Below are positions 1 through 64,000 of a DNA stretch of 64,000 nucleotides, one piece after another. The notes below the pieces were generated by a model, which had not been told where the DNA came from, ran no database searches, and was given only the letters and a program-made list of their open reading frames with translations. Position numbers and translations under genes: made by a program. This DNA comes from Fundidesulfovibrio soli (GTDB lineage: Bacteria > Desulfobacterota > Desulfovibrionia > Desulfovibrionales > Desulfovibrionaceae). The first letter of the stretch is position 1, and each line of letters opens with the position of its first letter. The stretch is from positions 186,001-250,000 of the forward strand of contig NZ_JAKZKW010000001.1 of NCBI RefSeq assembly GCF_022808695.1, read 5' to 3'.

Positions 1-59
1 TAGACTTGTTTTGTAGCTCTTGGTGGCTACGTGGAGATATTTCACGGAGAACTCCTATA

Positions 60-90
60 ATCGAAAGGGCGGGCCTCTTGGACCCGCCCC
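60..90 (-). terminator. GC-rich hairpin after the first element gene
   Basis: Read on the minus strand, this lies just after the stop of the gene at 99-839. The arms GGGCGGG-T-CC (80-89) and GGCCCGCCC (67-75) pair with a 4-nt loop and are followed by TTTCGA. The T tract is short, so this is a weak intrinsic terminator or an RNA-stabilising hairpin. Confidence 0.5.
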
Positions 91-98
91 TGTGAGCG

Positions 99-839
99 TT
101 AAAGGACGACGGCCTTCTCCCGAACGAGCAGGTGCATTTTGTGGCCGAGCCTACCCTTGAGTTCCACGAACCACTCCTCGCCGAGCTTGCCCGCGTGCAA
201 CGTGAAGGAGGTTGGGTTGCTCTTGAGCGCCACGAGGCACTGCCTGACCATGAGAAGGAGGTCAGCATTGCCTTGCCTGGCCACTCCTCCCACCGCTGGC
301 CTCAGGCGCAGGGGAGTTCCCACTCCGGAGCAGATGTGGTCGATTTGCCCTTCACAGAGCCCAAGGACGATGTCCGAGGCGTTTCCGATGTGCTTGGTGA
401 TCAAGGAGGGTTTAAGGCCCGTGATGGGCTCGCCTTTGACATCCAGATACTGGGTGTGGGGATGGCTTATGACCGCATGACACTTCTGGCCAACCGGGAG
501 TTCCAGGTGGCCGTTGTCAGCATAATATGATTCGTCGCTTTCTCTATAATGGATGCGGACCTTCGTGCCTCCGACGAGGCGGTCCAGTTCTTTGAATGCC
601 TTCTCATTTCGATATATGGTCATCGGGACCGTGCTAAAATTGAGCCCGGTCATATCGGCTATGGCTATGCCGCCTCTAAACGAGGTCGATACTATTTTAT
701 CCTCGATCTTGATCACGGGGCCGGAAATGGCGGCCATGCATTTGAGCGTCCGAACCAGGCCCTGGAAAACATGGGCAGGCACGGTCGTCTCGTTGATGGG
801 GGGCACGCTCTCGGTGCGTGCTTGCAGGTCCTCGGACAT
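99..839 (-). CDS. hypothetical element protein, possibly sliding-clamp-like
   Basis: A 246-residue protein that I do not recognise by family. It is the last visible gene of a minus-strand series on the integrated element. A GGAGAA Shine-Dalgarno sequence lies about 5 nt before the ATG, so the start is well supported. The sequence has alternating short beta-type stretches and no signal peptide, membrane segment or cysteine cluster. Two halves (about residues 25-120 and 140-246) each contain beta-rich stretches ending in an ELPV or EL-K type segment. With the SF3 helicase gene next door, this loosely suggests a DNA sliding-clamp fold. That is only an inference from pattern; a structural prediction would decide it. 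Function is otherwise unknown. Confidence 0.6.
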   Translation of the reverse strand: MSEDLQARTESVPPINETTVPAHVFQGLVRTLKCMAAISGPVIKIEDKIVSTSFRGGIAIADMTGLNFSTVPMTIYRNEKAFKELDRLVGGTKVRIHYRESDESYYADNGHLELPVGQKCHAVISHPHTQYLDVKGEPITGLKPSLITKHIGNASDIVLGLCEGQIDHICSGVGTPLRLRPAVGGVARQGNADLLLMVRQCLVALKSNPTSFTLHAGKLGEEWFVELKGRLGHKMHLLVREKAVVL

Positions 840-886
840 CCTGTTCTCCTATTGGTCCGGCCAGATGCCGGTGTGATGGGTTGTCA

Positions 887-2389
887 CTATTGCACCGGGC
901 CTGTTGACGGATCCTGTTGCGACGAAGTCGACGGAGAAACGGACGTTGGCTGGGAGGTTAGTTCAAGGCATGTTATTCCTTGCCAGAAACGGATGCCGTC
1001 TGATTTTTGCTCCTTGAAGCCCTGCTGGCGGATCAGGATACCGAACTTTTTCATCGAGACAGGTTCGATGCAGGCCCTGCTGGCCCACTTCTGGTATTCG
1101 GAGAAGAGCAGGCCTTTGGGGACGCGTTTGGACTTGTCCCGCTCGCATTCGTCCTCGATAAAGCTGCCTATGGTGTCCATGACGGAACGGAAGTCGCGGG
1201 AAGCGTCACGGACGCATGCAGGTTCAGTAAGCTTCCCATTGGCGTGCCAGTGTTTGAAACCTCGGACAGCCCAGGCGAGAATTCCGGCTTTCTCCTGTTT
1301 CAACTCTTCGGCCAAGCCTTTGTTGACCTCGTCCTCGCTCACGGAAAGGTCGAAGGGAATGATCCTGATGCGCCGGTAGATGCCGTCGTCCGCACCACTG
1401 ACCTCCGGGAGGGTATTGACCGCCAGGAAGAACTTCGCCTGGGGGACGAACTCGAAGTATTCACGACCAATAAAGCGGGCAGTCATTTTGTCGCCGCCGG
1501 TCAAGCGTTTTACCAGGGCCTCATCCAGGTGCTTCCCGGTATTGATCTCCACCGCCGAAACGAACCTAGCTCCACGCAAACGTGCAATGTCGTTGCGGAT
1601 GGCCCTTGATTCGGATTTCATAAGGGTATGAGCCGGAGTGGTCTTGCCGTAGTCGCCCATGACCTCCAGGATGACGTCCACGAGCGTGGACTTGCCGTTC
1701 TTCCCCTTGCCGGTGAACACGATCATCTGCTGTTCTTGGACGGAGCCGGATAGGGCGTAGCCAAGATTTTCCTGGATGTAGTTGGCGAGGTCTTTCTGGC
1801 CGCACGTCACTTGGTCGATGAACTTTTCCCAGCCCGGACACGTGGCCTCGGGATCATACTTCACGCGGACATACTGGGTGATCAGGTCTTCAGGGGTGCT
1901 TGGACGGCGGATGCCGGTCACCAAGTCGAGGGTGCCGTTTTGTACGCCCAGCAGGTACGGATTGTTGTCGAGCTCATCTTGGGAGACACTGATCTTCGGG
2001 TCCACCTTGGCCAATTCCAGCATGGCGTCGATGCGGGACTTGCTCTGGGACTTCGCAAGCCACTTCTTGGCGTCCTTCTTGCCGACGTCCTCTCCGTAAA
2101 TGGTAACGAGGTTGCCGGGGTAGTTCGACTCCGCGCGTCTCTCCTCCAGCAGTCGGCGTACTCGGCCCATCAGCTCGCCTTTTGATGCGCTCCACTTGCC
2201 TTTGGTCCAGACAATCCATCGGTCGAGTTCCGGGACGTAGTGGACCTCGTCCTTGAACATCTCGGCGAAAAGGTCTGCGTTGCCCAGGTCGGTGAGCGGA
2301 TGGGTCACCTTGTCAGGAACGCAAGCCTTCTGAATAACTTCAGATGCTGCGGGCGAGCTTGCAGCGATGTCATTCGTTTCTTTGCTCAT
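887..2389 (-). CDS. P4/D5-type superfamily 3 helicase (primase C-terminal part), phage/plasmid type
   Basis: A 500-residue replication helicase of the phage/plasmid 'primase, P4 family' C-terminal type. Residues about 140-200 match the D5 N-terminal region (NPYLLGVQNGTLDL). The SF3 ATPase follows, with Walker A GKGKNGKST at 227-235, an acidic strand around GARFVSAVE, sensor region FLAVNTLP and the arginine-finger area GIYRRIRIIPF. The family often has an N-terminal primase domain; it is absent here, so either another protein primes or the helicase acts alone. A strong GGAGGA sits before the ATG. This gene is the best evidence that 1-5255 is a self-replicating or satellite-type mobile element. 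It probably loads at an origin inside the element. Confidence 0.9.
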   Translation of the reverse strand: MSKETNDIAASSPAASEVIQKACVPDKVTHPLTDLGNADLFAEMFKDEVHYVPELDRWIVWTKGKWSASKGELMGRVRRLLEERRAESNYPGNLVTIYGEDVGKKDAKKWLAKSQSKSRIDAMLELAKVDPKISVSQDELDNNPYLLGVQNGTLDLVTGIRRPSTPEDLITQYVRVKYDPEATCPGWEKFIDQVTCGQKDLANYIQENLGYALSGSVQEQQMIVFTGKGKNGKSTLVDVILEVMGDYGKTTPAHTLMKSESRAIRNDIARLRGARFVSAVEINTGKHLDEALVKRLTGGDKMTARFIGREYFEFVPQAKFFLAVNTLPEVSGADDGIYRRIRIIPFDLSVSEDEVNKGLAEELKQEKAGILAWAVRGFKHWHANGKLTEPACVRDASRDFRSVMDTIGSFIEDECERDKSKRVPKGLLFSEYQKWASRACIEPVSMKKFGILIRQQGFKEQKSDGIRFWQGITCLELTSQPTSVSPSTSSQQDPSTGPVQ

Positions 2390-2415
2390 GGCTTCCTCCG
2401 TTGAGCAGGGTTGTG

Positions 2416-2438
2416 AGGGCGGCCACGCCGACCGCCCT
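2416..2438 (-). terminator. GC-rich hairpin between element genes
   Basis: On the minus strand, directly after the DUF5131 gene stop, AGGGCGG and CCGCCCT pair around a 9-nt loop. No T run follows (CACAACC), so it may act in transcript processing or stability rather than as a true intrinsic terminator. Confidence 0.35.
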
Positions 2439-2452
2439 CGGTTGATGACCGT

Positions 2453-3154
2453 TTAGCCGGGGAACTGGTGCCAGACGTCACCGTCAAACATGTTGCTGTG
2501 GAACGGGGTGTTCTTGGAGCCCCACTGTTTGAAGAAGAAAGGGATACCCGAGACCCTGGCTGCCTCTTTGATGGGCATGACCCACTCGGCAAGCATGGGG
2601 CGAGCGCCTACGGCCTTCTCTCCACCAACGATGACCCAATCCAGACCACGGACGTCCAAGGACGGTACCGGGGCGATGAGCGGCTCCACGGACACGAATT
2701 TCACCTGAGCGCCGGTCTGCTTGAGCAACTCAACGCGATCTGCGTAGGCGTCTTCTTCGACCGTGACGCCCATCCAGATGTTCGGGTGCCAAGTGAGCTT
2801 GTTGTTGATACTTATGAGCCTTTGCGCTCGCTTCGTGAGCACCTGGAAAGTAAGGTGCGGATAGCGGCCAATTGCCGCGAAAACGTCCAGAATATACTGA
2901 TCCGGCACCTGGGCATGGAACAGGTCGCTCATGGAGTTGACGAAAACGCGTTTTGGCACCTTCCACTTGCTGGGCATGTTGAGCAGGCCGGGATGGCAGG
3001 TCACGTTGAAACCGTTGGCGTATTTCGAGATGCCAGCCCCGTGGAGGCGTGCGGCGTAGCCCTTGGCGTAGCAGCGAGCACAACCGGTGCTGATCGGGGT
3101 GCATCCGGTGACAGGGTTCCAGACCTCGTCGGTCCAGTCGATTTTCGAAGCCAT
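2453..3154 (-). CDS. DUF5131 family protein (phage Gp37/Gp68-like)
   Basis: A 233-residue protein from the chosen ATG at 3154, which has a GAGG box 8 nt upstream. The reading frame stays open further upstream, but those residues do not look like the family. It begins with the typical opening WTDEVWNPVTGC and a C-x6-C-x2-C cluster (GC...GCARCY), which resembles an iron-sulfur or zinc site. It continues with motifs seen in this phage-associated family: FVNSMSDLFH, LTKRAQRL, GVTVE and WVIVGGEK. The biochemical role of DUF5131 is not established to my knowledge. Many homologues lie in phages and next to a three-Cys-motif partner gene (tcmP); no such partner is visible here. It supports the phage or satellite nature of this region. 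Confidence 0.85.
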   Translation of the reverse strand: MASKIDWTDEVWNPVTGCTPISTGCARCYAKGYAARLHGAGISKYANGFNVTCHPGLLNMPSKWKVPKRVFVNSMSDLFHAQVPDQYILDVFAAIGRYPHLTFQVLTKRAQRLISINNKLTWHPNIWMGVTVEEDAYADRVELLKQTGAQVKFVSVEPLIAPVPSLDVRGLDWVIVGGEKAVGARPMLAEWVMPIKEAARVSGIPFFFKQWGSKNTPFHSNMFDGDVWHQFPG

Positions 3155-3400
3155 ATTGTACCTCGGCAGTTGTTGGTTCGTTGGTGCTCCCCCCAGCCAA
3201 GCCTTCGGCGTAGAGAGGAGCGACGTTGGAAAGAGCGGACATGAAATTTCCTGGAAGACTCGCAAAACGTGTCCCGTGCGTCCCGTTCTGGGCATAACGC
3301 ACTGAAAACGCTCGACAACACCTTGGAGGCATCCGACCATGTCCATCCCTCTGGAGTAGGGGGCGGCCTATTGGCCTGCCCCCCATGTTACAGTCCTCGG
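3155..3400. other. intergenic spacer with hairpin in the element
   Basis: A 246-bp gap between two minus-strand element genes. It holds a GC-rich hairpin near 3358-3385: on the minus strand GGGGGCAGGCC, a 4-nt AATA loop, then GGCCGCCCCC. It sits just after the stop of the gene at 3401-4327 and has no T tract. The remainder probably carries the promoter and leader of the DUF5131 gene. No convincing coding sequence was seen. Confidence 0.45.
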
Positions 3401-4327
3401 CTAGGCAGTCGCGTAGTGAGCGCGCCTAACCTGTGTGACCTTGCCGTTAGCGATGAGACGTTTGACGATAGCGTTTGCCGCCGGGTTGGAGATGCTGAAA
3501 CGCTCGCAGATCGCGGACATCTTCACCTCGGCTCCGCCTTCGGCTTTGAGGTACTCCAGTACCTTGAGGTCAGTGACCACCTCCGGAGTAGCGCGAAGCC
3601 TGGCACCGCCTTCCAATTGGAGGTAAACTTCCAGGTTGTGGCGACCCTCTTGTTCGATGGTGACGGTATGGACGTTGCGATCCGGCATCTGTGCAATCGT
3701 AATGAGACCGCCACCTGCGGGGCGCGGTGCAAGCGAGTTCACGAGGAAGACGGTGACGTCGTGTTCCACGGCAGCTTCGTTCAGCTTGTCCATCAACACG
3801 GCGTTTTTCTCGGCTGCCAGTTCACCGTTGGCGTCGTCTTCGAGGACCAGCACGTAAAGGTCCGGTTCGGCCAGCATGTCCTTGGTGATATCGGACAGGA
3901 CCGTCTCGTCGAAGGTGGGCCAGTCATGAACGTGGAAGTTACCGCCCTTGATCTTTTTGTCCTGGCGGCGGATTGCGGCCTCGACGTGAGGCCTTACCGG
4001 GGTTTTGGCGATGTAGCGGGCCGTCTTGTTCAACGTGCCGTGCTTACGCGCGACGATGGCTTCCAAACCGCTTACGGCTTTACAGGCCTGGATGACGACC
4101 TGGCGGCATGCGACCAAGTCGCCTTCCATCTTGATGAGACCGGCCTTGAAGAACTCGCGGTACTTCTGTTCCGAGGTAAGCGGAACGTCCTTGGCGATGT
4201 CGGCAGCGTTCCTGCCGGTGTTGAGGATTGCCTCCATCAGAGAGGGGGCAGCTTTAATTTGCTCCGTGGTGGAGGGAGTGGGAGGCGTGGCCGCAACACT
4301 GCTGTAAAGCTTATCTTGACCGTTCAT
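3401..4327 (-). CDS. hypothetical element protein with C-terminal winged-helix-like region
   Basis: A 308-residue protein of unknown function on the integrated element. A GGAGAG box lies about 8 nt before the ATG. The N-terminal 45 residues are low in complexity. The middle (about 110-235) contains alternating hydrophobic strands (LYVLVLEDD, VTVFLVNSLA, LITIAQ) of the kind seen in RecA- or Rossmann-like folds, but no Walker A motif is visible. The last 60 residues (LKVLEYLKAEGGAEVKMSAI onward) read like a winged helix-turn-helix. A DNA-binding or replication-accessory role is plausible from context only. Confidence 0.65.
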   Translation of the reverse strand: MNGQDKLYSSVAATPPTPSTTEQIKAAPSLMEAILNTGRNAADIAKDVPLTSEQKYREFFKAGLIKMEGDLVACRQVVIQACKAVSGLEAIVARKHGTLNKTARYIAKTPVRPHVEAAIRRQDKKIKGGNFHVHDWPTFDETVLSDITKDMLAEPDLYVLVLEDDANGELAAEKNAVLMDKLNEAAVEHDVTVFLVNSLAPRPAGGGLITIAQMPDRNVHTVTIEQEGRHNLEVYLQLEGGARLRATPEVVTDLKVLEYLKAEGGAEVKMSAICERFSISNPAANAIVKRLIANGKVTQVRRAHYATA

Positions 4328-4405
4328 TTGAAACTCTCCTGTTCTTGAAGCCCGGCTTAAGGACTTGGGTCAGGGTCACCGGGATCAGTTTCGACCCGAT
4401 GACCA

Positions 4406-4645
4406 TTACAGTTCCCAGGAGGGCTGAGCGGCGATCGTGGTAGAGCGCGCCTCAAGCCACTCAAGGAGAACCGGAGTTGGGTAGGCCACGCGACGACCCA
4501 GCTTGATCCGAGTTCTCGGACCAAGGCCAAGGGAGTCGAGGTTGGCCAGCGTCTTGGGAGAGAGCGCACCGCCGGTCAGCTTGCCGACCTGGTTGCGGGC
4601 GATGACGAGGGGAAGCCCCCCGTTGCCGAGTTCGAAAAGGGCCAT
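4406..4645 (-). CDS. AlpA/excisionase-like small DNA-binding protein
   Basis: A 79-residue protein from ATG 4645, preferred over the in-frame ATG at 4657 because a strong GGAGGG lies 5-6 nt before it. The arrangement resembles MerR-like winged-helix proteins of the AlpA/excisionase kind: a short N-terminal helix-turn-helix (LSPKTLANLDSLGLGP), the basic stretch RIKLGRRVAYP and a final helix PVLLEWLEAR. Members of this family activate integrase genes or direct excision of P4-like elements. It is the first gene of the minus-strand series and lies beside the repeat-rich end and the tRNA-Arg junction, which fits a regulator of excision. I see no integrase in the window; it may lie beyond the left edge. 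Confidence 0.8.
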   Translation of the reverse strand: MALFELGNGGLPLVIARNQVGKLTGGALSPKTLANLDSLGLGPRTRIKLGRRVAYPTPVLLEWLEARSTTIAAQPSWEL

Positions 4646-4760
4646 GATGCCCTCCATGCAGCTGGAGCTAGCTGCGGTTCGAAATCGGACGCATGTGCGG
4701 CCGCTGGGAAATGATGTCGCTAGGGGAGATCAAGAAGGGATTGCGGTACCCGTTGCCGGG

Positions 4761-4798
4761 CCGACTCTCTGCGCGGGCATGTGCCGTGCGCCTATGGG
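4761..4798 (+). repeat. 38-bp direct repeat, copy 1
   Basis: This copy matches 4833-4870 at 36 of 38 positions, with a 72-bp period. It contains an imperfect inverted repeat (GCGC-G-GGCA-TG-TGCC-GT-GCGC), as expected for a dimeric DNA-binding protein. It could be an operator, an arm-type recombination site or a replication iteron of the element. Confidence 0.85.
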
Positions 4799-4832
4799 GA
4801 TGTCTTCAGGGGAATTGCGGCCTTGTTTGAGA

Positions 4833-4870
4833 CCGACTCTTTGCGCGGGCATGTGCCGTGCGCTTATGGG
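4833..4870 (+). repeat. 38-bp direct repeat, copy 2
   Basis: Second copy of the repeat at 4761-4798. It differs by C to T at two positions, outside the core GGCATGTGCC dyad, which is unchanged. Conservation of the dyad while flanks drift suggests protein binding. Confidence 0.85.
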
Positions 4871-5102
4871 AGGGATTCATTGACGCGACTGAGATGCCTC
4901 ATCGCGAAAAAATCATTTAGGCGCGTTCTCGCCTCCTGGCAAGATTTTTTTTCAGATCCTCACATTTTTTCAAAGGCCACTGGGTGGGCACCACGCCATG
5001 CTCTTAAGGAGTAGGGCGTTGTGGTCCGAACCACCAGGAGGCTGAACACCGCACATGCAAGACGGCGACTTTTCCTGCTTTGGCCCTCAAGCACACGGCT
5101 AA

Positions 5103-5140
5103 GGTTGGATAACGGTTGGACAACTTGAGGGTTGAACAAG
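5103..5140 (+). repeat. tandem 11-bp repeats next to the tRNA-Arg junction
   Basis: GGTTGGATAAC (5103-5113) is followed at once by GGTTGGACAAC (5114-5124), with a third degenerate copy GGTTGAACAAG at 5130-5140. The position, within 80 bp of the 3' end of a tRNA that appears to be the integration target, suggests integrase arm-type or excisionase binding sites. That function is inferred. Confidence 0.7.
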
Positions 5141-5172
5141 AAAAAGGGACCTAGGCTGTTACCTAAGTCCCT
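5137..5172 (-). terminator. intrinsic terminator downstream of tRNA-Arg
   Basis: On the minus strand AGGGACTTAGG (5162-5172) pairs with CCTAGGTCCCT (5145-5155), with one wobble pair and a 6-nt loop, followed by TTTTTCTTG. It lies 8 nt after the CCA end and should end the tRNA transcript. Confidence 0.9.
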
Positions 5173-5179
5173 GATTTCT

Positions 5180-5255
5180 TGGTGCGCCCGGCAGGATTTG
5201 AACCTGCGGCCTACGGATTCGTAGTCCGGCGCTCTATCCGCTGAGCTACGGGCGC
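5180..5255 (-). tRNA. tRNA-Arg (anticodon ACG)
   Basis: A 76-nt gene read on the minus strand. The 7-bp acceptor stem GCGCCCG/CGGGCGC, the D arm, the anticodon loop CTACGAA with anticodon ACG, the T arm GGTTCGAATCC and an encoded CCA are all present. The mobile-element genes start on its 3' side, the usual side for integration at tRNA genes. Its 3' half is therefore the candidate attachment core, with the second copy expected outside the window. Confidence 0.97.
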
Positions 5256-5270
5256 GTCGTCGAGAAAGGC

Positions 5271-5299
5271 GTTCTAAAGAAACACCCTCCTCCCGTCAA
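5271..5299 (-). promoter_or_regulatory. sigma-70-like promoter of tRNA-Arg
   Basis: On the minus strand TTGACG (5294-5299) and TAGAAC (5271-5276) are separated by 17 nt. The -10 box lies 15 nt before the first tRNA base. Confidence 0.55.
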
Positions 5300-5316
5300 G
5301 TACAAATCCGAATTTT

Positions 5317-5751
5317 TTAAAAGTTCATGAAAACCGAATGCTCCGGATCCTGGAGAAACACGCACCAGCGAGGCTTGAGCCTGATTATCCGTATGTCTTC
5401 CAGGGAGAGCAGGCCCTCCAGATGCGGGTGCCGGGCGAGCAGGGCGCCCACGATTTCATCCTGCTCGGCCTGTCCGGCCACGTTCACCTGGTCGCCGCCG
5501 ATCGTCAGCGCCTTGGTGGGGCCTCCGGCGCTTTCGCCCCGGTCATCGAGGAGCAGGGCCATTCTGGGGTTGGCCAGCAGATTGGCCCATTTCCTTGTTC
5601 TGGCGGAAGTGGCCATATGAATGTATTCCAGATTCGCCTGCACCGTGTAGGCCATCAGCGAGGCGTGCGGGACGTCCTGAAAGCTGGTGGCCAGCACTCC
5701 GTGGCTGTTTTCCAGGATCATGGCGTATATCTCGTCGGGTATCGGGGGCAT
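5317..5751 (-). CDS. pyridoxamine 5'-phosphate oxidase-like flavin-binding protein
   Basis: A 144-residue small protein with the split-barrel FMN-binding pattern of the PNPOx-like family. It has an N-terminal strand pair (GVLATSFQDVPHASLMAYTV), the TSARTRKWANLLANPRMALL stretch that usually contacts the flavin phosphate, and a C-terminal IIRLKPRWCVFL strand. An AGGAG box lies 8 nt upstream of the ATG. The true substrate is unknown; such proteins include general flavin reductases and F420- or heme-binding relatives. It is divergent from the PAPS-reductase-like gene across a 44-bp spacer, so both promoters must overlap there. Confidence 0.85.
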   Translation of the reverse strand: MPPIPDEIYAMILENSHGVLATSFQDVPHASLMAYTVQANLEYIHMATSARTRKWANLLANPRMALLLDDRGESAGGPTKALTIGGDQVNVAGQAEQDEIVGALLARHPHLEGLLSLEDIRIIRLKPRWCVFLQDPEHSVFMNF

Positions 5752-5795
5752 GTGCTTCTCCTAGGGCGGCGGGCCATAAACACAGTACCAGTCCC

Positions 5796-6455
5796 ATGAA
5801 AAGCCTACAAGAAAAGCTTGAACACACCTTGGATCTGCTGCGCTCCATCCGGGACGCCCATCTCCCCGGCGAGACCGCCCTGGCCTGGACCGGCGGCAAG
5901 GACTCCACGGCCCTGCTGGCCCTCTGGAGGGAGGCCGCGCCGGAGCACAACCTTGCCATCAACATCGACACGGGCTGCAAGTTCCCAGAGGTGTTGGCCT
6001 TCCGCGATCGCATGGCCCGCGAGTGGGACGTGCGGCTGCACATTGCCAAACCCCTGCCCGAGGATTGCCCGGCCCAGATCGCGGCGGACAAGATCGCCTG
6101 CTGCCGCGCCATGAAGGTCGCCCCGCTGCGCCGCGCCCTGAGCGAGTTGGGCGTGCGGGCGCTGCTCACCGGGGTGCGCGCCGACGAGAACCCTGAGCGA
6201 GCCCACATGCGGGAACGGGAGGAGCGCGAGGGCTACGTGCAGTTCAATCCTCTGCTGGACTGGACCGAGATGGATGTCTGGGCCTTCACCGTGGCGCGCG
6301 GACTGCCTTATTGCGAGCTGTACGACCGGGGCTACCGCTCGCTCGGCTGCGTGCCCTGCACCCTGCCATCCGGGGCCGGGCAGGGGGAGCGGGGCGGACG
6401 CGACAGCGAGAAGGAGGCCCGCATGGCCGAGCTGCACGCCCTGGGATATTTCTGA
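5796..6455 (+). CDS. phosphoadenosine phosphosulfate reductase family protein (CysH/CysD-like)
   Basis: A 219-residue adenine nucleotide alpha hydrolase. The PP-loop TGGKDS lies near residue 33, followed by the NIDTGCKFPEV segment typical of CysD/CysH relatives. PLLDWTEMDVW, LPYCELYDRGYRSLGCVPCT and a C-terminal GRDSEKEARM segment also match. It may activate sulfate-containing nucleotides or act in thiolation, but it lacks a partner CysN here and its substrate is unresolved. Start chosen at the first methionine that begins the conserved fold; no good Shine-Dalgarno is visible. The upstream open frame overlaps the divergent flavoprotein gene and is rejected. Confidence 0.85.
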   Translation: MKSLQEKLEHTLDLLRSIRDAHLPGETALAWTGGKDSTALLALWREAAPEHNLAINIDTGCKFPEVLAFRDRMAREWDVRLHIAKPLPEDCPAQIAADKIACCRAMKVAPLRRALSELGVRALLTGVRADENPERAHMREREEREGYVQFNPLLDWTEMDVWAFTVARGLPYCELYDRGYRSLGCVPCTLPSGAGQGERGGRDSEKEARMAELHALGYF

Positions 6456-6526
6456 TTCCCCAGGAATATTTCCGCCTGTCGCGGCGATTGGCTTTGCCTG
6501 CGAAATCGGCTACGCTTCCCGCCTCC

Positions 6527-7630
6527 ATGAACGCAGAGACACCATCCCCCATTGTGCGCCGCAAGACGCGCGCCATCCGCCTGGGCGACATGCTCATCGG
6601 CGGGGGCAACCCCATCCGCGTCCAGTCCATGACCAACACGGACACCCGCGACGTCCAGGCCAGCATCGCCCAGGTTTTGGCCCTGGCCGAGGCCGGGTGC
6701 GAGATCGTACGCCTGGCCGTGTTGGACGAGGACGCCGCCCGCGCGCTCAAAGAGATCAAGGCCGCCTCGCCCGTGCCGCTCATCGCCGACATCCACTTTG
6801 ACCACCGCCTGGCCCTGGCATCGCTGGAGGCGGGCGTGGACGGCCTGCGCATCAACCCCGGCAACATCGGCGGGCAGGACAAGGTGGCCGCCGTGGTGCA
6901 CGCCGCCAAGGCTGTGGGAGCGCCCATCCGCATCGGCGTCAATTCCGGCTCCGTGGAGCGCCACCTGCTGGAGAAGTTCGGCGGCCCCACGCCCGAGGCC
7001 ATGGTGGAGAGCGCCCTGGGCCACGTGCGCATGCTGGAGGACGAGAACTTCGACCAGATCAAGATTTCGCTGAAATCCTCATCCGTGCCCGCCACCATCG
7101 CGGCCTATACGCGGCTGGCGGACGTGGTGGACTACCCCCTGCACATCGGCATCACCGAGGCCGGAACCCCCCTGCGCGGGGCCACCAAGTCCGGTGTGGG
7201 CCTGGGCATCCTGCTCTGGATGGGCATCGGGGACACGCTGCGCGTCTCGCTCACGGGCGACCCCTTGCCGGAGATGGACGTGGCCTGGGAGCTGCTGCGC
7301 TGCCTGGGTATCCGCAGGCGCGGCGCGGAGATGGTCTCCTGCCCGACCTGCGGGCGCACCGAGATCGACCTGGCCGGGCTGGCCCAGGCCGTGGAGCAGA
7401 AGCTGCGCGGCGTGCAGGTGCCCGTGAAGGTCGCAGTGATGGGCTGCGTGGTCAACGGCCCCGGAGAGGCCCGCGAGGCCGACATCGGGCTGGCTGGCGG
7501 CCGCGACTGCGCCGTGATCTTCCGCAAGGGCGAGGTGGTGCGCAAGGTGCGCGGGGAGGCCAACGTGCTGACCGAATTCATGAATGAACTTGACCAGATA
7601 ATCCAGGAGTTTGAAAACAGATGCGCCTGA
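6527..7630 (+). CDS. ispG: 4-hydroxy-3-methylbut-2-en-1-yl diphosphate synthase (flavodoxin/ferredoxin)
   Basis: A 367-residue IspG (GcpE), which reductively converts methylerythritol cyclodiphosphate to HMBPP in the MEP isoprenoid pathway using a [4Fe-4S] cluster. The TIM-barrel part opens with [16 protein letters not shown]. The C-terminal part carries the cluster cysteines in [12 protein letters not shown] and [18 protein letters not shown]. Length matches the short bacterial form. It precedes proS with a 10-bp overlap, so the two are co-transcribed. ispA and dxs of the same pathway follow a few genes later. Confidence 0.97.
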
Positions 7631-9345
7631 GCCGCTACTACGCCCCCACCCTGAAGGAAGACCCCGCCGACGCCGAAGTCGTCAGCCACAAACTGATGCT
7701 GCGCGCCGGCATGATCCGCAAGCTGACCTCGGGCATCTACACGTTCCTGCCCCTGGGGCTGCGCTCCCTGAACAAGGCCGCGCGCATCGTTCGAGAGGAG
7801 ATGGACCGCGCCGGGGCCCTGGAGATCCTCATGCCCGGCGTCCAGCCCGCCGACCTCTGGCAGGAGACGGGCCGCTGGGAGGTCTACGGCAAGGAGCTGC
7901 TGCGCTTCAAGGACCGCCACGACCGCGACTACTGCCTCGGACCCACGCACGAGGAAGTGGTCACGGACTTGATCCGCCACGAGGTGCGCTCCTACCGCCA
8001 ACTGCCCCTGAACCTCTACCAGGTGCAGTTCAAGTTCCGCGACGAGATCAGGCCCCGCTTCGGGCTCATGCGCGGCCGCGAGTTCCTGATGAAGGACGCA
8101 TACTCCTTCGACCGCGACGAGGAGGGCGCCAACGCCAGCTACAAGGCCATGTACGAGGCCTATTGCCGCATCTTCACCCGCCTGGGCCTCCAGTTCCGCG
8201 CCGTCGAGGCGGACACCGGCTCCATCGGCGGCAACTACTCCCATGAGTTCATGGTCCTGGCCGACACCGGCGAGGACACAATCGCCGCCTGCATGGCCTG
8301 CGAGTACGGCGCCAACCTGGAGAAGGCCGAGGCCGTCTCCCCCGAGTGCGCCAAGCCCGCCGTGTGCGCCGCATACGAGCAGGTGCCCACCCCGGGCGCT
8401 CATACCGTGGAGGAGGTCGCCAAGTTCCTTGGCGTGGAGCCCGCCCAGGTGGTCAAGACCCTGCTCTTCGACGTGGACGGACAGCCCGTGGCGGCCCTGG
8501 TGCGCGGGGACCGCGAACTCAACGACGTGAAGCTCAAGAACGCCCTGAACGCCACCAACGTGGCTCTGGCCACGCCGGAGCAGGTCCAGGCCTGGACCAA
8601 GACCCCCGTGGGCTTCGCCGGGCCGGTGGGCCTTGGCGTGAAGACCGTGCTGGCCGACCGCGAGCTGGCCTGGGGCACCGACTGGGTGGTGGGCGCCAAC
8701 GCCGCCGACGCGCACCTCAAGCACGTTGACCTGGACCGCGACGCCACCCTGACCCGCTACGCGGACCTGCGCTCCGTCACCGAGGGGGATCCCTGCCCCA
8801 AGTGCGGCAAGCCCCTCTCCCTGACCAAGGGCATCGAGGTGGGCCACGTCTTCAAGCTGGGCTACAAGTATTCCGAGGCCATGAAGGCCACCTTCCTGGA
8901 CGAGCAGGGCAAGGACCGCATCATCTTCATGGGCTGCTACGGCATCGGCGTCTCCCGCGTGGTGGCCGCCTGCATCGAGCAGAATCATGACGGCGGCGGC
9001 ATCGCCTTCCCGCCCGCCCTGGCCCCCTTCGAGGTGGCGGTGCTCTGCCTGGACACCAAGGGCGACCCCCTGGCCAAGGCCGAGGAGCTGTACGCCTGGC
9101 TGAACGCCCAGGGCATCGAGGCCGTGCTGGACGACCGCGACGAGCGCCCTGGCGTCAAGTTCAAGGACGCGGACCTCATCGGCTACCCCATGCAAATCGT
9201 CATCGGCGGCAAGGGCCTTGGCCGTGGCGTGGTCGAAGTCAAGGACCGGCGCACCGGCGAGAAGTCCGAGCTGCCCGTGGAGGGCTTCCAGGAGGCCTTC
9301 GCGGCCTGGCGCGCCAAAGTCGCCGAGGGCTGGGCCGGGCGCTAA
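7621..9345 (+). CDS. proS: prolyl-tRNA synthetase
   Basis: A 574-residue class II aminoacyl-tRNA synthetase of the bacterial type that carries an editing insertion. It has the N-terminal catalytic core with [20 protein letters not shown] and [20 protein letters not shown] YbaK-like editing insert follows at about 230-390. Motif 3 [13 protein letters not shown] comes next, and a C-terminal anticodon-binding domain ends the protein ([19 protein letters not shown]). Length equals that of the E. coli enzyme. The ATG lies inside the last codons of ispG. It charges tRNA-Pro; a tRNA-Pro(CGG) gene lies at 23409-23486. Confidence 0.98.
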
Positions 9346-9351
9346 CGTCCC

Positions 9352-9385
9352 AATTTTGAAAAACAAGTACTTGTTTTTCAAAATT
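9352..9385. repeat. perfect 34-bp AT-rich palindrome after proS
   Basis: The left half AATTTTGAAAAACAAGT is followed without spacer by its exact reverse complement. It starts 7 bp after the proS stop and lies 87 bp before xseA. No loop or GC clamp is present, so it is not a typical intrinsic terminator. It could be an operator for a dimeric or tetrameric regulator or a recombination relic. Confidence 0.9.
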
Positions 9386-9471
9386 TAATTCTATGGTTTT
9401 CCCGTGCAGTGCGCTGGAACCATGCGGACGAATATCGCGGACGCTACACTAGAGGAAGTACCGGCAGCCTG

Positions 9472-10869
9472 ATGCAGCACATCTTCCGCGTCGCAGAGAT
9501 CACCCGCGCCCTCAAGGACGTGGTTGAAGGGCAGTTCCCCTTCGTGTGGGTCAAGGGCCAGGTGTCCAACCTGGCCCGGCCCGCCTCGGGGCACGTCTAC
9601 TTCTCGCTCAAGGACGAGGAAGCCCTGCTGAACGTTGTCTGGTTCAAGGGCAGCCAGCGCGGCGTGGCCCTGGGCGAGGCGGAACGCTACGACCCGCTGA
9701 CCGGCGAGGTTATCGAAGGCGACGGAGGGTCGGGCTGGCTGGCCGACGGCATGGAGGTGCTCTGCGCCGGGCGGCTCACCGTGTACGCCCCGCGCGGGGC
9801 CTACCAGTTGGTGGCCGAATACGTGCAGGACATGGGCCTGGGCAAGCTGGCCCTGGAGTTCGAGGCCCTCAAGCGCAAGCTGCATGAGGCCGGGTATTTC
9901 GCGCAGGAGCGCAAGCGCCCCCTGCCGCCGAATCCCGTGCGTGTGGCCGTGGTCACCGCGGCTACTGGCGCGGCCATACAGGACTTTCTGCGCGTGGGCG
10001 CTGCCCGGGGCACCGGATGCGAGATCCGCATCCACCCCGTGCTGGTGCAGGGCGAGGCCGCGCCGGGCCAGATCGCGACCGCGCTGGACGCCGCCTGGGC
10101 CGACGGCTGGGCCCAGGTGACGGTGCTCATCCGGGGCGGCGGCTCCCTGGAGGACCTCTGGGCCTTCAACACCGAGCCCGTGGCCCATGCGGTGTTCCGA
10201 AGCCAAATTCCCGTGCTCTGCGGGGTGGGGCACGAGGTGGACGTGACCATCGCGGACCTGGTGGCCGATGTGCGCGCCGCCACCCCCAGCCACGCGGCCC
10301 AGCTGCTCTGGCCGGAGCGGGCCGTGCTGGCCCAGCGCGCCGACGAGCTTGAGACCGCGCTCACCCGTGCCTTTGGCCGACGCCTGCAGGCGGCGGGGGA
10401 CAGGCTGCTCACGCTGGAGAAGGCCCTGGCCTGGCTCTCGCCGCGCGGCCGGGTGGAGCGCATGGGCGAGAAGCTGGACGATCTTTCCATGCGCCTGCTG
10501 CGTGCGGGCGCTGGCCTGCCCCTGCGCAGGGCCGAAGCCCTGGACGGGCTTGAACGCAGGCTTTGGGCCTTCGGCGCACCCAGGCTCTCGGGTCTGGAGG
10601 ACAGGCTGCAGGCCCTGCGCCAGCGGCTGGCCTCGGTGGGACAGAGAAGTCTTGAACGTGCGGACTCGCGCCTTTCCCTGCTTGAGGCCCGGCTGCGCGG
10701 TCTGGACCCCGCGCTGCCATTGGAGCGGGGATATTCCCTGGTTCGCATGGCGGACGGCAGCTTCCTGCGCAGCACGGCGGATGCGCGCCCCGGCGACGCC
10801 CTGGACATCCAGGTGCGCGACGGCAGCGTGGCCGCGCAGGTCACCGGCGTGAACAGGCGGGAGCCATGA
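9472..10869 (+). CDS. xseA: exodeoxyribonuclease VII large subunit
   Basis: A 465-residue XseA, the catalytic subunit that with XseB degrades single-stranded DNA. The OB-fold begins at residues 5-100 (FPFVWVKGQVSNLARPASGH, VYFSLKDEEALLNVV). The nuclease core contains VAVVTAATGAAIQDF, LIRGGGSLEDLWAFN and VGHEVDVTIADLVADVRAATPS. A long helical region follows and the C-terminal GYSLV segment closes it. The start at ATG 9472 matches the family; the upstream in-frame extension is non-homologous and reaches into the palindrome region. It overlaps the M23 gene by 4 bp, and the small subunit gene lies one gene further on. Confidence 0.95.
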   Translation: MQHIFRVAEITRALKDVVEGQFPFVWVKGQVSNLARPASGHVYFSLKDEEALLNVVWFKGSQRGVALGEAERYDPLTGEVIEGDGGSGWLADGMEVLCAGRLTVYAPRGAYQLVAEYVQDMGLGKLALEFEALKRKLHEAGYFAQERKRPLPPNPVRVAVVTAATGAAIQDFLRVGAARGTGCEIRIHPVLVQGEAAPGQIATALDAAWADGWAQVTVLIRGGGSLEDLWAFNTEPVAHAVFRSQIPVLCGVGHEVDVTIADLVADVRAATPSHAAQLLWPERAVLAQRADELETALTRAFGRRLQAAGDRLLTLEKALAWLSPRGRVERMGEKLDDLSMRLLRAGAGLPLRRAEALDGLERRLWAFGAPRLSGLEDRLQALRQRLASVGQRSLERADSRLSLLEARLRGLDPALPLERGYSLVRMADGSFLRSTADARPGDALDIQVRDGSVAAQVTGVNRREP

Positions 10870-11801
10870 CCCGGTCGGCTCGGCTGTTCCTGTCCCTGGC
10901 CCCGGCGCTGCTCCTGCTGTTGCTCCTGGCCTCCGCACCTTACGCTGGCGCGGTTCTGGCGGCTACGCACACCAAAGGTGGCTTGAGCGTCACGGCCCCG
11001 GACGATATGGCCGAAGGCCAGCCCTTCCTGGTGGATATCCGCGCGGATGGTGCGGCCAAAACCGCCGCCGTGGAGTGGTTGGGCAAAAGGGCTGAGATTT
11101 CGCTTGTGCGCGAGGGCGGGGCGTCCCGGGCGCAGGTCCTGCTGGGGGCCGGGCTCGGTCAGGTCCCGGGGGAGCACATGCTGGCGGTCTCGTCCGATGG
11201 GGGCCGCGACCAGGTTACGTGCACTGTGCGCGTCACGCCGGGAGTGTTTCCCGAGCAGCGCCTGAACCTTCCTCCGAAGATGGTCACGCCCTCCAAGGAG
11301 GACCAGGCCCGCATCAAGCGCGAGCAGGAGCTGGTGGCCCAGGCCGTGGCCGTGGCCTCGCCGCTGCGCCTCTGGAACCTGCCCCTGTTGCGGCCCGTGC
11401 CCGGGGAGGTGACCAGCGCCTTCGGCCTGCGCCGCATCCTCAACGGGCAGCCCCGCAGTTCCCACTCCGGGCTGGACCTGGACGGATTCAAGGGCGAGCC
11501 CGTGCTGGCTGCCGGGCAGGGCAGGGTGGCCCTCGTGGGCGACTTCTACTACAACGGGAAGTCCGCCTTTCTGGATCACGGCAACGGGGTGTTCTCCATG
11601 TACTTCCACTTGAGCGCCATCGGCGTGACCGAAGGGCAGCGTGTGGAGCGCGGGCAGGAGATCGGCCGGGTGGGCTCCACCGGGCGCTCCACGGGGCCGC
11701 ATCTGCATTTCGGCTTGAAGATTCTGGGCCAGAACGTTGACCCCACCTCACTTTTCGAGGCTGGCGTCCCGTTGGCCGGCGGCTCCAAGGGGGGCTCATG
11801 A
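10866..11801 (+). CDS. M23 family metallopeptidase (LytM/NlpD-like), exported
   Basis: A 311-residue exported peptidoglycan hydrolase. A basic N-terminus and a long leucine-rich hydrophobic stretch (about residues 7-33) give a signal peptide or anchor. The middle region is beta-rich. The C-terminal peptidase M23 domain has SSHSGLDLDG and HLHFGLK, which supply the zinc ligands (first H, D, and second HxH). It likely cleaves peptide cross-links in the cell wall. It overlaps xseA (ATGA) and xseB (ATGA), so it is translated from the same message, as in related genomes; the functional reason for that linkage is unclear. Confidence 0.92.
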   Translation: MTRSARLFLSLAPALLLLLLLASAPYAGAVLAATHTKGGLSVTAPDDMAEGQPFLVDIRADGAAKTAAVEWLGKRAEISLVREGGASRAQVLLGAGLGQVPGEHMLAVSSDGGRDQVTCTVRVTPGVFPEQRLNLPPKMVTPSKEDQARIKREQELVAQAVAVASPLRLWNLPLLRPVPGEVTSAFGLRRILNGQPRSSHSGLDLDGFKGEPVLAAGQGRVALVGDFYYNGKSAFLDHGNGVFSMYFHLSAIGVTEGQRVERGQEIGRVGSTGRSTGPHLHFGLKILGQNVDPTSLFEAGVPLAGGSKGGS

Positions 11802-12028
11802 GCGTCGACAAAAACAGTTTCGAGAATAATATCGAGCGGCTGCAACGGATCGTGGAACAGCTCGAATCCGGCGAGCCCGCCCTGGAAAAGGGCGTGGACC
11901 TCTACAAGGAAGGCATGGCCCTGGCGGCCGCCTGCCGCAAACAGCTGGACAAGGCCCGGCTGACGGTCAACAAGGTGACCCCCGAGGGCATTGTGCCGTT
12001 CACGCCCGCGGACGGCGAGGAGAACTGA
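11798..12028 (+). CDS. xseB: exodeoxyribonuclease VII small subunit
   Basis: A 76-residue XseB that binds the helical arm of XseA to build the exonuclease VII complex. It has the typical pattern SFENNIERLQRIVEQLESGE followed by a second helix and a short acidic tail. Its ATG overlaps the stop of the peptidase gene and its stop is just before the GTG start of ispA. Confidence 0.95.
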   Translation: MSVDKNSFENNIERLQRIVEQLESGEPALEKGVDLYKEGMALAAACRKQLDKARLTVNKVTPEGIVPFTPADGEEN

Positions 12029-12029
12029 T

Positions 12030-12920
12030 GTGAATACGGTCAAGGACAGGCTCAAGGACTACGCTCGCGAGGTGGAGGGCTACCTGCGCTCCTCGCTCAA
12101 GGGAAAGGGCATACCCGCCGGATTGCTGGAGGCCATGGAGTACAGCCTGCTCGCGGGCGGCAAGCGCCTGCGCCCGGTGCTGTGCCTGTGCTTCGCGCGC
12201 ATGATGGGCGCCCCCGCCCATGCGGCGTTGCCCTTCGCGGCCTCCTTCGAGTTCATCCACACCTATTCGCTCATCCACGACGACCTCCCGGCCATGGACG
12301 ACGACGACCTGCGCCGGGGCCGCCCCTCCAACCACAAGGTGTTCGGGGAGGCCATGGCCATCCTGGCGGGCGACGCCCTGCTCACCGAGGCCTTCACCCT
12401 CATGACCGCCAGCTGCGGCGACATCCCGGCCGACCGGGTCATGCAGGCCACAGCCACCCTGGCCCGCGCCGCGGGCGCTGCGGGGATGGTCGGCGGCCAG
12501 GCCCTGGACATGGCCTACACCGCCAAGGCCGGGGTCAGCCTTGAGGAGCTGCGCGAGATGCAGGCCCTGAAGACCGGCGCGCTCATCACCGCCGCCTGCG
12601 TCTGCGGAGCGCAACTGGCCGGAGCCGATTCGCACGGCGTGGAGCGGGCCCGGGCCTACGGGCAGTCCGTTGGGGCGGCCTTCCAGATCGTGGACGACGT
12701 GCTCGACGTGGTCGGCGACGAGAGCACCCTGGGCAAGCCCATTGGCTCGGACGAACAGCAGGGCAAGACCACCTATCCCGCGTTGATCGGCGTGGAGCGC
12801 AGCATGGATCTGGCCCGCAGGCACTCGGCGCACGCCGTGGAGAGCCTGGCCATGTTCAGCGGCGGTGAGGCCGATTTCCTGAAGGATCTGGCGCGCTATA
12901 TAGTGGACCGGGTCTCCTGA
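12030..12920 (+). CDS. ispA: polyprenyl synthetase, farnesyl/geranyl diphosphate synthase
   Basis: A 296-residue short-chain trans-prenyltransferase that condenses isopentenyl diphosphate units to geranyl and farnesyl diphosphate. First aspartate-rich motif DDLPAMDDDDLRRGRP and second motif FQIVDDVLDVVGDE are intact, as is GGKRLRPVL near the start. GTG 12030 was chosen: it lies 1 nt after the xseB stop, has GGAG about 11 nt upstream, and gives the usual length. Product feeds quinone, undecaprenyl and possibly hopanoid synthesis. It sits between xseB and dxs as in many proteobacteria. Confidence 0.96.
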   Translation: MNTVKDRLKDYAREVEGYLRSSLKGKGIPAGLLEAMEYSLLAGGKRLRPVLCLCFARMMGAPAHAALPFAASFEFIHTYSLIHDDLPAMDDDDLRRGRPSNHKVFGEAMAILAGDALLTEAFTLMTASCGDIPADRVMQATATLARAAGAAGMVGGQALDMAYTAKAGVSLEELREMQALKTGALITAACVCGAQLAGADSHGVERARAYGQSVGAAFQIVDDVLDVVGDESTLGKPIGSDEQQGKTTYPALIGVERSMDLARRHSAHAVESLAMFSGGEADFLKDLARYIVDRVS

Positions 12921-12994
12921 GCGGGAGCCGGGCCGGATGGCCGAGTCAGGCGGCAGGCATCGATGCCGCCGCATGTAGGGAGAAGAGAGGTATA

Positions 12995-14899
12995 ATGTCG
13001 CAGTTCTTAGAGCGCCCGCTGGAAGTGTTGCCGCGCATCAACGCCCCGTCCGACGTGGCGGCCCTCACACAGGAGGAGCTCACCCTGCTCGCGGAGGACC
13101 TGCGCGAGGTCATCATCTCCACCGTGTCGCACAACGGCGGCCACCTGGCCCCGTCGCTTGGCGTGGTGGAGTTGACCCTGGCCATGCTCAGCGTCTTCGA
13201 CCCCGCCAGCGACAAGTTCGTCTGGGACGTGGGCCACCAGGCCTACGCCTACAAGCTGCTTACCGGCCGCAAGGACGCCTTCCACACCCTGCGCACCCTG
13301 GGCGGGGTCAGCGGCTTCCCGCGCATGGCCGAGAGCCCCTTCGACCACTTCGGCACCGGCCACTCCAGCACCTCCATCTCCGCCGCTTCGGGCCTGGCCA
13401 TGGCTCGCGACCTGCTGGGCCAGAAGCACAAGGTGCTGGCCGTGATCGGCGACGGCTCCATGACCGCCGGGCTGGCCTACGAGGGCCTGAACCAGGCGGG
13501 CGGAGACGACCGCGACCTGGTGGTGGTGCTCAACGACAACAAGATGTCCATCTCCAAGAACGTGGGCGCGCTCTCGCTGTTCCTGTCGCGCAAGCTCTCC
13601 AACCGTTGGATCGTGCGCGCCAAGAGGGAGTTCGAGTCCGTGGCCAGGCACCTGCCGTACGGCCAGGAGATGGTGGAGATCGTCAAGCGCGGCGAGGAGT
13701 CCTTCAAGGGGTTCTTCACCCCGGGCATGCTCTTCGAGGCCTTCCATTTCAACTACCTCGGCCCCATCGACGGGCACGACCTGCCCAAGCTCACCGCCAT
13801 CTTCAAGGAGGTGCGCGAGATGAGCGGCCCGGTGCTGGTGCACGTGCTCACCCAGAAGGGGCGCGGCTACAGCCCCGCCGAGCGCAACCCCACCTATTAC
13901 CACGGCGTGGGCTCCTTCGAGCCGGAGACGGGCGAGATCATCAAGCTCAGCGCCTCCAAGCTGCCGAGCTACACCGACGTTTTCGGCCACACCCTGTGCA
14001 GCCTTGCGGAGAAGGACCAGCGCATCGTGGCCATCACCGCCGCCATGCCCGAGGGCACGGGCCTTTCCCGCTTCGCCCAGCTCTATCCCGAGCGCTTCGT
14101 GGACGTGGGCATCTGCGAGCAGCACGCCGTGACCTTCGCGGCGGGGCTGGCCACCCAGGGGCTCAAGCCCGTGGTGGCCATCTACTCCACGTTCCTGCAA
14201 CGCTCCTACGACCAGATCGTGCACGACGTCTGCCTGCAGAACCTCCCCGTGACCCTCTGCCTGGACCGCGGCGGGCTCGTGGGCGAGGACGGTGCCACCC
14301 ACCACGGCGTGTTCGACCTCTCCTACCTGCGCCACATCCCCAACCTGGTGCTCATGGCCCCCAAGGACGAAGCCGAGCTGCAGCGCATGTTGGCCACCGC
14401 CATGAAGCACGAGGGGCCCGTGGCCATCCGCTACCTGCGCGGCGTCGGCGTGGGCAGCGCCCGCGAAGGCGAACCCGCCGTGCTGCCCATTGGCGAGGGA
14501 GAGCTGCTCCGCGACGGCAAGGACGCCGTGATCGTGGCCATCGGCAGCCGGGTGCTCCCCGCCCTGCAGGCCGCCATCGAGCTGGAGGCCGAGGAGGGCC
14601 TGAGCGTGGCCGTGTACAACGCGCGCTTCGTCAAGCCGCTGCCCGCGGACGACCTCATCGCCCTGGCCGGACGTTTCAAGACCATGCTCACAGTCGAGGA
14701 GAGCGCCCTCCAGGGCGGATTCGGCTCCTCCGTGCTGGAGTGCCTGGCCGACGCCGGGTCTCTTTCCGGGCTGAAGGTGAAACGCCTGGGCATCCCGGAC
14801 CATTTCGTGGAGCACGGCCCCCAGAAGATTCTGCGCGAGATGCTGGGCATCGCCAAGGGCGGCATCAAGGCCGCCACGCTGGAGCTTGCCCGGAGCTGA
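12995..14899 (+). CDS. dxs: 1-deoxy-D-xylulose-5-phosphate synthase
   Basis: A 634-residue thiamine-diphosphate enzyme that condenses pyruvate and glyceraldehyde 3-phosphate, the first step of the MEP pathway. Visible marks are HNGGHLAPSLGVVELT, DVGHQAYAYKLLTGR, the ThDP/Mg motif GDGSMTAGLAYEGLN...LNDNKMSIS, the transketolase pyrimidine-binding segment VGICEQHAVTFAAGLA, and DRGGLVGEDGATHHG. An AGAGAGG box lies before the ATG. It is the last gene of the run that starts with ispG and is closed by a strong terminator. Confidence 0.98.
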   Translation: MSQFLERPLEVLPRINAPSDVAALTQEELTLLAEDLREVIISTVSHNGGHLAPSLGVVELTLAMLSVFDPASDKFVWDVGHQAYAYKLLTGRKDAFHTLRTLGGVSGFPRMAESPFDHFGTGHSSTSISAASGLAMARDLLGQKHKVLAVIGDGSMTAGLAYEGLNQAGGDDRDLVVVLNDNKMSISKNVGALSLFLSRKLSNRWIVRAKREFESVARHLPYGQEMVEIVKRGEESFKGFFTPGMLFEAFHFNYLGPIDGHDLPKLTAIFKEVREMSGPVLVHVLTQKGRGYSPAERNPTYYHGVGSFEPETGEIIKLSASKLPSYTDVFGHTLCSLAEKDQRIVAITAAMPEGTGLSRFAQLYPERFVDVGICEQHAVTFAAGLATQGLKPVVAIYSTFLQRSYDQIVHDVCLQNLPVTLCLDRGGLVGEDGATHHGVFDLSYLRHIPNLVLMAPKDEAELQRMLATAMKHEGPVAIRYLRGVGVGSAREGEPAVLPIGEGELLRDGKDAVIVAIGSRVLPALQAAIELEAEEGLSVAVYNARFVKPLPADDLIALAGRFKTMLTVEESALQGGFGSSVLECLADAGSLSGLKVKRLGIPDHFVEHGPQKILREMLGIAKGGIKAATLELARS

Positions 14900-14926
14900 G
14901 CATCCCTATGCGCGCGACAAGCGATA

Positions 14927-14961
14927 GGGCCGTTTCCGCGACTGCGGAAACGGCCCTTGTT
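14927..14961 (+). terminator. intrinsic terminator after dxs
   Basis: A 13-bp perfect stem GGGCCGTTTCCGC / GCGGAAACGGCCC with a 4-nt loop, followed by TTGTT. It ends the isoprenoid run. Confidence 0.9.
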
Positions 14962-15036
14962 CATTGGCGCGACCCTGGGTTGGAAGGCCGCGCCGCCGGA
15001 GGAGTTCCAGGATATCCAGACTCGACGGATGCGGCG

Positions 15037-16035
15037 CTATTCGGCGGCGGGAACGGCGACCCTGCGGGCGTAGCGATCCGCCAGAATGGAGCAGGCGAAG
15101 AGCTGGAGCTGGTGGTAGAACATGATGGGCAGCACGATCAGGCCCAGTGCGGGGTGCGCGCCGAAGAGCATCTTGGCCATGGGCACGCCCGAGGCCAGGG
15201 TCTTCTTGGAGCCGCACATCACGGCGGTGATGCGGTCCTCGGTGCAGAAGCCCAGGCGCGAGGCGATGAAGGTGGTGCAGGTCAGCACGACGGCCAGGAT
15301 CAGAGCCGCTCCGGCGAAGGCGAAGCCCAGGGTGCCCACGCCGTAGTCGGTCCACAGCCCGGAGACCACCGAGTCGCAGAAGGAGCTGAACACCAGGAGC
15401 AGGATCACGCATTTGTCGAAGGGGTTGATGGTCTTCTTGTGCTTGTCGAACCAGGTGCCCAGGAAGGGGCGCAGGCCCTGCCCGACCATGAAGGGCAGCA
15501 GGAGCAGGGTGGCGATCTTCACAATGGCCTGCCCCAGGGGGATGCCCTCGCCGCTGGCGCCGGTGACGAAGCTGATGAGCAGCGGGGTCAGGAACACGCC
15601 GAGCAGGCTCGAAAGCGTGGCGTTGAAGATGGCCCCGGGCACGTTGCCCTTGGCGATGCCGGTCATGGCCACCGAGGACGAAATAGTGGAGGGCAGGGCG
15701 CAGAGGTAGAAGAAGCCCAGCAGCAGCGCCGGAGGCAGCAGCGTGCCGAACGCGGCGTCCAGCGCCAGCCAGAGCAGCGGGAACATGGCGAAGGTCATGA
15801 GCTGCACGGTGAGGTGCAGCTTCCAGCGGGACATGCCCGCCCACATCTTCTCGGTGGAAAGCCCCAGGCCGTGCAGCAGGAACACGGAGCAAATGCCCCA
15901 GTCCGCCAGCTTGTCGGCGTGGATCGCGCCGCCCGTCTTACCTATCCAGGGGAACAAGGTGGCCAGCACCACGGCGCTGATCATCCCCACCAGAAACCAG
16001 TCCTTCGCCATCTTGCGCAAAGCCTTGCCGATCAT
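15037..16035 (-). CDS. bile acid:sodium symporter (SBF-like) family transporter
   Basis: A 332-residue integral membrane protein with about ten hydrophobic helices, of the SBF-like group to which E. coli YfeH belongs. Recognisable parts are the opening KDWFLVGMISAVVLATLFPW, LCALPSTISSSVAMTGIAKG and CGSKKTLASGVPMAK. Substrate is not predictable from sequence; relatives move organic anions or remain uncharacterised. AAGGAG lies about 9 nt before the ATG. It is divergently transcribed from an AraC-type regulator, which is a good candidate for its controller. Confidence 0.9.
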   Translation of the reverse strand: MIGKALRKMAKDWFLVGMISAVVLATLFPWIGKTGGAIHADKLADWGICSVFLLHGLGLSTEKMWAGMSRWKLHLTVQLMTFAMFPLLWLALDAAFGTLLPPALLLGFFYLCALPSTISSSVAMTGIAKGNVPGAIFNATLSSLLGVFLTPLLISFVTGASGEGIPLGQAIVKIATLLLLPFMVGQGLRPFLGTWFDKHKKTINPFDKCVILLLVFSSFCDSVVSGLWTDYGVGTLGFAFAGAALILAVVLTCTTFIASRLGFCTEDRITAVMCGSKKTLASGVPMAKMLFGAHPALGLIVLPIMFYHQLQLFACSILADRYARRVAVPAAE

Positions 16036-16118
16036 GACGCACTCTCCTTCGCGGGCAGACGCCGCAAGGGATGCCTACGCTTTGACAGGTCTGGGCGATA
16101 TCGATAGAAATCCAACTT

Positions 16119-16919
16119 ATGTCGTTAAAAGGACAACATTTCACCGAGCGCGAGCTTCCCGCCCTGGTCAGCCTGCCCAGGCCGGTGTTCGTGCGCCTGG
16201 AGATGCTGCCCGCCGGTTCGCGCACTCGCGTGCATAGCCACCCCTGGGGGCAGTTCACCTACGCCTCAAAGGGCGTGCTGGAGGTGAGCACGGCCACGGG
16301 CAGCCACGTGGCCCCGCCGGACCGGGCCGTGTGGATTCCCCCGGAAACGGAGCACAGCGTCACCAACTCGGCAGAGGCCGAGATGCGATCGCTTTATGTG
16401 GAGGCCTCCGCCGTGGCCAGGCCGCTGCGGAGGGAATGCAAGGTGCTGGAAGTGACGCCGCTCATGCGCGAGCTGCTCCAAGCCGTGTCGCGCATCCCGG
16501 CCGAGTATACCGAGGAGGGGCCTGAGGCCCGGCTGGTGGCCGTGCTTCTGGACCAGATGGAGCTGCTGCCCGAGGTGGACTTCTCCCTGCCGTTCCCCTC
16601 CGACGAACGCCTGCGCAAGGTCTGCCAGGCGCTCAAGGAGCACCCGGACGACAAGCGCACCCGCGCCCAACTGGCCCATGAGGCCGGCATATCCGACAAG
16701 ACGCTCATCCGCCTGTTCCAACGCGATACGGGCCTCTCCTTCCGGGACTGGCGGCAGCGGCTGCGGCTGCTGCTCTCGCTCACGGCCCTGGCTGCCGGGC
16801 AGAGCGTCACCGCCGTGGCCCTGGACGCGGGGTACGAGTCCACGTCGGCCTTCATAGCGGCGTTCAGGAAACGCTTCGGCAGGACGCCGGGGGAGTTCTT
16901 CAAGCGTTCGGCATCTTGA
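16119..16919 (+). CDS. AraC-family transcriptional regulator with cupin sensor domain
   Basis: A 266-residue regulator. The N-terminal cupin (about 20-110) shows RVHSHPWGQF and PPETEHSV, typical of metal- or ligand-binding cupin sensors in NimR-like regulators. The C-terminal AraC domain (about 165-266) has two helix-turn-helix units: ARAQLAHEAGISDKTLIRLF, then VTAVALDAGYESTSAFIAAF followed by RKRFGRTPGEFF. It probably controls the divergent SBF-type transporter, since the two starts are 83 bp apart. Ligand unknown. Confidence 0.92.
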   Translation: MSLKGQHFTERELPALVSLPRPVFVRLEMLPAGSRTRVHSHPWGQFTYASKGVLEVSTATGSHVAPPDRAVWIPPETEHSVTNSAEAEMRSLYVEASAVARPLRRECKVLEVTPLMRELLQAVSRIPAEYTEEGPEARLVAVLLDQMELLPEVDFSLPFPSDERLRKVCQALKEHPDDKRTRAQLAHEAGISDKTLIRLFQRDTGLSFRDWRQRLRLLLSLTALAAGQSVTAVALDAGYESTSAFIAAFRKRFGRTPGEFFKRSAS

Positions 16920-17036
16920 AAAATGGGGTTGACCAGGAACGTTTGAGTTGAGAACCATTGTGGCCTGGAATTCAGGGCCATCTCTTAACCTTTCGGTACT
17001 GTCGCGCCGTTTTATACAATGTAAGAGAGGTATGCC

Positions 17037-17306
17037 GTGCCGCTGTACACCTACATTGCGACGTTCAAGGGCAAAAGCCACATCTCCCAGGACAGGCAAA
17101 GCAATTTCCGTGGTTTTATTGATGCCTGGACAGACACAGCCACCACAGCAGCGCTTGGTCTTCCGCCTGACCTCAAGCGCATTCTGTACAAAAATATGGA
17201 TCGATCTGACTTTGTAGAGGTCCAGAATAGAAAGCATGTTTGGAGAAGAGTGATTAACTTGGATGGTGACGATCTCGTCATCTATGCAGTTCAGACTCAG
17301 ACGTGA
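17037..17306 (+). CDS. small hypothetical orphan protein
   Basis: An 89-residue protein from a GTG start with AGAGAGG 6 nt upstream. No family recognised. It is soluble, with an N-terminal strand (PLYTYIATFKG), a central helical part and a C-terminal strand pair (RRVINLDGDDLVIYAVQT). Base composition is visibly more AT-rich than neighbours, and it stands alone between the AraC gene and a convergent operon, so recent acquisition is likely. Confidence 0.65.
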   Translation: MPLYTYIATFKGKSHISQDRQSNFRGFIDAWTDTATTAALGLPPDLKRILYKNMDRSDFVEVQNRKHVWRRVINLDGDDLVIYAVQTQT

Positions 17307-17383
17307 CTTAACTTCTGACGCCTGTTCTTTCCTGCATATTTGACAATTCATCCTTAAGGCTGTTTCGTACTGCTCCGTCGGAG

Positions 17384-17422
17384 TAAACAACAAAGCGGGT
17401 GCAGGCCGAAACCTGCACCCGC
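17384..17422 (-). terminator. terminator of the aldehyde oxidoreductase operon
   Basis: On the minus strand, GCGGGTGCAGG and CCTGCACCCGC pair perfectly around a 6-nt loop and are followed by TTTGTTGTTT. It lies 34 bp after the oxidoreductase stop. Confidence 0.9.
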
Positions 17423-17455
17423 ATTCATGCTCGTCCTGACTGACCTTGCGCTCCC

Positions 17456-19225
17456 TCAGGAACCAGTCACTTCCTTCGATGCCCCGAATTCCGCGATGCG
17501 CGCGGCGTACCCCTTCCTCAGCGCCTCCATGTAGTCGGCGTCCACGGGGCCCTTCCAGGTGGTTATCTCGCTGAAGCGCTTGGGGATCTTTGTGGCCATG
17601 GGGTCGAACCCGGTTGCTATCTTGAGCCGCCAGCGCTCCCGCCGCACGCCTTCCGACGCGGGCATGAGCCCCTGCGCCAGTTCCTTGTACCCCAGGCAGT
17701 CCAGGGCCTCGGCCACGCGCTCGGGCTTGTAGACCCCGCGCGCGAACAGGCAGGCCACCAGGTTGGTGAGCATCACGCGCTCGGTCTCGTCGTCGAGCAG
17801 GAACTTCACGGTCTTGTCCACGTCCTTCTCGGCGTGCTTCTGGTCGTAGGAGTAGCCGGAGGTGTCCAGGTGGGAATGCCGGAATCCCACGGTCTGCGAG
17901 ACGAAGTACGTCTCCCCCGTGGCGTACCCGGCCATCTCCTGCCCGATGACGCAGGCGAAGTCCTCTCCGCCGTAGCTCCTGGCCGCCACAAGGGCTCCCT
18001 TGCCCAGCGCGCCGTAGAAGTCGTTGCTCTTGTGGCCGATGTGCCACAGGGCCTTGCGGTAACCCTCCAGGTCCCCGAAGGCGAGGGGAATCAGGGTCTG
18101 CTCCTGGGAGACGAGCCCCTTCTGGAAGGCTTCGGTGGCCCAGGCCAGTGTAACTCCCGCCGAGATGACATCGAGCCCCTGGCGGTCGGACATGTCGATG
18201 AGCGACAGGATGCTCGCCGGATCGACCACGCCCAGCATGGTGCCCACGGCGAAGTTGGGCTCGTGGTCATAGGAGACCTGGTGGATGGCGAAGCGGTGCT
18301 GGTCGGAGAACTGCTCGCGCAGCATGCCCACGTGGATGCAGCCCACCGGGCAGCCGGAGCAGGCGGCGTTGCGCATGAGCACCTTGTCCGCGAAGGCCTC
18401 GCCAGAGCATTTGGCCACGTCCGGGTCGGAGGTGGCGGTCATGTTGCGCCACGGCAGGGACTTGATCTCGTTCAAGGGCAGGGCGTTCACCGGGGTGCCG
18501 AGGTTGTGGTATTTCTCCATCATCTCGGTGTCGGTCATCTGCTCGTGGATGGACTTGAACAGCTTGGGATAGCTCTTGTTCTCCGGCAGGGGCATGTTTC
18601 CGTCGCCGTGGATCACGATTCCCTTGAGGTTCTTCGCGCCCATGACCGCGCCCGAGCCCAGGCGGCCGAAATGCCGGAAGGTGTCCGTGTTGATGCAGGC
18701 GTAGGAGCTGAGGTTTTCGCCCGCGGGGCCTATGCGCAAAATGCTGCGGTGGCCCGAGTTGCCCGGCACCACCTTGCGCAGCAGCTTGCCCGTGGTGGCC
18801 ACGTCGGCGCCCCAGAGGTAGTGCACGTCCAACAGCCGCAACTGCCGGGAGCCCACCACAAGGCATGAGGGCGCGGAAGCCCTCCCCACCAGCACAAGGG
18901 CGTCCAGCCCCGCGAAGCGCAGCGCCAGGGAGCTGCGCCCGCCCGCGTGGCTCTCGGCGTAGTTCTCGTTATAGGGCGACTTGAAGCCGCACACGGTCTT
19001 GCTCATAAGCGGGAAGTAGCCGTTGAGCGGCCCGATGGCGAAGATCAGCGGTTGCCGCGGGTCGAATGCCGGAGCCGTGACGTCGCCGTATTTGGCGAAA
19101 AGCATGGCGGCCAGCCCGGAGCCCCCGCACCAGACGGACCTGCCGGGCAGCATCTGGATGTCGCCCTTGCCGGCGTCCAGATCATAGACCAGGACACGGA
19201 ACTCCTCGGGGTTACTCTGGAACAT
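17456..19225 (-). CDS. aldehyde:ferredoxin oxidoreductase (tungstopterin enzyme)
   Basis: A 589-residue member of the aldehyde:ferredoxin oxidoreductase family, which uses a tungsten bis-pterin centre and one [4Fe-4S] cluster to oxidise aldehydes to acids or reduce acids. The pterin-binding segment GRLGSGAVMGAKNLKGI lies near residue 187. Cluster cysteines are C289, C292 and C296 (CSGCPVGC), with the fourth probably in LVACLF near 512. Start ATG 19225 matches the family; the longer open frame overlaps the ferredoxin gene in another frame. It overlaps the four-cluster ferredoxin gene by 14 bp, so the two are translationally linked and the ferredoxin is the likely electron partner. Substrate cannot be set from sequence. 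Confidence 0.93.
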   Translation of the reverse strand: MFQSNPEEFRVLVYDLDAGKGDIQMLPGRSVWCGGSGLAAMLFAKYGDVTAPAFDPRQPLIFAIGPLNGYFPLMSKTVCGFKSPYNENYAESHAGGRSSLALRFAGLDALVLVGRASAPSCLVVGSRQLRLLDVHYLWGADVATTGKLLRKVVPGNSGHRSILRIGPAGENLSSYACINTDTFRHFGRLGSGAVMGAKNLKGIVIHGDGNMPLPENKSYPKLFKSIHEQMTDTEMMEKYHNLGTPVNALPLNEIKSLPWRNMTATSDPDVAKCSGEAFADKVLMRNAACSGCPVGCIHVGMLREQFSDQHRFAIHQVSYDHEPNFAVGTMLGVVDPASILSLIDMSDRQGLDVISAGVTLAWATEAFQKGLVSQEQTLIPLAFGDLEGYRKALWHIGHKSNDFYGALGKGALVAARSYGGEDFACVIGQEMAGYATGETYFVSQTVGFRHSHLDTSGYSYDQKHAEKDVDKTVKFLLDDETERVMLTNLVACLFARGVYKPERVAEALDCLGYKELAQGLMPASEGVRRERWRLKIATGFDPMATKIPKRFSEITTWKGPVDADYMEALRKGYAARIAEFGASKEVTGS

Positions 19226-19658
19226 GGCAGCTCTCCGTGCACGGCGCGAGGCGCGTTTCCGCGTCCAGCAGCGCCAGGCAGTCATGCGGGCAGAAGCTGA
19301 CGCACTGCCCGCAGTGGATGCAGACGTAGGGGTTGGTGTCGGAGTCCAGGGCGATGGCGTCCACGGGGCAGGCCGCCGCGCACTGGCCGCACTGGATGCA
19401 GATCTGGCGCTTGAGCAGCACCCCCCCACCGGACTTGCGCTGCGAGATGGCCCCGGTGGGGCAGGCCGCCGCGCATGGGGCGGGGTCGCAGGCCACGCAC
19501 AACTGGGCCTGGAAGCCGCTTGTCAGGCCACCCGAAGATTTGATGCGGATGCCCGCCATGTTCCAGGAAACCGACTTGTACACCAGCCTCGCGCACGCCA
19601 GAGAGCAGCAGTGGCAGCCTATGCAGCGCTCCATGCGGACCGCTCGGTGGACTTTCAT
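19212..19658 (-). CDS. polyferredoxin with four [4Fe-4S] clusters, partner of the aldehyde oxidoreductase
   Basis: A 148-residue ferredoxin. Four cysteine clusters are visible: CIGCHCCSLAC near the start, CVACDPAPCAAACP, CIQCGQCAAACP and CIHCGQCVSFCP. This fits four [4Fe-4S] centres of the HycB/YdhY type. GGGAGG lies 6 nt before ATG 19658, which settles the start. It is upstream of, and overlapping with, the aldehyde oxidoreductase gene and should carry its electrons to a cytoplasmic or membrane acceptor. No signal peptide, so it is cytoplasmic. Confidence 0.93.
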   Translation of the reverse strand: MKVHRAVRMERCIGCHCCSLACARLVYKSVSWNMAGIRIKSSGGLTSGFQAQLCVACDPAPCAAACPTGAISQRKSGGGVLLKRQICIQCGQCAAACPVDAIALDSDTNPYVCIHCGQCVSFCPHDCLALLDAETRLAPCTESCHVPE

Positions 19659-19883
19659 GATGACCTCCCAACCGGGGATTGAGCCGCCTTGGGAGCAGCC
19701 GTGCCGCACGAAAGGACTGCCTGACGCTGGCTGCTCCCGGCATCACCGTCATCAGTAGCCCGCCACGGTCCGGGCGGTCAATCGCAGGATGGAGATGCCC
19801 GCATCCTTGCGGCCACTGGCTGGTTGGCATTATCCCGTATGATCGGCGGCAGGGGAGGACTCCCCGGCCTGATTGGAGGTCTC

Positions 19884-20408
19884 ATGCGGATGCCAAGCGT
19901 GTTGATGGGAGCCTTAGCCGTCCTGCTGGCCACATGCGCGGCCCAGGCCAGGGACTTGAGGCTCGACTGCCCGGCGCAGGTCTTCTTCTCGCCCAAGGGC
20001 GGCTGCACCGAGGCCATCGAAGCCCTGCTCGACCAGGCCGCCGTGTCCGTCTACGTGCAGGCCTTCGGCTTCACCGCGCCCAGGATCCGCGAAGCGCTCA
20101 TCAGGGCGCAGAAGCGGGGCGTCCAGGTGCTGGCGCTGGTGGACAAGTCCAACCGGGAGAACCCCAGGTCCATCGCCCCCGCACTGCGCGAGGCCGGGGT
20201 GGAGGTGCTTGTGGACGACCAGCACGCCATTGCGCACAACAAGCTGATGCTGGTGGACGGCCGCACCGTCCTGACGGGCAGCTTCAACTTCACGGCCTCC
20301 GCCGAGAAGGACTTCGCCGAGAACGTCCTCATCCTGCACAGCCCGGAGCTGGCCGCAATCTATCTTGAGAATTTCCGGGCGCACCTGGAGCACAGTGCAC
20401 GGAAGTAA
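19884..20408 (+). CDS. phospholipase D-like (Nuc-type) exported protein, single HKD motif
   Basis: A 174-residue protein with an N-terminal signal peptide (about residues 1-22) and one PLD catalytic motif, HNKLMLVDGRTVLTGSFNFT, near residue 120. One-motif members such as the Nuc endonuclease act as dimers on DNA; the family also includes phospholipases. Here the small size and export signal favour a periplasmic nuclease or a phosphodiesterase, an inference. GGAGG lies 4 nt before the chosen ATG. It is divergent from the ferredoxin/oxidoreductase pair. Confidence 0.88.
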   Translation: MRMPSVLMGALAVLLATCAAQARDLRLDCPAQVFFSPKGGCTEAIEALLDQAAVSVYVQAFGFTAPRIREALIRAQKRGVQVLALVDKSNRENPRSIAPALREAGVEVLVDDQHAIAHNKLMLVDGRTVLTGSFNFTASAEKDFAENVLILHSPELAAIYLENFRAHLEHSARK

Positions 20409-21028
20409 ACGCCGGGTAGTCGAAATGGGGACCTTAAAAGGTGTTGCCTGCCTCGGACGCCAAAAGGAATTAAGAGGGCTCCGGTGTAATGGCAGCCCCC
20501 CGAAGTCTATGGGTCGGAATGGAAGGATCACTGGCTGTCTTGTGGATTAAGTTGCCCGATTGAAACGTGCTTAGAAATCGTTCGGAGGACTATAACACCG
20601 CTGTATTCGAAAATCTTACCAATGTTTCTGTTTCACTGCCGAGAACACCATTGAGTTTACTTCATGGATGGTTCATGTCTGTCGGCTTACGCCGGTAAAG
20701 AACCAGAAAACAATGGCTTTGCTTTGCCGGTTGCCGTCATTTTTAAGAACAATTTTCTGAGTCCATTGCTTCAGGACGCAGAAGACAGATGCAGGAATCA
20801 TCTGGCCTTCAAGATGCACACAACACAGTTGGCTGGTTGTGTGTCACGAATGTCGAATGTCAGAGAGGCACATGGTGAAGCATCTTTCAGCTCAACGCGC
20901 AGTGATTTGGATTAGATGTCGATTTGGCAGAGCAGCATTGTGTCGCCACATGGCCGATGAATAAAAAGCAATAGAATGCTGAACAGGTTTACAACGAATA
21001 TGGACGAATTTTAAAGTGCAATATATTG
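20409..21028. other. long non-coding, AT-richer spacer
   Basis: About 620 bp without a convincing gene. A 61-residue and an 83-residue open frame run through it, but neither has a good ribosome-binding site or recognisable sequence. No tRNA, IS end or terminator was found. Together with the next gene and the spacer after it, this forms an AT-richer island. Confidence 0.5.
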
Positions 21029-22915
21029 TCAGGAATTAGATTTAAGTATGCGTTTTAATATCCTGTCGGCACTTGCGCCATCGACTGCGGTGCAAAACTT
21101 CACAACATTCTCAAGCAAGGCGAATGCTTCGCGCCTCATTGGGGTGTCTGAGACGAGCATGTCAATCTTGGCAATGCATTCATCAGGTGAGCGCGCGCCA
21201 AGACAGAGTCCTTCCTCGACAAAATCAAGTATCGGCATTGACGACGAATAATTGTAAGAGAGTGAGATGTTACCCATCACCGCAGCCTCAATGACAAGGT
21301 TGCTGCTCATTGTGATAAGCAGCGATGAGGCATGGATAACCGCGAGAACGTCACATTTCTCGATGAGTTTAAAGTGGCTTGGGTTGCCTAGATCAGCTAA
21401 CAGGCTCTCGAACAGGTCAATCGGGTCGCCCGGGTGAAGTTTGATAACGACAAAAAAATCAGTTCGTTGCCGCAGGGCTTCAAGAGTGGGACGGATTTCC
21501 GTCAATTGGTTTGAGCGATTCTCCGTTGCAACAACGATAAGTGGCCTGCCATCCCATTCTGGGACAATCGTTTGCGTGTACGTCACGTCGACTTGCTTGT
21601 CCCGGCCATAGGCTTGATCATAATGAACGGAGCCCACCGGGATAATGGAATCCGCCTCAATGCCGGATTTGACCATCAGATCGGCGAGTTGCGAGCCGTA
21701 CACCAAATGTATCTTGGCCGGAAAGAATCTGCTCGCCGGGTGATCAGAATAGAGGATCGGGCTTACCCCAATGGAGTCTAGGTCAAAATGTGAAGCGGCG
21801 TTGAGAAGAAAACTACTGGACGTGTCGCCCTCATTGATGGCTACGACCTTTCGCACGCCTTGTGCCGCGATGATTTCTACCGAAGCGAAAGCAAACTCAA
21901 ATGAAGCCATGTAATGGGCAAACTTTTCATAAATGGTAAAGAGGGTAGCTATAAGGAAGCTGTTTAATGCATCAGGTCCGACCCTTAGCGGTGCTCGATA
22001 TGAAATTCGAGGAAGAAGGCCGCGCGTCCGGGCAGCAAAAAAACCCTTGATCAACGTGTCCATACAATAACTTAGGGCAAGCGTGCATGCCAGTGGATTC
22101 TCCCCGTCCTTCTCAGAATGCCTAATGACATGCGAAGAGAAATTTTTCAGCTGCGCTTCGGTTTCCTCCGTCAGGCAGAAAAAATAAACATCAAATCCCA
22201 TGTCAATCAACATCTTGCCGATAGACATGTATGTCTCGCGGTTGATCCCTGAGCCAGAGTCTTCACATGAAAACAAAATGGTTTTATCCGGAGAGACAAC
22301 GTGATCTATCAAACGGCAGTCTGCACCAGATCCATTGGCCTGCGCCTCCAGTATAAGTGGTTTCATTTCATCGAGCAGGTTTTTTGTTTCCAGTAGCTGG
22401 TCTGTCGAGCCGTTTTTGTAGCTCGATATTACTATTAATGAGTCTGCTTTGAATTTATCAAGTAAATATTCGTACGAGAAATAGTAGAAAAATTGCGAAG
22501 CTATACTGTGGTATAAGGCGGAGAATGACGCTGTCACTAAAGGATTCTGGGTTAATGAAGACTGGCCTATTATGATGTCTGCGGTGTCATACGCTTTTGC
22601 ATAGAGCGCTATCTCGTCCTGGTATGGGATCAAGTCTTTGTAGTAAGTGTGTTCAAAAGGAAGTGCTTCACCTCGAAGGGGGTGGTACATGTTGACGACA
22701 CGTGCATCAGGATAAGATTTTCTTAACTCTAACACATTTCCGACGAGCTCTTTTTTCCCCTGCTCAGTATCGCCATCTTCTCGGCAGGAATGGACCCAGG
22801 CTGTTTTATTCATCTTGTATCCCGCTATGATTACGGAGGCTTGTCGGGCGAGACGGCATGTGGCCCGCCGTGATTTCCCATGGTATTCTCGGACAGTGTA
22901 GATTAAGAGTGACAT
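21029..22915 (-). CDS. orphan glycosyltransferase-like / capsule biosynthesis-like protein
   Basis: A 628-residue protein with no signal peptide or clear membrane helices. The C-terminal third resembles GT-B type transferases of the capsule/CDP-glycerol group: PLIVVATENRSNQ, a VVIKLHPGDP motif and then KCDVLAVIHASSLLITMSSN and VIEAAVMGNISLSY, the usual 'do not own, choose another' acceptor-loop pattern. The N-terminal 300 residues are not recognised. Composition is AT-richer than the surroundings and no other polysaccharide gene is near, so horizontal acquisition is likely. The start is uncertain: no strong ribosome-binding site precedes ATG 22915; the in-frame ATG at 22813 is an alternative. 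Donor and acceptor unknown. Confidence 0.75.
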   Translation of the reverse strand: MSLLIYTVREYHGKSRRATCRLARQASVIIAGYKMNKTAWVHSCREDGDTEQGKKELVGNVLELRKSYPDARVVNMYHPLRGEALPFEHTYYKDLIPYQDEIALYAKAYDTADIIIGQSSLTQNPLVTASFSALYHSIASQFFYYFSYEYLLDKFKADSLIVISSYKNGSTDQLLETKNLLDEMKPLILEAQANGSGADCRLIDHVVSPDKTILFSCEDSGSGINRETYMSIGKMLIDMGFDVYFFCLTEETEAQLKNFSSHVIRHSEKDGENPLACTLALSYCMDTLIKGFFAARTRGLLPRISYRAPLRVGPDALNSFLIATLFTIYEKFAHYMASFEFAFASVEIIAAQGVRKVVAINEGDTSSSFLLNAASHFDLDSIGVSPILYSDHPASRFFPAKIHLVYGSQLADLMVKSGIEADSIIPVGSVHYDQAYGRDKQVDVTYTQTIVPEWDGRPLIVVATENRSNQLTEIRPTLEALRQRTDFFVVIKLHPGDPIDLFESLLADLGNPSHFKLIEKCDVLAVIHASSLLITMSSNLVIEAAVMGNISLSYNYSSSMPILDFVEEGLCLGARSPDECIAKIDMLVSDTPMRREAFALLENVVKFCTAVDGASADRILKRILKSNS

Positions 22916-23360
22916 TGTAGTCCAGGGCTAAATACAGTGTTGTGTATTTATACGCGATGGGATCATCCTGTTGATGCAACAGGACTGCGGATTATTCGTT
23001 CCTGTTGCTGGCGAGGGCTTCCTGGGTAATTTGCCACCCAATTCAAGCTGTCTTGCCGGCTCGTTTCAGGCTGCTCATAATGGTGACGACAACCCACCTT
23101 CCTTGCGGTCGAAGTGGCTGATGCTGTGCCGGCGATAGATTCGCGGCTGAACATTCCATTGCGGACAACCTTCGTTGGGCAGGTGCATTTCACCTCATGC
23201 TGAATGCCCAGGCCAGCACGGCGATGGCCAGATGAACGTCGAGGAGGCGTCGAAGGGGAGGGGCAGGAGAGTTAGAATTGGTAGTGAAGAGTATGCCGGA
23301 AGGACTGGCAGGCCGACGCTTTACTGCCATCGCGAGACACACAGGCCAGGAGGGAGCCCT
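22916..23360. other. non-coding spacer on the 3' side of tRNA-Pro
   Basis: About 445 bp with no supported gene. Several short open frames cross it on both strands, without ribosome-binding sites. One of 46 codons on the minus strand ends in a hydrophobic LLDVHLAIAVLAWAF stretch and might be a decayed gene end. Otherwise nothing is seen. Confidence 0.4.
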
Positions 23361-23400
23361 AAATGCAAAGGGGTTACAGCTTTTTGTGCTGTAACCCCTT
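23361..23400 (-). terminator. terminator downstream of tRNA-Pro
   Basis: On the minus strand AGGGGTTACAGC and GCTGTAACCCCT pair perfectly (12 bp) around a 7-nt A-rich loop, followed by TTTGCATTT. It lies 9 nt after the CCA end. Confidence 0.9.
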
Positions 23401-23408
23401 GGTTTTCA

Positions 23409-23486
23409 TGGTCGGGATGAGAGGATTCGAACCTCCGGCCTCTGCGTCCCGAACGCAGCGCTCTAGCCATGCTGAGCTACATCCCG
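23409..23486 (-). tRNA. tRNA-Pro (anticodon CGG)
   Basis: A 78-nt gene on the minus strand. It has acceptor CGGGATG pairing with CATCCCG, a D arm, an anticodon arm CTGCG-TTCGGGA-CGCAG with anticodon CGG, a T arm GGTTCGAATCC and an encoded CCA. It reads proline codon CCG, used heavily in this GC-rich genome. The AT-richer island lies on its 3' side. Confidence 0.96.
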
Positions 23487-23500
23487 ATGCGAGAGGACGG

Positions 23501-23529
23501 TAACTATACACTTGTCCGGGATTTGGCAA
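23501..23529 (-). promoter_or_regulatory. sigma-70-like promoter of tRNA-Pro
   Basis: On the minus strand TTGCCA (23524-23529) and TAGTTA (23501-23506) are 17 nt apart. The -10 box ends 14 nt before the first base of the tRNA. Confidence 0.65.
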
Positions 23530-23662
23530 GCAGGATTTCGGGTTGTCGTGCGCTTCCTTTTCAAGTAGAAAAGGAATTGCCTGTTTCCGGTTATTTGACG
23601 CGTATTCCCGCTCGTCAACTCCAGGCCGGGCTTAGACCCAATCAACCCAAAGGAACGCTATT

Positions 23663-24760
23663 GTGATACGTGTTGTTGTTGTCGACGACTCCGCCTTCAT
23701 GCGAAAGGCCCTCGCCTCCATGCTGGAGAAAGACCCCGATATCAGCGTGGTGGCCACGGCCCGTGACGGTCAGGAAGGCCTCGAGCTCATCCGCAAACAC
23801 AACCCCGATGTGATCACCCTCGATATCGAGATGCCCCGCATGGACGGGCTGACCGCTCTCAAGCACATCATGATGGAGATGCCCAAGCCGGTGCTCATGG
23901 TCAGCTCCCTCACGGTGGAGGGGGCGGAGGCCACGCTCAAGGCCATGGAGCTGGGGGCCGTCGATTTCATCCCCAAACAGCTCTCCAAGGTGTCGCTGGA
24001 CATCGTGAAGATCGAGGACGATCTGCGGGCCAAAGTCAAGCAGATCGCCCGGCGCAGGTTCATCCCGCCTTCCCATCTGCGCAGGCCCGCCCATACTCCG
24101 GCGTACGCACCGGCCGCTACGGCTTCAGCGTCGCACACGAACGAGGCCGAGCCCCGCAAGGAGTTCCACAAACCCTCTGGCAGCCTCTTGCACGACGTGG
24201 TGGCCATAGGCGTTTCCACGGGGGGGCCCCCGGCGGTGCAGAAGGTGCTCTCCGCGCTTCCGGCTGATTTTCCCGCCTCCATCATCATCGCGCAGCATAT
24301 GCCTGCGGCCTTTACCGGGCCGTTCGCCAAGAGGCTCGACAGCGTCTGCCAGGTGAGCGTCAAGGAGGCCGAGACCGGCGACAGGCTCGCCCCCGGGCGC
24401 GTGTTCATCGCCCCAGGCGGCAAGCACCTGAAGCTGCACCAGAAGGTGAGCCGCGTGGAGATCGAGATCACCACGGAGCCTGCCGAGGCACTCTACAAGC
24501 CTTCCGCCAACGTGCTGGTGGCCTCCGCCGCCGAGGCCGTGGGCAAGCGGGCGCTCGGCGTGATCCTCACGGGCATGGGTTCGGACGGCCTTGAAGGCGT
24601 GAAGGTGCTCAAGCAGAAGGGCGGGCGGGTGCTGGCCCAGTCCGACGCCACCTGCGTGGTCTACGGCATGCCCAAAGCCATCGTGGACGCCGGACTCGCC
24701 GATGAGATCATCGACATCGACGACATGGCCCAGGCCATCATGACGAACCTCTACAAATAG
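23663..24760 (+). CDS. cheB: chemotaxis response regulator protein-glutamate methylesterase
   Basis: A 365-residue CheB that removes methyl groups from chemoreceptors (and deamidates glutamine) when phosphorylated. The receiver domain (1-125) has D8, D9 and the phospho-acceptor D54 (TLDIEMPRMDG). A proline/alanine linker follows. The methylesterase domain has the catalytic triad S185 (GVSTGGPP), H212 (AQHMP) and D308 (TGMGSDG). The GTG start has AAGGA upstream. It heads the chemotaxis operon and opposes CheR encoded two genes later. Confidence 0.97.
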   Translation: MIRVVVVDDSAFMRKALASMLEKDPDISVVATARDGQEGLELIRKHNPDVITLDIEMPRMDGLTALKHIMMEMPKPVLMVSSLTVEGAEATLKAMELGAVDFIPKQLSKVSLDIVKIEDDLRAKVKQIARRRFIPPSHLRRPAHTPAYAPAATASASHTNEAEPRKEFHKPSGSLLHDVVAIGVSTGGPPAVQKVLSALPADFPASIIIAQHMPAAFTGPFAKRLDSVCQVSVKEAETGDRLAPGRVFIAPGGKHLKLHQKVSRVEIEITTEPAEALYKPSANVLVASAAEAVGKRALGVILTGMGSDGLEGVKVLKQKGGRVLAQSDATCVVYGMPKAIVDAGLADEIIDIDDMAQAIMTNLYK

Positions 24761-24802
24761 GCGTGAACCTCGTTCAGTTTTTGGACGAAAGCCGGGGAGC
24801 TT

Positions 24803-26731
24803 ATGGGTGATCACGACGAACTGCTGAGGCAACTCGGTTCCGGCGATGTCGAGCTTGAACGCGAAGCCGCCTTCTCCGCGGGCGACCGTAAGGTGGAGGA
24901 GGCCGTCCCCTATCTGGCCAAGCTGGTGCAGAGCCAGAACCTTGGCGTACAGGAGGCGGCCGACCATGCCCTGCGCAGGATCGGGGGGCCGGTCGTGGTC
25001 CGCGCCGTGGCGCCGCTTCTGCGTTCCGACGATCCCCCTGCGCGCAACATCGCCATGGACGTCATGCGCGAGGTGGGCGGCCAGGACTTTCCAACCCTGG
25101 TGGCCCTGCTGCATGACGACGACGCCGACATGCGTATCTTCGCCTCCGATATTCTCGGCTCCACCGACAGTCTCCTGGCCGTGGACCCGCTCTGCGAGGC
25201 CCTGCTCAAGGATCCCGAGGTGAACGTCCGCTATCAGGCGGCCGTCAGCCTGGGCGAGCTTGGCAGGCCCGAGGCGGCCAAGTGCCTGAACAAGGCCATG
25301 AACGACGAGGAGTGGGTCCAGTTCGCCGTCATCGAGGCCCTGGCCAAAATCCGCGACGACACTTCCGTGAGCGCGCTCGTCGGCGCCCTCTCCAAGTCCA
25401 CCGATCTGGTGGCTTCCATGATCGTGGACGCCCTGGGCGAGATAGGCAACGTCAAGGCCGTGGCCATGCTCATCAAACGTCTTGAGGAATCCCCGGCGGC
25501 TCTGCGCAACAAGATATGCAAGGCCGTGGTGAAGATCCTGGGCGGCAAATCGCTCAACCTGCTCTCCGAGCACGACCGGGCCAAATTCCAGGAATACCTG
25601 CTGGCCGCCACCTCCGACGAGGACCAGGAGATCCAGGATGCCGCCATTCTCGGGTTGGGCTTCGTTGGTGGCGAAAAGGCCTCGGGCGTGGTCCTCGACC
25701 TCGCTGGCGCCTGGGACCCCGACCGCGACCAGGACCGCATCGCCCTGGCCGTGAACACACTCGCGGGCATCGGCCTGAGCCCCGCATTGGAGGAGGCGAT
25801 CCTCTCCGGACCGCAGGCCCAGGCCCTTGTGGCTGTCGAAGCCGCGGCGCGGATGGGCGGCGAGAGCGTCGCCGGCGTGCTGATGGGCGCCTTCTGGGAG
25901 CGCGACCGCGACGTGCAGCGCGCCATCGTCACGGCCCTGATCTCCGTGGCGGGCGCGGAAGCCGTCGACTTCTTCCTTGACGTGCTCGAACGCCACGAGG
26001 ACGGTAACGTGCTCAAGGCGGCCCTGACCTTCCTGGGTCAGAAGATGCGCGAACCCCGCGCGGCCGAGCTGCTTTTCGGCCAGCTCCACCACCCCTACGA
26101 CGATGTGAAGGAAACCGCTCTGGACGCCTGTGTAGCCCTGGGCGGACATGAGATGGAGGAGCGGTTCCGGGTCATGGCCGGATCGGACGAACCCCTGGAC
26201 AGGCTCATGGCGATCTTCGCGCTGGGGCGCATGGACCCCGAAGCCAACCTGGAGACCCTCAAGCTGGCTCTTGAAGACGAAATCCCCGATATCCGCAAGA
26301 TCGCCCTGGAGGCTGTGGCCTCGCTGTGCAGCACGGCCCTGGACGGGCTGGACCTCCTTGTGTCTCGCCTGTCCGACGAATCGCGCGAGGTCCGTCTCGC
26401 CGCGGTCGAACAGATCGGCCACTGTTTGCTCACCGAGGGGAATTCCTACCTGATCCAGGCCCTGGACGACCCGGACGACTGGGTGCGCATCCGGGCCATG
26501 GAGGCGCTTGGCATGCGCATGTCCGCCGAGGCGGTCCCCAAACTCGTCAGCCTGCTGGACAGCCCCAACAAGCTTCTTGCACTGCGCGTTGTTGAGACGC
26601 TGGGGGAGATCGGGGGCAAGACGGCCTTCCGCGAACTTCTGGAAATCCTCAATTCTGACGACCAGGAGCTTGTCGAGGCAGCGGAGGCGGCCATTTCAAG
26701 GATCCAGAACGAACACGGAGAGGATCGCTGA
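24803..26731 (+). CDS. HEAT-repeat protein of the chemotaxis operon
   Basis: A 642-residue protein made almost entirely of about 30-residue helical HEAT/PBS-lyase-like repeats (for example AVPYLAKLVQSQNLGVQEAA, AKCLNKAMNDEEWVQFAVIE, LLGLRVVETLGEIGG-type units). It has no catalytic motif, signal peptide or membrane segment, so it should be a cytoplasmic scaffold. GGGGAG precedes the ATG and its stop codon overlaps the cheR start (TGATG), so it is co-translated with the methyltransferase. Its place between cheB and cheR suggests it organises the adaptation enzymes or anchors the array. This is inference; the family has no fixed function. Confidence 0.92.
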   Translation: MGDHDELLRQLGSGDVELEREAAFSAGDRKVEEAVPYLAKLVQSQNLGVQEAADHALRRIGGPVVVRAVAPLLRSDDPPARNIAMDVMREVGGQDFPTLVALLHDDDADMRIFASDILGSTDSLLAVDPLCEALLKDPEVNVRYQAAVSLGELGRPEAAKCLNKAMNDEEWVQFAVIEALAKIRDDTSVSALVGALSKSTDLVASMIVDALGEIGNVKAVAMLIKRLEESPAALRNKICKAVVKILGGKSLNLLSEHDRAKFQEYLLAATSDEDQEIQDAAILGLGFVGGEKASGVVLDLAGAWDPDRDQDRIALAVNTLAGIGLSPALEEAILSGPQAQALVAVEAAARMGGESVAGVLMGAFWERDRDVQRAIVTALISVAGAEAVDFFLDVLERHEDGNVLKAALTFLGQKMREPRAAELLFGQLHHPYDDVKETALDACVALGGHEMEERFRVMAGSDEPLDRLMAIFALGRMDPEANLETLKLALEDEIPDIRKIALEAVASLCSTALDGLDLLVSRLSDESREVRLAAVEQIGHCLLTEGNSYLIQALDDPDDWVRIRAMEALGMRMSAEAVPKLVSLLDSPNKLLALRVVETLGEIGGKTAFRELLEILNSDDQELVEAAEAAISRIQNEHGEDR

Positions 26732-27609
26732 TGTCCTCCCTTTTCTCGAAAACGATATCCCTGCGTACGGAGCTCAAAATCTCCGACGCCGAGTTCGTGC
26801 AGCTGAGGGATTTCATCTACAAGCAGGCAGGCATCTACATCGCGGACAACCGCAAATATTTGCTGGAAAACCGCCTTGCCAACCGCCTCAAGGAACTCAA
26901 TCTCCGCAGCTTCGCCGAATACTACCATTTTCTGCAGTACGATCCGTCCAAGAAGCAGGAGCTCTCCAAACTCTTCGAAGTGGTCACCACCAACGAGACC
27001 AGCTTCTACCGCAATCCGCCCCAGCTGGCCGTGTTCCAGAACAACGTGCTGCCCGAGGTGCTGGAGAAGCAGCGCAAGCTGGGCGCCAGGAAGCTGCGCA
27101 TATGGTCCGCCGGGTGCTCCACCGGCGAAGAGCCCTACACCATCGCGATCATCCTGCACGAGGTGCTCAAGAGCGAGATCAACTCCTGGGACATCCGCAT
27201 CACCGCAAACGACCTCTCCGAGGCCGTCCTGGCGGCCGCGCGCAACGGCGTCTACAACGACTACACGCTGCGCACCACCCCCAAGGAGATCGTGGCGAAA
27301 TACTTCACCGCGGACGCGGGCAAGTTCAAGGTGAAGCCCGAGGTCAAGCGCCTGGTGCAGTTCGGGCCCATCAACCTGAGCGACAGGGTCATGCTCAAAC
27401 GGGTGGACCGCTCCCAGATAGTCTTTTGCCGCAACGTCATCATCTACTTCGACGACGAGATGAAAAAGAACGTCATCGGCTCCTTCTACGACAACCTGCA
27501 GCCCGGCGGCTTCCTGCTGATCGGCCACTCGGAGTCGCTGCACAACATCTCCCGGGCGTTCAAGCCCAAACACTTCCCGGGGGCGATTGTTTACTTGAAG
27601 GAAGGATAA
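26731..27609 (+). CDS. cheR: chemotaxis protein-glutamate O-methyltransferase
   Basis: A 292-residue CheR that methylates receptor glutamates with S-adenosylmethionine. The N-terminal all-helical domain (about 15-90) is followed by the SAM-binding domain. It carries VVTTNETSFYRNPPQLAVF, the glycine-rich IWSAGCSTGEEPYTIAIIL, and DLSEAVLAAARNGVYNDY. The C-terminal part contains VFCRNVIIYFDDE and GGFLLIGHSESL. Its ATG overlaps the stop of the HEAT gene by one base. No C-terminal pentapeptide-binding extension or TPR is seen. Confidence 0.97.
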   Translation: MSSLFSKTISLRTELKISDAEFVQLRDFIYKQAGIYIADNRKYLLENRLANRLKELNLRSFAEYYHFLQYDPSKKQELSKLFEVVTTNETSFYRNPPQLAVFQNNVLPEVLEKQRKLGARKLRIWSAGCSTGEEPYTIAIILHEVLKSEINSWDIRITANDLSEAVLAAARNGVYNDYTLRTTPKEIVAKYFTADAGKFKVKPEVKRLVQFGPINLSDRVMLKRVDRSQIVFCRNVIIYFDDEMKKNVIGSFYDNLQPGGFLLIGHSESLHNISRAFKPKHFPGAIVYLKEG

Positions 27610-27682
27610 AAATTTCAGGTTGTTGGCCGAATGTGAAAACGCGGGGGCGGCTCTTGCCGGACCGCGCCAGAGGATGGGGAAC

Positions 27683-28453
27683 GTGAGCGCTTTCGTTGTG
27701 GCGATCGCCAACCAGAAGGGCGGTGTGGGCAAGACCACGACGGCGCTTTCGCTCGCTGCGGCGCTCGTGCGGCTGGGTAAGCGGGTCCTGCTCATGGATC
27801 TCGACCCGCACGGCTGCGCCTCGGTGCATTTGGGGTACTATCCCGAGAATGTCCCGTTCTCGGCCTATGACCTGCTCCTGGCGGAAACTTTCGACCAGGG
27901 GCTCTGGGACCGCAGCCTGCTGCGAGGCACGGAAGGCGGCATGGACGTCATCGCCAGCAACGTGAAGCTCACGGAGCTGGATCTGGACCTCCGGGGCCGC
28001 GACAACAAGGGCGTACTGCTCAAGAACCTGCTCGGCGAGGCCTCGGAGGACTACGACTACGTGATCCTCGACTGCCCGCCCAATATGGGAGTGCTTCTGG
28101 TGAATGCCATGGTGGCGTCGAACCTGCTGATCATCCCCATCCAGACAGACTTCCTGGCTCTGCATGGGTTGCGGCTGATCTTCGACTCCATCCGGCTGCT
28201 CAACAAGGTCCTGCCCAAGCCGGTGGCCTGGCGGGCCCTGGCCACCATGTACGACCGCCGCGCGGGCGCCTGCAGGCGTGTGATGCTGCTGTTGCGAAAC
28301 AAGCTCGGCGACAAACTGTTCGGCACAGTCGTCGATCTGGACACCAAGTTCCGCGAGGCCAGCGCCTCCGGCAAGGTCATCTTCGACATTGCCCCGGATT
28401 CGCGCGGAGCGCGTGAATACATGGCCCTGGCAAAGGAAATTCTGTCGTTATGA
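27683..28453 (+). CDS. ParA/MinD-like ATPase of the chemotaxis operon
   Basis: A 256-residue ATPase with the deviant Walker A motif KGGVGKTTT right after the first strand (VVAIANQ), a Walker A' region LLMDLDPHGCASVH, and Walker B VILDCPPNMG. It matches the ParA group that positions cytoplasmic cargo on the nucleoid. In other bacteria, ParA relatives in chemotaxis operons (PpfA, ParC) place chemoreceptor clusters; by location this one likely does the same for the Che array. No ParB gene is present, so CheW, CheA or the HEAT protein may serve as the partner. GTG 27683 was chosen because GGGGA precedes it; the in-frame ATG at 27674 is possible. Confidence 0.93.
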   Translation: MSAFVVAIANQKGGVGKTTTALSLAAALVRLGKRVLLMDLDPHGCASVHLGYYPENVPFSAYDLLLAETFDQGLWDRSLLRGTEGGMDVIASNVKLTELDLDLRGRDNKGVLLKNLLGEASEDYDYVILDCPPNMGVLLVNAMVASNLLIIPIQTDFLALHGLRLIFDSIRLLNKVLPKPVAWRALATMYDRRAGACRRVMLLLRNKLGDKLFGTVVDLDTKFREASASGKVIFDIAPDSRGAREYMALAKEILSL

Positions 28454-29163
28454 AGACCCTTGAGAACTATTTCGCCCAGGACGTGACCCTGCCCGAAGCA
28501 CCGGGGGGCATGCCTGGCCTGACCAATTCCGAGAAGGCCTTCCTGGAGAAATACGTCGGCGCCGGGTGGGAAGGCTCCGAGGCCGCCGGGCAACTCGCCA
28601 GGCCGCTTGAGCCCGAACGCGTGATGATGCCCGCCGGGCAGGCCCCGACACAGAGTGCCGGGAAGGCCGCTCAGCAGGAACAGCCCGACGCCCAGCCCGG
28701 GCAGGATCTGGAGGCCGGGCTCATGGCCGAGCCTGAGCTGCGGCTTGTGAGCTTCCATGTGGCCGGCCAGCTTTTCGCGGTGCCCATCATGCTCGTGCAG
28801 GAGGTGCTCAGGGCCGTTCCCGCCACCAAGCTGCCCGCCGCGCCGGCCTTCCTTGCCGGGGTGACCAACCTGCGCGGCAGGGTGACCCCCCTGGTGGACC
28901 TGAGCGTGCTCCTTGACATCGAGCGCAAGGATCAGCAGCCGGACAACTTCCTTATCGTCTGCCGGATCGGCGATATGCAGATCGGAATGCTGGTGCGGGC
29001 GATCGACACGATGTACAAAGCCCCGCGAGAGGACATCGAATGGGGCATCGAGGCGAAGGTCGGTGTGAACGCCGACCTGATGGCCGGGCTGCTCAAGGCC
29101 CAGGATAGGCTGATCAAGATTCTCTCAGTCAACCGGCTTTTCCAGAAAGTGCTCAAGAGTTAG
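28450..29163 (+). CDS. cheW: chemotaxis coupling protein CheW with N-terminal extension
   Basis: A 237-residue CheW. The CheW fold occupies about residues 98-232 (RLVSFHVAGQLFAVPIMLVQ, LAGVTNLRGRVTPLVDLSVL). The first about 95 residues are a low-complexity, proline- and glutamine-rich extension with EAPGGMPGLTNSEKAFLEKY near the start. The usual length is about 150-170 residues, so the extension is notable. It may be a tether that binds the ParA-like protein encoded just upstream (4-bp overlap). It links receptors to the CheA encoded two genes later. Confidence 0.95.
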   Translation: MKTLENYFAQDVTLPEAPGGMPGLTNSEKAFLEKYVGAGWEGSEAAGQLARPLEPERVMMPAGQAPTQSAGKAAQQEQPDAQPGQDLEAGLMAEPELRLVSFHVAGQLFAVPIMLVQEVLRAVPATKLPAAPAFLAGVTNLRGRVTPLVDLSVLLDIERKDQQPDNFLIVCRIGDMQIGMLVRAIDTMYKAPREDIEWGIEAKVGVNADLMAGLLKAQDRLIKILSVNRLFQKVLKS

Positions 29164-29172
29164 GAGCCGAAC

Positions 29173-29541
29173 ATGTCCAAAACGATACTCATCGTTGATG
29201 ATTCCAAGACAGTTCGCAACCTGGTCGCCTTCATTATGAAGAAGGAGGGGTTCAAGGTTGTCACTGCGGAAGACGGTCTGGACGGGCTGGAAAAACTCTA
29301 TTCCTCCGGTGAGATAAACCTGATAATTTCAGACATCAACATGCCGCGGATGGATGGCTTCACCTTCATCAAGAGCGTCCGCGAGCAGGACGCCTACAGG
29401 GACATACCCATCGTGGTGCTCTCGACCGAAGGCCAGGAGAAGGACATCCAGGCCGGGCTGTCCATCGGGGCCAACATGTACATGGTGAAACCGGCCCAGC
29501 CTGAGAAAATGGTCAAGAACATCAAGATGCTTCTTGGATAG
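29173..29541 (+). CDS. cheY: chemotaxis response regulator CheY
   Basis: A 122-residue single-domain receiver. The acidic pair D9 and D10, the phospho-acceptor D54 (ISDINMPRMDG), the switch serine/threonine in VVLSTEG and the conserved lysine in MVKPAQP are all present. AGGAG precedes the ATG. It lies between cheW and cheA and is the direct output of the CheA kinase, acting on the flagellar motor or on another target. Confidence 0.97.
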   Translation: MSKTILIVDDSKTVRNLVAFIMKKEGFKVVTAEDGLDGLEKLYSSGEINLIISDINMPRMDGFTFIKSVREQDAYRDIPIVVLSTEGQEKDIQAGLSIGANMYMVKPAQPEKMVKNIKMLLG

Positions 29542-29571
29542 TTACCGGAAATACGCCTTACAGGGGTCAGC

Positions 29572-32520
29572 ATGAGTCAGGATTTCATGGATCCGGAACT
29601 ATTCGCGGATTTTATCGTCGAAGCCAAAGAACACCTGGAAACCATCGAGCCCAACCTTTTGGAGCTTGAGAAGAATCCGGACAACCTCGGCCTGCTCAAC
29701 GAGATCTTCCGCCCGATGCATTCGCTCAAGGGCGCGTCGGGTTTTCTGGGCCTGAACCACATCAATGGTCTGGCCCACCGCGCCGAAAACATCCTCGACG
29801 AACTGCGCAAGGGCAAGATCGCCGTCACGTCGGGCATCATGGACGTGATCCTCGCGGCCACCGACGCACTGCGCACCATGATCGACAACCTGGAGACCGT
29901 CGGCTACGAGGGCGAGGTGGAGACGGCGCATATCATCGCGCGCATCGAATCCATTCTGGCCGGTGAAGCCCAACCCGATTCCCCGGCTGCATCCGTAGAC
30001 GACGCACAGGAAGCTCCTCCGGAGGAGGATGCCGCCGTGGAAGAGGACGCTCCCGAGAATACGTCCGCCCAGGATGACAGCGAAGCAGGGGGCCAGGGCC
30101 GGGGCTTCATCATGCCCGAACTGGTGGAGACGGGCCCTCCGTACAGCCTGCAGGCCATCGGCGAAGGCCACCTCAACGATTTCCTGGAAGAAGCCCAGGA
30201 GATCATCGCCAGCCTCAACGACTCGCTGCTCGAACTCGAGAAGGACCCCACCGCCGGGGGCGAGCTCGTCAACGACATCTTCCGTTTTTTCCACAACCTC
30301 AAGGGCAACTCAGGCATCATCGGCCACAAAGAGCTCAACGCTCTGACCCATGAGGCCGAAACCCTGCTGAACAAGGTGCGCAAGGGCGAGATGGTCCCCA
30401 CCAGGGGAATGATCGACCTGCTGCTTGGCTCCGTGGATATGATGGAGTCCCTGGTGACCCGCATCGACGCCAAGCACAACCAGGCCGTCCCCGTGGACAT
30501 CGCCTTCCTGGTGGAGAAGCTCCAGGAGGCCGTGGCCACCGGCGACGTGAACCTGGGTTCCTCCCCCGCGCCAGCTCCGTCCGCCGAGACTGCGCCGGAA
30601 GCCCCCGAGCCACAGGCCGCAGCAGTGGAGCCCGCCGCTCCCTCGGGCGGCGAGGGCGGTCCGGCTTCAGGCTTGGACGAAGAGGATAACGAGATTTTCA
30701 ACGAAACCGTCACCCAGCAGTTGGCCAACATCCATATGGCCCTGGACGAACTGGCCAAGGACGGCACCAACAAGGAATACATCGACGGGCTGTACCGCTC
30801 TTTGGATACGCTCCGCAATTCCACCAGCTACATGGGCTTCGGCGACATAAAGGTCTATGCCGAACGCACGGCGGGCATGGTGGACCAAGCCCGCAAGGCC
30901 GGGCTGGACTTCGAGATGATGGTGGACATCCTCCGCCAGGAATGCTCGATTCTTGAAGACATGCTCAAGAAGATCATCAGTACGCTCTCTATAGCTCCTC
31001 CCTCCGCTGAGCCCGAAGCCGCGCCGGTTGCCGAGTCCGCGCCGAAGGCCAAGGCGGAAGAGCCGAAGCCTGAGGCCAAACCGGCCGCCCAGGAACCCCC
31101 GAAAGAGGCCCCCAAACCGGCCCCCGAGGCTGCGGCTCCACCAAAGCCGGCGGCCAAGAAGGCTCCCGAACCCGCCGCGAAGAAAGCCGAGGAACCCGCC
31201 CCCGCGCCCAAGCCAGCCGCCAAGAAGGCTGCCGAGCCCGCGCCCCAGGCGGCGCCCGCTCCCGCAGCACAAGCCCAGGCTCAGGCGCAGGGCGGCGCCA
31301 AGGTGTCCTCGACCATCCGCGTGGATCACGAGAAGCTCGACCACCTCATGAACCTCATCGGCGAGCTCATCATCAACCGCAACCGCTACGCCCTGCTGGC
31401 CCGCTCCCTGGAGGAGGGCAAGCTGGACGTCCAGGCCATCGCCCAGCAGCTCACCGAGACCACCTACGCCATGGCGCGCCTCTCCGACGACCTCCAGGAC
31501 ACCATCATGAAGGTCCGCATGGTGCCCGTATCCTCCGTGTTCGCCCGCTTCCCGCGCCTGGTGCGCGACCTTTCCCGCAAGTCGGGCAAGGAAGTGGAGC
31601 TGATCATGGAAGGCGAGGAGACAGAACTGGACAAGTCCGTGGTGGAAGTCATCGGCGACCCGCTGGTGCACCTGATCCGAAACAGCGTGGACCACGGGCT
31701 CGAAACCGAAGAGACGCGCCGAGCGGCCGGCAAGTCCGCCGCGGGCAAGGTCTGGCTGCGCGCATACCACCGGGGCAACTCCGTGGCCATCGAGGTGGAG
31801 GACGACGGCAAGGGCATCGACCCGGCCAAGATGCGCGAAGTGGCGGTGCGCAAGAACCTCATCTCCCCCGACGAGGCCAAGAACCTGGACGACCGCGACG
31901 CCCTGGAGCTCATCTTCATGCCCGGCTTCTCCTCCGCAGAGACCATCACGGACATCTCCGGGCGCGGGGTGGGCATGGACGTGGTGCGCACCAACATCAA
32001 GAACCTCAAGGGTGCGGTGAGCGTCACCAGCGAGATCGGCAAGGGCACCAAGTTCACCATGACCCTGCCGCTGACCCTGGCCATCATCGACGCCCTGATG
32101 GTCATGGTGGGCAACCAGACGTACGCCATCCCCCTGGACGCCGTCTCCGAGACCACCAAGATCGAGGTCCGGCGCATGACCGAGGTCAACAAGCGCAAGG
32201 CCGTGACCCTACGCGGGGAAGTGCTGGGCATCATCGAGCTGCGCGAGGTGCTGGAGATTCCCCCAGCCGAGGAGGACGAAAAGGAGATCGTCTCCATGGT
32301 CATCCTCCAGGACAACGACCGCAGGCTCGGCGTCATCGTGGACAGGCTGCTGGAACGCCAGGAGGTGGTCATCAAACCCCTGGGGGCCTACCTTTCCGAT
32401 TTCGACATGCGCGGCCTCTCCGGCGCGACCATCATGGGCGACGGCTCCGTGGTGCTCATTCTGGACCCGCACGAAATCTATCTGATGGCCACCTCGCAGC
32501 GCGGGGCTTCCTCCATCTGA
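29572..32520 (+). CDS. cheA: chemotaxis histidine kinase CheA with multiple Hpt domains
   Basis: A 982-residue CheA, much longer than the usual 650-700. Two canonical Hpt domains are present, with phospho-acceptor H50 (MHSLKGASGFLGL) and H241 (FHNLKGNSGIIG). A third Hpt-like region (about 370-470) aligns with them but has D412 where the histidine should be (SLDTLRNSTSYMGF). A long alanine/proline/lysine-rich linker (about 475-575) follows. Then come the dimerisation domain (VDHEKLDHLMNLIGELIINR), the ATPase lobes (HLIRNSVDHGLE, EVEDDGKGIDP, GRGVGMDVV) and a C-terminal CheW-like domain. It phosphorylates the CheY and CheB encoded in the operon. No receptor gene is nearby. Confidence 0.97.
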   Translation: MSQDFMDPELFADFIVEAKEHLETIEPNLLELEKNPDNLGLLNEIFRPMHSLKGASGFLGLNHINGLAHRAENILDELRKGKIAVTSGIMDVILAATDALRTMIDNLETVGYEGEVETAHIIARIESILAGEAQPDSPAASVDDAQEAPPEEDAAVEEDAPENTSAQDDSEAGGQGRGFIMPELVETGPPYSLQAIGEGHLNDFLEEAQEIIASLNDSLLELEKDPTAGGELVNDIFRFFHNLKGNSGIIGHKELNALTHEAETLLNKVRKGEMVPTRGMIDLLLGSVDMMESLVTRIDAKHNQAVPVDIAFLVEKLQEAVATGDVNLGSSPAPAPSAETAPEAPEPQAAAVEPAAPSGGEGGPASGLDEEDNEIFNETVTQQLANIHMALDELAKDGTNKEYIDGLYRSLDTLRNSTSYMGFGDIKVYAERTAGMVDQARKAGLDFEMMVDILRQECSILEDMLKKIISTLSIAPPSAEPEAAPVAESAPKAKAEEPKPEAKPAAQEPPKEAPKPAPEAAAPPKPAAKKAPEPAAKKAEEPAPAPKPAAKKAAEPAPQAAPAPAAQAQAQAQGGAKVSSTIRVDHEKLDHLMNLIGELIINRNRYALLARSLEEGKLDVQAIAQQLTETTYAMARLSDDLQDTIMKVRMVPVSSVFARFPRLVRDLSRKSGKEVELIMEGEETELDKSVVEVIGDPLVHLIRNSVDHGLETEETRRAAGKSAAGKVWLRAYHRGNSVAIEVEDDGKGIDPAKMREVAVRKNLISPDEAKNLDDRDALELIFMPGFSSAETITDISGRGVGMDVVRTNIKNLKGAVSVTSEIGKGTKFTMTLPLTLAIIDALMVMVGNQTYAIPLDAVSETTKIEVRRMTEVNKRKAVTLRGEVLGIIELREVLEIPPAEEDEKEIVSMVILQDNDRRLGVIVDRLLERQEVVIKPLGAYLSDFDMRGLSGATIMGDGSVVLILDPHEIYLMATSQRGASSI

Positions 32521-32543
32521 AACGGAACAGGCGACAAATAAAG

Positions 32544-32578
32544 AAGGCGGCGCTCCCGGTTGGGGGCGCCGCCTTTTT
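32544..32578 (+). terminator. bidirectional terminator after cheA
   Basis: The stem GGCGGCGCTCCC / GGGGGCGCCGCC has a short loop and is followed by TTTTTCG on the plus strand. On the minus strand the hairpin is followed by TTCTTTATTTG, so it can also end the convergent membrane protein gene. Confidence 0.93.
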
Positions 32579-32600
32579 CGTTTCAATGCGACGGGACGGA

Positions 32601-33527
32601 TCAGCCCAGGAAGAACCGCAGGTTGACCAGGGCCTGTGCGCTTATCGCCAACCAGGAGAGGGCGAACGCCGCCACCAGGTGCACCTTCAGGCGCAGGGCG
32701 TTCTGGTTGCGCAGCACCAGCCCCCAGAGGATGGCGGCCATGGCCAGGGCGCACAGGAACACGGCCTCGCCCCAGAAGAAGACGGGGCGCACGGGCAGGT
32801 CCCTCACGGAGGGCCACAGCCGCACTGCCGCTGCGGCGGCGCAGGCCACTGCTCCGGCCACGCCGGCCAGGGACCAGCGGCTGCCCATCTTCAGCCCGTA
32901 ATTGTAGTAGTCGCGACCGAAATCGTCCTTGTCGCGGCGGTGGATCAGATAGAGGGTGGCCGAGGACCCTGCCATCACCAGCGACATGCACAAAGCGGCG
33001 GGCAGCAGCAGCCAGGCCGTGGAATCCAGAGGCGGAAGAAAGAGGAAGGGGTCCTCTGAGGGCTGTAGTGGGCTCAGCACGTAGTGCCGGAAAAAGGTCA
33101 CGAACAGGTAGCCCAAGGCCCAGGCGGAGAGTGTCGCCGCCACGCCGATGGCCGAGTGCAGTGGCCTGTTATCCTTGAGGTTCTGCCACACGGCCCGGTA
33201 GACCACGGCCAGCCCGGCGCAGACCGCAAGCCCGGCGCACAGGGGAAGCAGGGGCAGGGGCCAGCCCAGCCAGAACGCGGCGGAGGCGGGGGCCAGAGAT
33301 TGCAGGGCCAGCGCGCCGCCGCCCAGACCCAGAACGGCGATCAGGCCGCAGATCAGGCAGCAGGTGGAAGTCTGCTGTCCGTACTTGTCGCGGAAGACCT
33401 TGACCCGCTTGGGCGGATTGAACAGCAGCGCGGCGCTGGTCAGCGGGAGTGCGGCGGCCGCCAGCGCGAAGCAGAGGGGAACGCATACGAGGGCCGTCAG
33501 GGCTGCGAAAAGGGTAAGCTCACTCAC
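32601..33527 (-). CDS. hypothetical polytopic membrane protein
   Basis: A 308-residue protein with about eight hydrophobic segments (for example residues 5-35, 57-80, 87-110, 130-148, 170-190). It has a cysteine pair CCLIC in the second helix and a soluble loop with a DYYNYGLKMG sequence. No family recognised; similar genes occur in sulfate-reducing bacteria as far as I recall. It faces cheA across a shared terminator and is divergent from the lipoprotein gene. Function unknown. Confidence 0.78.
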   Translation of the reverse strand: MSELTLFAALTALVCVPLCFALAAAALPLTSAALLFNPPKRVKVFRDKYGQQTSTCCLICGLIAVLGLGGGALALQSLAPASAAFWLGWPLPLLPLCAGLAVCAGLAVVYRAVWQNLKDNRPLHSAIGVAATLSAWALGYLFVTFFRHYVLSPLQPSEDPFLFLPPLDSTAWLLLPAALCMSLVMAGSSATLYLIHRRDKDDFGRDYYNYGLKMGSRWSLAGVAGAVACAAAAAVRLWPSVRDLPVRPVFFWGEAVFLCALAMAAILWGLVLRNQNALRLKVHLVAAFALSWLAISAQALVNLRFFLG

Positions 33528-33746
33528 GCGGGATCAAACTCCTTAGGCTGATGGCGAACCGATGTGCGGCGTCTTTCTGCCTCAAAAAACGCTTCCACGC
33601 AATCCGCATATGGACAACGCGGAGCCGGTACGAGGCGTATCAGAAAAAAATTGAGGAAACCGCCGGAAAGACAGGCTGATTGTCCTGCGGCGCTTGCCTT
33701 TACAGGGCCGCTTCGGTTATCGACGCTGAAACATCGGAGGATCGGA

Positions 33747-34817
33747 ATGCAAAGAGTCCTGGCCGTTACGATGCTGGCGCTCGTCTGCGCCGGCTGCGCC
33801 CAGAGCGGCGGGCGCAAATCGCAGGATGCCGCCTCGTCTGCGCGCCTGGGCGAGCTGGAAGCCACCATGTCCCGCTTCCAGGAGCAGCAGCGCCTGCGCG
33901 ACGCCGAGCTCGACATGCGCCTGCGCGACATCGCCGACCGGCTCGACCGCCTTTCCTCCGGCAAGGCCCCGGCCCACAAGTCCGCCAAGGTCCAGGAGGC
34001 CGCCGCTCCCCAGGCCACAGTGCGCACCGTCTCCGGCAGGCAGCCCCTGGTGGCCGGGCAGGTCATTCCCTATGCCTCCCTGGCGCAGGGGGCACCCCAG
34101 CAGGCACCCGCGGCCGCTCCGACGCCTGCGCCGGCTCCTGCCTCAATGAGCCAGCCGCAGCCTCTGACCCCGCCACCGGCATCCCATGTGTCCGCACCCC
34201 AGGCCGGGCCTCAGCCGCAGCCCCTGGCGCTCAAACCGCCAGTGGTCTCCCTGGACGATGGAGCCGCCTCACGCCCCGCATCCAATACTGTTGCTCCCGC
34301 AGCCCCGGCGCAGCCGCGCCAGCCCGTGCCAATGGATCAGTCCGCCGCCAAGCCCGCCAAGGCTCCCGCGCCCATGCCCGCTGGCGCGGCCCCTGCGGCC
34401 GCTCCTTCCGTGAGCGCCAAGCCCGCCGCATCGCCCGGCATGGAGGAGCAAACGCTCTACACCGACGCCCTGCGCGCCGTGTCGGCCAATAAAAGCGAGG
34501 AGGGCCGCCGCAAGTTCAACGACTTCCTGGCCAAGTATCCCAACTCCCCCAAGGCCCCCGAAGCCCTCTACTGGATCGGCGAGAGCTACATCGCGGACAA
34601 GAGCTACAACCAGGCCATCCTCTCCCTGAAGGAAGTCACCGTCCGCTTCCCCAGCGACCCCAAGGCCGAGGAGGCCCTCTACCGCATCGCGGAGGCCTAC
34701 GAGCGCCTGGGGGACAAATCCAACGCCGTCTTCCACCTCAAGCTGCTGGTGGACGAGCACCCCAAGTCCGATTTCGCGGCCAAGGCCAAACAGAAACTCA
34801 AACAGCTTGGCCAGTAG
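33747..34817 (+). CDS. ybgF: YbgF/CpoB-like tetratricopeptide lipoprotein
   Basis: A 356-residue exported protein. A short hydrophobic leader ends in a lipobox-like VCAGC with Cys17 as the lipid site. A coiled-coil region follows (about 30-75, RLGELEATMSRFQEQQRLRD), then about 150 residues of proline/alanine-rich linker. The C-terminus has tetratricopeptide repeats (about 235-355, LYTDALRAVSANKSEEGRRK onward). That order is typical of the Tol-Pal system protein YbgF/CpoB, which coordinates outer-membrane constriction and cell-wall synthesis in the envelope. GGAGG lies 7 nt before ATG 33747. No tol or pal gene is nearby, so assignment to Tol-Pal is from architecture only. Confidence 0.85.
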   Translation: MQRVLAVTMLALVCAGCAQSGGRKSQDAASSARLGELEATMSRFQEQQRLRDAELDMRLRDIADRLDRLSSGKAPAHKSAKVQEAAAPQATVRTVSGRQPLVAGQVIPYASLAQGAPQQAPAAAPTPAPAPASMSQPQPLTPPPASHVSAPQAGPQPQPLALKPPVVSLDDGAASRPASNTVAPAAPAQPRQPVPMDQSAAKPAKAPAPMPAGAAPAAAPSVSAKPAASPGMEEQTLYTDALRAVSANKSEEGRRKFNDFLAKYPNSPKAPEALYWIGESYIADKSYNQAILSLKEVTVRFPSDPKAEEALYRIAEAYERLGDKSNAVFHLKLLVDEHPKSDFAAKAKQKLKQLGQ

Positions 34818-34824
34818 CACCGGC

Positions 34825-36057
34825 GTGACCACAGACGCCCGAGAAGAGCTCTGGGCCAGCATCAGCCTCAAGCATGCGCCGGGGCTGGGGCCCCGCACGG
34901 CCAGGAAGCTGCTGGACGCCTACGGCTGCGCCTCCGAGGCCGTCCGGCGGTGCCGGGGCTGGAATGAACGCGGCCTGGCCAACAGCTCCCAGTGTCAGGG
35001 CTTTCTGGCCGAATCCTGGCGGGGTGCGGCCGAAGCCGAGCTGCGCAACGCCGAGGAGAAGGGCGTCCCCACGCTGCTCTGGAGCGATCCGCGCTACCCC
35101 CGCCGCCTGCGCGAGATCCCCGATCCCCCCGTGTTCCTGTACTGTCTGGGCGATACGGCCCTGCTGGACAACCCCTGCGTGGCCGTGGTCGGCTCGCGGG
35201 ACTGCTCCCGCTACGGGCTGGAGCTGGCCCAGCGCATCTCACTCGACCTGGCCGAATCAGGCGTGACCGTCGTCTCCGGGCTGGCCCTGGGCATAGACCG
35301 TCAGGCCCACATGGCCGGGCTCTCCGGGGCGGGCAGCTCCATCGCGGTCATGGGCACCGGGCCTGACCTCATCTATCCGGCCTCCAACCGCGACGTCTGG
35401 AAGGACCTGGCCTCCAGGGGGCTGATCCTCTCCGAGTTCCCGCCGGGCACCAAGCCGCTGGCGGCCAATTTCCCCCTGCGAAACAGGATCATCAGCGGGC
35501 TCTCCCTGGGGGTGCTGGTGGTTGAGGCGCATTCCAAGTCCGGCAGCCTGATCACGGCGCGCCTGGCCATGGAGCAGGGCAGGGAGGTATTCGCCGTGCC
35601 TGGGCCCGTGTCGCTCAAGAGCTACCGGGGCTGCCACGAGATCATCAACAAGGGCGCGAAGCTTGTGCATGACGCCCAGGACATCCTGCTGGAGCTCAAA
35701 CCGCAGCTGGAGGCCCACCTGGAGGAGCGCAGGCGGCCCCAGGGCGCGCCGGCGCCCAAGCCCGGGCAGGAGCGCCTGAGCCTCCTCGCCAAGGAAGCCC
35801 CCGCCGCTCCGAAAGCCAAAAAGGGCGCTCGCACAGTGCAAACGCGGCAGCCCGCGCCAACCCATACGCCGCCGGACCCGGGTACGCCCTTCGAGCGCGA
35901 TCTCCAGGGACATCTGGCCGCCATGGGCGCGACCCACATCGACGCGCTCTGCCGCGCCTTCGGGCGCGACGCCGCTGAGATGAGCAGGACGCTGGTGTTG
36001 CTGGAACTAAAAGGGGTTGTGCGCAGACTGCCCGGCGGATACTATCTCAGCGCCTGA
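34825..36057 (+). CDS. dprA: DNA-processing protein DprA
   Basis: A 410-residue DprA/Smf that loads RecA on incoming single-stranded DNA during transformation. An N-terminal helical SAM-like part is followed by the Rossmann-fold core with PRRLREIPDPPVFLYCLGD, VAVVGSRDCSRYGLELAQ, VSGLALGIDRQAH, LILSEFPPGTKPL and FPLRNRIISGLS. A basic linker and a C-terminal winged-helix-like DprA/WH domain end the protein (LCRAFGRDAAEMSRTLVLLE). The start is unsettled: GTG 34825 was chosen, 8 bp after the ybgF stop; TTG 34807, inside ybgF, is possible. Neither has a clear Shine-Dalgarno. Confidence 0.95.
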   Translation: MTTDAREELWASISLKHAPGLGPRTARKLLDAYGCASEAVRRCRGWNERGLANSSQCQGFLAESWRGAAEAELRNAEEKGVPTLLWSDPRYPRRLREIPDPPVFLYCLGDTALLDNPCVAVVGSRDCSRYGLELAQRISLDLAESGVTVVSGLALGIDRQAHMAGLSGAGSSIAVMGTGPDLIYPASNRDVWKDLASRGLILSEFPPGTKPLAANFPLRNRIISGLSLGVLVVEAHSKSGSLITARLAMEQGREVFAVPGPVSLKSYRGCHEIINKGAKLVHDAQDILLELKPQLEAHLEERRRPQGAPAPKPGQERLSLLAKEAPAAPKAKKGARTVQTRQPAPTHTPPDPGTPFERDLQGHLAAMGATHIDALCRAFGRDAAEMSRTLVLLELKGVVRRLPGGYYLSA

Positions 36058-36080
36058 TCGCAGCAAGGAGTCCCCGCCCG

Positions 36081-36419
36081 ATGCAGAAGATACCCCTGAA
36101 CCTGGCCAAGCCCGGCTACGTGCTGGCCAAGCCCGTGGCCCGCGCGGACGGCATGGTCGTGGCCGCTCAGGGCACGGAGCTCACCGAGGCCCTGCTGGAC
36201 AAGTTCGACATGATGGGCGTGGACCAGGTGGTGGTGGAGGGCGAACCGGTGCAGACCGAGGGCGTCAGCTCCGGCACCAACTACGACCAGCGGCTCCAGC
36301 GCCTGGACCATCTCTTCCGCAAACACGCCCAGGACCCATGGATGAACCAGGTCAAGGCGCTGCTGCAGCACTATTTCAAGATGAAAGTGGCCTCCAAGGC
36401 CGGGCCCGCCGAGGGCTGA
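36081..36419 (+). CDS. small hypothetical protein with HD-GYP-leader-like domain
   Basis: A 112-residue protein from an ATG with AAGGAG upstream. The first 60 residues follow the pattern found at the N-terminus of many HD-GYP and HDOD signalling proteins: IPLNLAKPGYVLAKPVARAD, G.VVAAQGTELTEALLDKF and GVDQVVVEG. The C-terminal 40 residues form a basic helix. It is encoded 43 bp before an HDOD protein and two genes before a GGDEF-like protein, so it probably serves that signalling group, either as a detached regulatory domain or as a binding partner. Role unknown. Confidence 0.78.
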   Translation: MQKIPLNLAKPGYVLAKPVARADGMVVAAQGTELTEALLDKFDMMGVDQVVVEGEPVQTEGVSSGTNYDQRLQRLDHLFRKHAQDPWMNQVKALLQHYFKMKVASKAGPAEG

Positions 36420-36462
36420 TGCCCGCCCGCAGGATGTATCGCCCCCTCAGGAGGAGTTTCGC

Positions 36463-37302
36463 ATGGCCGAGGACTTGAAGCTTGAACGCAAGGACCAGAT
36501 CCTTGCCGCCAAGGACCTGCCCACCCTGCCCAAGGTGCTCGACGAGGTGTCGCGCCTCGTCAAGGACCCGGACTCCTCCACCGAACAGATCGCCAAGCTC
36601 ATCGCCATGGACCAGGTGCTCTCCGCCAAGGTGCTCAAGATGGTCAACTCGCCCATCTACGGCTTCCCCGGGCGCATCGGCTCCATCCACCACGCCCTGG
36701 TGCTGCTGGGCTTCAACGTGCTGCGCGGCGTGATCGTGAGCACCTCGGTCATGGACATCATGAACCAGACCATGGTCGGGCTGTGGGAGCACTCCGTGGG
36801 TTGCGCCCTGGCCAGCTCCACCGTGGCGCGCCAGTGCGGGCTCAAGGACGTGGAGGACATCTCCGTGGCCGGGCTCCTGCACGACCTGGGCAAGGTGGTC
36901 ACCTCCGTGCAGCTGCCCGAACTCAAGACCGGGGTGGAAGCCCTGGTGAAGACCCAGGACAAGAGCTACCTGGAGGCCGAGAAGGCCGTCATGGGCTTCG
37001 GGCACGACCGCGTGAACGCCTGGCTGGCCGACCACTGGAAGCTGCCGCCCCCCATCAAGGAGGGCATGAGCTACCACCATAAGCCCCAACTGGCGCGGCT
37101 CTACCCCGAGGTGGCCTGCTGCGTGCATCTGGGCGACTTTCTGGTGCGCGTGTACGAGTACGGTTCCGGCGGGGACGACAACGTGCCCTACCTGGAGCCC
37201 GATGCGCTCAAGAAACTCAAGCTCAAGCCCGCCGACCTCGAAGCCGTGCTGGACGAGTTGAGCGAGAAGTTCCTCGACCTCGCGGACCTGAGCTTCACCT
37301 GA
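36463..37302 (+). CDS. HDOD domain signalling protein
   Basis: A 279-residue protein dominated by an HDOD domain (about 15-215): LPTLPKVLDEVSRLVKDPDS, IDQVLSAKVLKMVNSPIYGF and a degenerate HD centre AGLLHDLGKVV, which keeps the HD pair. HDOD proteins act as regulators, often with two-component or cyclic-di-GMP proteins. AGGAGG precedes the ATG. The following gene, 2 bp downstream, encodes a receiver/GGDEF-like protein, giving a compact signalling operon with the small protein upstream. Confidence 0.92.
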   Translation: MAEDLKLERKDQILAAKDLPTLPKVLDEVSRLVKDPDSSTEQIAKLIAMDQVLSAKVLKMVNSPIYGFPGRIGSIHHALVLLGFNVLRGVIVSTSVMDIMNQTMVGLWEHSVGCALASSTVARQCGLKDVEDISVAGLLHDLGKVVTSVQLPELKTGVEALVKTQDKSYLEAEKAVMGFGHDRVNAWLADHWKLPPPIKEGMSYHHKPQLARLYPEVACCVHLGDFLVRVYEYGSGGDDNVPYLEPDALKKLKLKPADLEAVLDELSEKFLDLADLSFT

Positions 37303-37304
37303 GC

Positions 37305-38261
37305 ATGAACGCCGACTCCTGCCGCTTGCAGCGCCCCCAGCGGGTCTACCTGCTCTCCGCCGACGCCGGGCTCAAAGATGCCCTGAGCGCCCTCTGGGGC
37401 GACGGTCACCTTGAGATCACCCACTTCGAACGGGGCAGGGGGGCCATCGAGGTGCTCTTCAACGAGCTGCCCGACCTGCTCATCGTGGACCACGACCTGC
37501 CCGACATGCCCGGCCTGGACGTGGTCAACCTGGTCAAGAGCGAGAACGTCTACCGTCAGCTGCCTGTGATCCTGGCCATCCGGGAGGAAAGCCTGGACCA
37601 GGGCGCGGACTGGTGCTCCGCCGAGGTGGACGACATCCTCATCCTGCCCAGTTCCGCCGCGCGGATGAAGGTGCGCATTTTCCTGACCATTACCCGGGCC
37701 TCCCGCGCCTTCGACGCCAACCCGCTCTCCAAGCTGCCCGGCAACACCTCCATCATCCAGCGCATCCAGGAGATGATCGACCGCCGGGAGGACTTCGCCC
37801 TGGCCTACGCCGACCTGGATTACTTCAAGAGTTTCAACGACAAATACGGCTTCTCGCGCGGCGACGAGGTGCTGATGATGAGCGCGCGCATCATCGTGAA
37901 CACCATCCGGGGCTTCACGGGGGTGCGCTCCTTCGTGGGCCACGTGGGCGGGGACGACTTCGTGTTCATCCTGCCGCCGGACAAGATCGAGCTGGCCTGC
38001 CAGCGCATCGTGGAGAACTTCGACTCCATCGTGCCCCACTTCTACGACGAGGAGGACCGGGCCAGGGGGTTCATCCAGTCCACGGACCGGGAGGGCAACA
38101 TGCGCACCTTCCCGCTCATGGCCATCTCCATCGCGGTGGTGCTCAACGTCAATGGGCGGCTCCAGCACTACGGCGAGGCCTCGCAGATCGCCATGACCCT
38201 GAAGAAGAAGGCCAAGGAGAACCCCAAGAGCTGCTATGTCCTCGACAAGCGACTCTCCTGA
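37305..38261 (+). CDS. divergent receiver plus GGDEF-like protein
   Basis: A 318-residue protein. The N-terminal part (about 10-125) resembles a response-regulator receiver: LLIVDHDLPDMPGLDVVNLV keeps a candidate phospho-acceptor aspartate, but the usual acidic pair after the first strand is replaced (LLSADAG). The C-terminal part (about 145-315) is a GGDEF-type diguanylate cyclase domain with YADLDYFKSFNDKYGFSRGD and the signature GGDDF instead of GGDEF/GGEEF. The inhibitory RxxD site is missing. It may be a weakly active or a degenerate cyclase that binds rather than makes cyclic di-GMP. Its last 26 bp overlap xerC. Confidence 0.88.
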   Translation: MNADSCRLQRPQRVYLLSADAGLKDALSALWGDGHLEITHFERGRGAIEVLFNELPDLLIVDHDLPDMPGLDVVNLVKSENVYRQLPVILAIREESLDQGADWCSAEVDDILILPSSAARMKVRIFLTITRASRAFDANPLSKLPGNTSIIQRIQEMIDRREDFALAYADLDYFKSFNDKYGFSRGDEVLMMSARIIVNTIRGFTGVRSFVGHVGGDDFVFILPPDKIELACQRIVENFDSIVPHFYDEEDRARGFIQSTDREGNMRTFPLMAISIAVVLNVNGRLQHYGEASQIAMTLKKKAKENPKSCYVLDKRLS

Positions 38262-39204
38262 AACTCCCCTCCCGGACACGGCGCTGGGCTTTCTGGCCTG
38301 GCTCTCCGTGGAGAAGGGCTATTCCGGGGCCACCCTGGCCGCCTATCGAAACGACCTGCAATACTTCGAGCGATACTTGAACAACCGCAGCCTTACGGTT
38401 GCGGAGCCCAAGGCAATTTCACGCAAGGATATCCAGGGGTTCCTGGCGGAACAGCACCGCGCCAGACAGGCCAAGACCTCCATGTCGCGGCGGCTTTCCA
38501 GCCTGCGCGGGTTCTTCAAGCACCTGATCCGCCGGGGCATGATCGCCAAGAGCCCCATGGAGGGGCTGGCCAACCCCAAGCTTTCCAAGCCGCACCCCAA
38601 GAGCCTCAACGTGGACCAGGCCTTCGCCCTGCTGGACGCACCCCAGCCCAGCCAGGCCGACCCTGAGTCAGTGCGCGACGCGGCCCTGGCCGAGCTGCTC
38701 TACGGCTCTGGGCTGCGCATCTCTGAAGCCCTGGGGATGAAGCTGAACGATCTGGACCTGAACGCGCGCATCGCCAGGGTCATGGGCAAGGGCAGCAAGC
38801 AGCGCCTGGCCCCGCTCTCCGACACGGCGACGGACGCCCTGCGCGGCTACATGGCCGTGCGTCACGCCTTCTCGCCCGAACCGGCGGAGCAGGCGGTGTT
38901 CCTTGGGGCGCGGGGCAAGCCGCTGCAGCGCAGGCAGGCCAACAGGATCATGGAGGCGCTCTCGGCCAAGGCCGGGCTGCCCACGGCCATCAGCCCCCAC
39001 GTGCTGCGCCACAGCTTCGCCAGCCACATGCTGCAATCAGGGGCGGATATGCGGGCTGTGCAGGAACTGCTGGGGCACGAGCGGCTCTCCACCACGCAGC
39101 GGTATACGCATTTGAATTTGGCCCAACTGACCAAGGCTTACGATCACGCGCACCCACGGGCGGGGAAGGTGGAGAAGGGCGGTGATGGAGGCGAGGACGG
39201 GTAG
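38236..39204 (+). CDS. xerC: tyrosine recombinase XerC
   Basis: A 322-residue tyrosine recombinase that with XerD resolves chromosome dimers at dif. The N-terminal SAM-like domain (FLAWLSVEKGYSGATLAAYR, RRLSSLRGFFKHLIRRGMI) precedes the catalytic domain. The catalytic residues are visible: the R in SGLRISEAL, K in GKGSKQRL, HxxR in SPHVLRHSFASHML, the third histidine in LGHERLSTTQ and the nucleophile Y in RYTHLN. XerC is preferred over XerD because the other Xer protein at 43548-44495 is closer to XerD. It overlaps the GGDEF-like gene. The C-terminal glycine-rich tail is unusual. Confidence 0.85.
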   Translation: MSSTSDSPETPLPDTALGFLAWLSVEKGYSGATLAAYRNDLQYFERYLNNRSLTVAEPKAISRKDIQGFLAEQHRARQAKTSMSRRLSSLRGFFKHLIRRGMIAKSPMEGLANPKLSKPHPKSLNVDQAFALLDAPQPSQADPESVRDAALAELLYGSGLRISEALGMKLNDLDLNARIARVMGKGSKQRLAPLSDTATDALRGYMAVRHAFSPEPAEQAVFLGARGKPLQRRQANRIMEALSAKAGLPTAISPHVLRHSFASHMLQSGADMRAVQELLGHERLSTTQRYTHLNLAQLTKAYDHAHPRAGKVEKGGDGGEDG

Positions 39205-39261
39205 TACTTCGATTGCCTGGACAATGACATCTCCCACGCATCGTAAAGAGGGAGCGTGAAA

Positions 39262-39798
39262 ATGCCTGCACTAAATCAGTCCGTTGCCGCGCTGAGAGTC
39301 CATGGGGATTTCTTTTGTCCCCAGTACATCACCCATATGCTGGGCTGCGAGCCGACCTACACCCACTCCAAAGGTGAAACGGGGCGGAGTGAAGCCTCAG
39401 GGAGTGTGTGGATCAGGAGGCACAGCATTTGGACTCTTTCGGCGGAGGACCGCAAACCCGCCGACCTGGATGCGCAGGTGGCGGAACTGCTCGGCAAGCT
39501 CACGCAGGATTTGAGCGTGTGGGAAGCTCTCCGCAAGGAGCACGAAATTGATTTGTTCGTCGGCTTCTTCATGGCGGAAAGCAATGAAGGCATTACACTG
39601 CCACCAGAAACTTTGTTAGCCTTGGGCCAGCGGGGCATCATGATCGAATTTGATATTTACGACCCCGGCAAGGAACTGCTGGACGACGATCCTTGCCCGT
39701 ACGCAAGCGGCTTGACGTATGGGAAATGCTGCAAGGTGCGGCTCTACAAGACGGATGCAAAGAACGACACGGAAGTAAATGGAACGGTTGCCCCGTGA
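39262..39798 (+). CDS. DUF4279 domain protein with a SEC-C-like C-terminal motif
   Basis: A 178-residue orphan from ATG 39262, preferred over the GTG at 39256 because GGGAG lies 7 nt upstream. Residues about 8-140 match the DUF4279 pattern (SVAALRVHGDFFCPQYITHM, LGCEPTYTHSKGE, W.LS). The C-terminus has CPYASGLTYGKCC, which resembles the SEC-C/YchJ zinc motif CPCGSG..Y..CC but with Y and A replacing C and G, so zinc binding may be lost. Another DUF4279 gene lies at 51119. Such proteins have no set function; some lie in toxin-immunity contexts. It stands alone after xerC. Confidence 0.8.
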   Translation: MPALNQSVAALRVHGDFFCPQYITHMLGCEPTYTHSKGETGRSEASGSVWIRRHSIWTLSAEDRKPADLDAQVAELLGKLTQDLSVWEALRKEHEIDLFVGFFMAESNEGITLPPETLLALGQRGIMIEFDIYDPGKELLDDDPCPYASGLTYGKCCKVRLYKTDAKNDTEVNGTVAP

Positions 39799-39805
39799 TT
39801 TCCGG

Positions 39806-40423
39806 TTAGCGATGTGAAAAGCGCGGAATGAGCCTCGGCACCTCTTTCTGATACCGCCTGTAATCCTCCCCGAACTTCTCCACCAGCCGCCGCTCCTCGA
39901 ATATGGAGCCTATCAGGCTGTAGCCCGACACGAACACCGCGAACAGCAGCCTTTCCAGCGTCATGTGCGGTTCCGCGAACAGGTACACAATCGAAGCAAA
40001 ATACATGGGGTGCCTCACATAGCGGTAGGCGCCTGAGATCGCCAATCCGTGCGAGCCCTTGAACTCGCCGTCCTGTCCCAGGCGGGCGTTGGGGAAGGCT
40101 TTGGCCTGGCTCAGGCCGATGAATTCCCTCAGGTCGAAAGCCTTGAAGGTCCAGATGAAGAAGGCCGCGGCCGCAAGGCGCACAAGCCAGAGCAGGGCGG
40201 CGAACAGGCCGCGCACATGGTAGATTTCGCCCTCCAGCCTCGGCAGCATGAGCAGCGCGACCCCGAAGCTGACCAGGGAAAACGCCGTGAAGCCCAGCCG
40301 GTAGAAGGCGTAACGCTCCCCCAGCGCGCCCATGAGCGCGCGCTTGAGGGCCTGGCACATGCTCAGGCTGTGCAGGAGCGCCCAGGCGGATAGGATTGAT
40401 AGAAACGCTATGCTGTCACTCAT
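39806..40423 (-). CDS. isoprenylcysteine/phospholipid methyltransferase-like membrane protein
   Basis: A 205-residue membrane protein with five hydrophobic segments. It has the ICMT/PEMT/NnrU-type motif GAYRYVRHPMYFASIVYLF and FEERRLVEKFGEDYRRYQKE, the SAM-binding signature of isoprenylcysteine and phospholipid N-methyltransferases. In bacteria the substrate is usually unknown; lipids or other isoprenoids are plausible. No ribosome-binding site is evident. It converges with the DUF4279 gene, only 7 bp apart. Confidence 0.85.
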   Translation of the reverse strand: MSDSIAFLSILSAWALLHSLSMCQALKRALMGALGERYAFYRLGFTAFSLVSFGVALLMLPRLEGEIYHVRGLFAALLWLVRLAAAAFFIWTFKAFDLREFIGLSQAKAFPNARLGQDGEFKGSHGLAISGAYRYVRHPMYFASIVYLFAEPHMTLERLLFAVFVSGYSLIGSIFEERRLVEKFGEDYRRYQKEVPRLIPRFSHR

Positions 40424-40488
40424 GGTTGGAAATGTTCACTTGATGACTCTTGTACCAGCAACGTATCACAGGTATCGTCAATGTTTTT

Positions 40489-40785
40489 TTATGTTTTGGC
40501 GGATTGATTGATTTTCATCGTCAATTCTTCCAGCCGTAATAGCTGCTCAGTAACTGAACCATGCTCAAGATCCGTCAATGTTCTATTCTCTTCAATCATG
40601 GCAGCATTAATCTGTTCCATCGACAGAATAAGTGGAGATATTTCTTCTGAGAATCGCAGATTTCCGATGGAGTTGGCCACTGTTTCGATGTTTATAATCA
40701 GAGAATTAAGGCTTCTGGCTCCAGTGTTGTACTCACGTATGATCCTGCGCAATACATCCTGTTGTCGAGAAATGAAATCACTCAT
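40489..40785 (-). CDS. small hypothetical orphan protein, immunity-like
   Basis: A 98-residue protein with GAGGAG 5 nt before ATG 40785, preferred over the in-frame ATG at 40797. It is nearly all helix and resembles the general pattern of small colicin-type immunity proteins (REYNTGARSLNSLIINIETV), though no family can be named. The region is strikingly AT-rich compared with both neighbours, so it probably was acquired recently. It lies between the methyltransferase gene and the large fusion gene, with no partner. Confidence 0.65.
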   Translation of the reverse strand: MSDFISRQQDVLRRIIREYNTGARSLNSLIINIETVANSIGNLRFSEEISPLILSMEQINAAMIEENRTLTDLEHGSVTEQLLRLEELTMKINQSAKT

Positions 40786-40860
40786 TGCACTCCTCAAGAG
40801 TGGGGATAGTGTTCGCTCTATGCAGCAGTAAGGGCGGAATCACCACGCTGAACGAGTACG

Positions 40861-43551
40861 TCACGCCAACCCCCGCAGGTCCCCCATCCCTTCGCTGCCC
40901 TCGGCCAGTTTCCTGACCAGTTCCAACTGGTCCGCCCGGCAGCTGGCCCTTCCGTCCAGCATGGCCGCCGTCACCCGGCGCAATATCTCGCCATACAGGG
41001 GGCCGGGTTCAACGCCCAGCTTCTTGATGTCCTGCCCGGTGATGTCCACGCGCTGCGGTCGCAGTGTGGTCAGGAACAGCGAGATGGCCTTGCGCACCGT
41101 CTCCTTGGGGTGGCGGGCCATGAGATACAGCACCCCCTCCAGCGGCAGGTCCTTAAGCAGGAAGTACAGCTCGCTGTGCAGCCCGCGCCGGTAGTCCCAC
41201 TCGTAGATGGACTGGGCGATGTTGCGGATGCAGTGGCGCAGGGAAAGGAAACCCTCCACGCGCTGCTTGTTGAAGCCCAGGCGCTCGGCAACGCTGGATA
41301 CCTGCTCGTCCTCCATGCCCGCGCACAAGCCCAGAAAGTAGATGCGCCAGACCTCGGGCGAAGGCTCCATGTAGAGCAGTTGGTACCAGGTGATGACCCG
41401 CTCGGATTCGGCCAGCACTTCGTCCTTGCGGGTGTCGAGGGCCAGCAGGGGGTGGATGGCGGCCAGCAGCTTGAACTCGTCCATGCGCCGGATGCAGGCC
41501 AGGGCGTTGCCGTCCTCGAAGAGGTGGATGATCTCGTGGAACACGCGCGCGCCCGAGAGCTTGTGCACGAAGTTGTTGGCGATGGCGTTCTTGATCAGCC
41601 GCTCGGTCTGCGCCCCGATGCGGAACTGAAAGCGCTGCTCGAAGCGGATGGCGCGCAGGATGCGGGTGGGGTCCTCCACGAAGGAGAGGGAGTGCAGCAC
41701 CCGGATGACACGCTCCTTGATGTCGCGCTGGGCCCCGAAGAAGTCCACCAGCTTGCCGAAGCTCCCCGGGGAGAGGTGCACGGCCAGGGCGTTGATGGTG
41801 AAGTCGCGCCGGAAGAGGTCCATCTTGATGGAGGACAGCTCCACCGTGGGCAGGGCCGCCGGGTATTCGTAGTATTCCAGGCGGGCCGTGGCCACGTCCA
41901 CCCGGTTGCCGTCGGGCAGGATGAGCACGGCCGTCTTGAACTTGTGGTGGGACTTGATCCTGCCGCCCATCTCGGCCGAGAGGGCCTCGGCGAAGCGGAT
42001 GCCGTCGCCTTCCACCACCAGGTCCAGGTCCAGGTTGGGCCGGCCCAGGATGAGGTCGCGCACGAAGCCGCCTACAACGTAGGCCTCGTAGCCCATCTCC
42101 TGCGCCAGGGCCCCGGCGCGCTTGACCAGGGCGAAGAGCCTGCCGGGCAGGCGCTCGCGCAGCACCCCGGCCATGTTGCGCTCGCTCTTGCGCTCCGGCC
42201 CCACCGTCTCGGGGATGCGCGCGGGTTCGCGCACCAGCACGTTTATCAGGTCCGTGCGGGTGACGACGCCCGCCACCTCGCTCCCTTCCACCACGGGGAT
42301 CAGGCGCTGACGCTGCTCCAGGATGATCTCCGTGATGTGGTAGAGGTCGGTCTGCGGGGTGATGGTGTGCGCGCCCTGCATCATGTAGTCCCCGGCGGCG
42401 GAGGCGCCCAGGCCGTGCTTCACGGCCTTGTCCACGATGTCGTGCTCCAGGATGCCCACGCAGCGCCTGTCCTCGGCGTCGACCACGGGCATGGCCTTGA
42501 GCCCGTAGTGCGTCATGGTCTCGGCGGCCTCGGTGAGGGGGCGGTCGTCCGTGATGACGATGGCCGGGCGGCTCATGAGCGCGGAGGCCAGAATCTGGGG
42601 GTTCACCTGGGAGGAGAGCAGGGCCAGCAGCTCCTGCTTGGCCTGGGGCAGGGTCTTGTCCTTGAGGGAGGCCGAGGCCGCGAAGGCGTGGCCCCCGCCG
42701 CCCAGTGAGGCGCAGATGCGGCCCACGTCCACGTCGCGGGTGCGGGAGCGGGCCACCAGGTGCACGCGGTCCTTCATCAGGGCCATGGCGAAGAGCACGC
42801 GCAGGTTCTGCATGTCCATGAGCTTGTGGGCCAGCAGGGCGAAGTCGCCCACGTAGTTGTCCAGCACGGCCTCGGTGAGCACCACCTCCACCCCGTTGAC
42901 GTCGAAGGTGGTGCAGTTCTCCAGCAGGGTGCTCATGAGCGTGATCTGCTCGGCGGAAAGCTCCCGGGTGAGCAGCTCGGAGAGGGTGGCCATGTCCATG
43001 CCCTGGCCCTTGAGCCAGGCGGCGGCGGTGAAGTCCTTCTCCGTGGTGGAGTTGAAGGTGAAGGAGCCCGTATCCTCGTAGATGCCCAGGGCCAGGAAGG
43101 TGGCCTCGTCGGGCGTGAGGCTCATGCCCTTCTCCATGATCATGTGCGTGAGGATGGTGGTGGTGGAGCCCCACGGTTTGACCACGCTCACGCTGCCCTG
43201 GAGGTCCTCCTCGGTGTCGGGGTGGTGGTCGTAGAGGTGGATGTCCAGTTCCGGCTGGGAGAACAGCGCCTCAACGTGGGAGACGCGGGAGCGCTGCCTG
43301 GTGTCCACCACCACGAGGGTGCGCACCGTTGTGGGGTCTATCTCCTTGAAGGCCTTGAAGTTGAAGACGTAGGTGGCGCTCTGGATGAAGAAGTTGCGCA
43401 GGTTCTTCTCCTGGCTGCCGGGGAAGATGAGCACCGCGCCGGGATAGAGCTTCCCGGCGGCGATGATGGCGGCCAGGGCGTCGAAATCGGCGTTGATGTG
43501 GGACGTGATGACCGTGGGAGCGGCCAAGCCGTGATGGGGCTTGGATGTCAT
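40861..43551 (-). CDS. DHH phosphoesterase - CBS - CCA/A-adding nucleotidyltransferase fusion protein
   Basis: An 896-residue three-part protein. Residues about 1-315 form a DHH/DHHA1 phosphoesterase: SHINADFDAL, DTRQRSR, DHH at 108-110 and GGGGH at 284-288. Two CBS domains follow (about 325-445), likely binding adenosine nucleotides. Residues about 465-885 form a class II poly(A) polymerase / tRNA nucleotidyltransferase: YVVGGFVRDLILGRPNLDLD with the LDLDLVVEGDG catalytic carboxylates, and ILRAIRFEQRFQFRIG. Such fusions occur in deltaproteobacteria and Aquifex relatives; some are A-adding enzymes partnered with CC-adding enzymes. It probably repairs tRNA 3' ends and may degrade oligo- or dinucleotides. 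AGAGAGGA precedes the ATG, and it overlaps xerD by 4 bp. Confidence 0.93.
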   Translation of the reverse strand: MTSKPHHGLAAPTVITSHINADFDALAAIIAAGKLYPGAVLIFPGSQEKNLRNFFIQSATYVFNFKAFKEIDPTTVRTLVVVDTRQRSRVSHVEALFSQPELDIHLYDHHPDTEEDLQGSVSVVKPWGSTTTILTHMIMEKGMSLTPDEATFLALGIYEDTGSFTFNSTTEKDFTAAAWLKGQGMDMATLSELLTRELSAEQITLMSTLLENCTTFDVNGVEVVLTEAVLDNYVGDFALLAHKLMDMQNLRVLFAMALMKDRVHLVARSRTRDVDVGRICASLGGGGHAFAASASLKDKTLPQAKQELLALLSSQVNPQILASALMSRPAIVITDDRPLTEAAETMTHYGLKAMPVVDAEDRRCVGILEHDIVDKAVKHGLGASAAGDYMMQGAHTITPQTDLYHITEIILEQRQRLIPVVEGSEVAGVVTRTDLINVLVREPARIPETVGPERKSERNMAGVLRERLPGRLFALVKRAGALAQEMGYEAYVVGGFVRDLILGRPNLDLDLVVEGDGIRFAEALSAEMGGRIKSHHKFKTAVLILPDGNRVDVATARLEYYEYPAALPTVELSSIKMDLFRRDFTINALAVHLSPGSFGKLVDFFGAQRDIKERVIRVLHSLSFVEDPTRILRAIRFEQRFQFRIGAQTERLIKNAIANNFVHKLSGARVFHEIIHLFEDGNALACIRRMDEFKLLAAIHPLLALDTRKDEVLAESERVITWYQLLYMEPSPEVWRIYFLGLCAGMEDEQVSSVAERLGFNKQRVEGFLSLRHCIRNIAQSIYEWDYRRGLHSELYFLLKDLPLEGVLYLMARHPKETVRKAISLFLTTLRPQRVDITGQDIKKLGVEPGPLYGEILRRVTAAMLDGRASCRADQLELVRKLAEGSEGMGDLRGLA

Positions 43552-44495
43552 GAATCCTCTCTGGGGCTTTTGGGGGCTGAAGGCCTGGAGCGGGGGTGGT
43601 GGCTGCGGTGCACGGCCGTGAGCCTGTCGGCCTGGACGTGGGTGTAGATTTCGGTGGCCGAAATGTCGGCGTGGCCCAGGAGCATCTGCACGGTGCGCAG
43701 GTCGGCTCCGCCCTCCAGCAGGTGGGTGGCGAAGCAGTGGCGCAGGCTGTGGGGGGATATCTCCTTGCGGATGCCCGCCTCAAGCGCATAGCGCTTGATG
43801 AGCTTCCAGACCCCCTGGCGCGTGAGGCCCTTGCCGGAGCGGTTCAGGAACAGCAGGTCCGTCACGGGCTTGAAGCCGGGGCGCACGTTCTGGGAATAGC
43901 GTGAGAGCAGGTCCTGCGCCAGGGTGTGGATGGGCACCAGGCGCTCCTTGTCGCCCTTGCCGATCACGCGCAGCACCCCGGCCTGGGCGTCGAAATCCAG
44001 CGGCCGCAGGGTGATGAGCTCGCTCACGCGCAGCCCGGCGGCGTAGAGCAGTTCCAGCATGGCCCGGTCGCGGAAGCCCAGGCTGGTGTTGACGTCCGGG
44101 CGGGCGAGCAGGGCGTCCACCTCCTCGCGGTTGAGCACGCCGGGCAGGGTGCGGGGCAGCTTGGGGGCCTCCACCAGGGCCACGGGGCTCGCCGCCAGCC
44201 AACCCTCGCTCACGGCGTGGGCGAAGAAGCTGCGCAGGCTGGAGAGGTGGCGGGCCAGGGAGCGGCTGGTCAGGCCTTTCTGGCGCAAAAACATCAGGTA
44301 GAGGAAGATTGTCTGGTCGCTCACAGCCTCCATGCTGGCCGTGCGCTCCTCCAGGAATATCTGGAAATGTACGATATCCTGCGAGTATGCGGTCAGGCTG
44401 TTCTCGGAGAGGCCCTTGACCACCAGCAGATGTTCGAGCCAGGCGTCCACCCAGGGATGTGGCGCGCCGCGCAACGCATTGGTTTTTATTGACAC
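43548..44495 (-). CDS. xerD: tyrosine recombinase XerD
   Basis: A 315-residue tyrosine recombinase starting at GTG 44495 with GAGGG about 9 nt upstream. Catalytic residues are visible: R in AGLRVSELI, K in IGKGDKERLVPI, HxxR in SPHSLRHCFATHLLEGGADL, H in LLGHADISATEIYTH and the nucleophile Y in the same stretch. LLGHADISATEIYTHV is the classical XerD signature, which supports the name. With XerC (38236-39204) it should resolve chromosome dimers at dif. Its stop overlaps the large fusion gene; the divergent dapL begins 81 bp away. Confidence 0.93.
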   Translation of the reverse strand: MSIKTNALRGAPHPWVDAWLEHLLVVKGLSENSLTAYSQDIVHFQIFLEERTASMEAVSDQTIFLYLMFLRQKGLTSRSLARHLSSLRSFFAHAVSEGWLAASPVALVEAPKLPRTLPGVLNREEVDALLARPDVNTSLGFRDRAMLELLYAAGLRVSELITLRPLDFDAQAGVLRVIGKGDKERLVPIHTLAQDLLSRYSQNVRPGFKPVTDLLFLNRSGKGLTRQGVWKLIKRYALEAGIRKEISPHSLRHCFATHLLEGGADLRTVQMLLGHADISATEIYTHVQADRLTAVHRSHHPRSRPSAPKSPREDS

Positions 44496-44576
44496 CGGAC
44501 AGGCCCTCTTTTTATGACCTGGGCTCGTTTCTTACATTTCTTGCGCCAGCGCGCAATCGCTCCAAGGAGTCTCCTC

Positions 44577-45749
44577 ATGTCCCAGTTCAAGATGGCTGAC
44601 CGCATCGCGGCCCTGCCCCCGTACCTTTTCGCCGAGATCGACCGCGTCAAGAAAGAGGTCAAGGCTCGCGGCGTCGACATCATCAGCCTGGGCATCGGCG
44701 ACCCCGACCTGCCCACCCCGGACTTCATCATCGAGGCCCTCTACGCATCGGCCAAGAAGCCCGAGAACCACCAGTACCCCGACTACGTGGGCCTGCGCAC
44801 CTTCCGCGCCGCCGTGGCTGACTGGTACAAGCGCCGCTTCGCCGTCGACCTGGACCCCGACGAGGAAGTCGTTTCCCTCATCGGCTCCAAGGAGGGCATC
44901 GCCCATTTCCCCCTGGCCTACGTCAATCCCGGGGACCTGGTGCTGGTCTGCACGCCCAACTACCCCGTGTACGGCATCGCCACCGGCTTTGCGGGCGGCC
45001 GCGTGAAGTACCTGCCCATGAGCGAGGACAACGACTTCCTGCCCGACCTCGACTCCGTGACCGACCAGGAGTGGGAGCAGGCGAAGATGATCTTCACCAA
45101 CTTCCCCAACAACCCCACCTCGGCCTGCGTGCCCAGGAGCTTCTACGAGAAGCTGATCGCCAAGGCCAAGGCCACCAACACCATCGTGGTTGCCGACGCG
45201 GCCTACACTGAGATGTACTACAACCCGGCCAACAAGCCGATCTCCGTGTTCGAGATTCCCGGCGCCAAGGACGTGGCCATCGAGTTCCACTCCCTCTCCA
45301 AGACCTACAACATGACCGGCTGGCGCATCGGCATGGCCGTGGGCAACGCCGGGCTGGTCAAGGGCCTGGGCAAGATCAAGGAGAACGTGGACTCCGGCAT
45401 CTTCCAGGCCGTGCAGGAGGCGGGCATCGCCGCGCTTCAGCATGGCGACCCCTACGCCGAGAAGTTCCGCGCCATTTACAAGGAGCGCCGCGACATCCTC
45501 ATGGCGGGCCTGAAGAAGATCGGCATCTCCTGCCGGGAGCCGGAAGCCACCTTCTACGCCTGGTGCAAGGTGCCCCAGGGCCACGAGACCAAGGCCTTCG
45601 TGACCAAGGTCCTGCAGGAGACGGGCGTGGTAGTCACCCCCGGCAACGGTTTCGGCATGCCCCAGGCCGGCGAGGGCTATTTCCGCATCGCCATGACCGT
45701 GGGCAAGGACCGCATCGAAGAGGCCCTGTCGCGTCTGGCCAAGATGTAG
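44577..45749 (+). CDS. dapL: LL-diaminopimelate aminotransferase
   Basis: A 390-residue class I/II aminotransferase. DapL converts tetrahydrodipicolinate directly to LL-diaminopimelate, a short route to lysine and cell-wall DAP used by deltaproteobacteria. The PLP lysine lies in SLSKTYNMTGWRIGMAVGN; FTNFPNNPTSA and DAAYTEMYYN are also typical. AAGGAG lies 7 nt before ATG 44577. dapB of the same pathway is at 58608. Distinguishing it from an alanine or aspartate transaminase relies on the opening DRIAALPPYLFAEIDR and the overall DapL-like pattern. Confidence 0.93.
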   Translation: MSQFKMADRIAALPPYLFAEIDRVKKEVKARGVDIISLGIGDPDLPTPDFIIEALYASAKKPENHQYPDYVGLRTFRAAVADWYKRRFAVDLDPDEEVVSLIGSKEGIAHFPLAYVNPGDLVLVCTPNYPVYGIATGFAGGRVKYLPMSEDNDFLPDLDSVTDQEWEQAKMIFTNFPNNPTSACVPRSFYEKLIAKAKATNTIVVADAAYTEMYYNPANKPISVFEIPGAKDVAIEFHSLSKTYNMTGWRIGMAVGNAGLVKGLGKIKENVDSGIFQAVQEAGIAALQHGDPYAEKFRAIYKERRDILMAGLKKIGISCREPEATFYAWCKVPQGHETKAFVTKVLQETGVVVTPGNGFGMPQAGEGYFRIAMTVGKDRIEEALSRLAKM

Positions 45750-45765
45750 GGCCGCGCAACTGGCC

Positions 45766-46335
45766 TTGCACGAACCGAACGATCCGGGCTCCCCATTGCA
45801 AGGGGAGCCCGCGCATTCAGCCGGCCTTCCGGTCCGCGCCCCATCCCGGCGCGGCTGGAGGCCGGCTTTCGTCGCTCTGGGCTCCAACCTGGGCGAGCCC
45901 GCCAGGGCCCTCGAACGCTGCGCTAGAGCCCTGGATGAACTTCTGCCCGGCGTGCGCGTGGCCGCCCGGTCCAGGTTGTGGCAAACGGCCCCCCTGGGCC
46001 CGCCCGACCAGCCCTGGTACGCCAATATGGTGGTGCGCCTGGAATGCGCCCCGGAGGTCACGGCAAGATCGCTGTTCTCCGCGCTGATGGAGTTGGAGGC
46101 CCGGCTCGGGCGCAACCGTGTCATGGAGCGCCGCTGGGGGCCGCGCATCCTGGACGTGGACCTGCTGCTCTTCGGGGACGAACGGAGCGATGACCCCGCC
46201 ATGATCCTGCCGCACCCGCGCATGTGGGAGCGCGCCTTCGTGCTGCTGCCCTTGCGGGAGGTCGCCCCCGAATTGGTGCCGGATGAAAGGCTTGGGGATT
46301 TGTCATTTTCCCATTCAGGCACTATCATCTTCTGA
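45766..46335 (+). CDS. folK: 2-amino-4-hydroxy-6-hydroxymethyldihydropteridine diphosphokinase
   Basis: A FolK of up to 189 residues, which pyrophosphorylates the pterin in folate synthesis. FVALGSNLGEP opens the fold; the HPPK signature RRWGPRILDVDLLLFGD supplies the Mg-binding aspartates, and LPHPRMWERAFVLLPL ends the core. The start is unresolved: the first conserved strand begins at about residue 34 of the longest frame (TTG 45766). TTG 45796 is also possible, and neither has a Shine-Dalgarno. A perfect 10-bp hairpin at 45785-45811 lies inside this leader, so translation may begin at a nearby site or be regulated. Confidence 0.88.
   Translation: MHEPNDPGSPLQGEPAHSAGLPVRAPSRRGWRPAFVALGSNLGEPARALERCARALDELLPGVRVAARSRLWQTAPLGPPDQPWYANMVVRLECAPEVTARSLFSALMELEARLGRNRVMERRWGPRILDVDLLLFGDERSDDPAMILPHPRMWERAFVLLPLREVAPELVPDERLGDLSFSHSGTIIF
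45785..45811 (+). promoter_or_regulatory. perfect hairpin between dapL and folK
   Basis: CGGGCTCCCC and GGGGAGCCCG form a 10-bp stem with a 7-nt loop ATTGCAA. No T run follows, so it is more likely a processing, pausing or translational control element than a full terminator. Confidence 0.55.
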
Positions 46336-46362
46336 ACGCCTGATTCAAAGGATTCCCCATCC

Positions 46363-46638
46363 ATGTGGAAGTTCATCATAGCCGCCGCGGCGGCCTTCAT
46401 GCTCTGGAAAATGTTCATGGGCGACTCGAAACGTCGCAAGGAAGAAGCCAAGCAGGAACGCGAAACCCTTATCGCCAAGGGGGAGATGGTCAAGGACCCT
46501 GCCTGTGGGGCCTACGTCTCCCCGGAGGATTCCGTCCAGGCCAGCATCGACGGCCAGACCCGGCATTTCTGCAGCTACGAGTGCCGCGACGCCTACATCA
46601 GGCAGCTGCGGTCCGGCTCCAACGACAACAAGGGGTGA
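46363..46638 (+). CDS. small membrane-anchored TRASH/YHS-like protein
   Basis: A 91-residue protein. Residues 1-19 form a hydrophobic anchor, followed by a basic stretch (KRRKEEAKQERE). The C-terminal part is KDPACGAYVSPEDSV and GQTRHFCSYECRDAYIRQL, a short metal-binding fold resembling the PP0621/TRASH families, with one Cys in the loop and two near the end (C-x3-C). It may sense or carry a metal at the membrane. No ribosome-binding site is evident. It overlaps no gene, and the transaldolase gene follows 4 bp later. Confidence 0.82.
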   Translation: MWKFIIAAAAAFMLWKMFMGDSKRRKEEAKQERETLIAKGEMVKDPACGAYVSPEDSVQASIDGQTRHFCSYECRDAYIRQLRSGSNDNKG

Positions 46639-46642
46639 TCCC

Positions 46643-47290
46643 ATGAAATTCTTTCTGGACAGCGCCAACCTTGACGAGATCAAGGCCGCGGCGGACATGG
46701 GGCTGCTCGACGGAGTGACCACCAACCCCACCCTGTTCTCAAAGGAGAAGGGCGACTGGCGCGAGGTGGCCCAGGCAATCTGCAAGGAATGCCCCGGCCC
46801 GGTCAGCCTGGAGGTGGTGGGCACCACGGCCGAGGCCATGCTGGCCGAAGCCAGGGACCTCATCTCCTTCGGGCCCAACGTGGTGGTGAAGATTCCCATG
46901 ATCCTGGAGGGCCTCAAGGCCGTGCGCCAGCTCAAGTCGGCTGGCGTGGCCGTGAACGTGACCCTGGTGTTCCAGCCCCTGCAGGCGCTCATGGCGGCCA
47001 AGGCCGGGGCCACCTATGTCAGCCCCTTCGTAGGCCGGATCGACGCCATCGGCGGCGACGGCATGGGCATGGTGGAGGAGGTGCTCTCCATCTTCCGCAA
47101 CTACGACCTGGACACCCAGGTGCTGGTGGCCAGCGTGCGCAGCCCCCTGCATGTGGTGCGCGCGGCCCTGCTGGGCGCGGACGTGGTCACGGTGCCCTTC
47201 GCCGTGCTCAAGGACTTGGCCAAGCACCCCCTGACGGAGAGCGGCCTCGAGACCTTCCTGAAGGATTGGGGCAAGGTGGTCAAAGGCTGA
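46643..47290 (+). CDS. fsa: transaldolase / fructose-6-phosphate aldolase
   Basis: A 215-residue small transaldolase of the TAL-B/FSA type. The opening MKFFLDSANLDEIK, GVTTNPTLFSKE, the Schiff-base lysine in NVVVKIPMI, VNVTLVFQPLQALMAAKAGA and YVSPFVGRID are typical. It transfers a dihydroxyacetone unit in the pentose phosphate pathway or cleaves fructose 6-phosphate. AAGGGG lies upstream of ATG 46643. Short transaldolases in bacteria lacking the long type usually work as true transaldolases, so the FSA name is family-level. Confidence 0.92.
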   Translation: MKFFLDSANLDEIKAAADMGLLDGVTTNPTLFSKEKGDWREVAQAICKECPGPVSLEVVGTTAEAMLAEARDLISFGPNVVVKIPMILEGLKAVRQLKSAGVAVNVTLVFQPLQALMAAKAGATYVSPFVGRIDAIGGDGMGMVEEVLSIFRNYDLDTQVLVASVRSPLHVVRAALLGADVVTVPFAVLKDLAKHPLTESGLETFLKDWGKVVKG

Positions 47291-47412
47291 CGTTGCGTTT
47301 TTCACTGCGGCTGCATATGTTCTCCAGCGAATTCGGAAACCGTTTCCGCCGCCGGGCCAGGCGGGCCTGGGGCGGTGCCGCTTAGGGGCGCCACGCGCCC
47401 CCCAGGTGTCTG

Positions 47413-48177
47413 ATGTCCAAAAACAAACCGGCTCCCATAATCATCAAACGCGAAGAGGAAGGCCACGCCGCCCCCCACGGAGGCAGCTGGAAGGTCGCCT
47501 ACGCGGACTTCGTCACGGCCATGATGGCCCTGTTCCTCCTTCTGTGGCTGACTATGGCGCTCAAGCCCCAGGTGAAGGAGCAGATCGCCATGTTCTTCCA
47601 GGACCAGGACCTCCCCAAGCGCGAGAAGCCGCAGGAGACTGCGGTCCTGCCCACCTACGTCGCCAAGGACAGCACCCAGGGCACTCCCCAGTTCAAACTC
47701 TCCCAGGAGGAGAAGTACAAGTACGAAGTCGCCTTGATGATCAAGCAGCTCATGGACAACAACCCCAACCTGAAGCAGAACTCCGGCATCAGCTCGGACA
47801 AGGTGGGGGTGCTGCTGCACGTCAACAACGCGGTCATGTTCCAGCCCGGCTCTCCGCAGCTCAAGCCGGAGGCCTACAAACTGCTGGACGACGTGGTGGG
47901 CGTGCTCAAGAAGATCAAGGTGGACCTGGTGGTGCGCGGACACACCGACGACGCCGAATCCGGCAACGGCATGTCCAAGTTCGAACTGTCGGCCATGCGC
48001 GCGGCGTCCTGCGTGCGCTACATCGTGGAGAAGGGCGGCATTCCCTCCACGCGCGTCAAGGCCGCCGCCTACGCGGACAGCCAGCCCATCGCGCCCAACA
48101 CTTCCGACCAGAACCGCTCCATCAACCGCCGGGTGGAATTCCTGTACCACTCGCCAGAGATGGCAAACCTCTACTAG
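47413..48177 (+). CDS. MotB-like OmpA-family flagellar motor protein
   Basis: A 254-residue inner-membrane protein of the MotB type. GSWKVAYADFVTAMMALFLLLW is the single transmembrane helix with its ion-channel aspartate. A linker rich in lysine and glutamine follows. The C-terminal OmpA/MotB domain (about 130-250, VGVLLHVNNAVMFQPGSPQL, RGHTDDAESGNGMSKFELSA, NTSDQNRSINRRVEF) binds peptidoglycan. No motA gene is adjacent, so the partner must be elsewhere. AGGTG precedes the ATG. Confidence 0.9.
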   Translation: MSKNKPAPIIIKREEEGHAAPHGGSWKVAYADFVTAMMALFLLLWLTMALKPQVKEQIAMFFQDQDLPKREKPQETAVLPTYVAKDSTQGTPQFKLSQEEKYKYEVALMIKQLMDNNPNLKQNSGISSDKVGVLLHVNNAVMFQPGSPQLKPEAYKLLDDVVGVLKKIKVDLVVRGHTDDAESGNGMSKFELSAMRAASCVRYIVEKGGIPSTRVKAAAYADSQPIAPNTSDQNRSINRRVEFLYHSPEMANLY

Positions 48178-48189
48178 CCACGGGATACC

Positions 48190-48906
48190 ATGCGCACACT
48201 CGTCCTGCTTCTGCTCCTCGCTCTCATGGCCCCGGCCGCCTGGGCCCAGGGCAACGTGTCACTGCCGCTGGCCTACCAGATCAACGCCTCGGGCACGGGC
48301 GAATCCGCCGAGAAACTCTCCGCGCTCACCCGCAAGGAGAACACCACCGGCGTGGCCGTGGGCCAGTGGATGGAGTTCGACTTCGGCAAGCCCAACGTGG
48401 TGACTCGCCTGACCGTGGTCAACGGCTGGGGCGACTCCGCAGAGTTCAAGCGCCAGGGCCGCGTCAGGGCCGTGACCCTTCAGTTCTCGAACGGCGGCAA
48501 GCAGACCATCACCCTCAAGGACTCCCCCAAGCCCCAGAGCTTCGCCATCAAGGCCACCACGGCCAGCGTGCGCATGACCGTCACGGAGGTCTACGGCGGC
48601 AGCGCCTCCGAGATCCCCTATCTTTCCGGGGTGTTCTTCGAGGGGTACGACCCGGAACTCCAGCAGGTGAAGCTGACCGGGCGCTTCGAGGGCTGCGTGC
48701 GCTCGCGCTCCAGCTCCAGTTGGGAGGGCGCGGAGGACCCGCTGTATTACTGCTCCCGCTTCCGCTCCGACGACGGCAGGATTTTCGGCTGCATGGACGA
48801 CCTGTGCTTCCACCCCAAGGATCTCGTCAACGTACGCCTGCAGATCACTGCCGTGGTCCGGCCCGGCAACGTTCTGGAGGTCCTGGCCGCCAAGCCGGCC
48901 AAATAG
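48190..48906 (+). CDS. secreted protein with NADase-type glycan-binding (discoidin-like) domain
   Basis: A 238-residue protein with a signal peptide (about 1-19). Residues about 35-155 follow the discoidin-like carbohydrate-binding fold: VGQWMEFDFGKPNVVTRLTV, NGWGDSAEFKRQGRVRAVTL and an AVRMTVTEVYGG-type strand. The C-terminal part has a cysteine cluster (EGCVRSRSS, YYCSRFRSDDGRIFGCMDD, LCFHP) that may form disulfides. It may bind cell-wall or surface glycan. It lies 12 bp after the MotB-like gene and may be co-expressed with it. Function is not established. Confidence 0.78.
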   Translation: MRTLVLLLLLALMAPAAWAQGNVSLPLAYQINASGTGESAEKLSALTRKENTTGVAVGQWMEFDFGKPNVVTRLTVVNGWGDSAEFKRQGRVRAVTLQFSNGGKQTITLKDSPKPQSFAIKATTASVRMTVTEVYGGSASEIPYLSGVFFEGYDPELQQVKLTGRFEGCVRSRSSSSWEGAEDPLYYCSRFRSDDGRIFGCMDDLCFHPKDLVNVRLQITAVVRPGNVLEVLAAKPAK

Positions 48907-48964
48907 GGCTCATGTCCGTAGGATGCGGGTTCGTGGTCGGCGCTCTTCCGGCCCGGGGTGCGCG

Positions 48965-49708
48965 GTGATCACCCTGTTGTCGTCCTCGACGGTCTTCCCG
49001 GACCCAGAGAACGCCGATCCGGGCGGCCTGCTCGCCGTGGGCGGCGACCTGAGCCCCAGGCGGCTGCTCGCCGCCTACAGCAACGGCATCTTCCCCTGGT
49101 ACAACGAGGACCACCCCATCCTGTGGTGGTCGCCCGATCCCCGCCCCATCATCACCCCGCGTTGGCTCACGCTGGACAGGCGGTTCCGGCGCTATCTGCG
49201 CAACCACCCCTTCGAGGTCACGGTGGACACCGATTTCCAGGCCGTCATCAGCGCCTGCGCCATCGTGGACCGGCCCGGACAGGCCGGAACCTGGCTCACG
49301 GACGACATGATCCGGGCCTACGCGCGCCTGCACCGCGAGGGATATGCCCACAGCGTGGAATGCAGACTGGACGGCCGGCTGGTGGGTGCCATATACGGGG
49401 TGGGCGTTGGCAGGGCGTTTTTCGGGGAATCCATGTTCCACACCGTGGGGCATGCCTCCAAGGTGGCCTTCGTGCACCTGATGTGGCTCCTGAAAGACTT
49501 GAAGTTTTACTTTATGGATTGCCAGCAGGCCACCCCGCATGTGATGCGCCTTGGCGCGCGGGAAATACCCCGGGTGGAGTTCACCCGCCTGGCGCGCACG
49601 GCCTGCGCCCAGCCTTCGGGGCCAGGCCCCTGGGCCGCGCCCGCGTGGTGGAGCGATCCGCAATGCGTGAAGGAGCGTTTGGATGGAAGCCGTGACGATC
49701 GCTCTTGA
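48965..49708 (+). CDS. aat: leucyl/phenylalanyl-tRNA--protein transferase
   Basis: A 247-residue Aat that adds leucine or phenylalanine to proteins with N-terminal Arg or Lys, marking them for ClpAP degradation (N-end rule). VFPDPENADPGGLLAVGGDL, AYSNGIFPWYNEDHPILWWS, YAHSVECRLDGRLVGAIYGV and FFGESMFHTVGHASKVAFVH are typical. GTG 48965 is chosen because GGGG lies about 8 nt upstream and the length matches the E. coli protein (234); ATG 48923 would add 14 non-homologous residues. Confidence 0.95.
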   Translation: MITLLSSSTVFPDPENADPGGLLAVGGDLSPRRLLAAYSNGIFPWYNEDHPILWWSPDPRPIITPRWLTLDRRFRRYLRNHPFEVTVDTDFQAVISACAIVDRPGQAGTWLTDDMIRAYARLHREGYAHSVECRLDGRLVGAIYGVGVGRAFFGESMFHTVGHASKVAFVHLMWLLKDLKFYFMDCQQATPHVMRLGAREIPRVEFTRLARTACAQPSGPGPWAAPAWWSDPQCVKERLDGSRDDRS

Positions 49709-49918
49709 TGTTCGCCGCACGTGTTGAGGCGTAGGCGCGGAGGTCGGGTGGCACCTCCGGTTTGTTCAGGCCAGTGTCGTGGAGGTGTGGGGCAAACCCT
49801 CGCAGGCGCCCATCTTCTGGGAGCTTGCGTCCATGTATGGCCAATGGATTATGGAGATTGTGGAGAACGGCGCTGACGTGGTGTTCCGTTTCACGAGAAA
49901 AACCTGAGGAGTGTGTGC
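49709..49918. other. spacer with a possible small open frame
   Basis: A 210-bp gap. In one plus-strand frame (GTG 49779 to stop 49907) a 42-residue peptide opens VEVWGKPSQAPIFWELASMY and ends in VVFRFTRKT. It reads like the end of a real protein but has no good ribosome-binding site, so it may be a small gene or a truncated remnant. Nothing else is seen. Confidence 0.35.
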
Positions 49919-50986
49919 ATGTCGGCGCTGCTGATAGGGAGAGATACCTCGCGTAAGGGAGAGGACGTCAATACGCGCGCGGTGGCGCTCTTGTGCCTTG
50001 CGGGCGCGGCCGTGGCCGTGCTCTCGGGCATGTACGAGAGCTACGGCATGTTCGCCCAGCTCTGCGCCGCGTTTTCTGACGGCTGCAAGCAGACCCTGGG
50101 ATTTACTCTGCTGGGATACCCGCTGTGGGTGCTCGGCGCGGCCTATTTCGCGCTTCTGTGCGCGTCGGTGTACTTTTTTCCGCCGGCCGCCGTATGGATC
50201 GTGGGCGCGGGACTCGGCTTCGAGGCCGAGCTGGCCCGCACCCTCATCGCCATGAAGGCCCCGTGCGTGTTCTGCATCGCCAACGGCGTGTTCGTGGTGC
50301 TGAGCGCGGCTTTCGTGTTCCGCAGCCGCCATTTCTGGCAGATGCTGGCTCTGGCGCTGCTGTCCTTCATCCTCGTGCAGCAGGGGCTGGCGCGCCCCGT
50401 GCCCAAGGCCCCGGCCCAGGCGGCCCAGGCGGCCCCCCAACCCAAGCCGGACATCGCCAGGCTGCCCATCGACCCGCGGTACGTGCTGGGGCCCGCCGAT
50501 GCCCCCGTGACCGTGGTGGAGTTCTCGGACTACCAGTGCCCCGGCTGCAAGAGGGTTCACGAGAGCATCAAACAGGTGCGCCCCCTGTACGAAGGCCGCC
50601 TGCGCTGGATCTTCAAGGATTTCCCGCTGCAGATGCACCCCTACGCGGCGCGGGCCGCCCAGGCCGCCCGCTGCGCCGCGGACCAGGGCAAGTTCTGGGA
50701 CTACCAGGACTTGTTGTACGCCGCCCAGGGCGACCTGCCCGACGACCTGCTCAAGCAGTTCGCCCAGCAGCTTGGGCTTGATGCCCAGGCCTTCGGGCAG
50801 TGCCTGAGCACGGACAAGTACAAGGCCGCAGTGGAGGCGAGCGTTCAGGACGCGGACAACGCCCGCGTGGACCGCACGCCAACGTTCTTCATCAACGGCG
50901 AGCCCCTGCCCGGCGTGCCCACCCTGGAAGGGTTCAAGCACCTGATCGACCAGGCGCTGGAGCAGAGCAAGGCGAAGAAGCAGTAG
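49919..50986 (+). CDS. vitamin K epoxide reductase - DsbA-like thioredoxin fusion
   Basis: A 355-residue fusion of a VKOR-type membrane oxidase and a thioredoxin-like disulfide oxidoreductase. The N-terminal part (about 20-150) has four to five helices, a first-loop cysteine pair (FAQLCAAFSDGC) and the CVFC active site. A proline/alanine linker leads to the DsbA-like part (about 175-355) with CPGC in SDYQCPGCKRVHESI and a TPTFFING cis-proline loop. It re-oxidises and delivers disulfides to periplasmic proteins in one polypeptide. GAGGA precedes ATG 49919. Single-gene operon ended by the terminator at 51024. Confidence 0.93.
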   Translation: MSALLIGRDTSRKGEDVNTRAVALLCLAGAAVAVLSGMYESYGMFAQLCAAFSDGCKQTLGFTLLGYPLWVLGAAYFALLCASVYFFPPAAVWIVGAGLGFEAELARTLIAMKAPCVFCIANGVFVVLSAAFVFRSRHFWQMLALALLSFILVQQGLARPVPKAPAQAAQAAPQPKPDIARLPIDPRYVLGPADAPVTVVEFSDYQCPGCKRVHESIKQVRPLYEGRLRWIFKDFPLQMHPYAARAAQAARCAADQGKFWDYQDLLYAAQGDLPDDLLKQFAQQLGLDAQAFGQCLSTDKYKAAVEASVQDADNARVDRTPTFFINGEPLPGVPTLEGFKHLIDQALEQSKAKKQ

Positions 50987-51023
50987 CTTGGTTTAAGCTG
51001 GCTGCATTTGCCCAAGAGATAAG

Positions 51024-51065
51024 AAAGCCTGGCGCCGGTGTTACCGGCACCAGGCTTTGTTTTTT
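51024..51065 (+). terminator. intrinsic terminator after the VKOR-DsbA gene
   Basis: AAAGCCTGG-C-GCCGG pairs with CCGGC-A-CCAGGCTTT (one mismatch) around TGTTA, followed by GTTTTTT. Confidence 0.92.
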
Positions 51066-51118
51066 AAAGAAGTGGCAACAGCCGGTGGGAGTATGCTGCG
51101 GGGTTAGCCGGTAGTTTT

Positions 51119-51526
51119 TCAATCTCCATACACATCAAACGACAGATCGATGGATAGCTCGCCGAGCTTTTGCAGCAACTGATGGTTAAAAATATCTCCA
51201 CTATTTCCTGAGGTGAACCAGCCAATGAAGAATTCAGCTACTCCTCCCTCATCTCGCACTCGGTCAAAGAGATCCTTGTAGGGCAGAAGATCATCTGCGA
51301 TCCGTTCGAGTAGTTCACTGAGGTCTTCATCATCTTGTCTCTCTATTCTGAAAACACAATAGTTCTCTTTATAGATGCCATCCAAGAGTGTACCCTTAGG
51401 CGTTTTCCGCTGCTCTCCAGCTTTGTGACTAATGTCTGGCTGGAGCAATATTACATTCGCTATCTCTATGCAATCAATCGATTTGCTCCAGAAACGCAGC
51501 GAGACGCTAAATTTGAATGGATTCAT
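51119..51526 (-). CDS. DUF4279 domain protein, orphan
   Basis: A 135-residue protein with AGGGA about 8 nt before ATG 51526. It fits the DUF4279 layout: SVSLRFWSKSIDCIEIANVI, LQPDISHKAGEQRKTPKG, a loop with CVFRI, and the closing LGELSIDLSFDVYGD. It is AT-richer than the neighbours and stands alone between two convergent terminators. A second, longer DUF4279 protein is at 39262. DUF4279 has no settled function; related domains are suspected immunity proteins in bacterial toxin systems, but no toxin gene is visible here. Confidence 0.82.
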   Translation of the reverse strand: MNPFKFSVSLRFWSKSIDCIEIANVILLQPDISHKAGEQRKTPKGTLLDGIYKENYCVFRIERQDDEDLSELLERIADDLLPYKDLFDRVRDEGGVAEFFIGWFTSGNSGDIFNHQLLQKLGELSIDLSFDVYGD

Positions 51527-51591
51527 GAGAATATCCCTTGATGGTAGTCATGTTGTGCGAAGTTGTAGAAAATGGCTATCAATCTCTGTGT

Positions 51592-51634
51592 GAAAAAAAA
51601 GAAAAGCCGCCAGGAACCACGTTCCTGGCGGCTT
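51592..51634 (-). terminator. terminator of the LOG-family operon
   Basis: On the minus strand AAGCCGCCAGGAA and TTCCTGGCGGCTT pair perfectly (13 bp) and are followed by TTCTTTTTTTT. Confidence 0.95.
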
Positions 51635-51660
51635 CTCCTATCATTTATTCGATAGGGGTA

Positions 51661-52242
51661 TCAACTTTTCTCGATTCCGAACCACTTTCCAGCGACCACC
51701 GGCTTAAATCCGACCATAATTTCCAGCAGGGCAGGGAAGCTGTCCGCCTGGAGCAGATTCTCCCGGTGAACGGGCTTCACGAAGCCCTCCTGCACCATGT
51801 TGTCCAGAAATCCTGCCAGTTTGTCGTAATAACCCAGCACGTTGCACAGTCCGGCCGGCTTGGCGTGCAGGCCCAGCTGCCCCCAGGTGGCCACCTCGAA
51901 GAACTCCTCCAGGGTGCCCAGGCCGCCGGGCATGGCCACGAAGCCGTCCGAGAGCTCGGCCATCTTGGCCTTGCGCTCGTGCATGGTGTCCACCTCGTGC
52001 ATCTCGGTCAGCCGGTCGAAGGCCAGCTCCTTAGCCTTCAAAAATCCTGGCAACACGCCCACCACGCGCCCGCCGCCGTCGGCCACGGCATTGGCCAGCA
52101 CGCCCATGAGCCCGTTCTTGGCCCCGCCGTACACCAGCCCGATGCCGCGCTCGGCCAGGGTGCGCCCGGCTTCGGCCACGGCCTCGGCGTAGGCCGGGGA
52201 CTTTCCCGGATTGGAGCCCAGGAAGACGCAGACGTTCCTCAT
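51661..52242 (-). CDS. LOG family protein (cytokinin riboside 5'-monophosphate phosphoribohydrolase-like)
   Basis: A 193-residue Rossmann-fold protein of the TIGR00730/LOG family. The motif PGGLGTLEEFFE holds the catalytic site, with VYGGAKNGLMG and RKAKM also typical. In plants and some bacteria these enzymes cut ribose 5-phosphate from cytokinin or adenosine nucleotides; bacterial members act as nucleotide or lysine-decarboxylase-misannotated hydrolases. The start ATG 52242 has GAGGTGG upstream and overlaps the preceding gene by 4 bp. The longer open frame at the N-terminus is not homologous. Confidence 0.9.
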   Translation of the reverse strand: MRNVCVFLGSNPGKSPAYAEAVAEAGRTLAERGIGLVYGGAKNGLMGVLANAVADGGGRVVGVLPGFLKAKELAFDRLTEMHEVDTMHERKAKMAELSDGFVAMPGGLGTLEEFFEVATWGQLGLHAKPAGLCNVLGYYDKLAGFLDNMVQEGFVKPVHRENLLQADSFPALLEIMVGFKPVVAGKWFGIEKS

Positions 52243-52727
52243 TTCTGGTCCACCTCGACGATGGGCGCGTGCTGGCTCAGGTCGAAGAAGCCGCGCACGG
52301 GGAAGGGCAGGGTGTAGTTGGGGATCTTGTCGAAGAGCACGAAGCCAACGTCCTTGCCCTCGGGCAAGTCGGAGAGGGCGGGAATGCCCAGGGGTACGGG
52401 GAAGTCGATCGTGCAGGAGCGGATGGCGTCCAGCTTGTCCGCGTAGCGCTCCTGGAAGTAGGCCACCATCTGGTCCCGCTCCTCGGCCGTGAAGGACTCC
52501 ATCACCAGCTTGCGGCCGGAGGCCATGTCGGCGTCCATGTCGGGGTGCATGGGGTCGCCCAGCACATGGTTCCAGTCGTAGGAATCCTCTTCCAGGTCGT
52601 CCCATTCGGGGCGGAAAAGGTGGACCTCCACGTCCTTGCGGCCCTTGAAGCTCTTTATCACGATGGAGACGGACCAGGCCCGGTCCACCGGGAGCCGTTC
52701 CTGTGCAGGGACGATGTCGATCAGCAT
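52239..52727 (-). CDS. hypothetical protein, upstream of LOG gene
   Basis: A 162-residue soluble protein of no recognised family. GGAGGG lies 5 nt before ATG 52727, which decides the start against the upstream frame. It is acidic, with a beta-strand opening ([19 protein letters not shown]) and a tryptophan- and proline-rich core. It overlaps the LOG gene by 4 bp, so the two share a message. Divergent from uvrB. Confidence 0.75.
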
Positions 52728-52800
52728 GGTTGCCCTCCGCGCTTGTTTTATGGCCCGCGAGGCCTTAGAAAGATGTTCGCGCCGTCGCGAGGGGATAGAT

Positions 52801-54828
52801 TTGAGAAAACAGGACAAAAGTCAATCCGAGTTCACGCTGGTCAGCCCCTTTTCGCCTCAGGGAGACCAACCCCAGGCTATCGACGAGCTGACCGCCAACC
52901 TTGATGCCGGCCTGCCCGCACAGGTTCTGCTGGGAGCCACGGGCACCGGCAAGACCTTCACCATGGCCCAGGTCATCGCACGCACGGGGCGGCCCGCGCT
53001 GATCATGGCCCCCAACAAGACGCTCGCGGCGCAGCTCTTCAACGAATTCAAGGGGCTGTTCCCCAACAACGCAGTCGAGTACTTCGTCAGCTACTACGAT
53101 TACTACCAGCCGGAAGCCTACCTCCCGCGTACGGACACCTACATCGAAAAGGACTCCTCCATCAACGAGGATATCGACAAGCTCCGGCACGCCGCCACCC
53201 ATGCACTGCTCACCCGGCGCGACGTGGTGATCGTGGCCTCGGTGAGCTGCATCTACGGCCTGGGCTCGCCCGAGTACTACGCCAAGATGGTGCTGCCGCT
53301 GGAGGAGGGCCAGAACATCTCCATGGAGGAGGTCATCGGCAAGCTGGTGGAGGTGCAGTACGAGCGCAACGACTACGACCTGCACCGAGGCGCCTTCCGC
53401 GTGCGCGGCGACGTGCTGGAGATCATCCCGGCCTACGCCCGGGAGCGCGCCCTGCGCCTGGAGTTCTTCGGCGACGAACTGGAGCGCGTGCTGGAGACCG
53501 ACCACCTCACCGGCGAGGTGATCCGCAACCTCCCCAAGACCGTGATCTTCCCCAACTCGCACTACGTCTCGGACCGCGACAACCTGACCCGGGCCATGAG
53601 CGACATCCGCGACGAGCTGCGCGAGCGCCTGATCGAGTACAAGCGCGACAACCGCCTGGTGGAGGCCCAGCGCCTGGAGCAGCGCACCCTCTACGACTTG
53701 GAGATGATCGAGGAGCTGGGCTACTGCAACGGCATCGAGAACTACTCCCGCCACCTGGACGGGCGCAAGGCTGGTGAGCCCCCGGCTACCCTGATCGACT
53801 ATTTCCCCAAGGATTTCATCCTGTTCATGGACGAATCCCACATCTCGGTGCCGCAGGTTGCCGGCATGTACAACGGCGACCGCTCAAGAAAATCAACCCT
53901 GGTGGATTACGGCTTCCGACTGCCCTCGGCCCTGGACAACAGGCCGCTCAACTTCGACGAGTTCCAGAGCCGCATCGGCCAGGCCGTGTTCGTCTCGGCC
54001 ACGCCCGGCCCCTGGGAGCTGGAGCGCGCCCAGGGCCTCGTGGTGGAGCAGATCATCCGTCCCACCGGCCTGCTGGACCCCCAGGTGGAGGTGCGCAAGA
54101 CCCAGGGCCAGATCGACGACCTGCTCTCGGAGTGCAAAAAGCGCGCGGCCGCCGGGGAGCGCGTGCTGGTGACCACCCTGACCAAACGCATGGCCGAGGA
54201 GCTCACCGACTACCTGAACACCTACGGCGTGAGCACCCGCTATCTGCACTCCGACGTGGACACCCTGGAGCGCGTGGCCATCATTCAGGCCCTGCGCGCG
54301 GGCGAGTTCGACGTGCTGGTGGGCATCAACCTGCTCCGCGAAGGCCTCGACATCCCCGAGGTGTCCATGGTGGCCATCCTTGACGCCGACAAGGAGGGCT
54401 TCCTGCGCTCCGCCCGCTCCCTGATCCAGACCTTCGGGCGCGCGGCACGCAACATCGAGGGCAGGGTCATCCTCTACGCCGACCAGGTGACGCGCTCCAT
54501 GCGCGAAGCCATGGAGGAGACCGACCGCAGGCGCGCCAAGCAGTTGGCTCACAACCTCGAGCACGGCATCACGCCGCGCACCATCATCAAGGATCTCGAC
54601 AACGTGCTCGACGCCATCTACACGCAGGGCAAGGCCGAGAAGGCCCCGAAACGCAAGGGCGAGAGCTTCGTGGACGAGATCATGGAACAGGCAAGGGACG
54701 AGGAAACCGTGGAGAAGCTTCTCAAGCGCCTCGAGCGCGACATGCGGGCCGCCGCCAAGGAGCTGGCCTTCGAGCGCGCCGCCGAACTGCGCGACGCCAT
54801 CGCGGCCCTGCAAGGCGGCAAGAAATGA
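52801..54828 (+). CDS. uvrB: excinuclease ABC subunit B
   Basis: A 675-residue UvrB, the damage-verifying helicase of nucleotide excision repair. [15 protein letters not shown] opens it, then Walker [11 protein letters not shown], the beta-hairpin region [41 protein letters not shown] and FGRAARN. The C-terminal UVR domain that binds UvrC ([18 protein letters not shown]) is complete. The TTG at 52801 is preferred as start: GGGGA lies 6 nt upstream and it gives almost the E. coli length. It begins a tightly packed run through nadE. Confidence 0.97.
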
Positions 54829-55873
54829 AGGGGCGCCGCATAAGCCGCATCCGCAGCCGCTTCTGGGGCTTGCGCCGCAAGCTCGGCGTGCTCTGGCCGG
54901 TGCTGGCGGGCCTGGCCTCTGTGGTCAGCATCTTCACCTGCGGCACACTGGCCTTCATGCACGTTGAGGGCTGGGACCTCTTCGACAGCGTGTACATGAT
55001 GATCATCACCCTCTCCACGGTGGGCTACGGCGAGGTCCACCCCCTGAGCAAAGCGGGGAGGGTGATCGCCTCCCTGGTGATCCTCACGGGAGTGGGCACG
55101 TTCTTCTATCTCGCGGGCGCCATCGTGCAACTGGTCATCGAGGGGCATCTGCAAAACATTTTCGGGAGGCGGTGGATGCGACGCGCCATAGACAAGATGC
55201 AGGGGCACACCATCGTCTGCGGCTACGGCCGCATCGGCTCCATCGTGGCCCAGGAAATCCTGGCCGAGGGCCAGGACGTGGTGGTGGTGGAGCGCACGCC
55301 CGCGCTCATCGAGGAGCTTCAGCGCAAGAACATCCCCTACGTGGCCGGAGACGCCACCAAGGACGAGATGCTCCTGGCCGCGGGGCTCAAGCGTGCCAAG
55401 GCTCTGGTCTCCGCGCTCAGCGAGGAGGCCGCCAACGTCTACGTGACGCTCACCGCGCGCCAGATCAACCCCGACATCTTCATCGTGGCCCGCAGCGACG
55501 CCCCGGACCACTCCCAGCGCCTCACCCGCGCGGGGGCCAACCAGGTGCTCTTCCCGCACCTTTACGGCGGCATGCGCATGGCGCAGTCCGTGCTGCGGCC
55601 CACGGTGCTCGGCTTCATGGACCTGGCCATGCGCGGCGACATCGAGGACCTGCAGATGGAGCAGCTGACCATCGCGCCCGAATCCCCGGTGGCCGGCAAG
55701 GACCTCATCTCCTCCCAGCTCAGGCAGCGCTACAACATCATCGTCATCGGCATCAAGAAGCCCGACGGAAAGCTGCTGTTCAACCCGCAGCCCCAGTCCG
55801 TGCTGGAAGCCGGGGACACGCTCATCCTGGTGGGCAACAGGCACAGCCTGACCGCCATGCAGAAAGACCTGAC

Positions 55874-55877
<4 letters not shown>
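54825..55877 (+). CDS. potassium channel with TrkA-N/TrkA-C domains
   Basis: A 350-residue ion channel subunit. Two membrane helices (about 24-45 and 83-103) flank the selectivity filter [12 protein letters not shown]. The RCK/TrkA-N Rossmann domain follows with [16 protein letters not shown] and the acidic [14 protein letters not shown], and a TrkA-C domain closes the protein (about 270-350). It likely conducts K+ in a ligand-gated way. The ATG overlaps the uvrB stop by 4 bp; the functional link to DNA repair is unknown. Confidence 0.95.
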
Positions 55878-58590
<2,713 letters not shown>

Positions 58591-58607
58591 TACGAGCGAG
58601 GACGAGC

Positions 58608-59393
58608 ATGAGCGTGTGCGATGTGATCATCATGGGCGCGGGCGGCCGCATGGGCGGCACCCTGGCGGCGTTGGCCATGGCCGACCCTGAACTCAACCTG
58701 GCGGGCGTGGTGGAGCGGCCCCAGCACGAGGCATCGCTCGAGAAATTCGCCTGCGTGCGCGGCACCGACGCAAAAGAGGTCTTCGCCAAGCTGCCCGGCG
58801 CCGTGGTGGTGGACTTCACCGCCCCGGAGGCCAGCGTGGCCGTATCCAAGGCCGCTGCCGAGCTGGGCAACCCCGTGGTCTTCGGCACCACCGGCTTCAA
58901 GCCAGAGCAGCTGCTCGAGCTTGAGGCCTCCGCCGCCAAGGCGCCCATGTTCTGGTCCCCCAACATGAGCGTGGGCGTGAACACCCTCATGAAGCTCCTG
59001 CCCATGCTGGTTGAGGCCCTGGGCCCCGACTACGACCTGGAAATCACCGAAATCCACCACAACAAGAAGGTGGACTCCCCCAGCGGCACGGCCATCAAGC
59101 TGGGGCAGGTGATCGCCGCCGCCCGGGGCCAGGCCCTGGACGACGTGAAGAAGTGCGGGCGCGAGGGCATCGTGGGCGCGCGCACCAAGGACGAGATCGG
59201 CGTGCTGGCCGTGCGCGGCGGCGACGTGGTGGGCGACCACACGGTCTATTTCTTCGGCCCTGGCGAGCGCATCGAGGTGACGCACCGCGCCCACTCCCGC
59301 GAGAACTTCGCCCGGGGGGCGCTGCGCGCCGCGCGCTGGATCGGCTCCCAGAAGCCGGGCAAGCTCTACACCATGGCCGACATGCTGGCATGA
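58608..59393 (+). CDS. dapB: 4-hydroxy-tetrahydrodipicolinate reductase
   Basis: A 261-residue DapB that reduces the dihydrodipicolinate intermediate in lysine/DAP synthesis. [16 protein letters not shown] forms the NAD(P)-binding glycine-rich loop; [25 protein letters not shown] and [15 protein letters not shown] (catalytic His/Lys) are intact. GAGGA precedes ATG 58608. Its product is the substrate of DapL, encoded at 44577. It overlaps nadE by 4 bp. Confidence 0.97.
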
Positions 59394-61054
59394 AGATAGG
59401 GCTGCTCCAGATAAACACCGTGGCTGGCGACCTCTGCGGCAATGCCGCCAGGATCGCCCGCAACGCGGAGGTTGCGGCCGAGCAGGGCGCGGAGCTGTGC
59501 GTCACCCCGGAGCTGGCCCTCACGGGCTATCCGCCCCGCGACCTGCTGCTTTCCTCGGCCTTCATCGAGAAGGCCCGTCACGAGCTGAACAGGCTGGCGG
59601 AGCGCCTGGTCAAAGGCCCGGCGGTCCTGGTGGGCACGGCCATCCCCACGGGGCGCGGAGACGCCAAGCCCTTGTACAATTGCGCGGCCCTCCTGCGCGG
59701 CGGTGTCGTGGAGGCCTTCATCCCCAAGATGCTGCTGCCCACCTACGACGTCTTCGACGAGGACCGCTACTTCGAGCCCGGAGACAGCCTCGGCTTCGTG
59801 GAGATCGGCGGCAAACGGATTGGCGTGACCATCTGCGAAGACATCTGGAACGACAAGGACTTCTGGCAGAGCCGCCGCTACCGTGACGACCCCGTTGAGC
59901 GGCTGGTGGCCGAGGGGGCGCAGGCCATCCTCAACCTCTCCGCCTCGCCCTTCACCCTGGGCAAGCAGGCCATGCGCGAGAAGCTCATCGCAAGCGCCGC
60001 GCGCAAGTACGGCCTGCCCGTGCTCTATTGCAACCAGGTGGGCGGCAACGACGACCTGGTGTTCGACGGCCGCTCCATGGCCGCCGACGCCCAAGGCAAC
60101 CTGACCATGCGCGCCAAGGGTTTCGGTGAGGACGTCCTGGTCGTGGATCTGAACGCTCTGGACGAATGTTCGCCGGACTGCGAACCGGCCCTGGCCCAGG
60201 ACGATTTCTCGCCCGAGGCCGAGGCCTGGCGCGCCCTGGTGCTGGGCGTGCGGGATTATGCCGCCAAGTGCGGCTTTCCGGGAGCGCTGCTGGGACTTTC
60301 CGGCGGCATCGACTCCGCCCTGACCGCCGCCATCGCCGCCGAAGCCCTGGGGCCGCAGAAGGTGCTCGGCGTGCTCATGCCCAGCCCCTATTCCAGCCAG
60401 GGCAGTGTGGACGACTCCCTGGAGCTGGCGGCGCGCCTTGGAATCGAGACCATGACCCTGCCCATCGAGGGCATCATGGGCTGTTTCGAGAGCACGCTGG
60501 CCGAAGCCTTCGCCGGGCGCGACCCGGACACCACGGAGGAGAACATCCAGTCGCGCATCCGGGGCAACCTGCTCATGGCGGTCTCCAACAAGTTCGGCAA
60601 GCTCCTGCTGACCACGGGCAACAAATCCGAGCTGGCCGTGGGCTACTGCACCATATACGGCGACATGTCCGGCGGCCTGGCCGTGATCTCGGACGTGCCC
60701 AAGACCATGGTCTACCGCCTGGCCGCGTGGTGCAACGCCAACCGGGCCGACCTGATCCCCCAGGCCATCATCGACAAGGCCCCTTCGGCTGAGCTGCGTC
60801 CCGACCAGAAGGACCAGGACAGCCTGCCTCCCTATGAGGAGCTGGACGCCATCCTGCGCCTGCGCGTGGAGCTGCAGGCCTCGGTGGACGAGATCGCGGC
60901 GGCCGGGTTCGACAGGGTGGTGGTGGGCAAGGTGTGCAGGCTGGTGAAGAACGCGGAGTTCAAGCGCCGTCAGGCCGCCCCCGGCCTGAAAATAACGGAC
61001 AGGGCCTTCGGTACGGGCTGGCGTATGCCCGTGGCCTGCCGCATGGAGTATTGA
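59390..61054 (+). CDS. nadE: glutamine-dependent NAD+ synthetase
   Basis: A 554-residue NAD synthase with an N-terminal nitrilase-type glutaminase (about 1-265) and a C-terminal synthetase. The glutaminase triad is visible as Glu in [17 protein letters not shown], Lys in [15 protein letters not shown] and Cys in [10 protein letters not shown]. The synthetase has the PP-loop [13 protein letters not shown] and [20 protein letters not shown]. It makes NAD+ from deamido-NAD+ with glutamine as nitrogen donor. Last gene of the plus-strand run; convergent with the sensor kinase 17 bp away. Confidence 0.97.
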
Positions 61055-61071
61055 GCTTCAGGCCGGCAAGG

Positions 61072-63369
<2,298 letters not shown>

Positions 63370-63494
63370 ATGTTGAAACTCATAGCAGCTTTGTCCGCTA
63401 TTGCAACAGGGAGCACCCGGCCTGAGCCGGAATGCACGGGCTTGACAAATGCCCGCACAGGGGAGCATTTCCCCTATCCCGAGGAGATGATATC

Positions 63495-64000
63495 ATGCGC
63501 ATACTTTTCGCGTCGCTGCTGTGCCTGTTTCTGGCGGCCTGCTCCGGCATCCCGCTGATGCCAGGCTCCGGCTCCGGCAACACGTTGACCGCCCAGGACG
63601 GCTCCTACTCCATAAAACTCGCTCCCGATTGGACCATCAAGGAAAAAGGGGCCGAACATGGCAGGCGCATCGCCGTGCTGGCCCACAAGGATGCGGTGGA
63701 TTCCGGCAAGGGCTACCCCACCGTGATCGTTCGCGAGGTCCACGAACCGACCCCGCCCGGCGTGCTCGAGCTCATGGCCCGGGACCGCAACCTGGACTTC
63801 GGCGAGCTCTGGAACGTCAGCAAGGACAAGTACCAGCAGAAGCAGGCCCTGCTCGACGGTTCGAGCAGGATGCTCTCCTACTGGCTGGCCCCGGTGGACG
63901 GCCAGGGCGTGGAGTACTACGCCGCCGTGGTGCTCACGGGTTTCGGGCGCATCGAGATGATCGGCGTGGCCCAGGCGGGCACCGTTCCCAAGTACATGAA
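63495..64000 (+). CDS. hypothetical lipoprotein (partial, runs off the window)
   Basis: At least 168 residues visible; the gene continues past 64000. MRILFASLLCLFLAACSG is a lipoprotein signal with lipobox LAAC and Cys16 as the lipid site. The rest is a beta-rich protein with the opening TAQDGSYSIKLAPDWTIK, a pattern seen in small outer-membrane or periplasmic lipoproteins of unknown role. GAGGAG precedes the ATG. It is divergent from the sensor kinase. Confidence 0.8.
   Translation, partial: MRILFASLLCLFLAACSGIPLMPGSGSGNTLTAQDGSYSIKLAPDWTIKEKGAEHGRRIAVLAHKDAVDSGKGYPTVIVREVHEPTPPGVLELMARDRNLDFGELWNVSKDKYQQKQALLDGSSRMLSYWLAPVDGQGVEYYAAVVLTGFGRIEMIGVAQAGTVPKYM

Follow-up and report, generated by a model that had tools for sequence, protein, structure and literature searches.

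In T4, the two-domain sliding clamp gp45 binds alpha-glucosyltransferase, a post-replication DNA-modifying enzyme, and clamp binding is not the main factor setting the level of modification (PMC13216743, in part). The DpdA and DpdA2 proteins of phages and Dpd islands share a transglycosylase (TGT) fold and a characteristic order of motifs (PMC6884629, in part). Among mobile elements, the closest described relatives of the locus presented here are tRNA-integrated islands with a tyrosine integrase, phage P4-type satellites, and the radical SAM mobile pair A/B (TIGR04471/TIGR04470).

At the left edge of the window (the whole 64,000-nucleotide stretch analysed, C1:186001-250000) lies the right end of a 37.3-kb integrative element that resembles such islands in its att repeats at the tRNA 3′ end, its integrase at one end, its lower GC content and its defence genes, while differing in a probable clamp of its own and a TGT-fold enzyme within the replication operon; no conjugation family was seen in the element. 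With P4-type satellites it has in common a P4-family SF3 helicase (TIGR01613) and integration into a tRNA gene, but its helicase lacks the primase part, its length is 37.3 kb, and no packaging or capsid-remodelling gene was found. Its TGT shares with DpdA/DpdA2 (PMC6884629, in part) the fold, the motif order, a QueE-like gene near viral relatives and a fold likeness to a protein of Vibrio phage nt-1, but differs in having just weak profile similarity (phrog_887), no DpdB or DpdC, and a clamp-like protein as its neighbour. The T4 pair (PMC13216743, in part) resembles the putative pair here in that a DNA-modifying enzyme adjoins or contacts a two-domain clamp; T4 differs in using glucosylation rather than base exchange and in having its own polymerase and clamp loader. 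What is new is the operon, which joins an SF3 helicase, a probable clamp and a DpdA-like TGT; none of the papers on sliding clamps and 7-deazaguanine found in an open-access library describes this trio in its title or abstract opening.

An integrative element in tRNA-Arg(ACG)

The original prediction placed a tRNA-Arg-integrated element leftward of the tRNA 3′ end and would have been refuted by the lack of a second copy of that end together with the same genes at a non-tRNA site in all relatives. Such a copy lies 37.3 kb to the left, outside the window (C1:153861-153952), and the tyrosine integrase that was not visible within the window is found about 118 bp from it (C1:154070-155353; Phage_integrase, 4.6e-31). 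The att unit of approximately 91 bp, comprising the 3′ end of tRNA-Arg(ACG) and the terminator, is common to relatives; it is directly repeated at both ends of the element, far above chance in a blastn comparison within 119 kb, and one copy rebuilds the 3′ end of the tRNA. The 37.3-kb unit is a whole tyrosine-integrase element in tRNA-Arg(ACG) of a bacterium whose family includes Solidesulfovibrio. GC content is 0.55-0.60 up to about position 5500 and approximately 0.63-0.74 past 5750. In other genomes of the genus the same tRNA-Arg site bears att repeats, and a search among relatives for a clean empty site revealed one genome (G009) with other content at this position and two (G094 and G106) with one att copy each but a different left flank.

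Table 1. Features of the element inside the window, in window coordinates
Feature	Position	Strand	Evidence
DpdA-like transglycosylase, 436 aa, first 15 codons (GTG start)	1..45	-	whole gene C1:184735-186045
Probable two-domain (gp45/PCNA-type) sliding clamp, 246 aa	99..839	-	Foldseek, VIA on predicted model
SF3/D5 (P4-family) helicase without primase part	887..2389	-	D5_N 9e-32; DUF5906 4e-9; TIGR01613 7e-87
DUF5131 protein resembling radical SAM mobile pair A	2453..3154	-	Pfam 2.5e-82; PADLOC PDC-M41B 2e-93
308-aa protein, C-terminal winged helix	3401..4327	-	HTH_24 9e-6
83-aa AlpA/excisionase-like regulator (weak)	4406..4657	-	phrog_66 E 0.09
Right att copy (tRNA 3′ part and terminator)	5138..5228	.	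blastn 60 bp at 95%, E 3.6e-22
tRNA-Arg(ACG), integration site	5180..5255	-	ARAGORN; Rfam RF00005 72 bits

Much of the element's interior consists of defence genes by PADLOC, including a cargo related to Type-2 BREX, as defined in PMC12839542 (in part), in which DUF499, a DUF1156 methyltransferase, DUF3780 and an HKD(PLD)-helicase are encoded consecutively (E 2e-177, 1e-246, 4e-36 and 7e-236, respectively). Several of the element's proteins fall in no family. A Pfam scan of 26 element proteins, with short ORFs and two others left out, recognised no capsid, terminase, portal or tail family, no helper-phage packaging or capsid gene, no DNA polymerase family and no DpdB or DpdC. Given the lack of capsid, terminase and portal families in that scan, the size of 37.3 kb and the many defence genes, the suggestion that the element is a phage satellite is not supported.

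Genes at the tRNA end

Inward from the tRNA, the gene order is the regulator, the 308-aa protein, DUF5131, the SF3 helicase, the clamp, the transglycosylase, a small zinc-ribbon-like protein and a 550-aa P-loop protein. All five minus-strand ORFs of the original prediction are present, and a Shine-Dalgarno-like sequence was seen by eye upstream of every one except the 83-aa ORF. That ORF's assignment as an AlpA-like regulator held in part: it is weak by profile and has no Pfam match, whereas relatives adjoin integrases at loci L043 (E about 2e-5) and L049 (E about 5e-5). For the 308-aa protein, the winged helix is the sole domain recognised by Pfam, and no match was found in phage or plasmid records. 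The DUF5131 assignment was borne out, with a start better placed at 3154 than at 3346 because the domain begins at residue 67 of the longer ORF. Its score against TIGR04471 (2e-21) is far under that model's curated cut-off, and no pair B was recognised in the element, although a pair-B-like protein, its score likewise far under the curated cut-off, adjoins the TGT in locus L055; no paper on DUF5131 was found in an open-access library.

The helicase is indeed primase-less and adjoins the protein of clamp-like pattern, as had been proposed. Its score to TIGR01613 (P4-family primase C-terminus) is above the cut-off, yet the four best PHROG primase profiles match only from about position 320-380 of 770-855, indicating that the primase part is missing and that the primase-helicase fusion of P4-type satellites is not present in this ORF. 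The arrangement had been called unfamiliar; primase loss alone is not odd: of 82 D5-type ORFs in 80 viral loci, 23 fall short of 600 aa, a count that includes some truncated at the end of a contig.

The 246-aa protein and the adjoining transglycosylase

The description of the 246-aa protein as unclassified stands: it matched no family, and none of 11 members of its group compared with Pfam and PHROGs matched a clamp family. Evidence from fold comparison favours a clamp, albeit by way of a poor model (pLDDT 41, pTM 0.36). With this model as the Foldseek query, gp45, PCNA and DnaN clamps came first; the first eight matches were all clamp or clamp-holoenzyme chains, and T4-type gp45 occupied ranks 1-4 (E 6.6e-4 to 5e-3, TM about 0.33). 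VIA returned clamp entries in 48 of 50 rows for the same model, with Z values of 5.4-6.0 that lie in the tool's noise range, and the best Z (6.7) belonged to an immunity protein. A clamp fold is likely. Profile comparisons of the family with gp45, DnaN and controls gave nothing significant (hhalign against gp45, E 0.011-0.023; gp45 the best of five in one comparison, E 0.023), and these are weak either way because known pairs were missed too: gp45 and DnaN paired at E 0.33, and the DpdA-like protein matched the host TGT just at the DSGG motif (E 0.02). In one of these comparisons, the TGT side came from five of seven loci, chosen by their DSGGF motif. Clamp profiles searched against PDB sequences retrieved no clamp, with two chance matches at E 1.2 and then none in another search.

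As a single query sequence, the 246-aa protein retrieved no relative from phages, plasmids, viral contigs or genome contigs, and only the protein itself among 199 genomes of the family; a relative in L053 likewise had no match in viral contigs. The relatives were reached solely by a profile built from genes at the equivalent position in other loci, which detected the family in 10 of the 348 genomes available for the class. Because the first profile had included the query, the protein was left out and retested, and it was still found among 10,228 ORFs, at E 3.5e-10 with the other 11 sequences and 1.3e-7 with the eight D5-type members. When others were left out in turn, the L224 clamp was recovered at 1.7e-4 and the L225 clamp at 0.025, so that membership of the latter rests mainly on position. 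By these profiles the 246-aa protein is placed in a divergent family, its relatives being 10-18% identical to it.

The transglycosylase escaped the original prediction, since the window includes no more than its first 45 bases. A relative in L063 (41% identical) was modelled at pLDDT 89, and in VIA all 50 rows for that model were TGTs (Z up to 18.5, rmsd 4.2, 306 aligned), which shows on a relative's predicted structure that the 436-aa protein has a TGT fold of DpdA-like type. Motifs DSGG, D112, GG187, LG229 and D261, which we take to be the catalytic and base-binding motifs of TGT, are kept in TGT order in 22 of 22 sequences, and relatives are 35-43% identical to the protein. The weak profile likeness to phrog_887 was seen for three of the four members compared, and the viral Foldseek matches include the protein of Vibrio phage nt-1, the phage of DpdA2. 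A QueE-like gene lies near viral TGT relatives in three of the seven loci read, and host QueC and TGT occur in all seven genomes of the genus. The protein itself had no match in phage or plasmid records, its profile matched no PDB chain, and PADLOC reported nothing for either the TGT or the clamp-like protein.

Of the 13 clamp loci, 12 have the clamp next to the approximately 436-aa TGT, and 11 carry a P-loop ATPase gene upstream of the clamp gene (SF3/D5 in 8, AAA_25 in 3). This neighbourhood is kept despite the low identity of both proteins and the changing ATPase type. Even where the TGT gene is inverted (L084 and L224), it still adjoins the clamp. A recognised clamp is missing beside TGT relatives in three of the 15 near-complete loci from the class (L226-L228) and in all 8 viral loci.

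Possible roles of the clamp and transglycosylase

We tentatively favour, with somewhat less than even confidence, a reading of the tRNA-end genes from the regulator to the 550-aa P-loop protein as a replication-and-modification module, in which the clamp would tether the TGT to replicating element DNA for exchange of guanine with 7-deazaguanine. Once the element has excised, its SF3 helicase would unwind the DNA to give host polymerases access, and its own two-domain clamp, for which no loader was identified, would be loaded there and keep the DpdA-like TGT in place by direct contact. With DNA as its substrate, the enzyme would exchange guanines of the newly made element DNA for 7-deazaguanine from the host queuosine pathway, and the marked DNA may then be shielded from restriction systems, including those carried by the element. 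Since no polymerase was found in the element, a private clamp needs another client, and tethering of the TGT is proposed by likeness to the binding of alpha-glucosyltransferase by T4 gp45; the minor part that clamp binding plays in setting T4 modification levels counts against such coupling (PMC13216743, in part). Less probable is the broader proposal of an element family with a dedicated gp45/PCNA-type clamp whose client is a DpdA-like TGT rather than a polymerase, coupling 7-deazaguanine exchange in its own DNA to replication, with an interchangeable ATPase (SF3 or AAA_25).

It is rather unlikely that the clamp and helicase serve replication only, with the host's or an unrecognised polymerase, and that the TGT modifies element DNA independently, its gene being a neighbour because both are needed early. 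The helicase-type ATPase upstream of most clamps and the TGT relatives acting without a recognised clamp in L226-L228 and viral contigs agree with this, whereas the absence of polymerase families from the 26 scanned proteins and the inverted TGT genes that still adjoin the clamp speak against it. A defence role, through Dpd-like restriction-modification or in some other form, is improbable; in it the TGT would mark host DNA and its partners cut unmarked DNA: TGTs are central to Dpd systems (PMC12839542, in part), the element is rich in defence genes and DUF5131 is a candidate defence gene in PADLOC, but no DpdB or DpdC family was seen among the 26 scanned proteins, PADLOC is silent on the TGT and the clamp, and the constant neighbour is a helicase-type ATPase rather than a nuclease. 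It is similarly improbable that the TGT acts on tRNA as the host enzyme does and that the 246-aa protein is something other than a clamp. The TGT's fold, typical of enzymes that act on tRNA, and the poor clamp model agree with this; against it stand the TGT that the host possesses anyway, the place of the gene within a replication operon, and the QueE-like genes close to viral relatives, a setting also known from the DNA-modifying phages of PMC6884629 (in part), with the DpdA2 phage nt-1 among the fold matches. Least probable is a decayed prophage or satellite with unrecognised packaging genes, for although phages commonly carry such D5 helicases (1553 of 50,697 records) and several element proteins fall in no family, the scan of 26 proteins found zero capsid, terminase, portal or tail families and neither clamp nor TGT occurs in any of the 80 viral loci that hold close D5 relatives.

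If the replication-and-modification reading is true, the element would offer a compact example of DNA hypermodification physically coupled to the replication of a bacterial element, and its two-domain clamp would work in a bacterium that itself uses DnaN. The small operon could then serve for studying the access of DpdA-type enzymes to guanines within duplex DNA, and the combination of ATPase, clamp and TGT would be a marker for recognising a family of integrative elements able to travel with defence genes.

For the 550-aa P-loop protein, clamp loading was the first function suspected, one relative having matched phrog_168 at E 2.9e-4, and it was rejected. A DUF927/Cch-like helicase identity, which rested on L055 and L052 proteins put in the profile by position, was withdrawn because a profile of the protein with L050 and L053 alone fails to reach L055, L052 or L063. 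This leaves an unnamed P-loop ATPase, whose relatives occur in L050, L053, L083, L227 and L228.

Boundaries and integration site of the element

The source genome comprises 4.0 Mb in 41 contigs, and we examined the contig (C1) leftward of the window as far as C1:131001. Since the window spans C1:186001-250000, it contains just the right end of the element. The second tRNA-Arg 3′ end and the integrase that the original prediction had proposed to seek by leftward extension were both present: the tRNA 3′ half with its terminator recurs 37.3 kb away (blastn 60 bp, 95%, E 3.6e-22 within 119 kb), and a tyrosine integrase gene (Phage_integrase, 4.6e-31) starts about 118 bp inside this left att copy. 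The att unit common to relatives spans about 91 bp, and GC content per kb is 0.40-0.59 within the element versus 0.66-0.73 right of the site. On the strand opposite the tRNA, an Rfam Plastid-ycf2 5′UTR match (window 5182-5255, plus; 51.5 bits, below the cut-off of 65.7) is probably spurious, the model being tRNA-like.

The site comparison covered seven genomes of the genus, and three others than the source (G009, G118, G050) hold the tRNA copy and a second att copy. Beyond att, blastn found no DNA common to their inserts and the 37-kb element, save short integrase stretches in G118. Integrases adjoining att sequence are 68% (G075) and 47% (G118) identical to the element's own; besides its integrase, the G118 insert at the same tRNA-Arg (L043) carries a relative of the 83-aa regulator. 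Genomes G094 and G106 have a single att copy in the stretches examined, and we do not count them as clean empty sites because their left flanks are unlike the element's. That flank matches G009 at 86.8% as far as C1:140449, and a degenerate third att copy lies 133 bp past the end of the match, the corresponding G009 spacing being 135 bp; this copy and the spacing suggest that the element has an older tandem neighbour, an insert of about 13 kb. By eye, the ORFs of this insert resemble sensor/response-regulator and lipoprotein genes, and no integrase was noticed in it.

Coordinates of the element, its att copies, and loci compared
Feature	Position	Remark
tRNA-Arg(ACG)	window 5180-5255	minus
Left att copy	C1:153861-153952	
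Degenerate third att copy	C1:140582-140668	
Putative older insert	C1:140582-153860	
Reverse transcriptase gene	C1:156421-158742	L007:2821-5142
Cas4-like/DUF3150/AAA genes	C1:174216-178311	L008:1597-5692
att copies, G009	269018-269108; 301069-301160	32 kb apart
Insert between att copies, G118	C37:356-8739	L043; copies 8.3 kb apart
att copies, G050		~1.5 kb apart
Clamp-family ORF, G236	L085:10395-11000	
dndD- and dndC-like genes	L053:1609-3591; L084:1-2305	by eye
Cas4-like/DUF3150/AAA set	L226:4682-8839	beside clamp-less TGT relative

A conserved gene trio

Leftward from the tRNA, all on the minus strand, genes encode the 83-aa regulator, a 308-aa winged-helix protein, a DUF5131 protein (radical SAM mobile pair A-like by NCBIfam), the SF3/D5 helicase, and proteins of 246, 436, 125 and 550 aa. 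Gaps through the 436-aa gene measure 47-78 bp, except for 246 bp ahead of DUF5131, and Shine-Dalgarno-like sequence is visible by eye ahead of five starts, those of the 308-aa, DUF5131, helicase, 246-aa and 436-aa genes. The helicase type is common, occurring in 75 of the 199 genomes of the family at E 1e-20 and in 1553 phage records. Absence of a primase part is not rare among such helicases, with 23 of 82 D5-type ORFs shorter than 600 aa, some of these cut by contig ends.

Six of the seven helicase relatives first examined (49% to 33% identical) have ~250-aa and ~436-aa proteins downstream in the same order; L054 is without the pair. In these helicase loci the 436-aa relatives share 35-43% identity with the element's own, and the ~250-aa relatives 15-18% with the 246-aa protein. 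A ~250-aa profile made without the 246-aa protein recovers it at E 3.5e-10 (1.3e-7 from D5-type members alone). Within one class, from which all relatives of the trio were drawn, the ~250-aa profile that includes the 246-aa protein matches 10 of 348 genomes at 11 places, and the 436-aa profile matches 14, some via fragments only. Two further ~250-aa homologues, L224 (E 9e-6) and L225 (1e-3), lie at loci with only a 436-aa profile match; when each is omitted from the model in turn, the E values become 1.7e-4 and 0.025, and because of the latter value we regard L225 as weak.

With both included there are 13 loci, and the two genes are adjacent in all except L085 (12/13). An SF3 helicase lies upstream in eight, with a radical SAM gene intervening in L049, and an AAA_25 ATPase in three (L084, L224, L225); the L083 sequence stops within the gene, and the D5 profile finds no upstream helicase in L085. 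Excluding L225, adjacency holds in 11/12 and an upstream ATPase in 10/12. The 436-aa gene is inverted yet still adjacent in L084 and L224. Among near-complete 436-aa loci of the class, 12 of 15 have the ~250-aa partner; the other three (L226, L227, L228) cluster with viral locus L071 in the 436-aa tree (support 100/100), in which a single grouping of all partner-bearing members is weakly supported (45/58). Neither the 80 viral loci that surround near D5 relatives nor the eight viral loci with 436-aa relatives contain the ~250-aa protein. The clamp-family ORF at L085 (E 3e-12), which may be a remnant, is surrounded by ORFs that look transposase-like by eye and has no TGT within the 20 kb examined. 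In L053 and L084, dnd-like genes share the stretch with the clamp-TGT pair.

Predicted folds of the 436-aa and 246-aa proteins

The element's 436-aa protein has no match in Pfam, PADLOC or NCBIfam; judged by the predicted structure of its L063 relative, modelled from an alignment of eight other relatives (pLDDT 89, pTM 0.90), it is a TGT-fold enzyme. Every one of the 50 VIA-align matches listed is a TGT, archaeosine TGT included, and the best has Z 18.5 and rmsd 4.2 over 306 residues; the four Foldseek matches below 0.001 are all TGT (TM ~0.43). Five motifs with catalytic roles in TGT occur in TGT order in 22/22 family sequences, and three of four members given weakly match the PHROG 'queuine tRNA-ribosyltransferase'. 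Among the viral Foldseek matches is a protein from Vibrio phage nt-1, the phage in which DpdA2 was named (PMC6884629). The protein is most likely DpdA-like, and we infer DNA as its substrate. In 3/7 loci examined on viral contigs (65-315 kb), the 436-aa relative has a radical SAM gene adjoining it or within ~2 kb; the best NCBIfam models for that gene are QueE, with scores below the cut-offs. Host and genus have TGT and QueC (7/7 genomes), so 7-deazaguanine precursor should be available.

The 246-aa model, from three alignment rows, is poor (pLDDT 41, pTM 0.36). Foldseek ranks 1-4 are T4-type gp45 chains (E 6.6e-4 to 5e-3, 242-249 columns, TM ~0.33), ranks 5-7 DnaN and rank 8 a herpes polymerase-holoenzyme chain, the first unrelated entry being rank 9. 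In VIA, 48 of 50 matches listed are clamps at Z 5.4-6.0, within the tool's noise range (Z <8) and with PCNA entries repeating one fold, below two entries of one unrelated immunity protein (6.7, 6.1). Sequence profiles of the family match no clamp; the same method also misses gp45-DnaN. Because gp45, PCNA and DnaN turn up together, we consider a clamp fold probable.

Possible clamp function and accompanying cargo

The 26 element ORFs scanned with Pfam yielded no family for relaxases, conjugation, capsids, terminases or polymerases (L008:662-1816 and 1597-2580 were covered by PADLOC only; about 12 short ORFs and one antisense ORF lay outside the scan). Since no polymerase was found, a private clamp would need a different client, and the TGT-fold enzyme, whose gene lies next to the putative clamp gene in 12 of 13 loci, is a candidate. 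In the simplest model that we propose, the helicase would open excised element DNA, the clamp would sit on new element DNA, and the transglycosylase would ride on it, exchanging guanine for 7-deazaguanine, which would block restriction; 7-deazaguanines protect phage DNA in this way (PMC6884629). T4 alpha-glucosyltransferase, not beta-GT, binds the gp45 clamp, a contact that is not the main determinant of modification level (PMC13216743). A clamp loader might be supplied by the ATPase encoded upstream or by the 550-aa P-loop protein, and our guess is that DUF5131 may alter the exchanged base further.

By PADLOC and Pfam, the cargo includes a retron-like reverse transcriptase (RT_XIII, 6e-89) with weak N-terminal HEAT repeats, directly followed by an N6/N4 DNA methyltransferase gene; a GmrSD-type protein; and consecutive PLD-helicase, DUF1156 methyltransferase, DUF3780 and DUF499 genes, which together make up the Type-2 BREX-related system defined in PMC12839542. 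A Cas4-like nuclease, DUF3150 and an IetA-like AAA protein are also encoded, and this set recurs in L226 (AAA by Pfam, the other two by eye).
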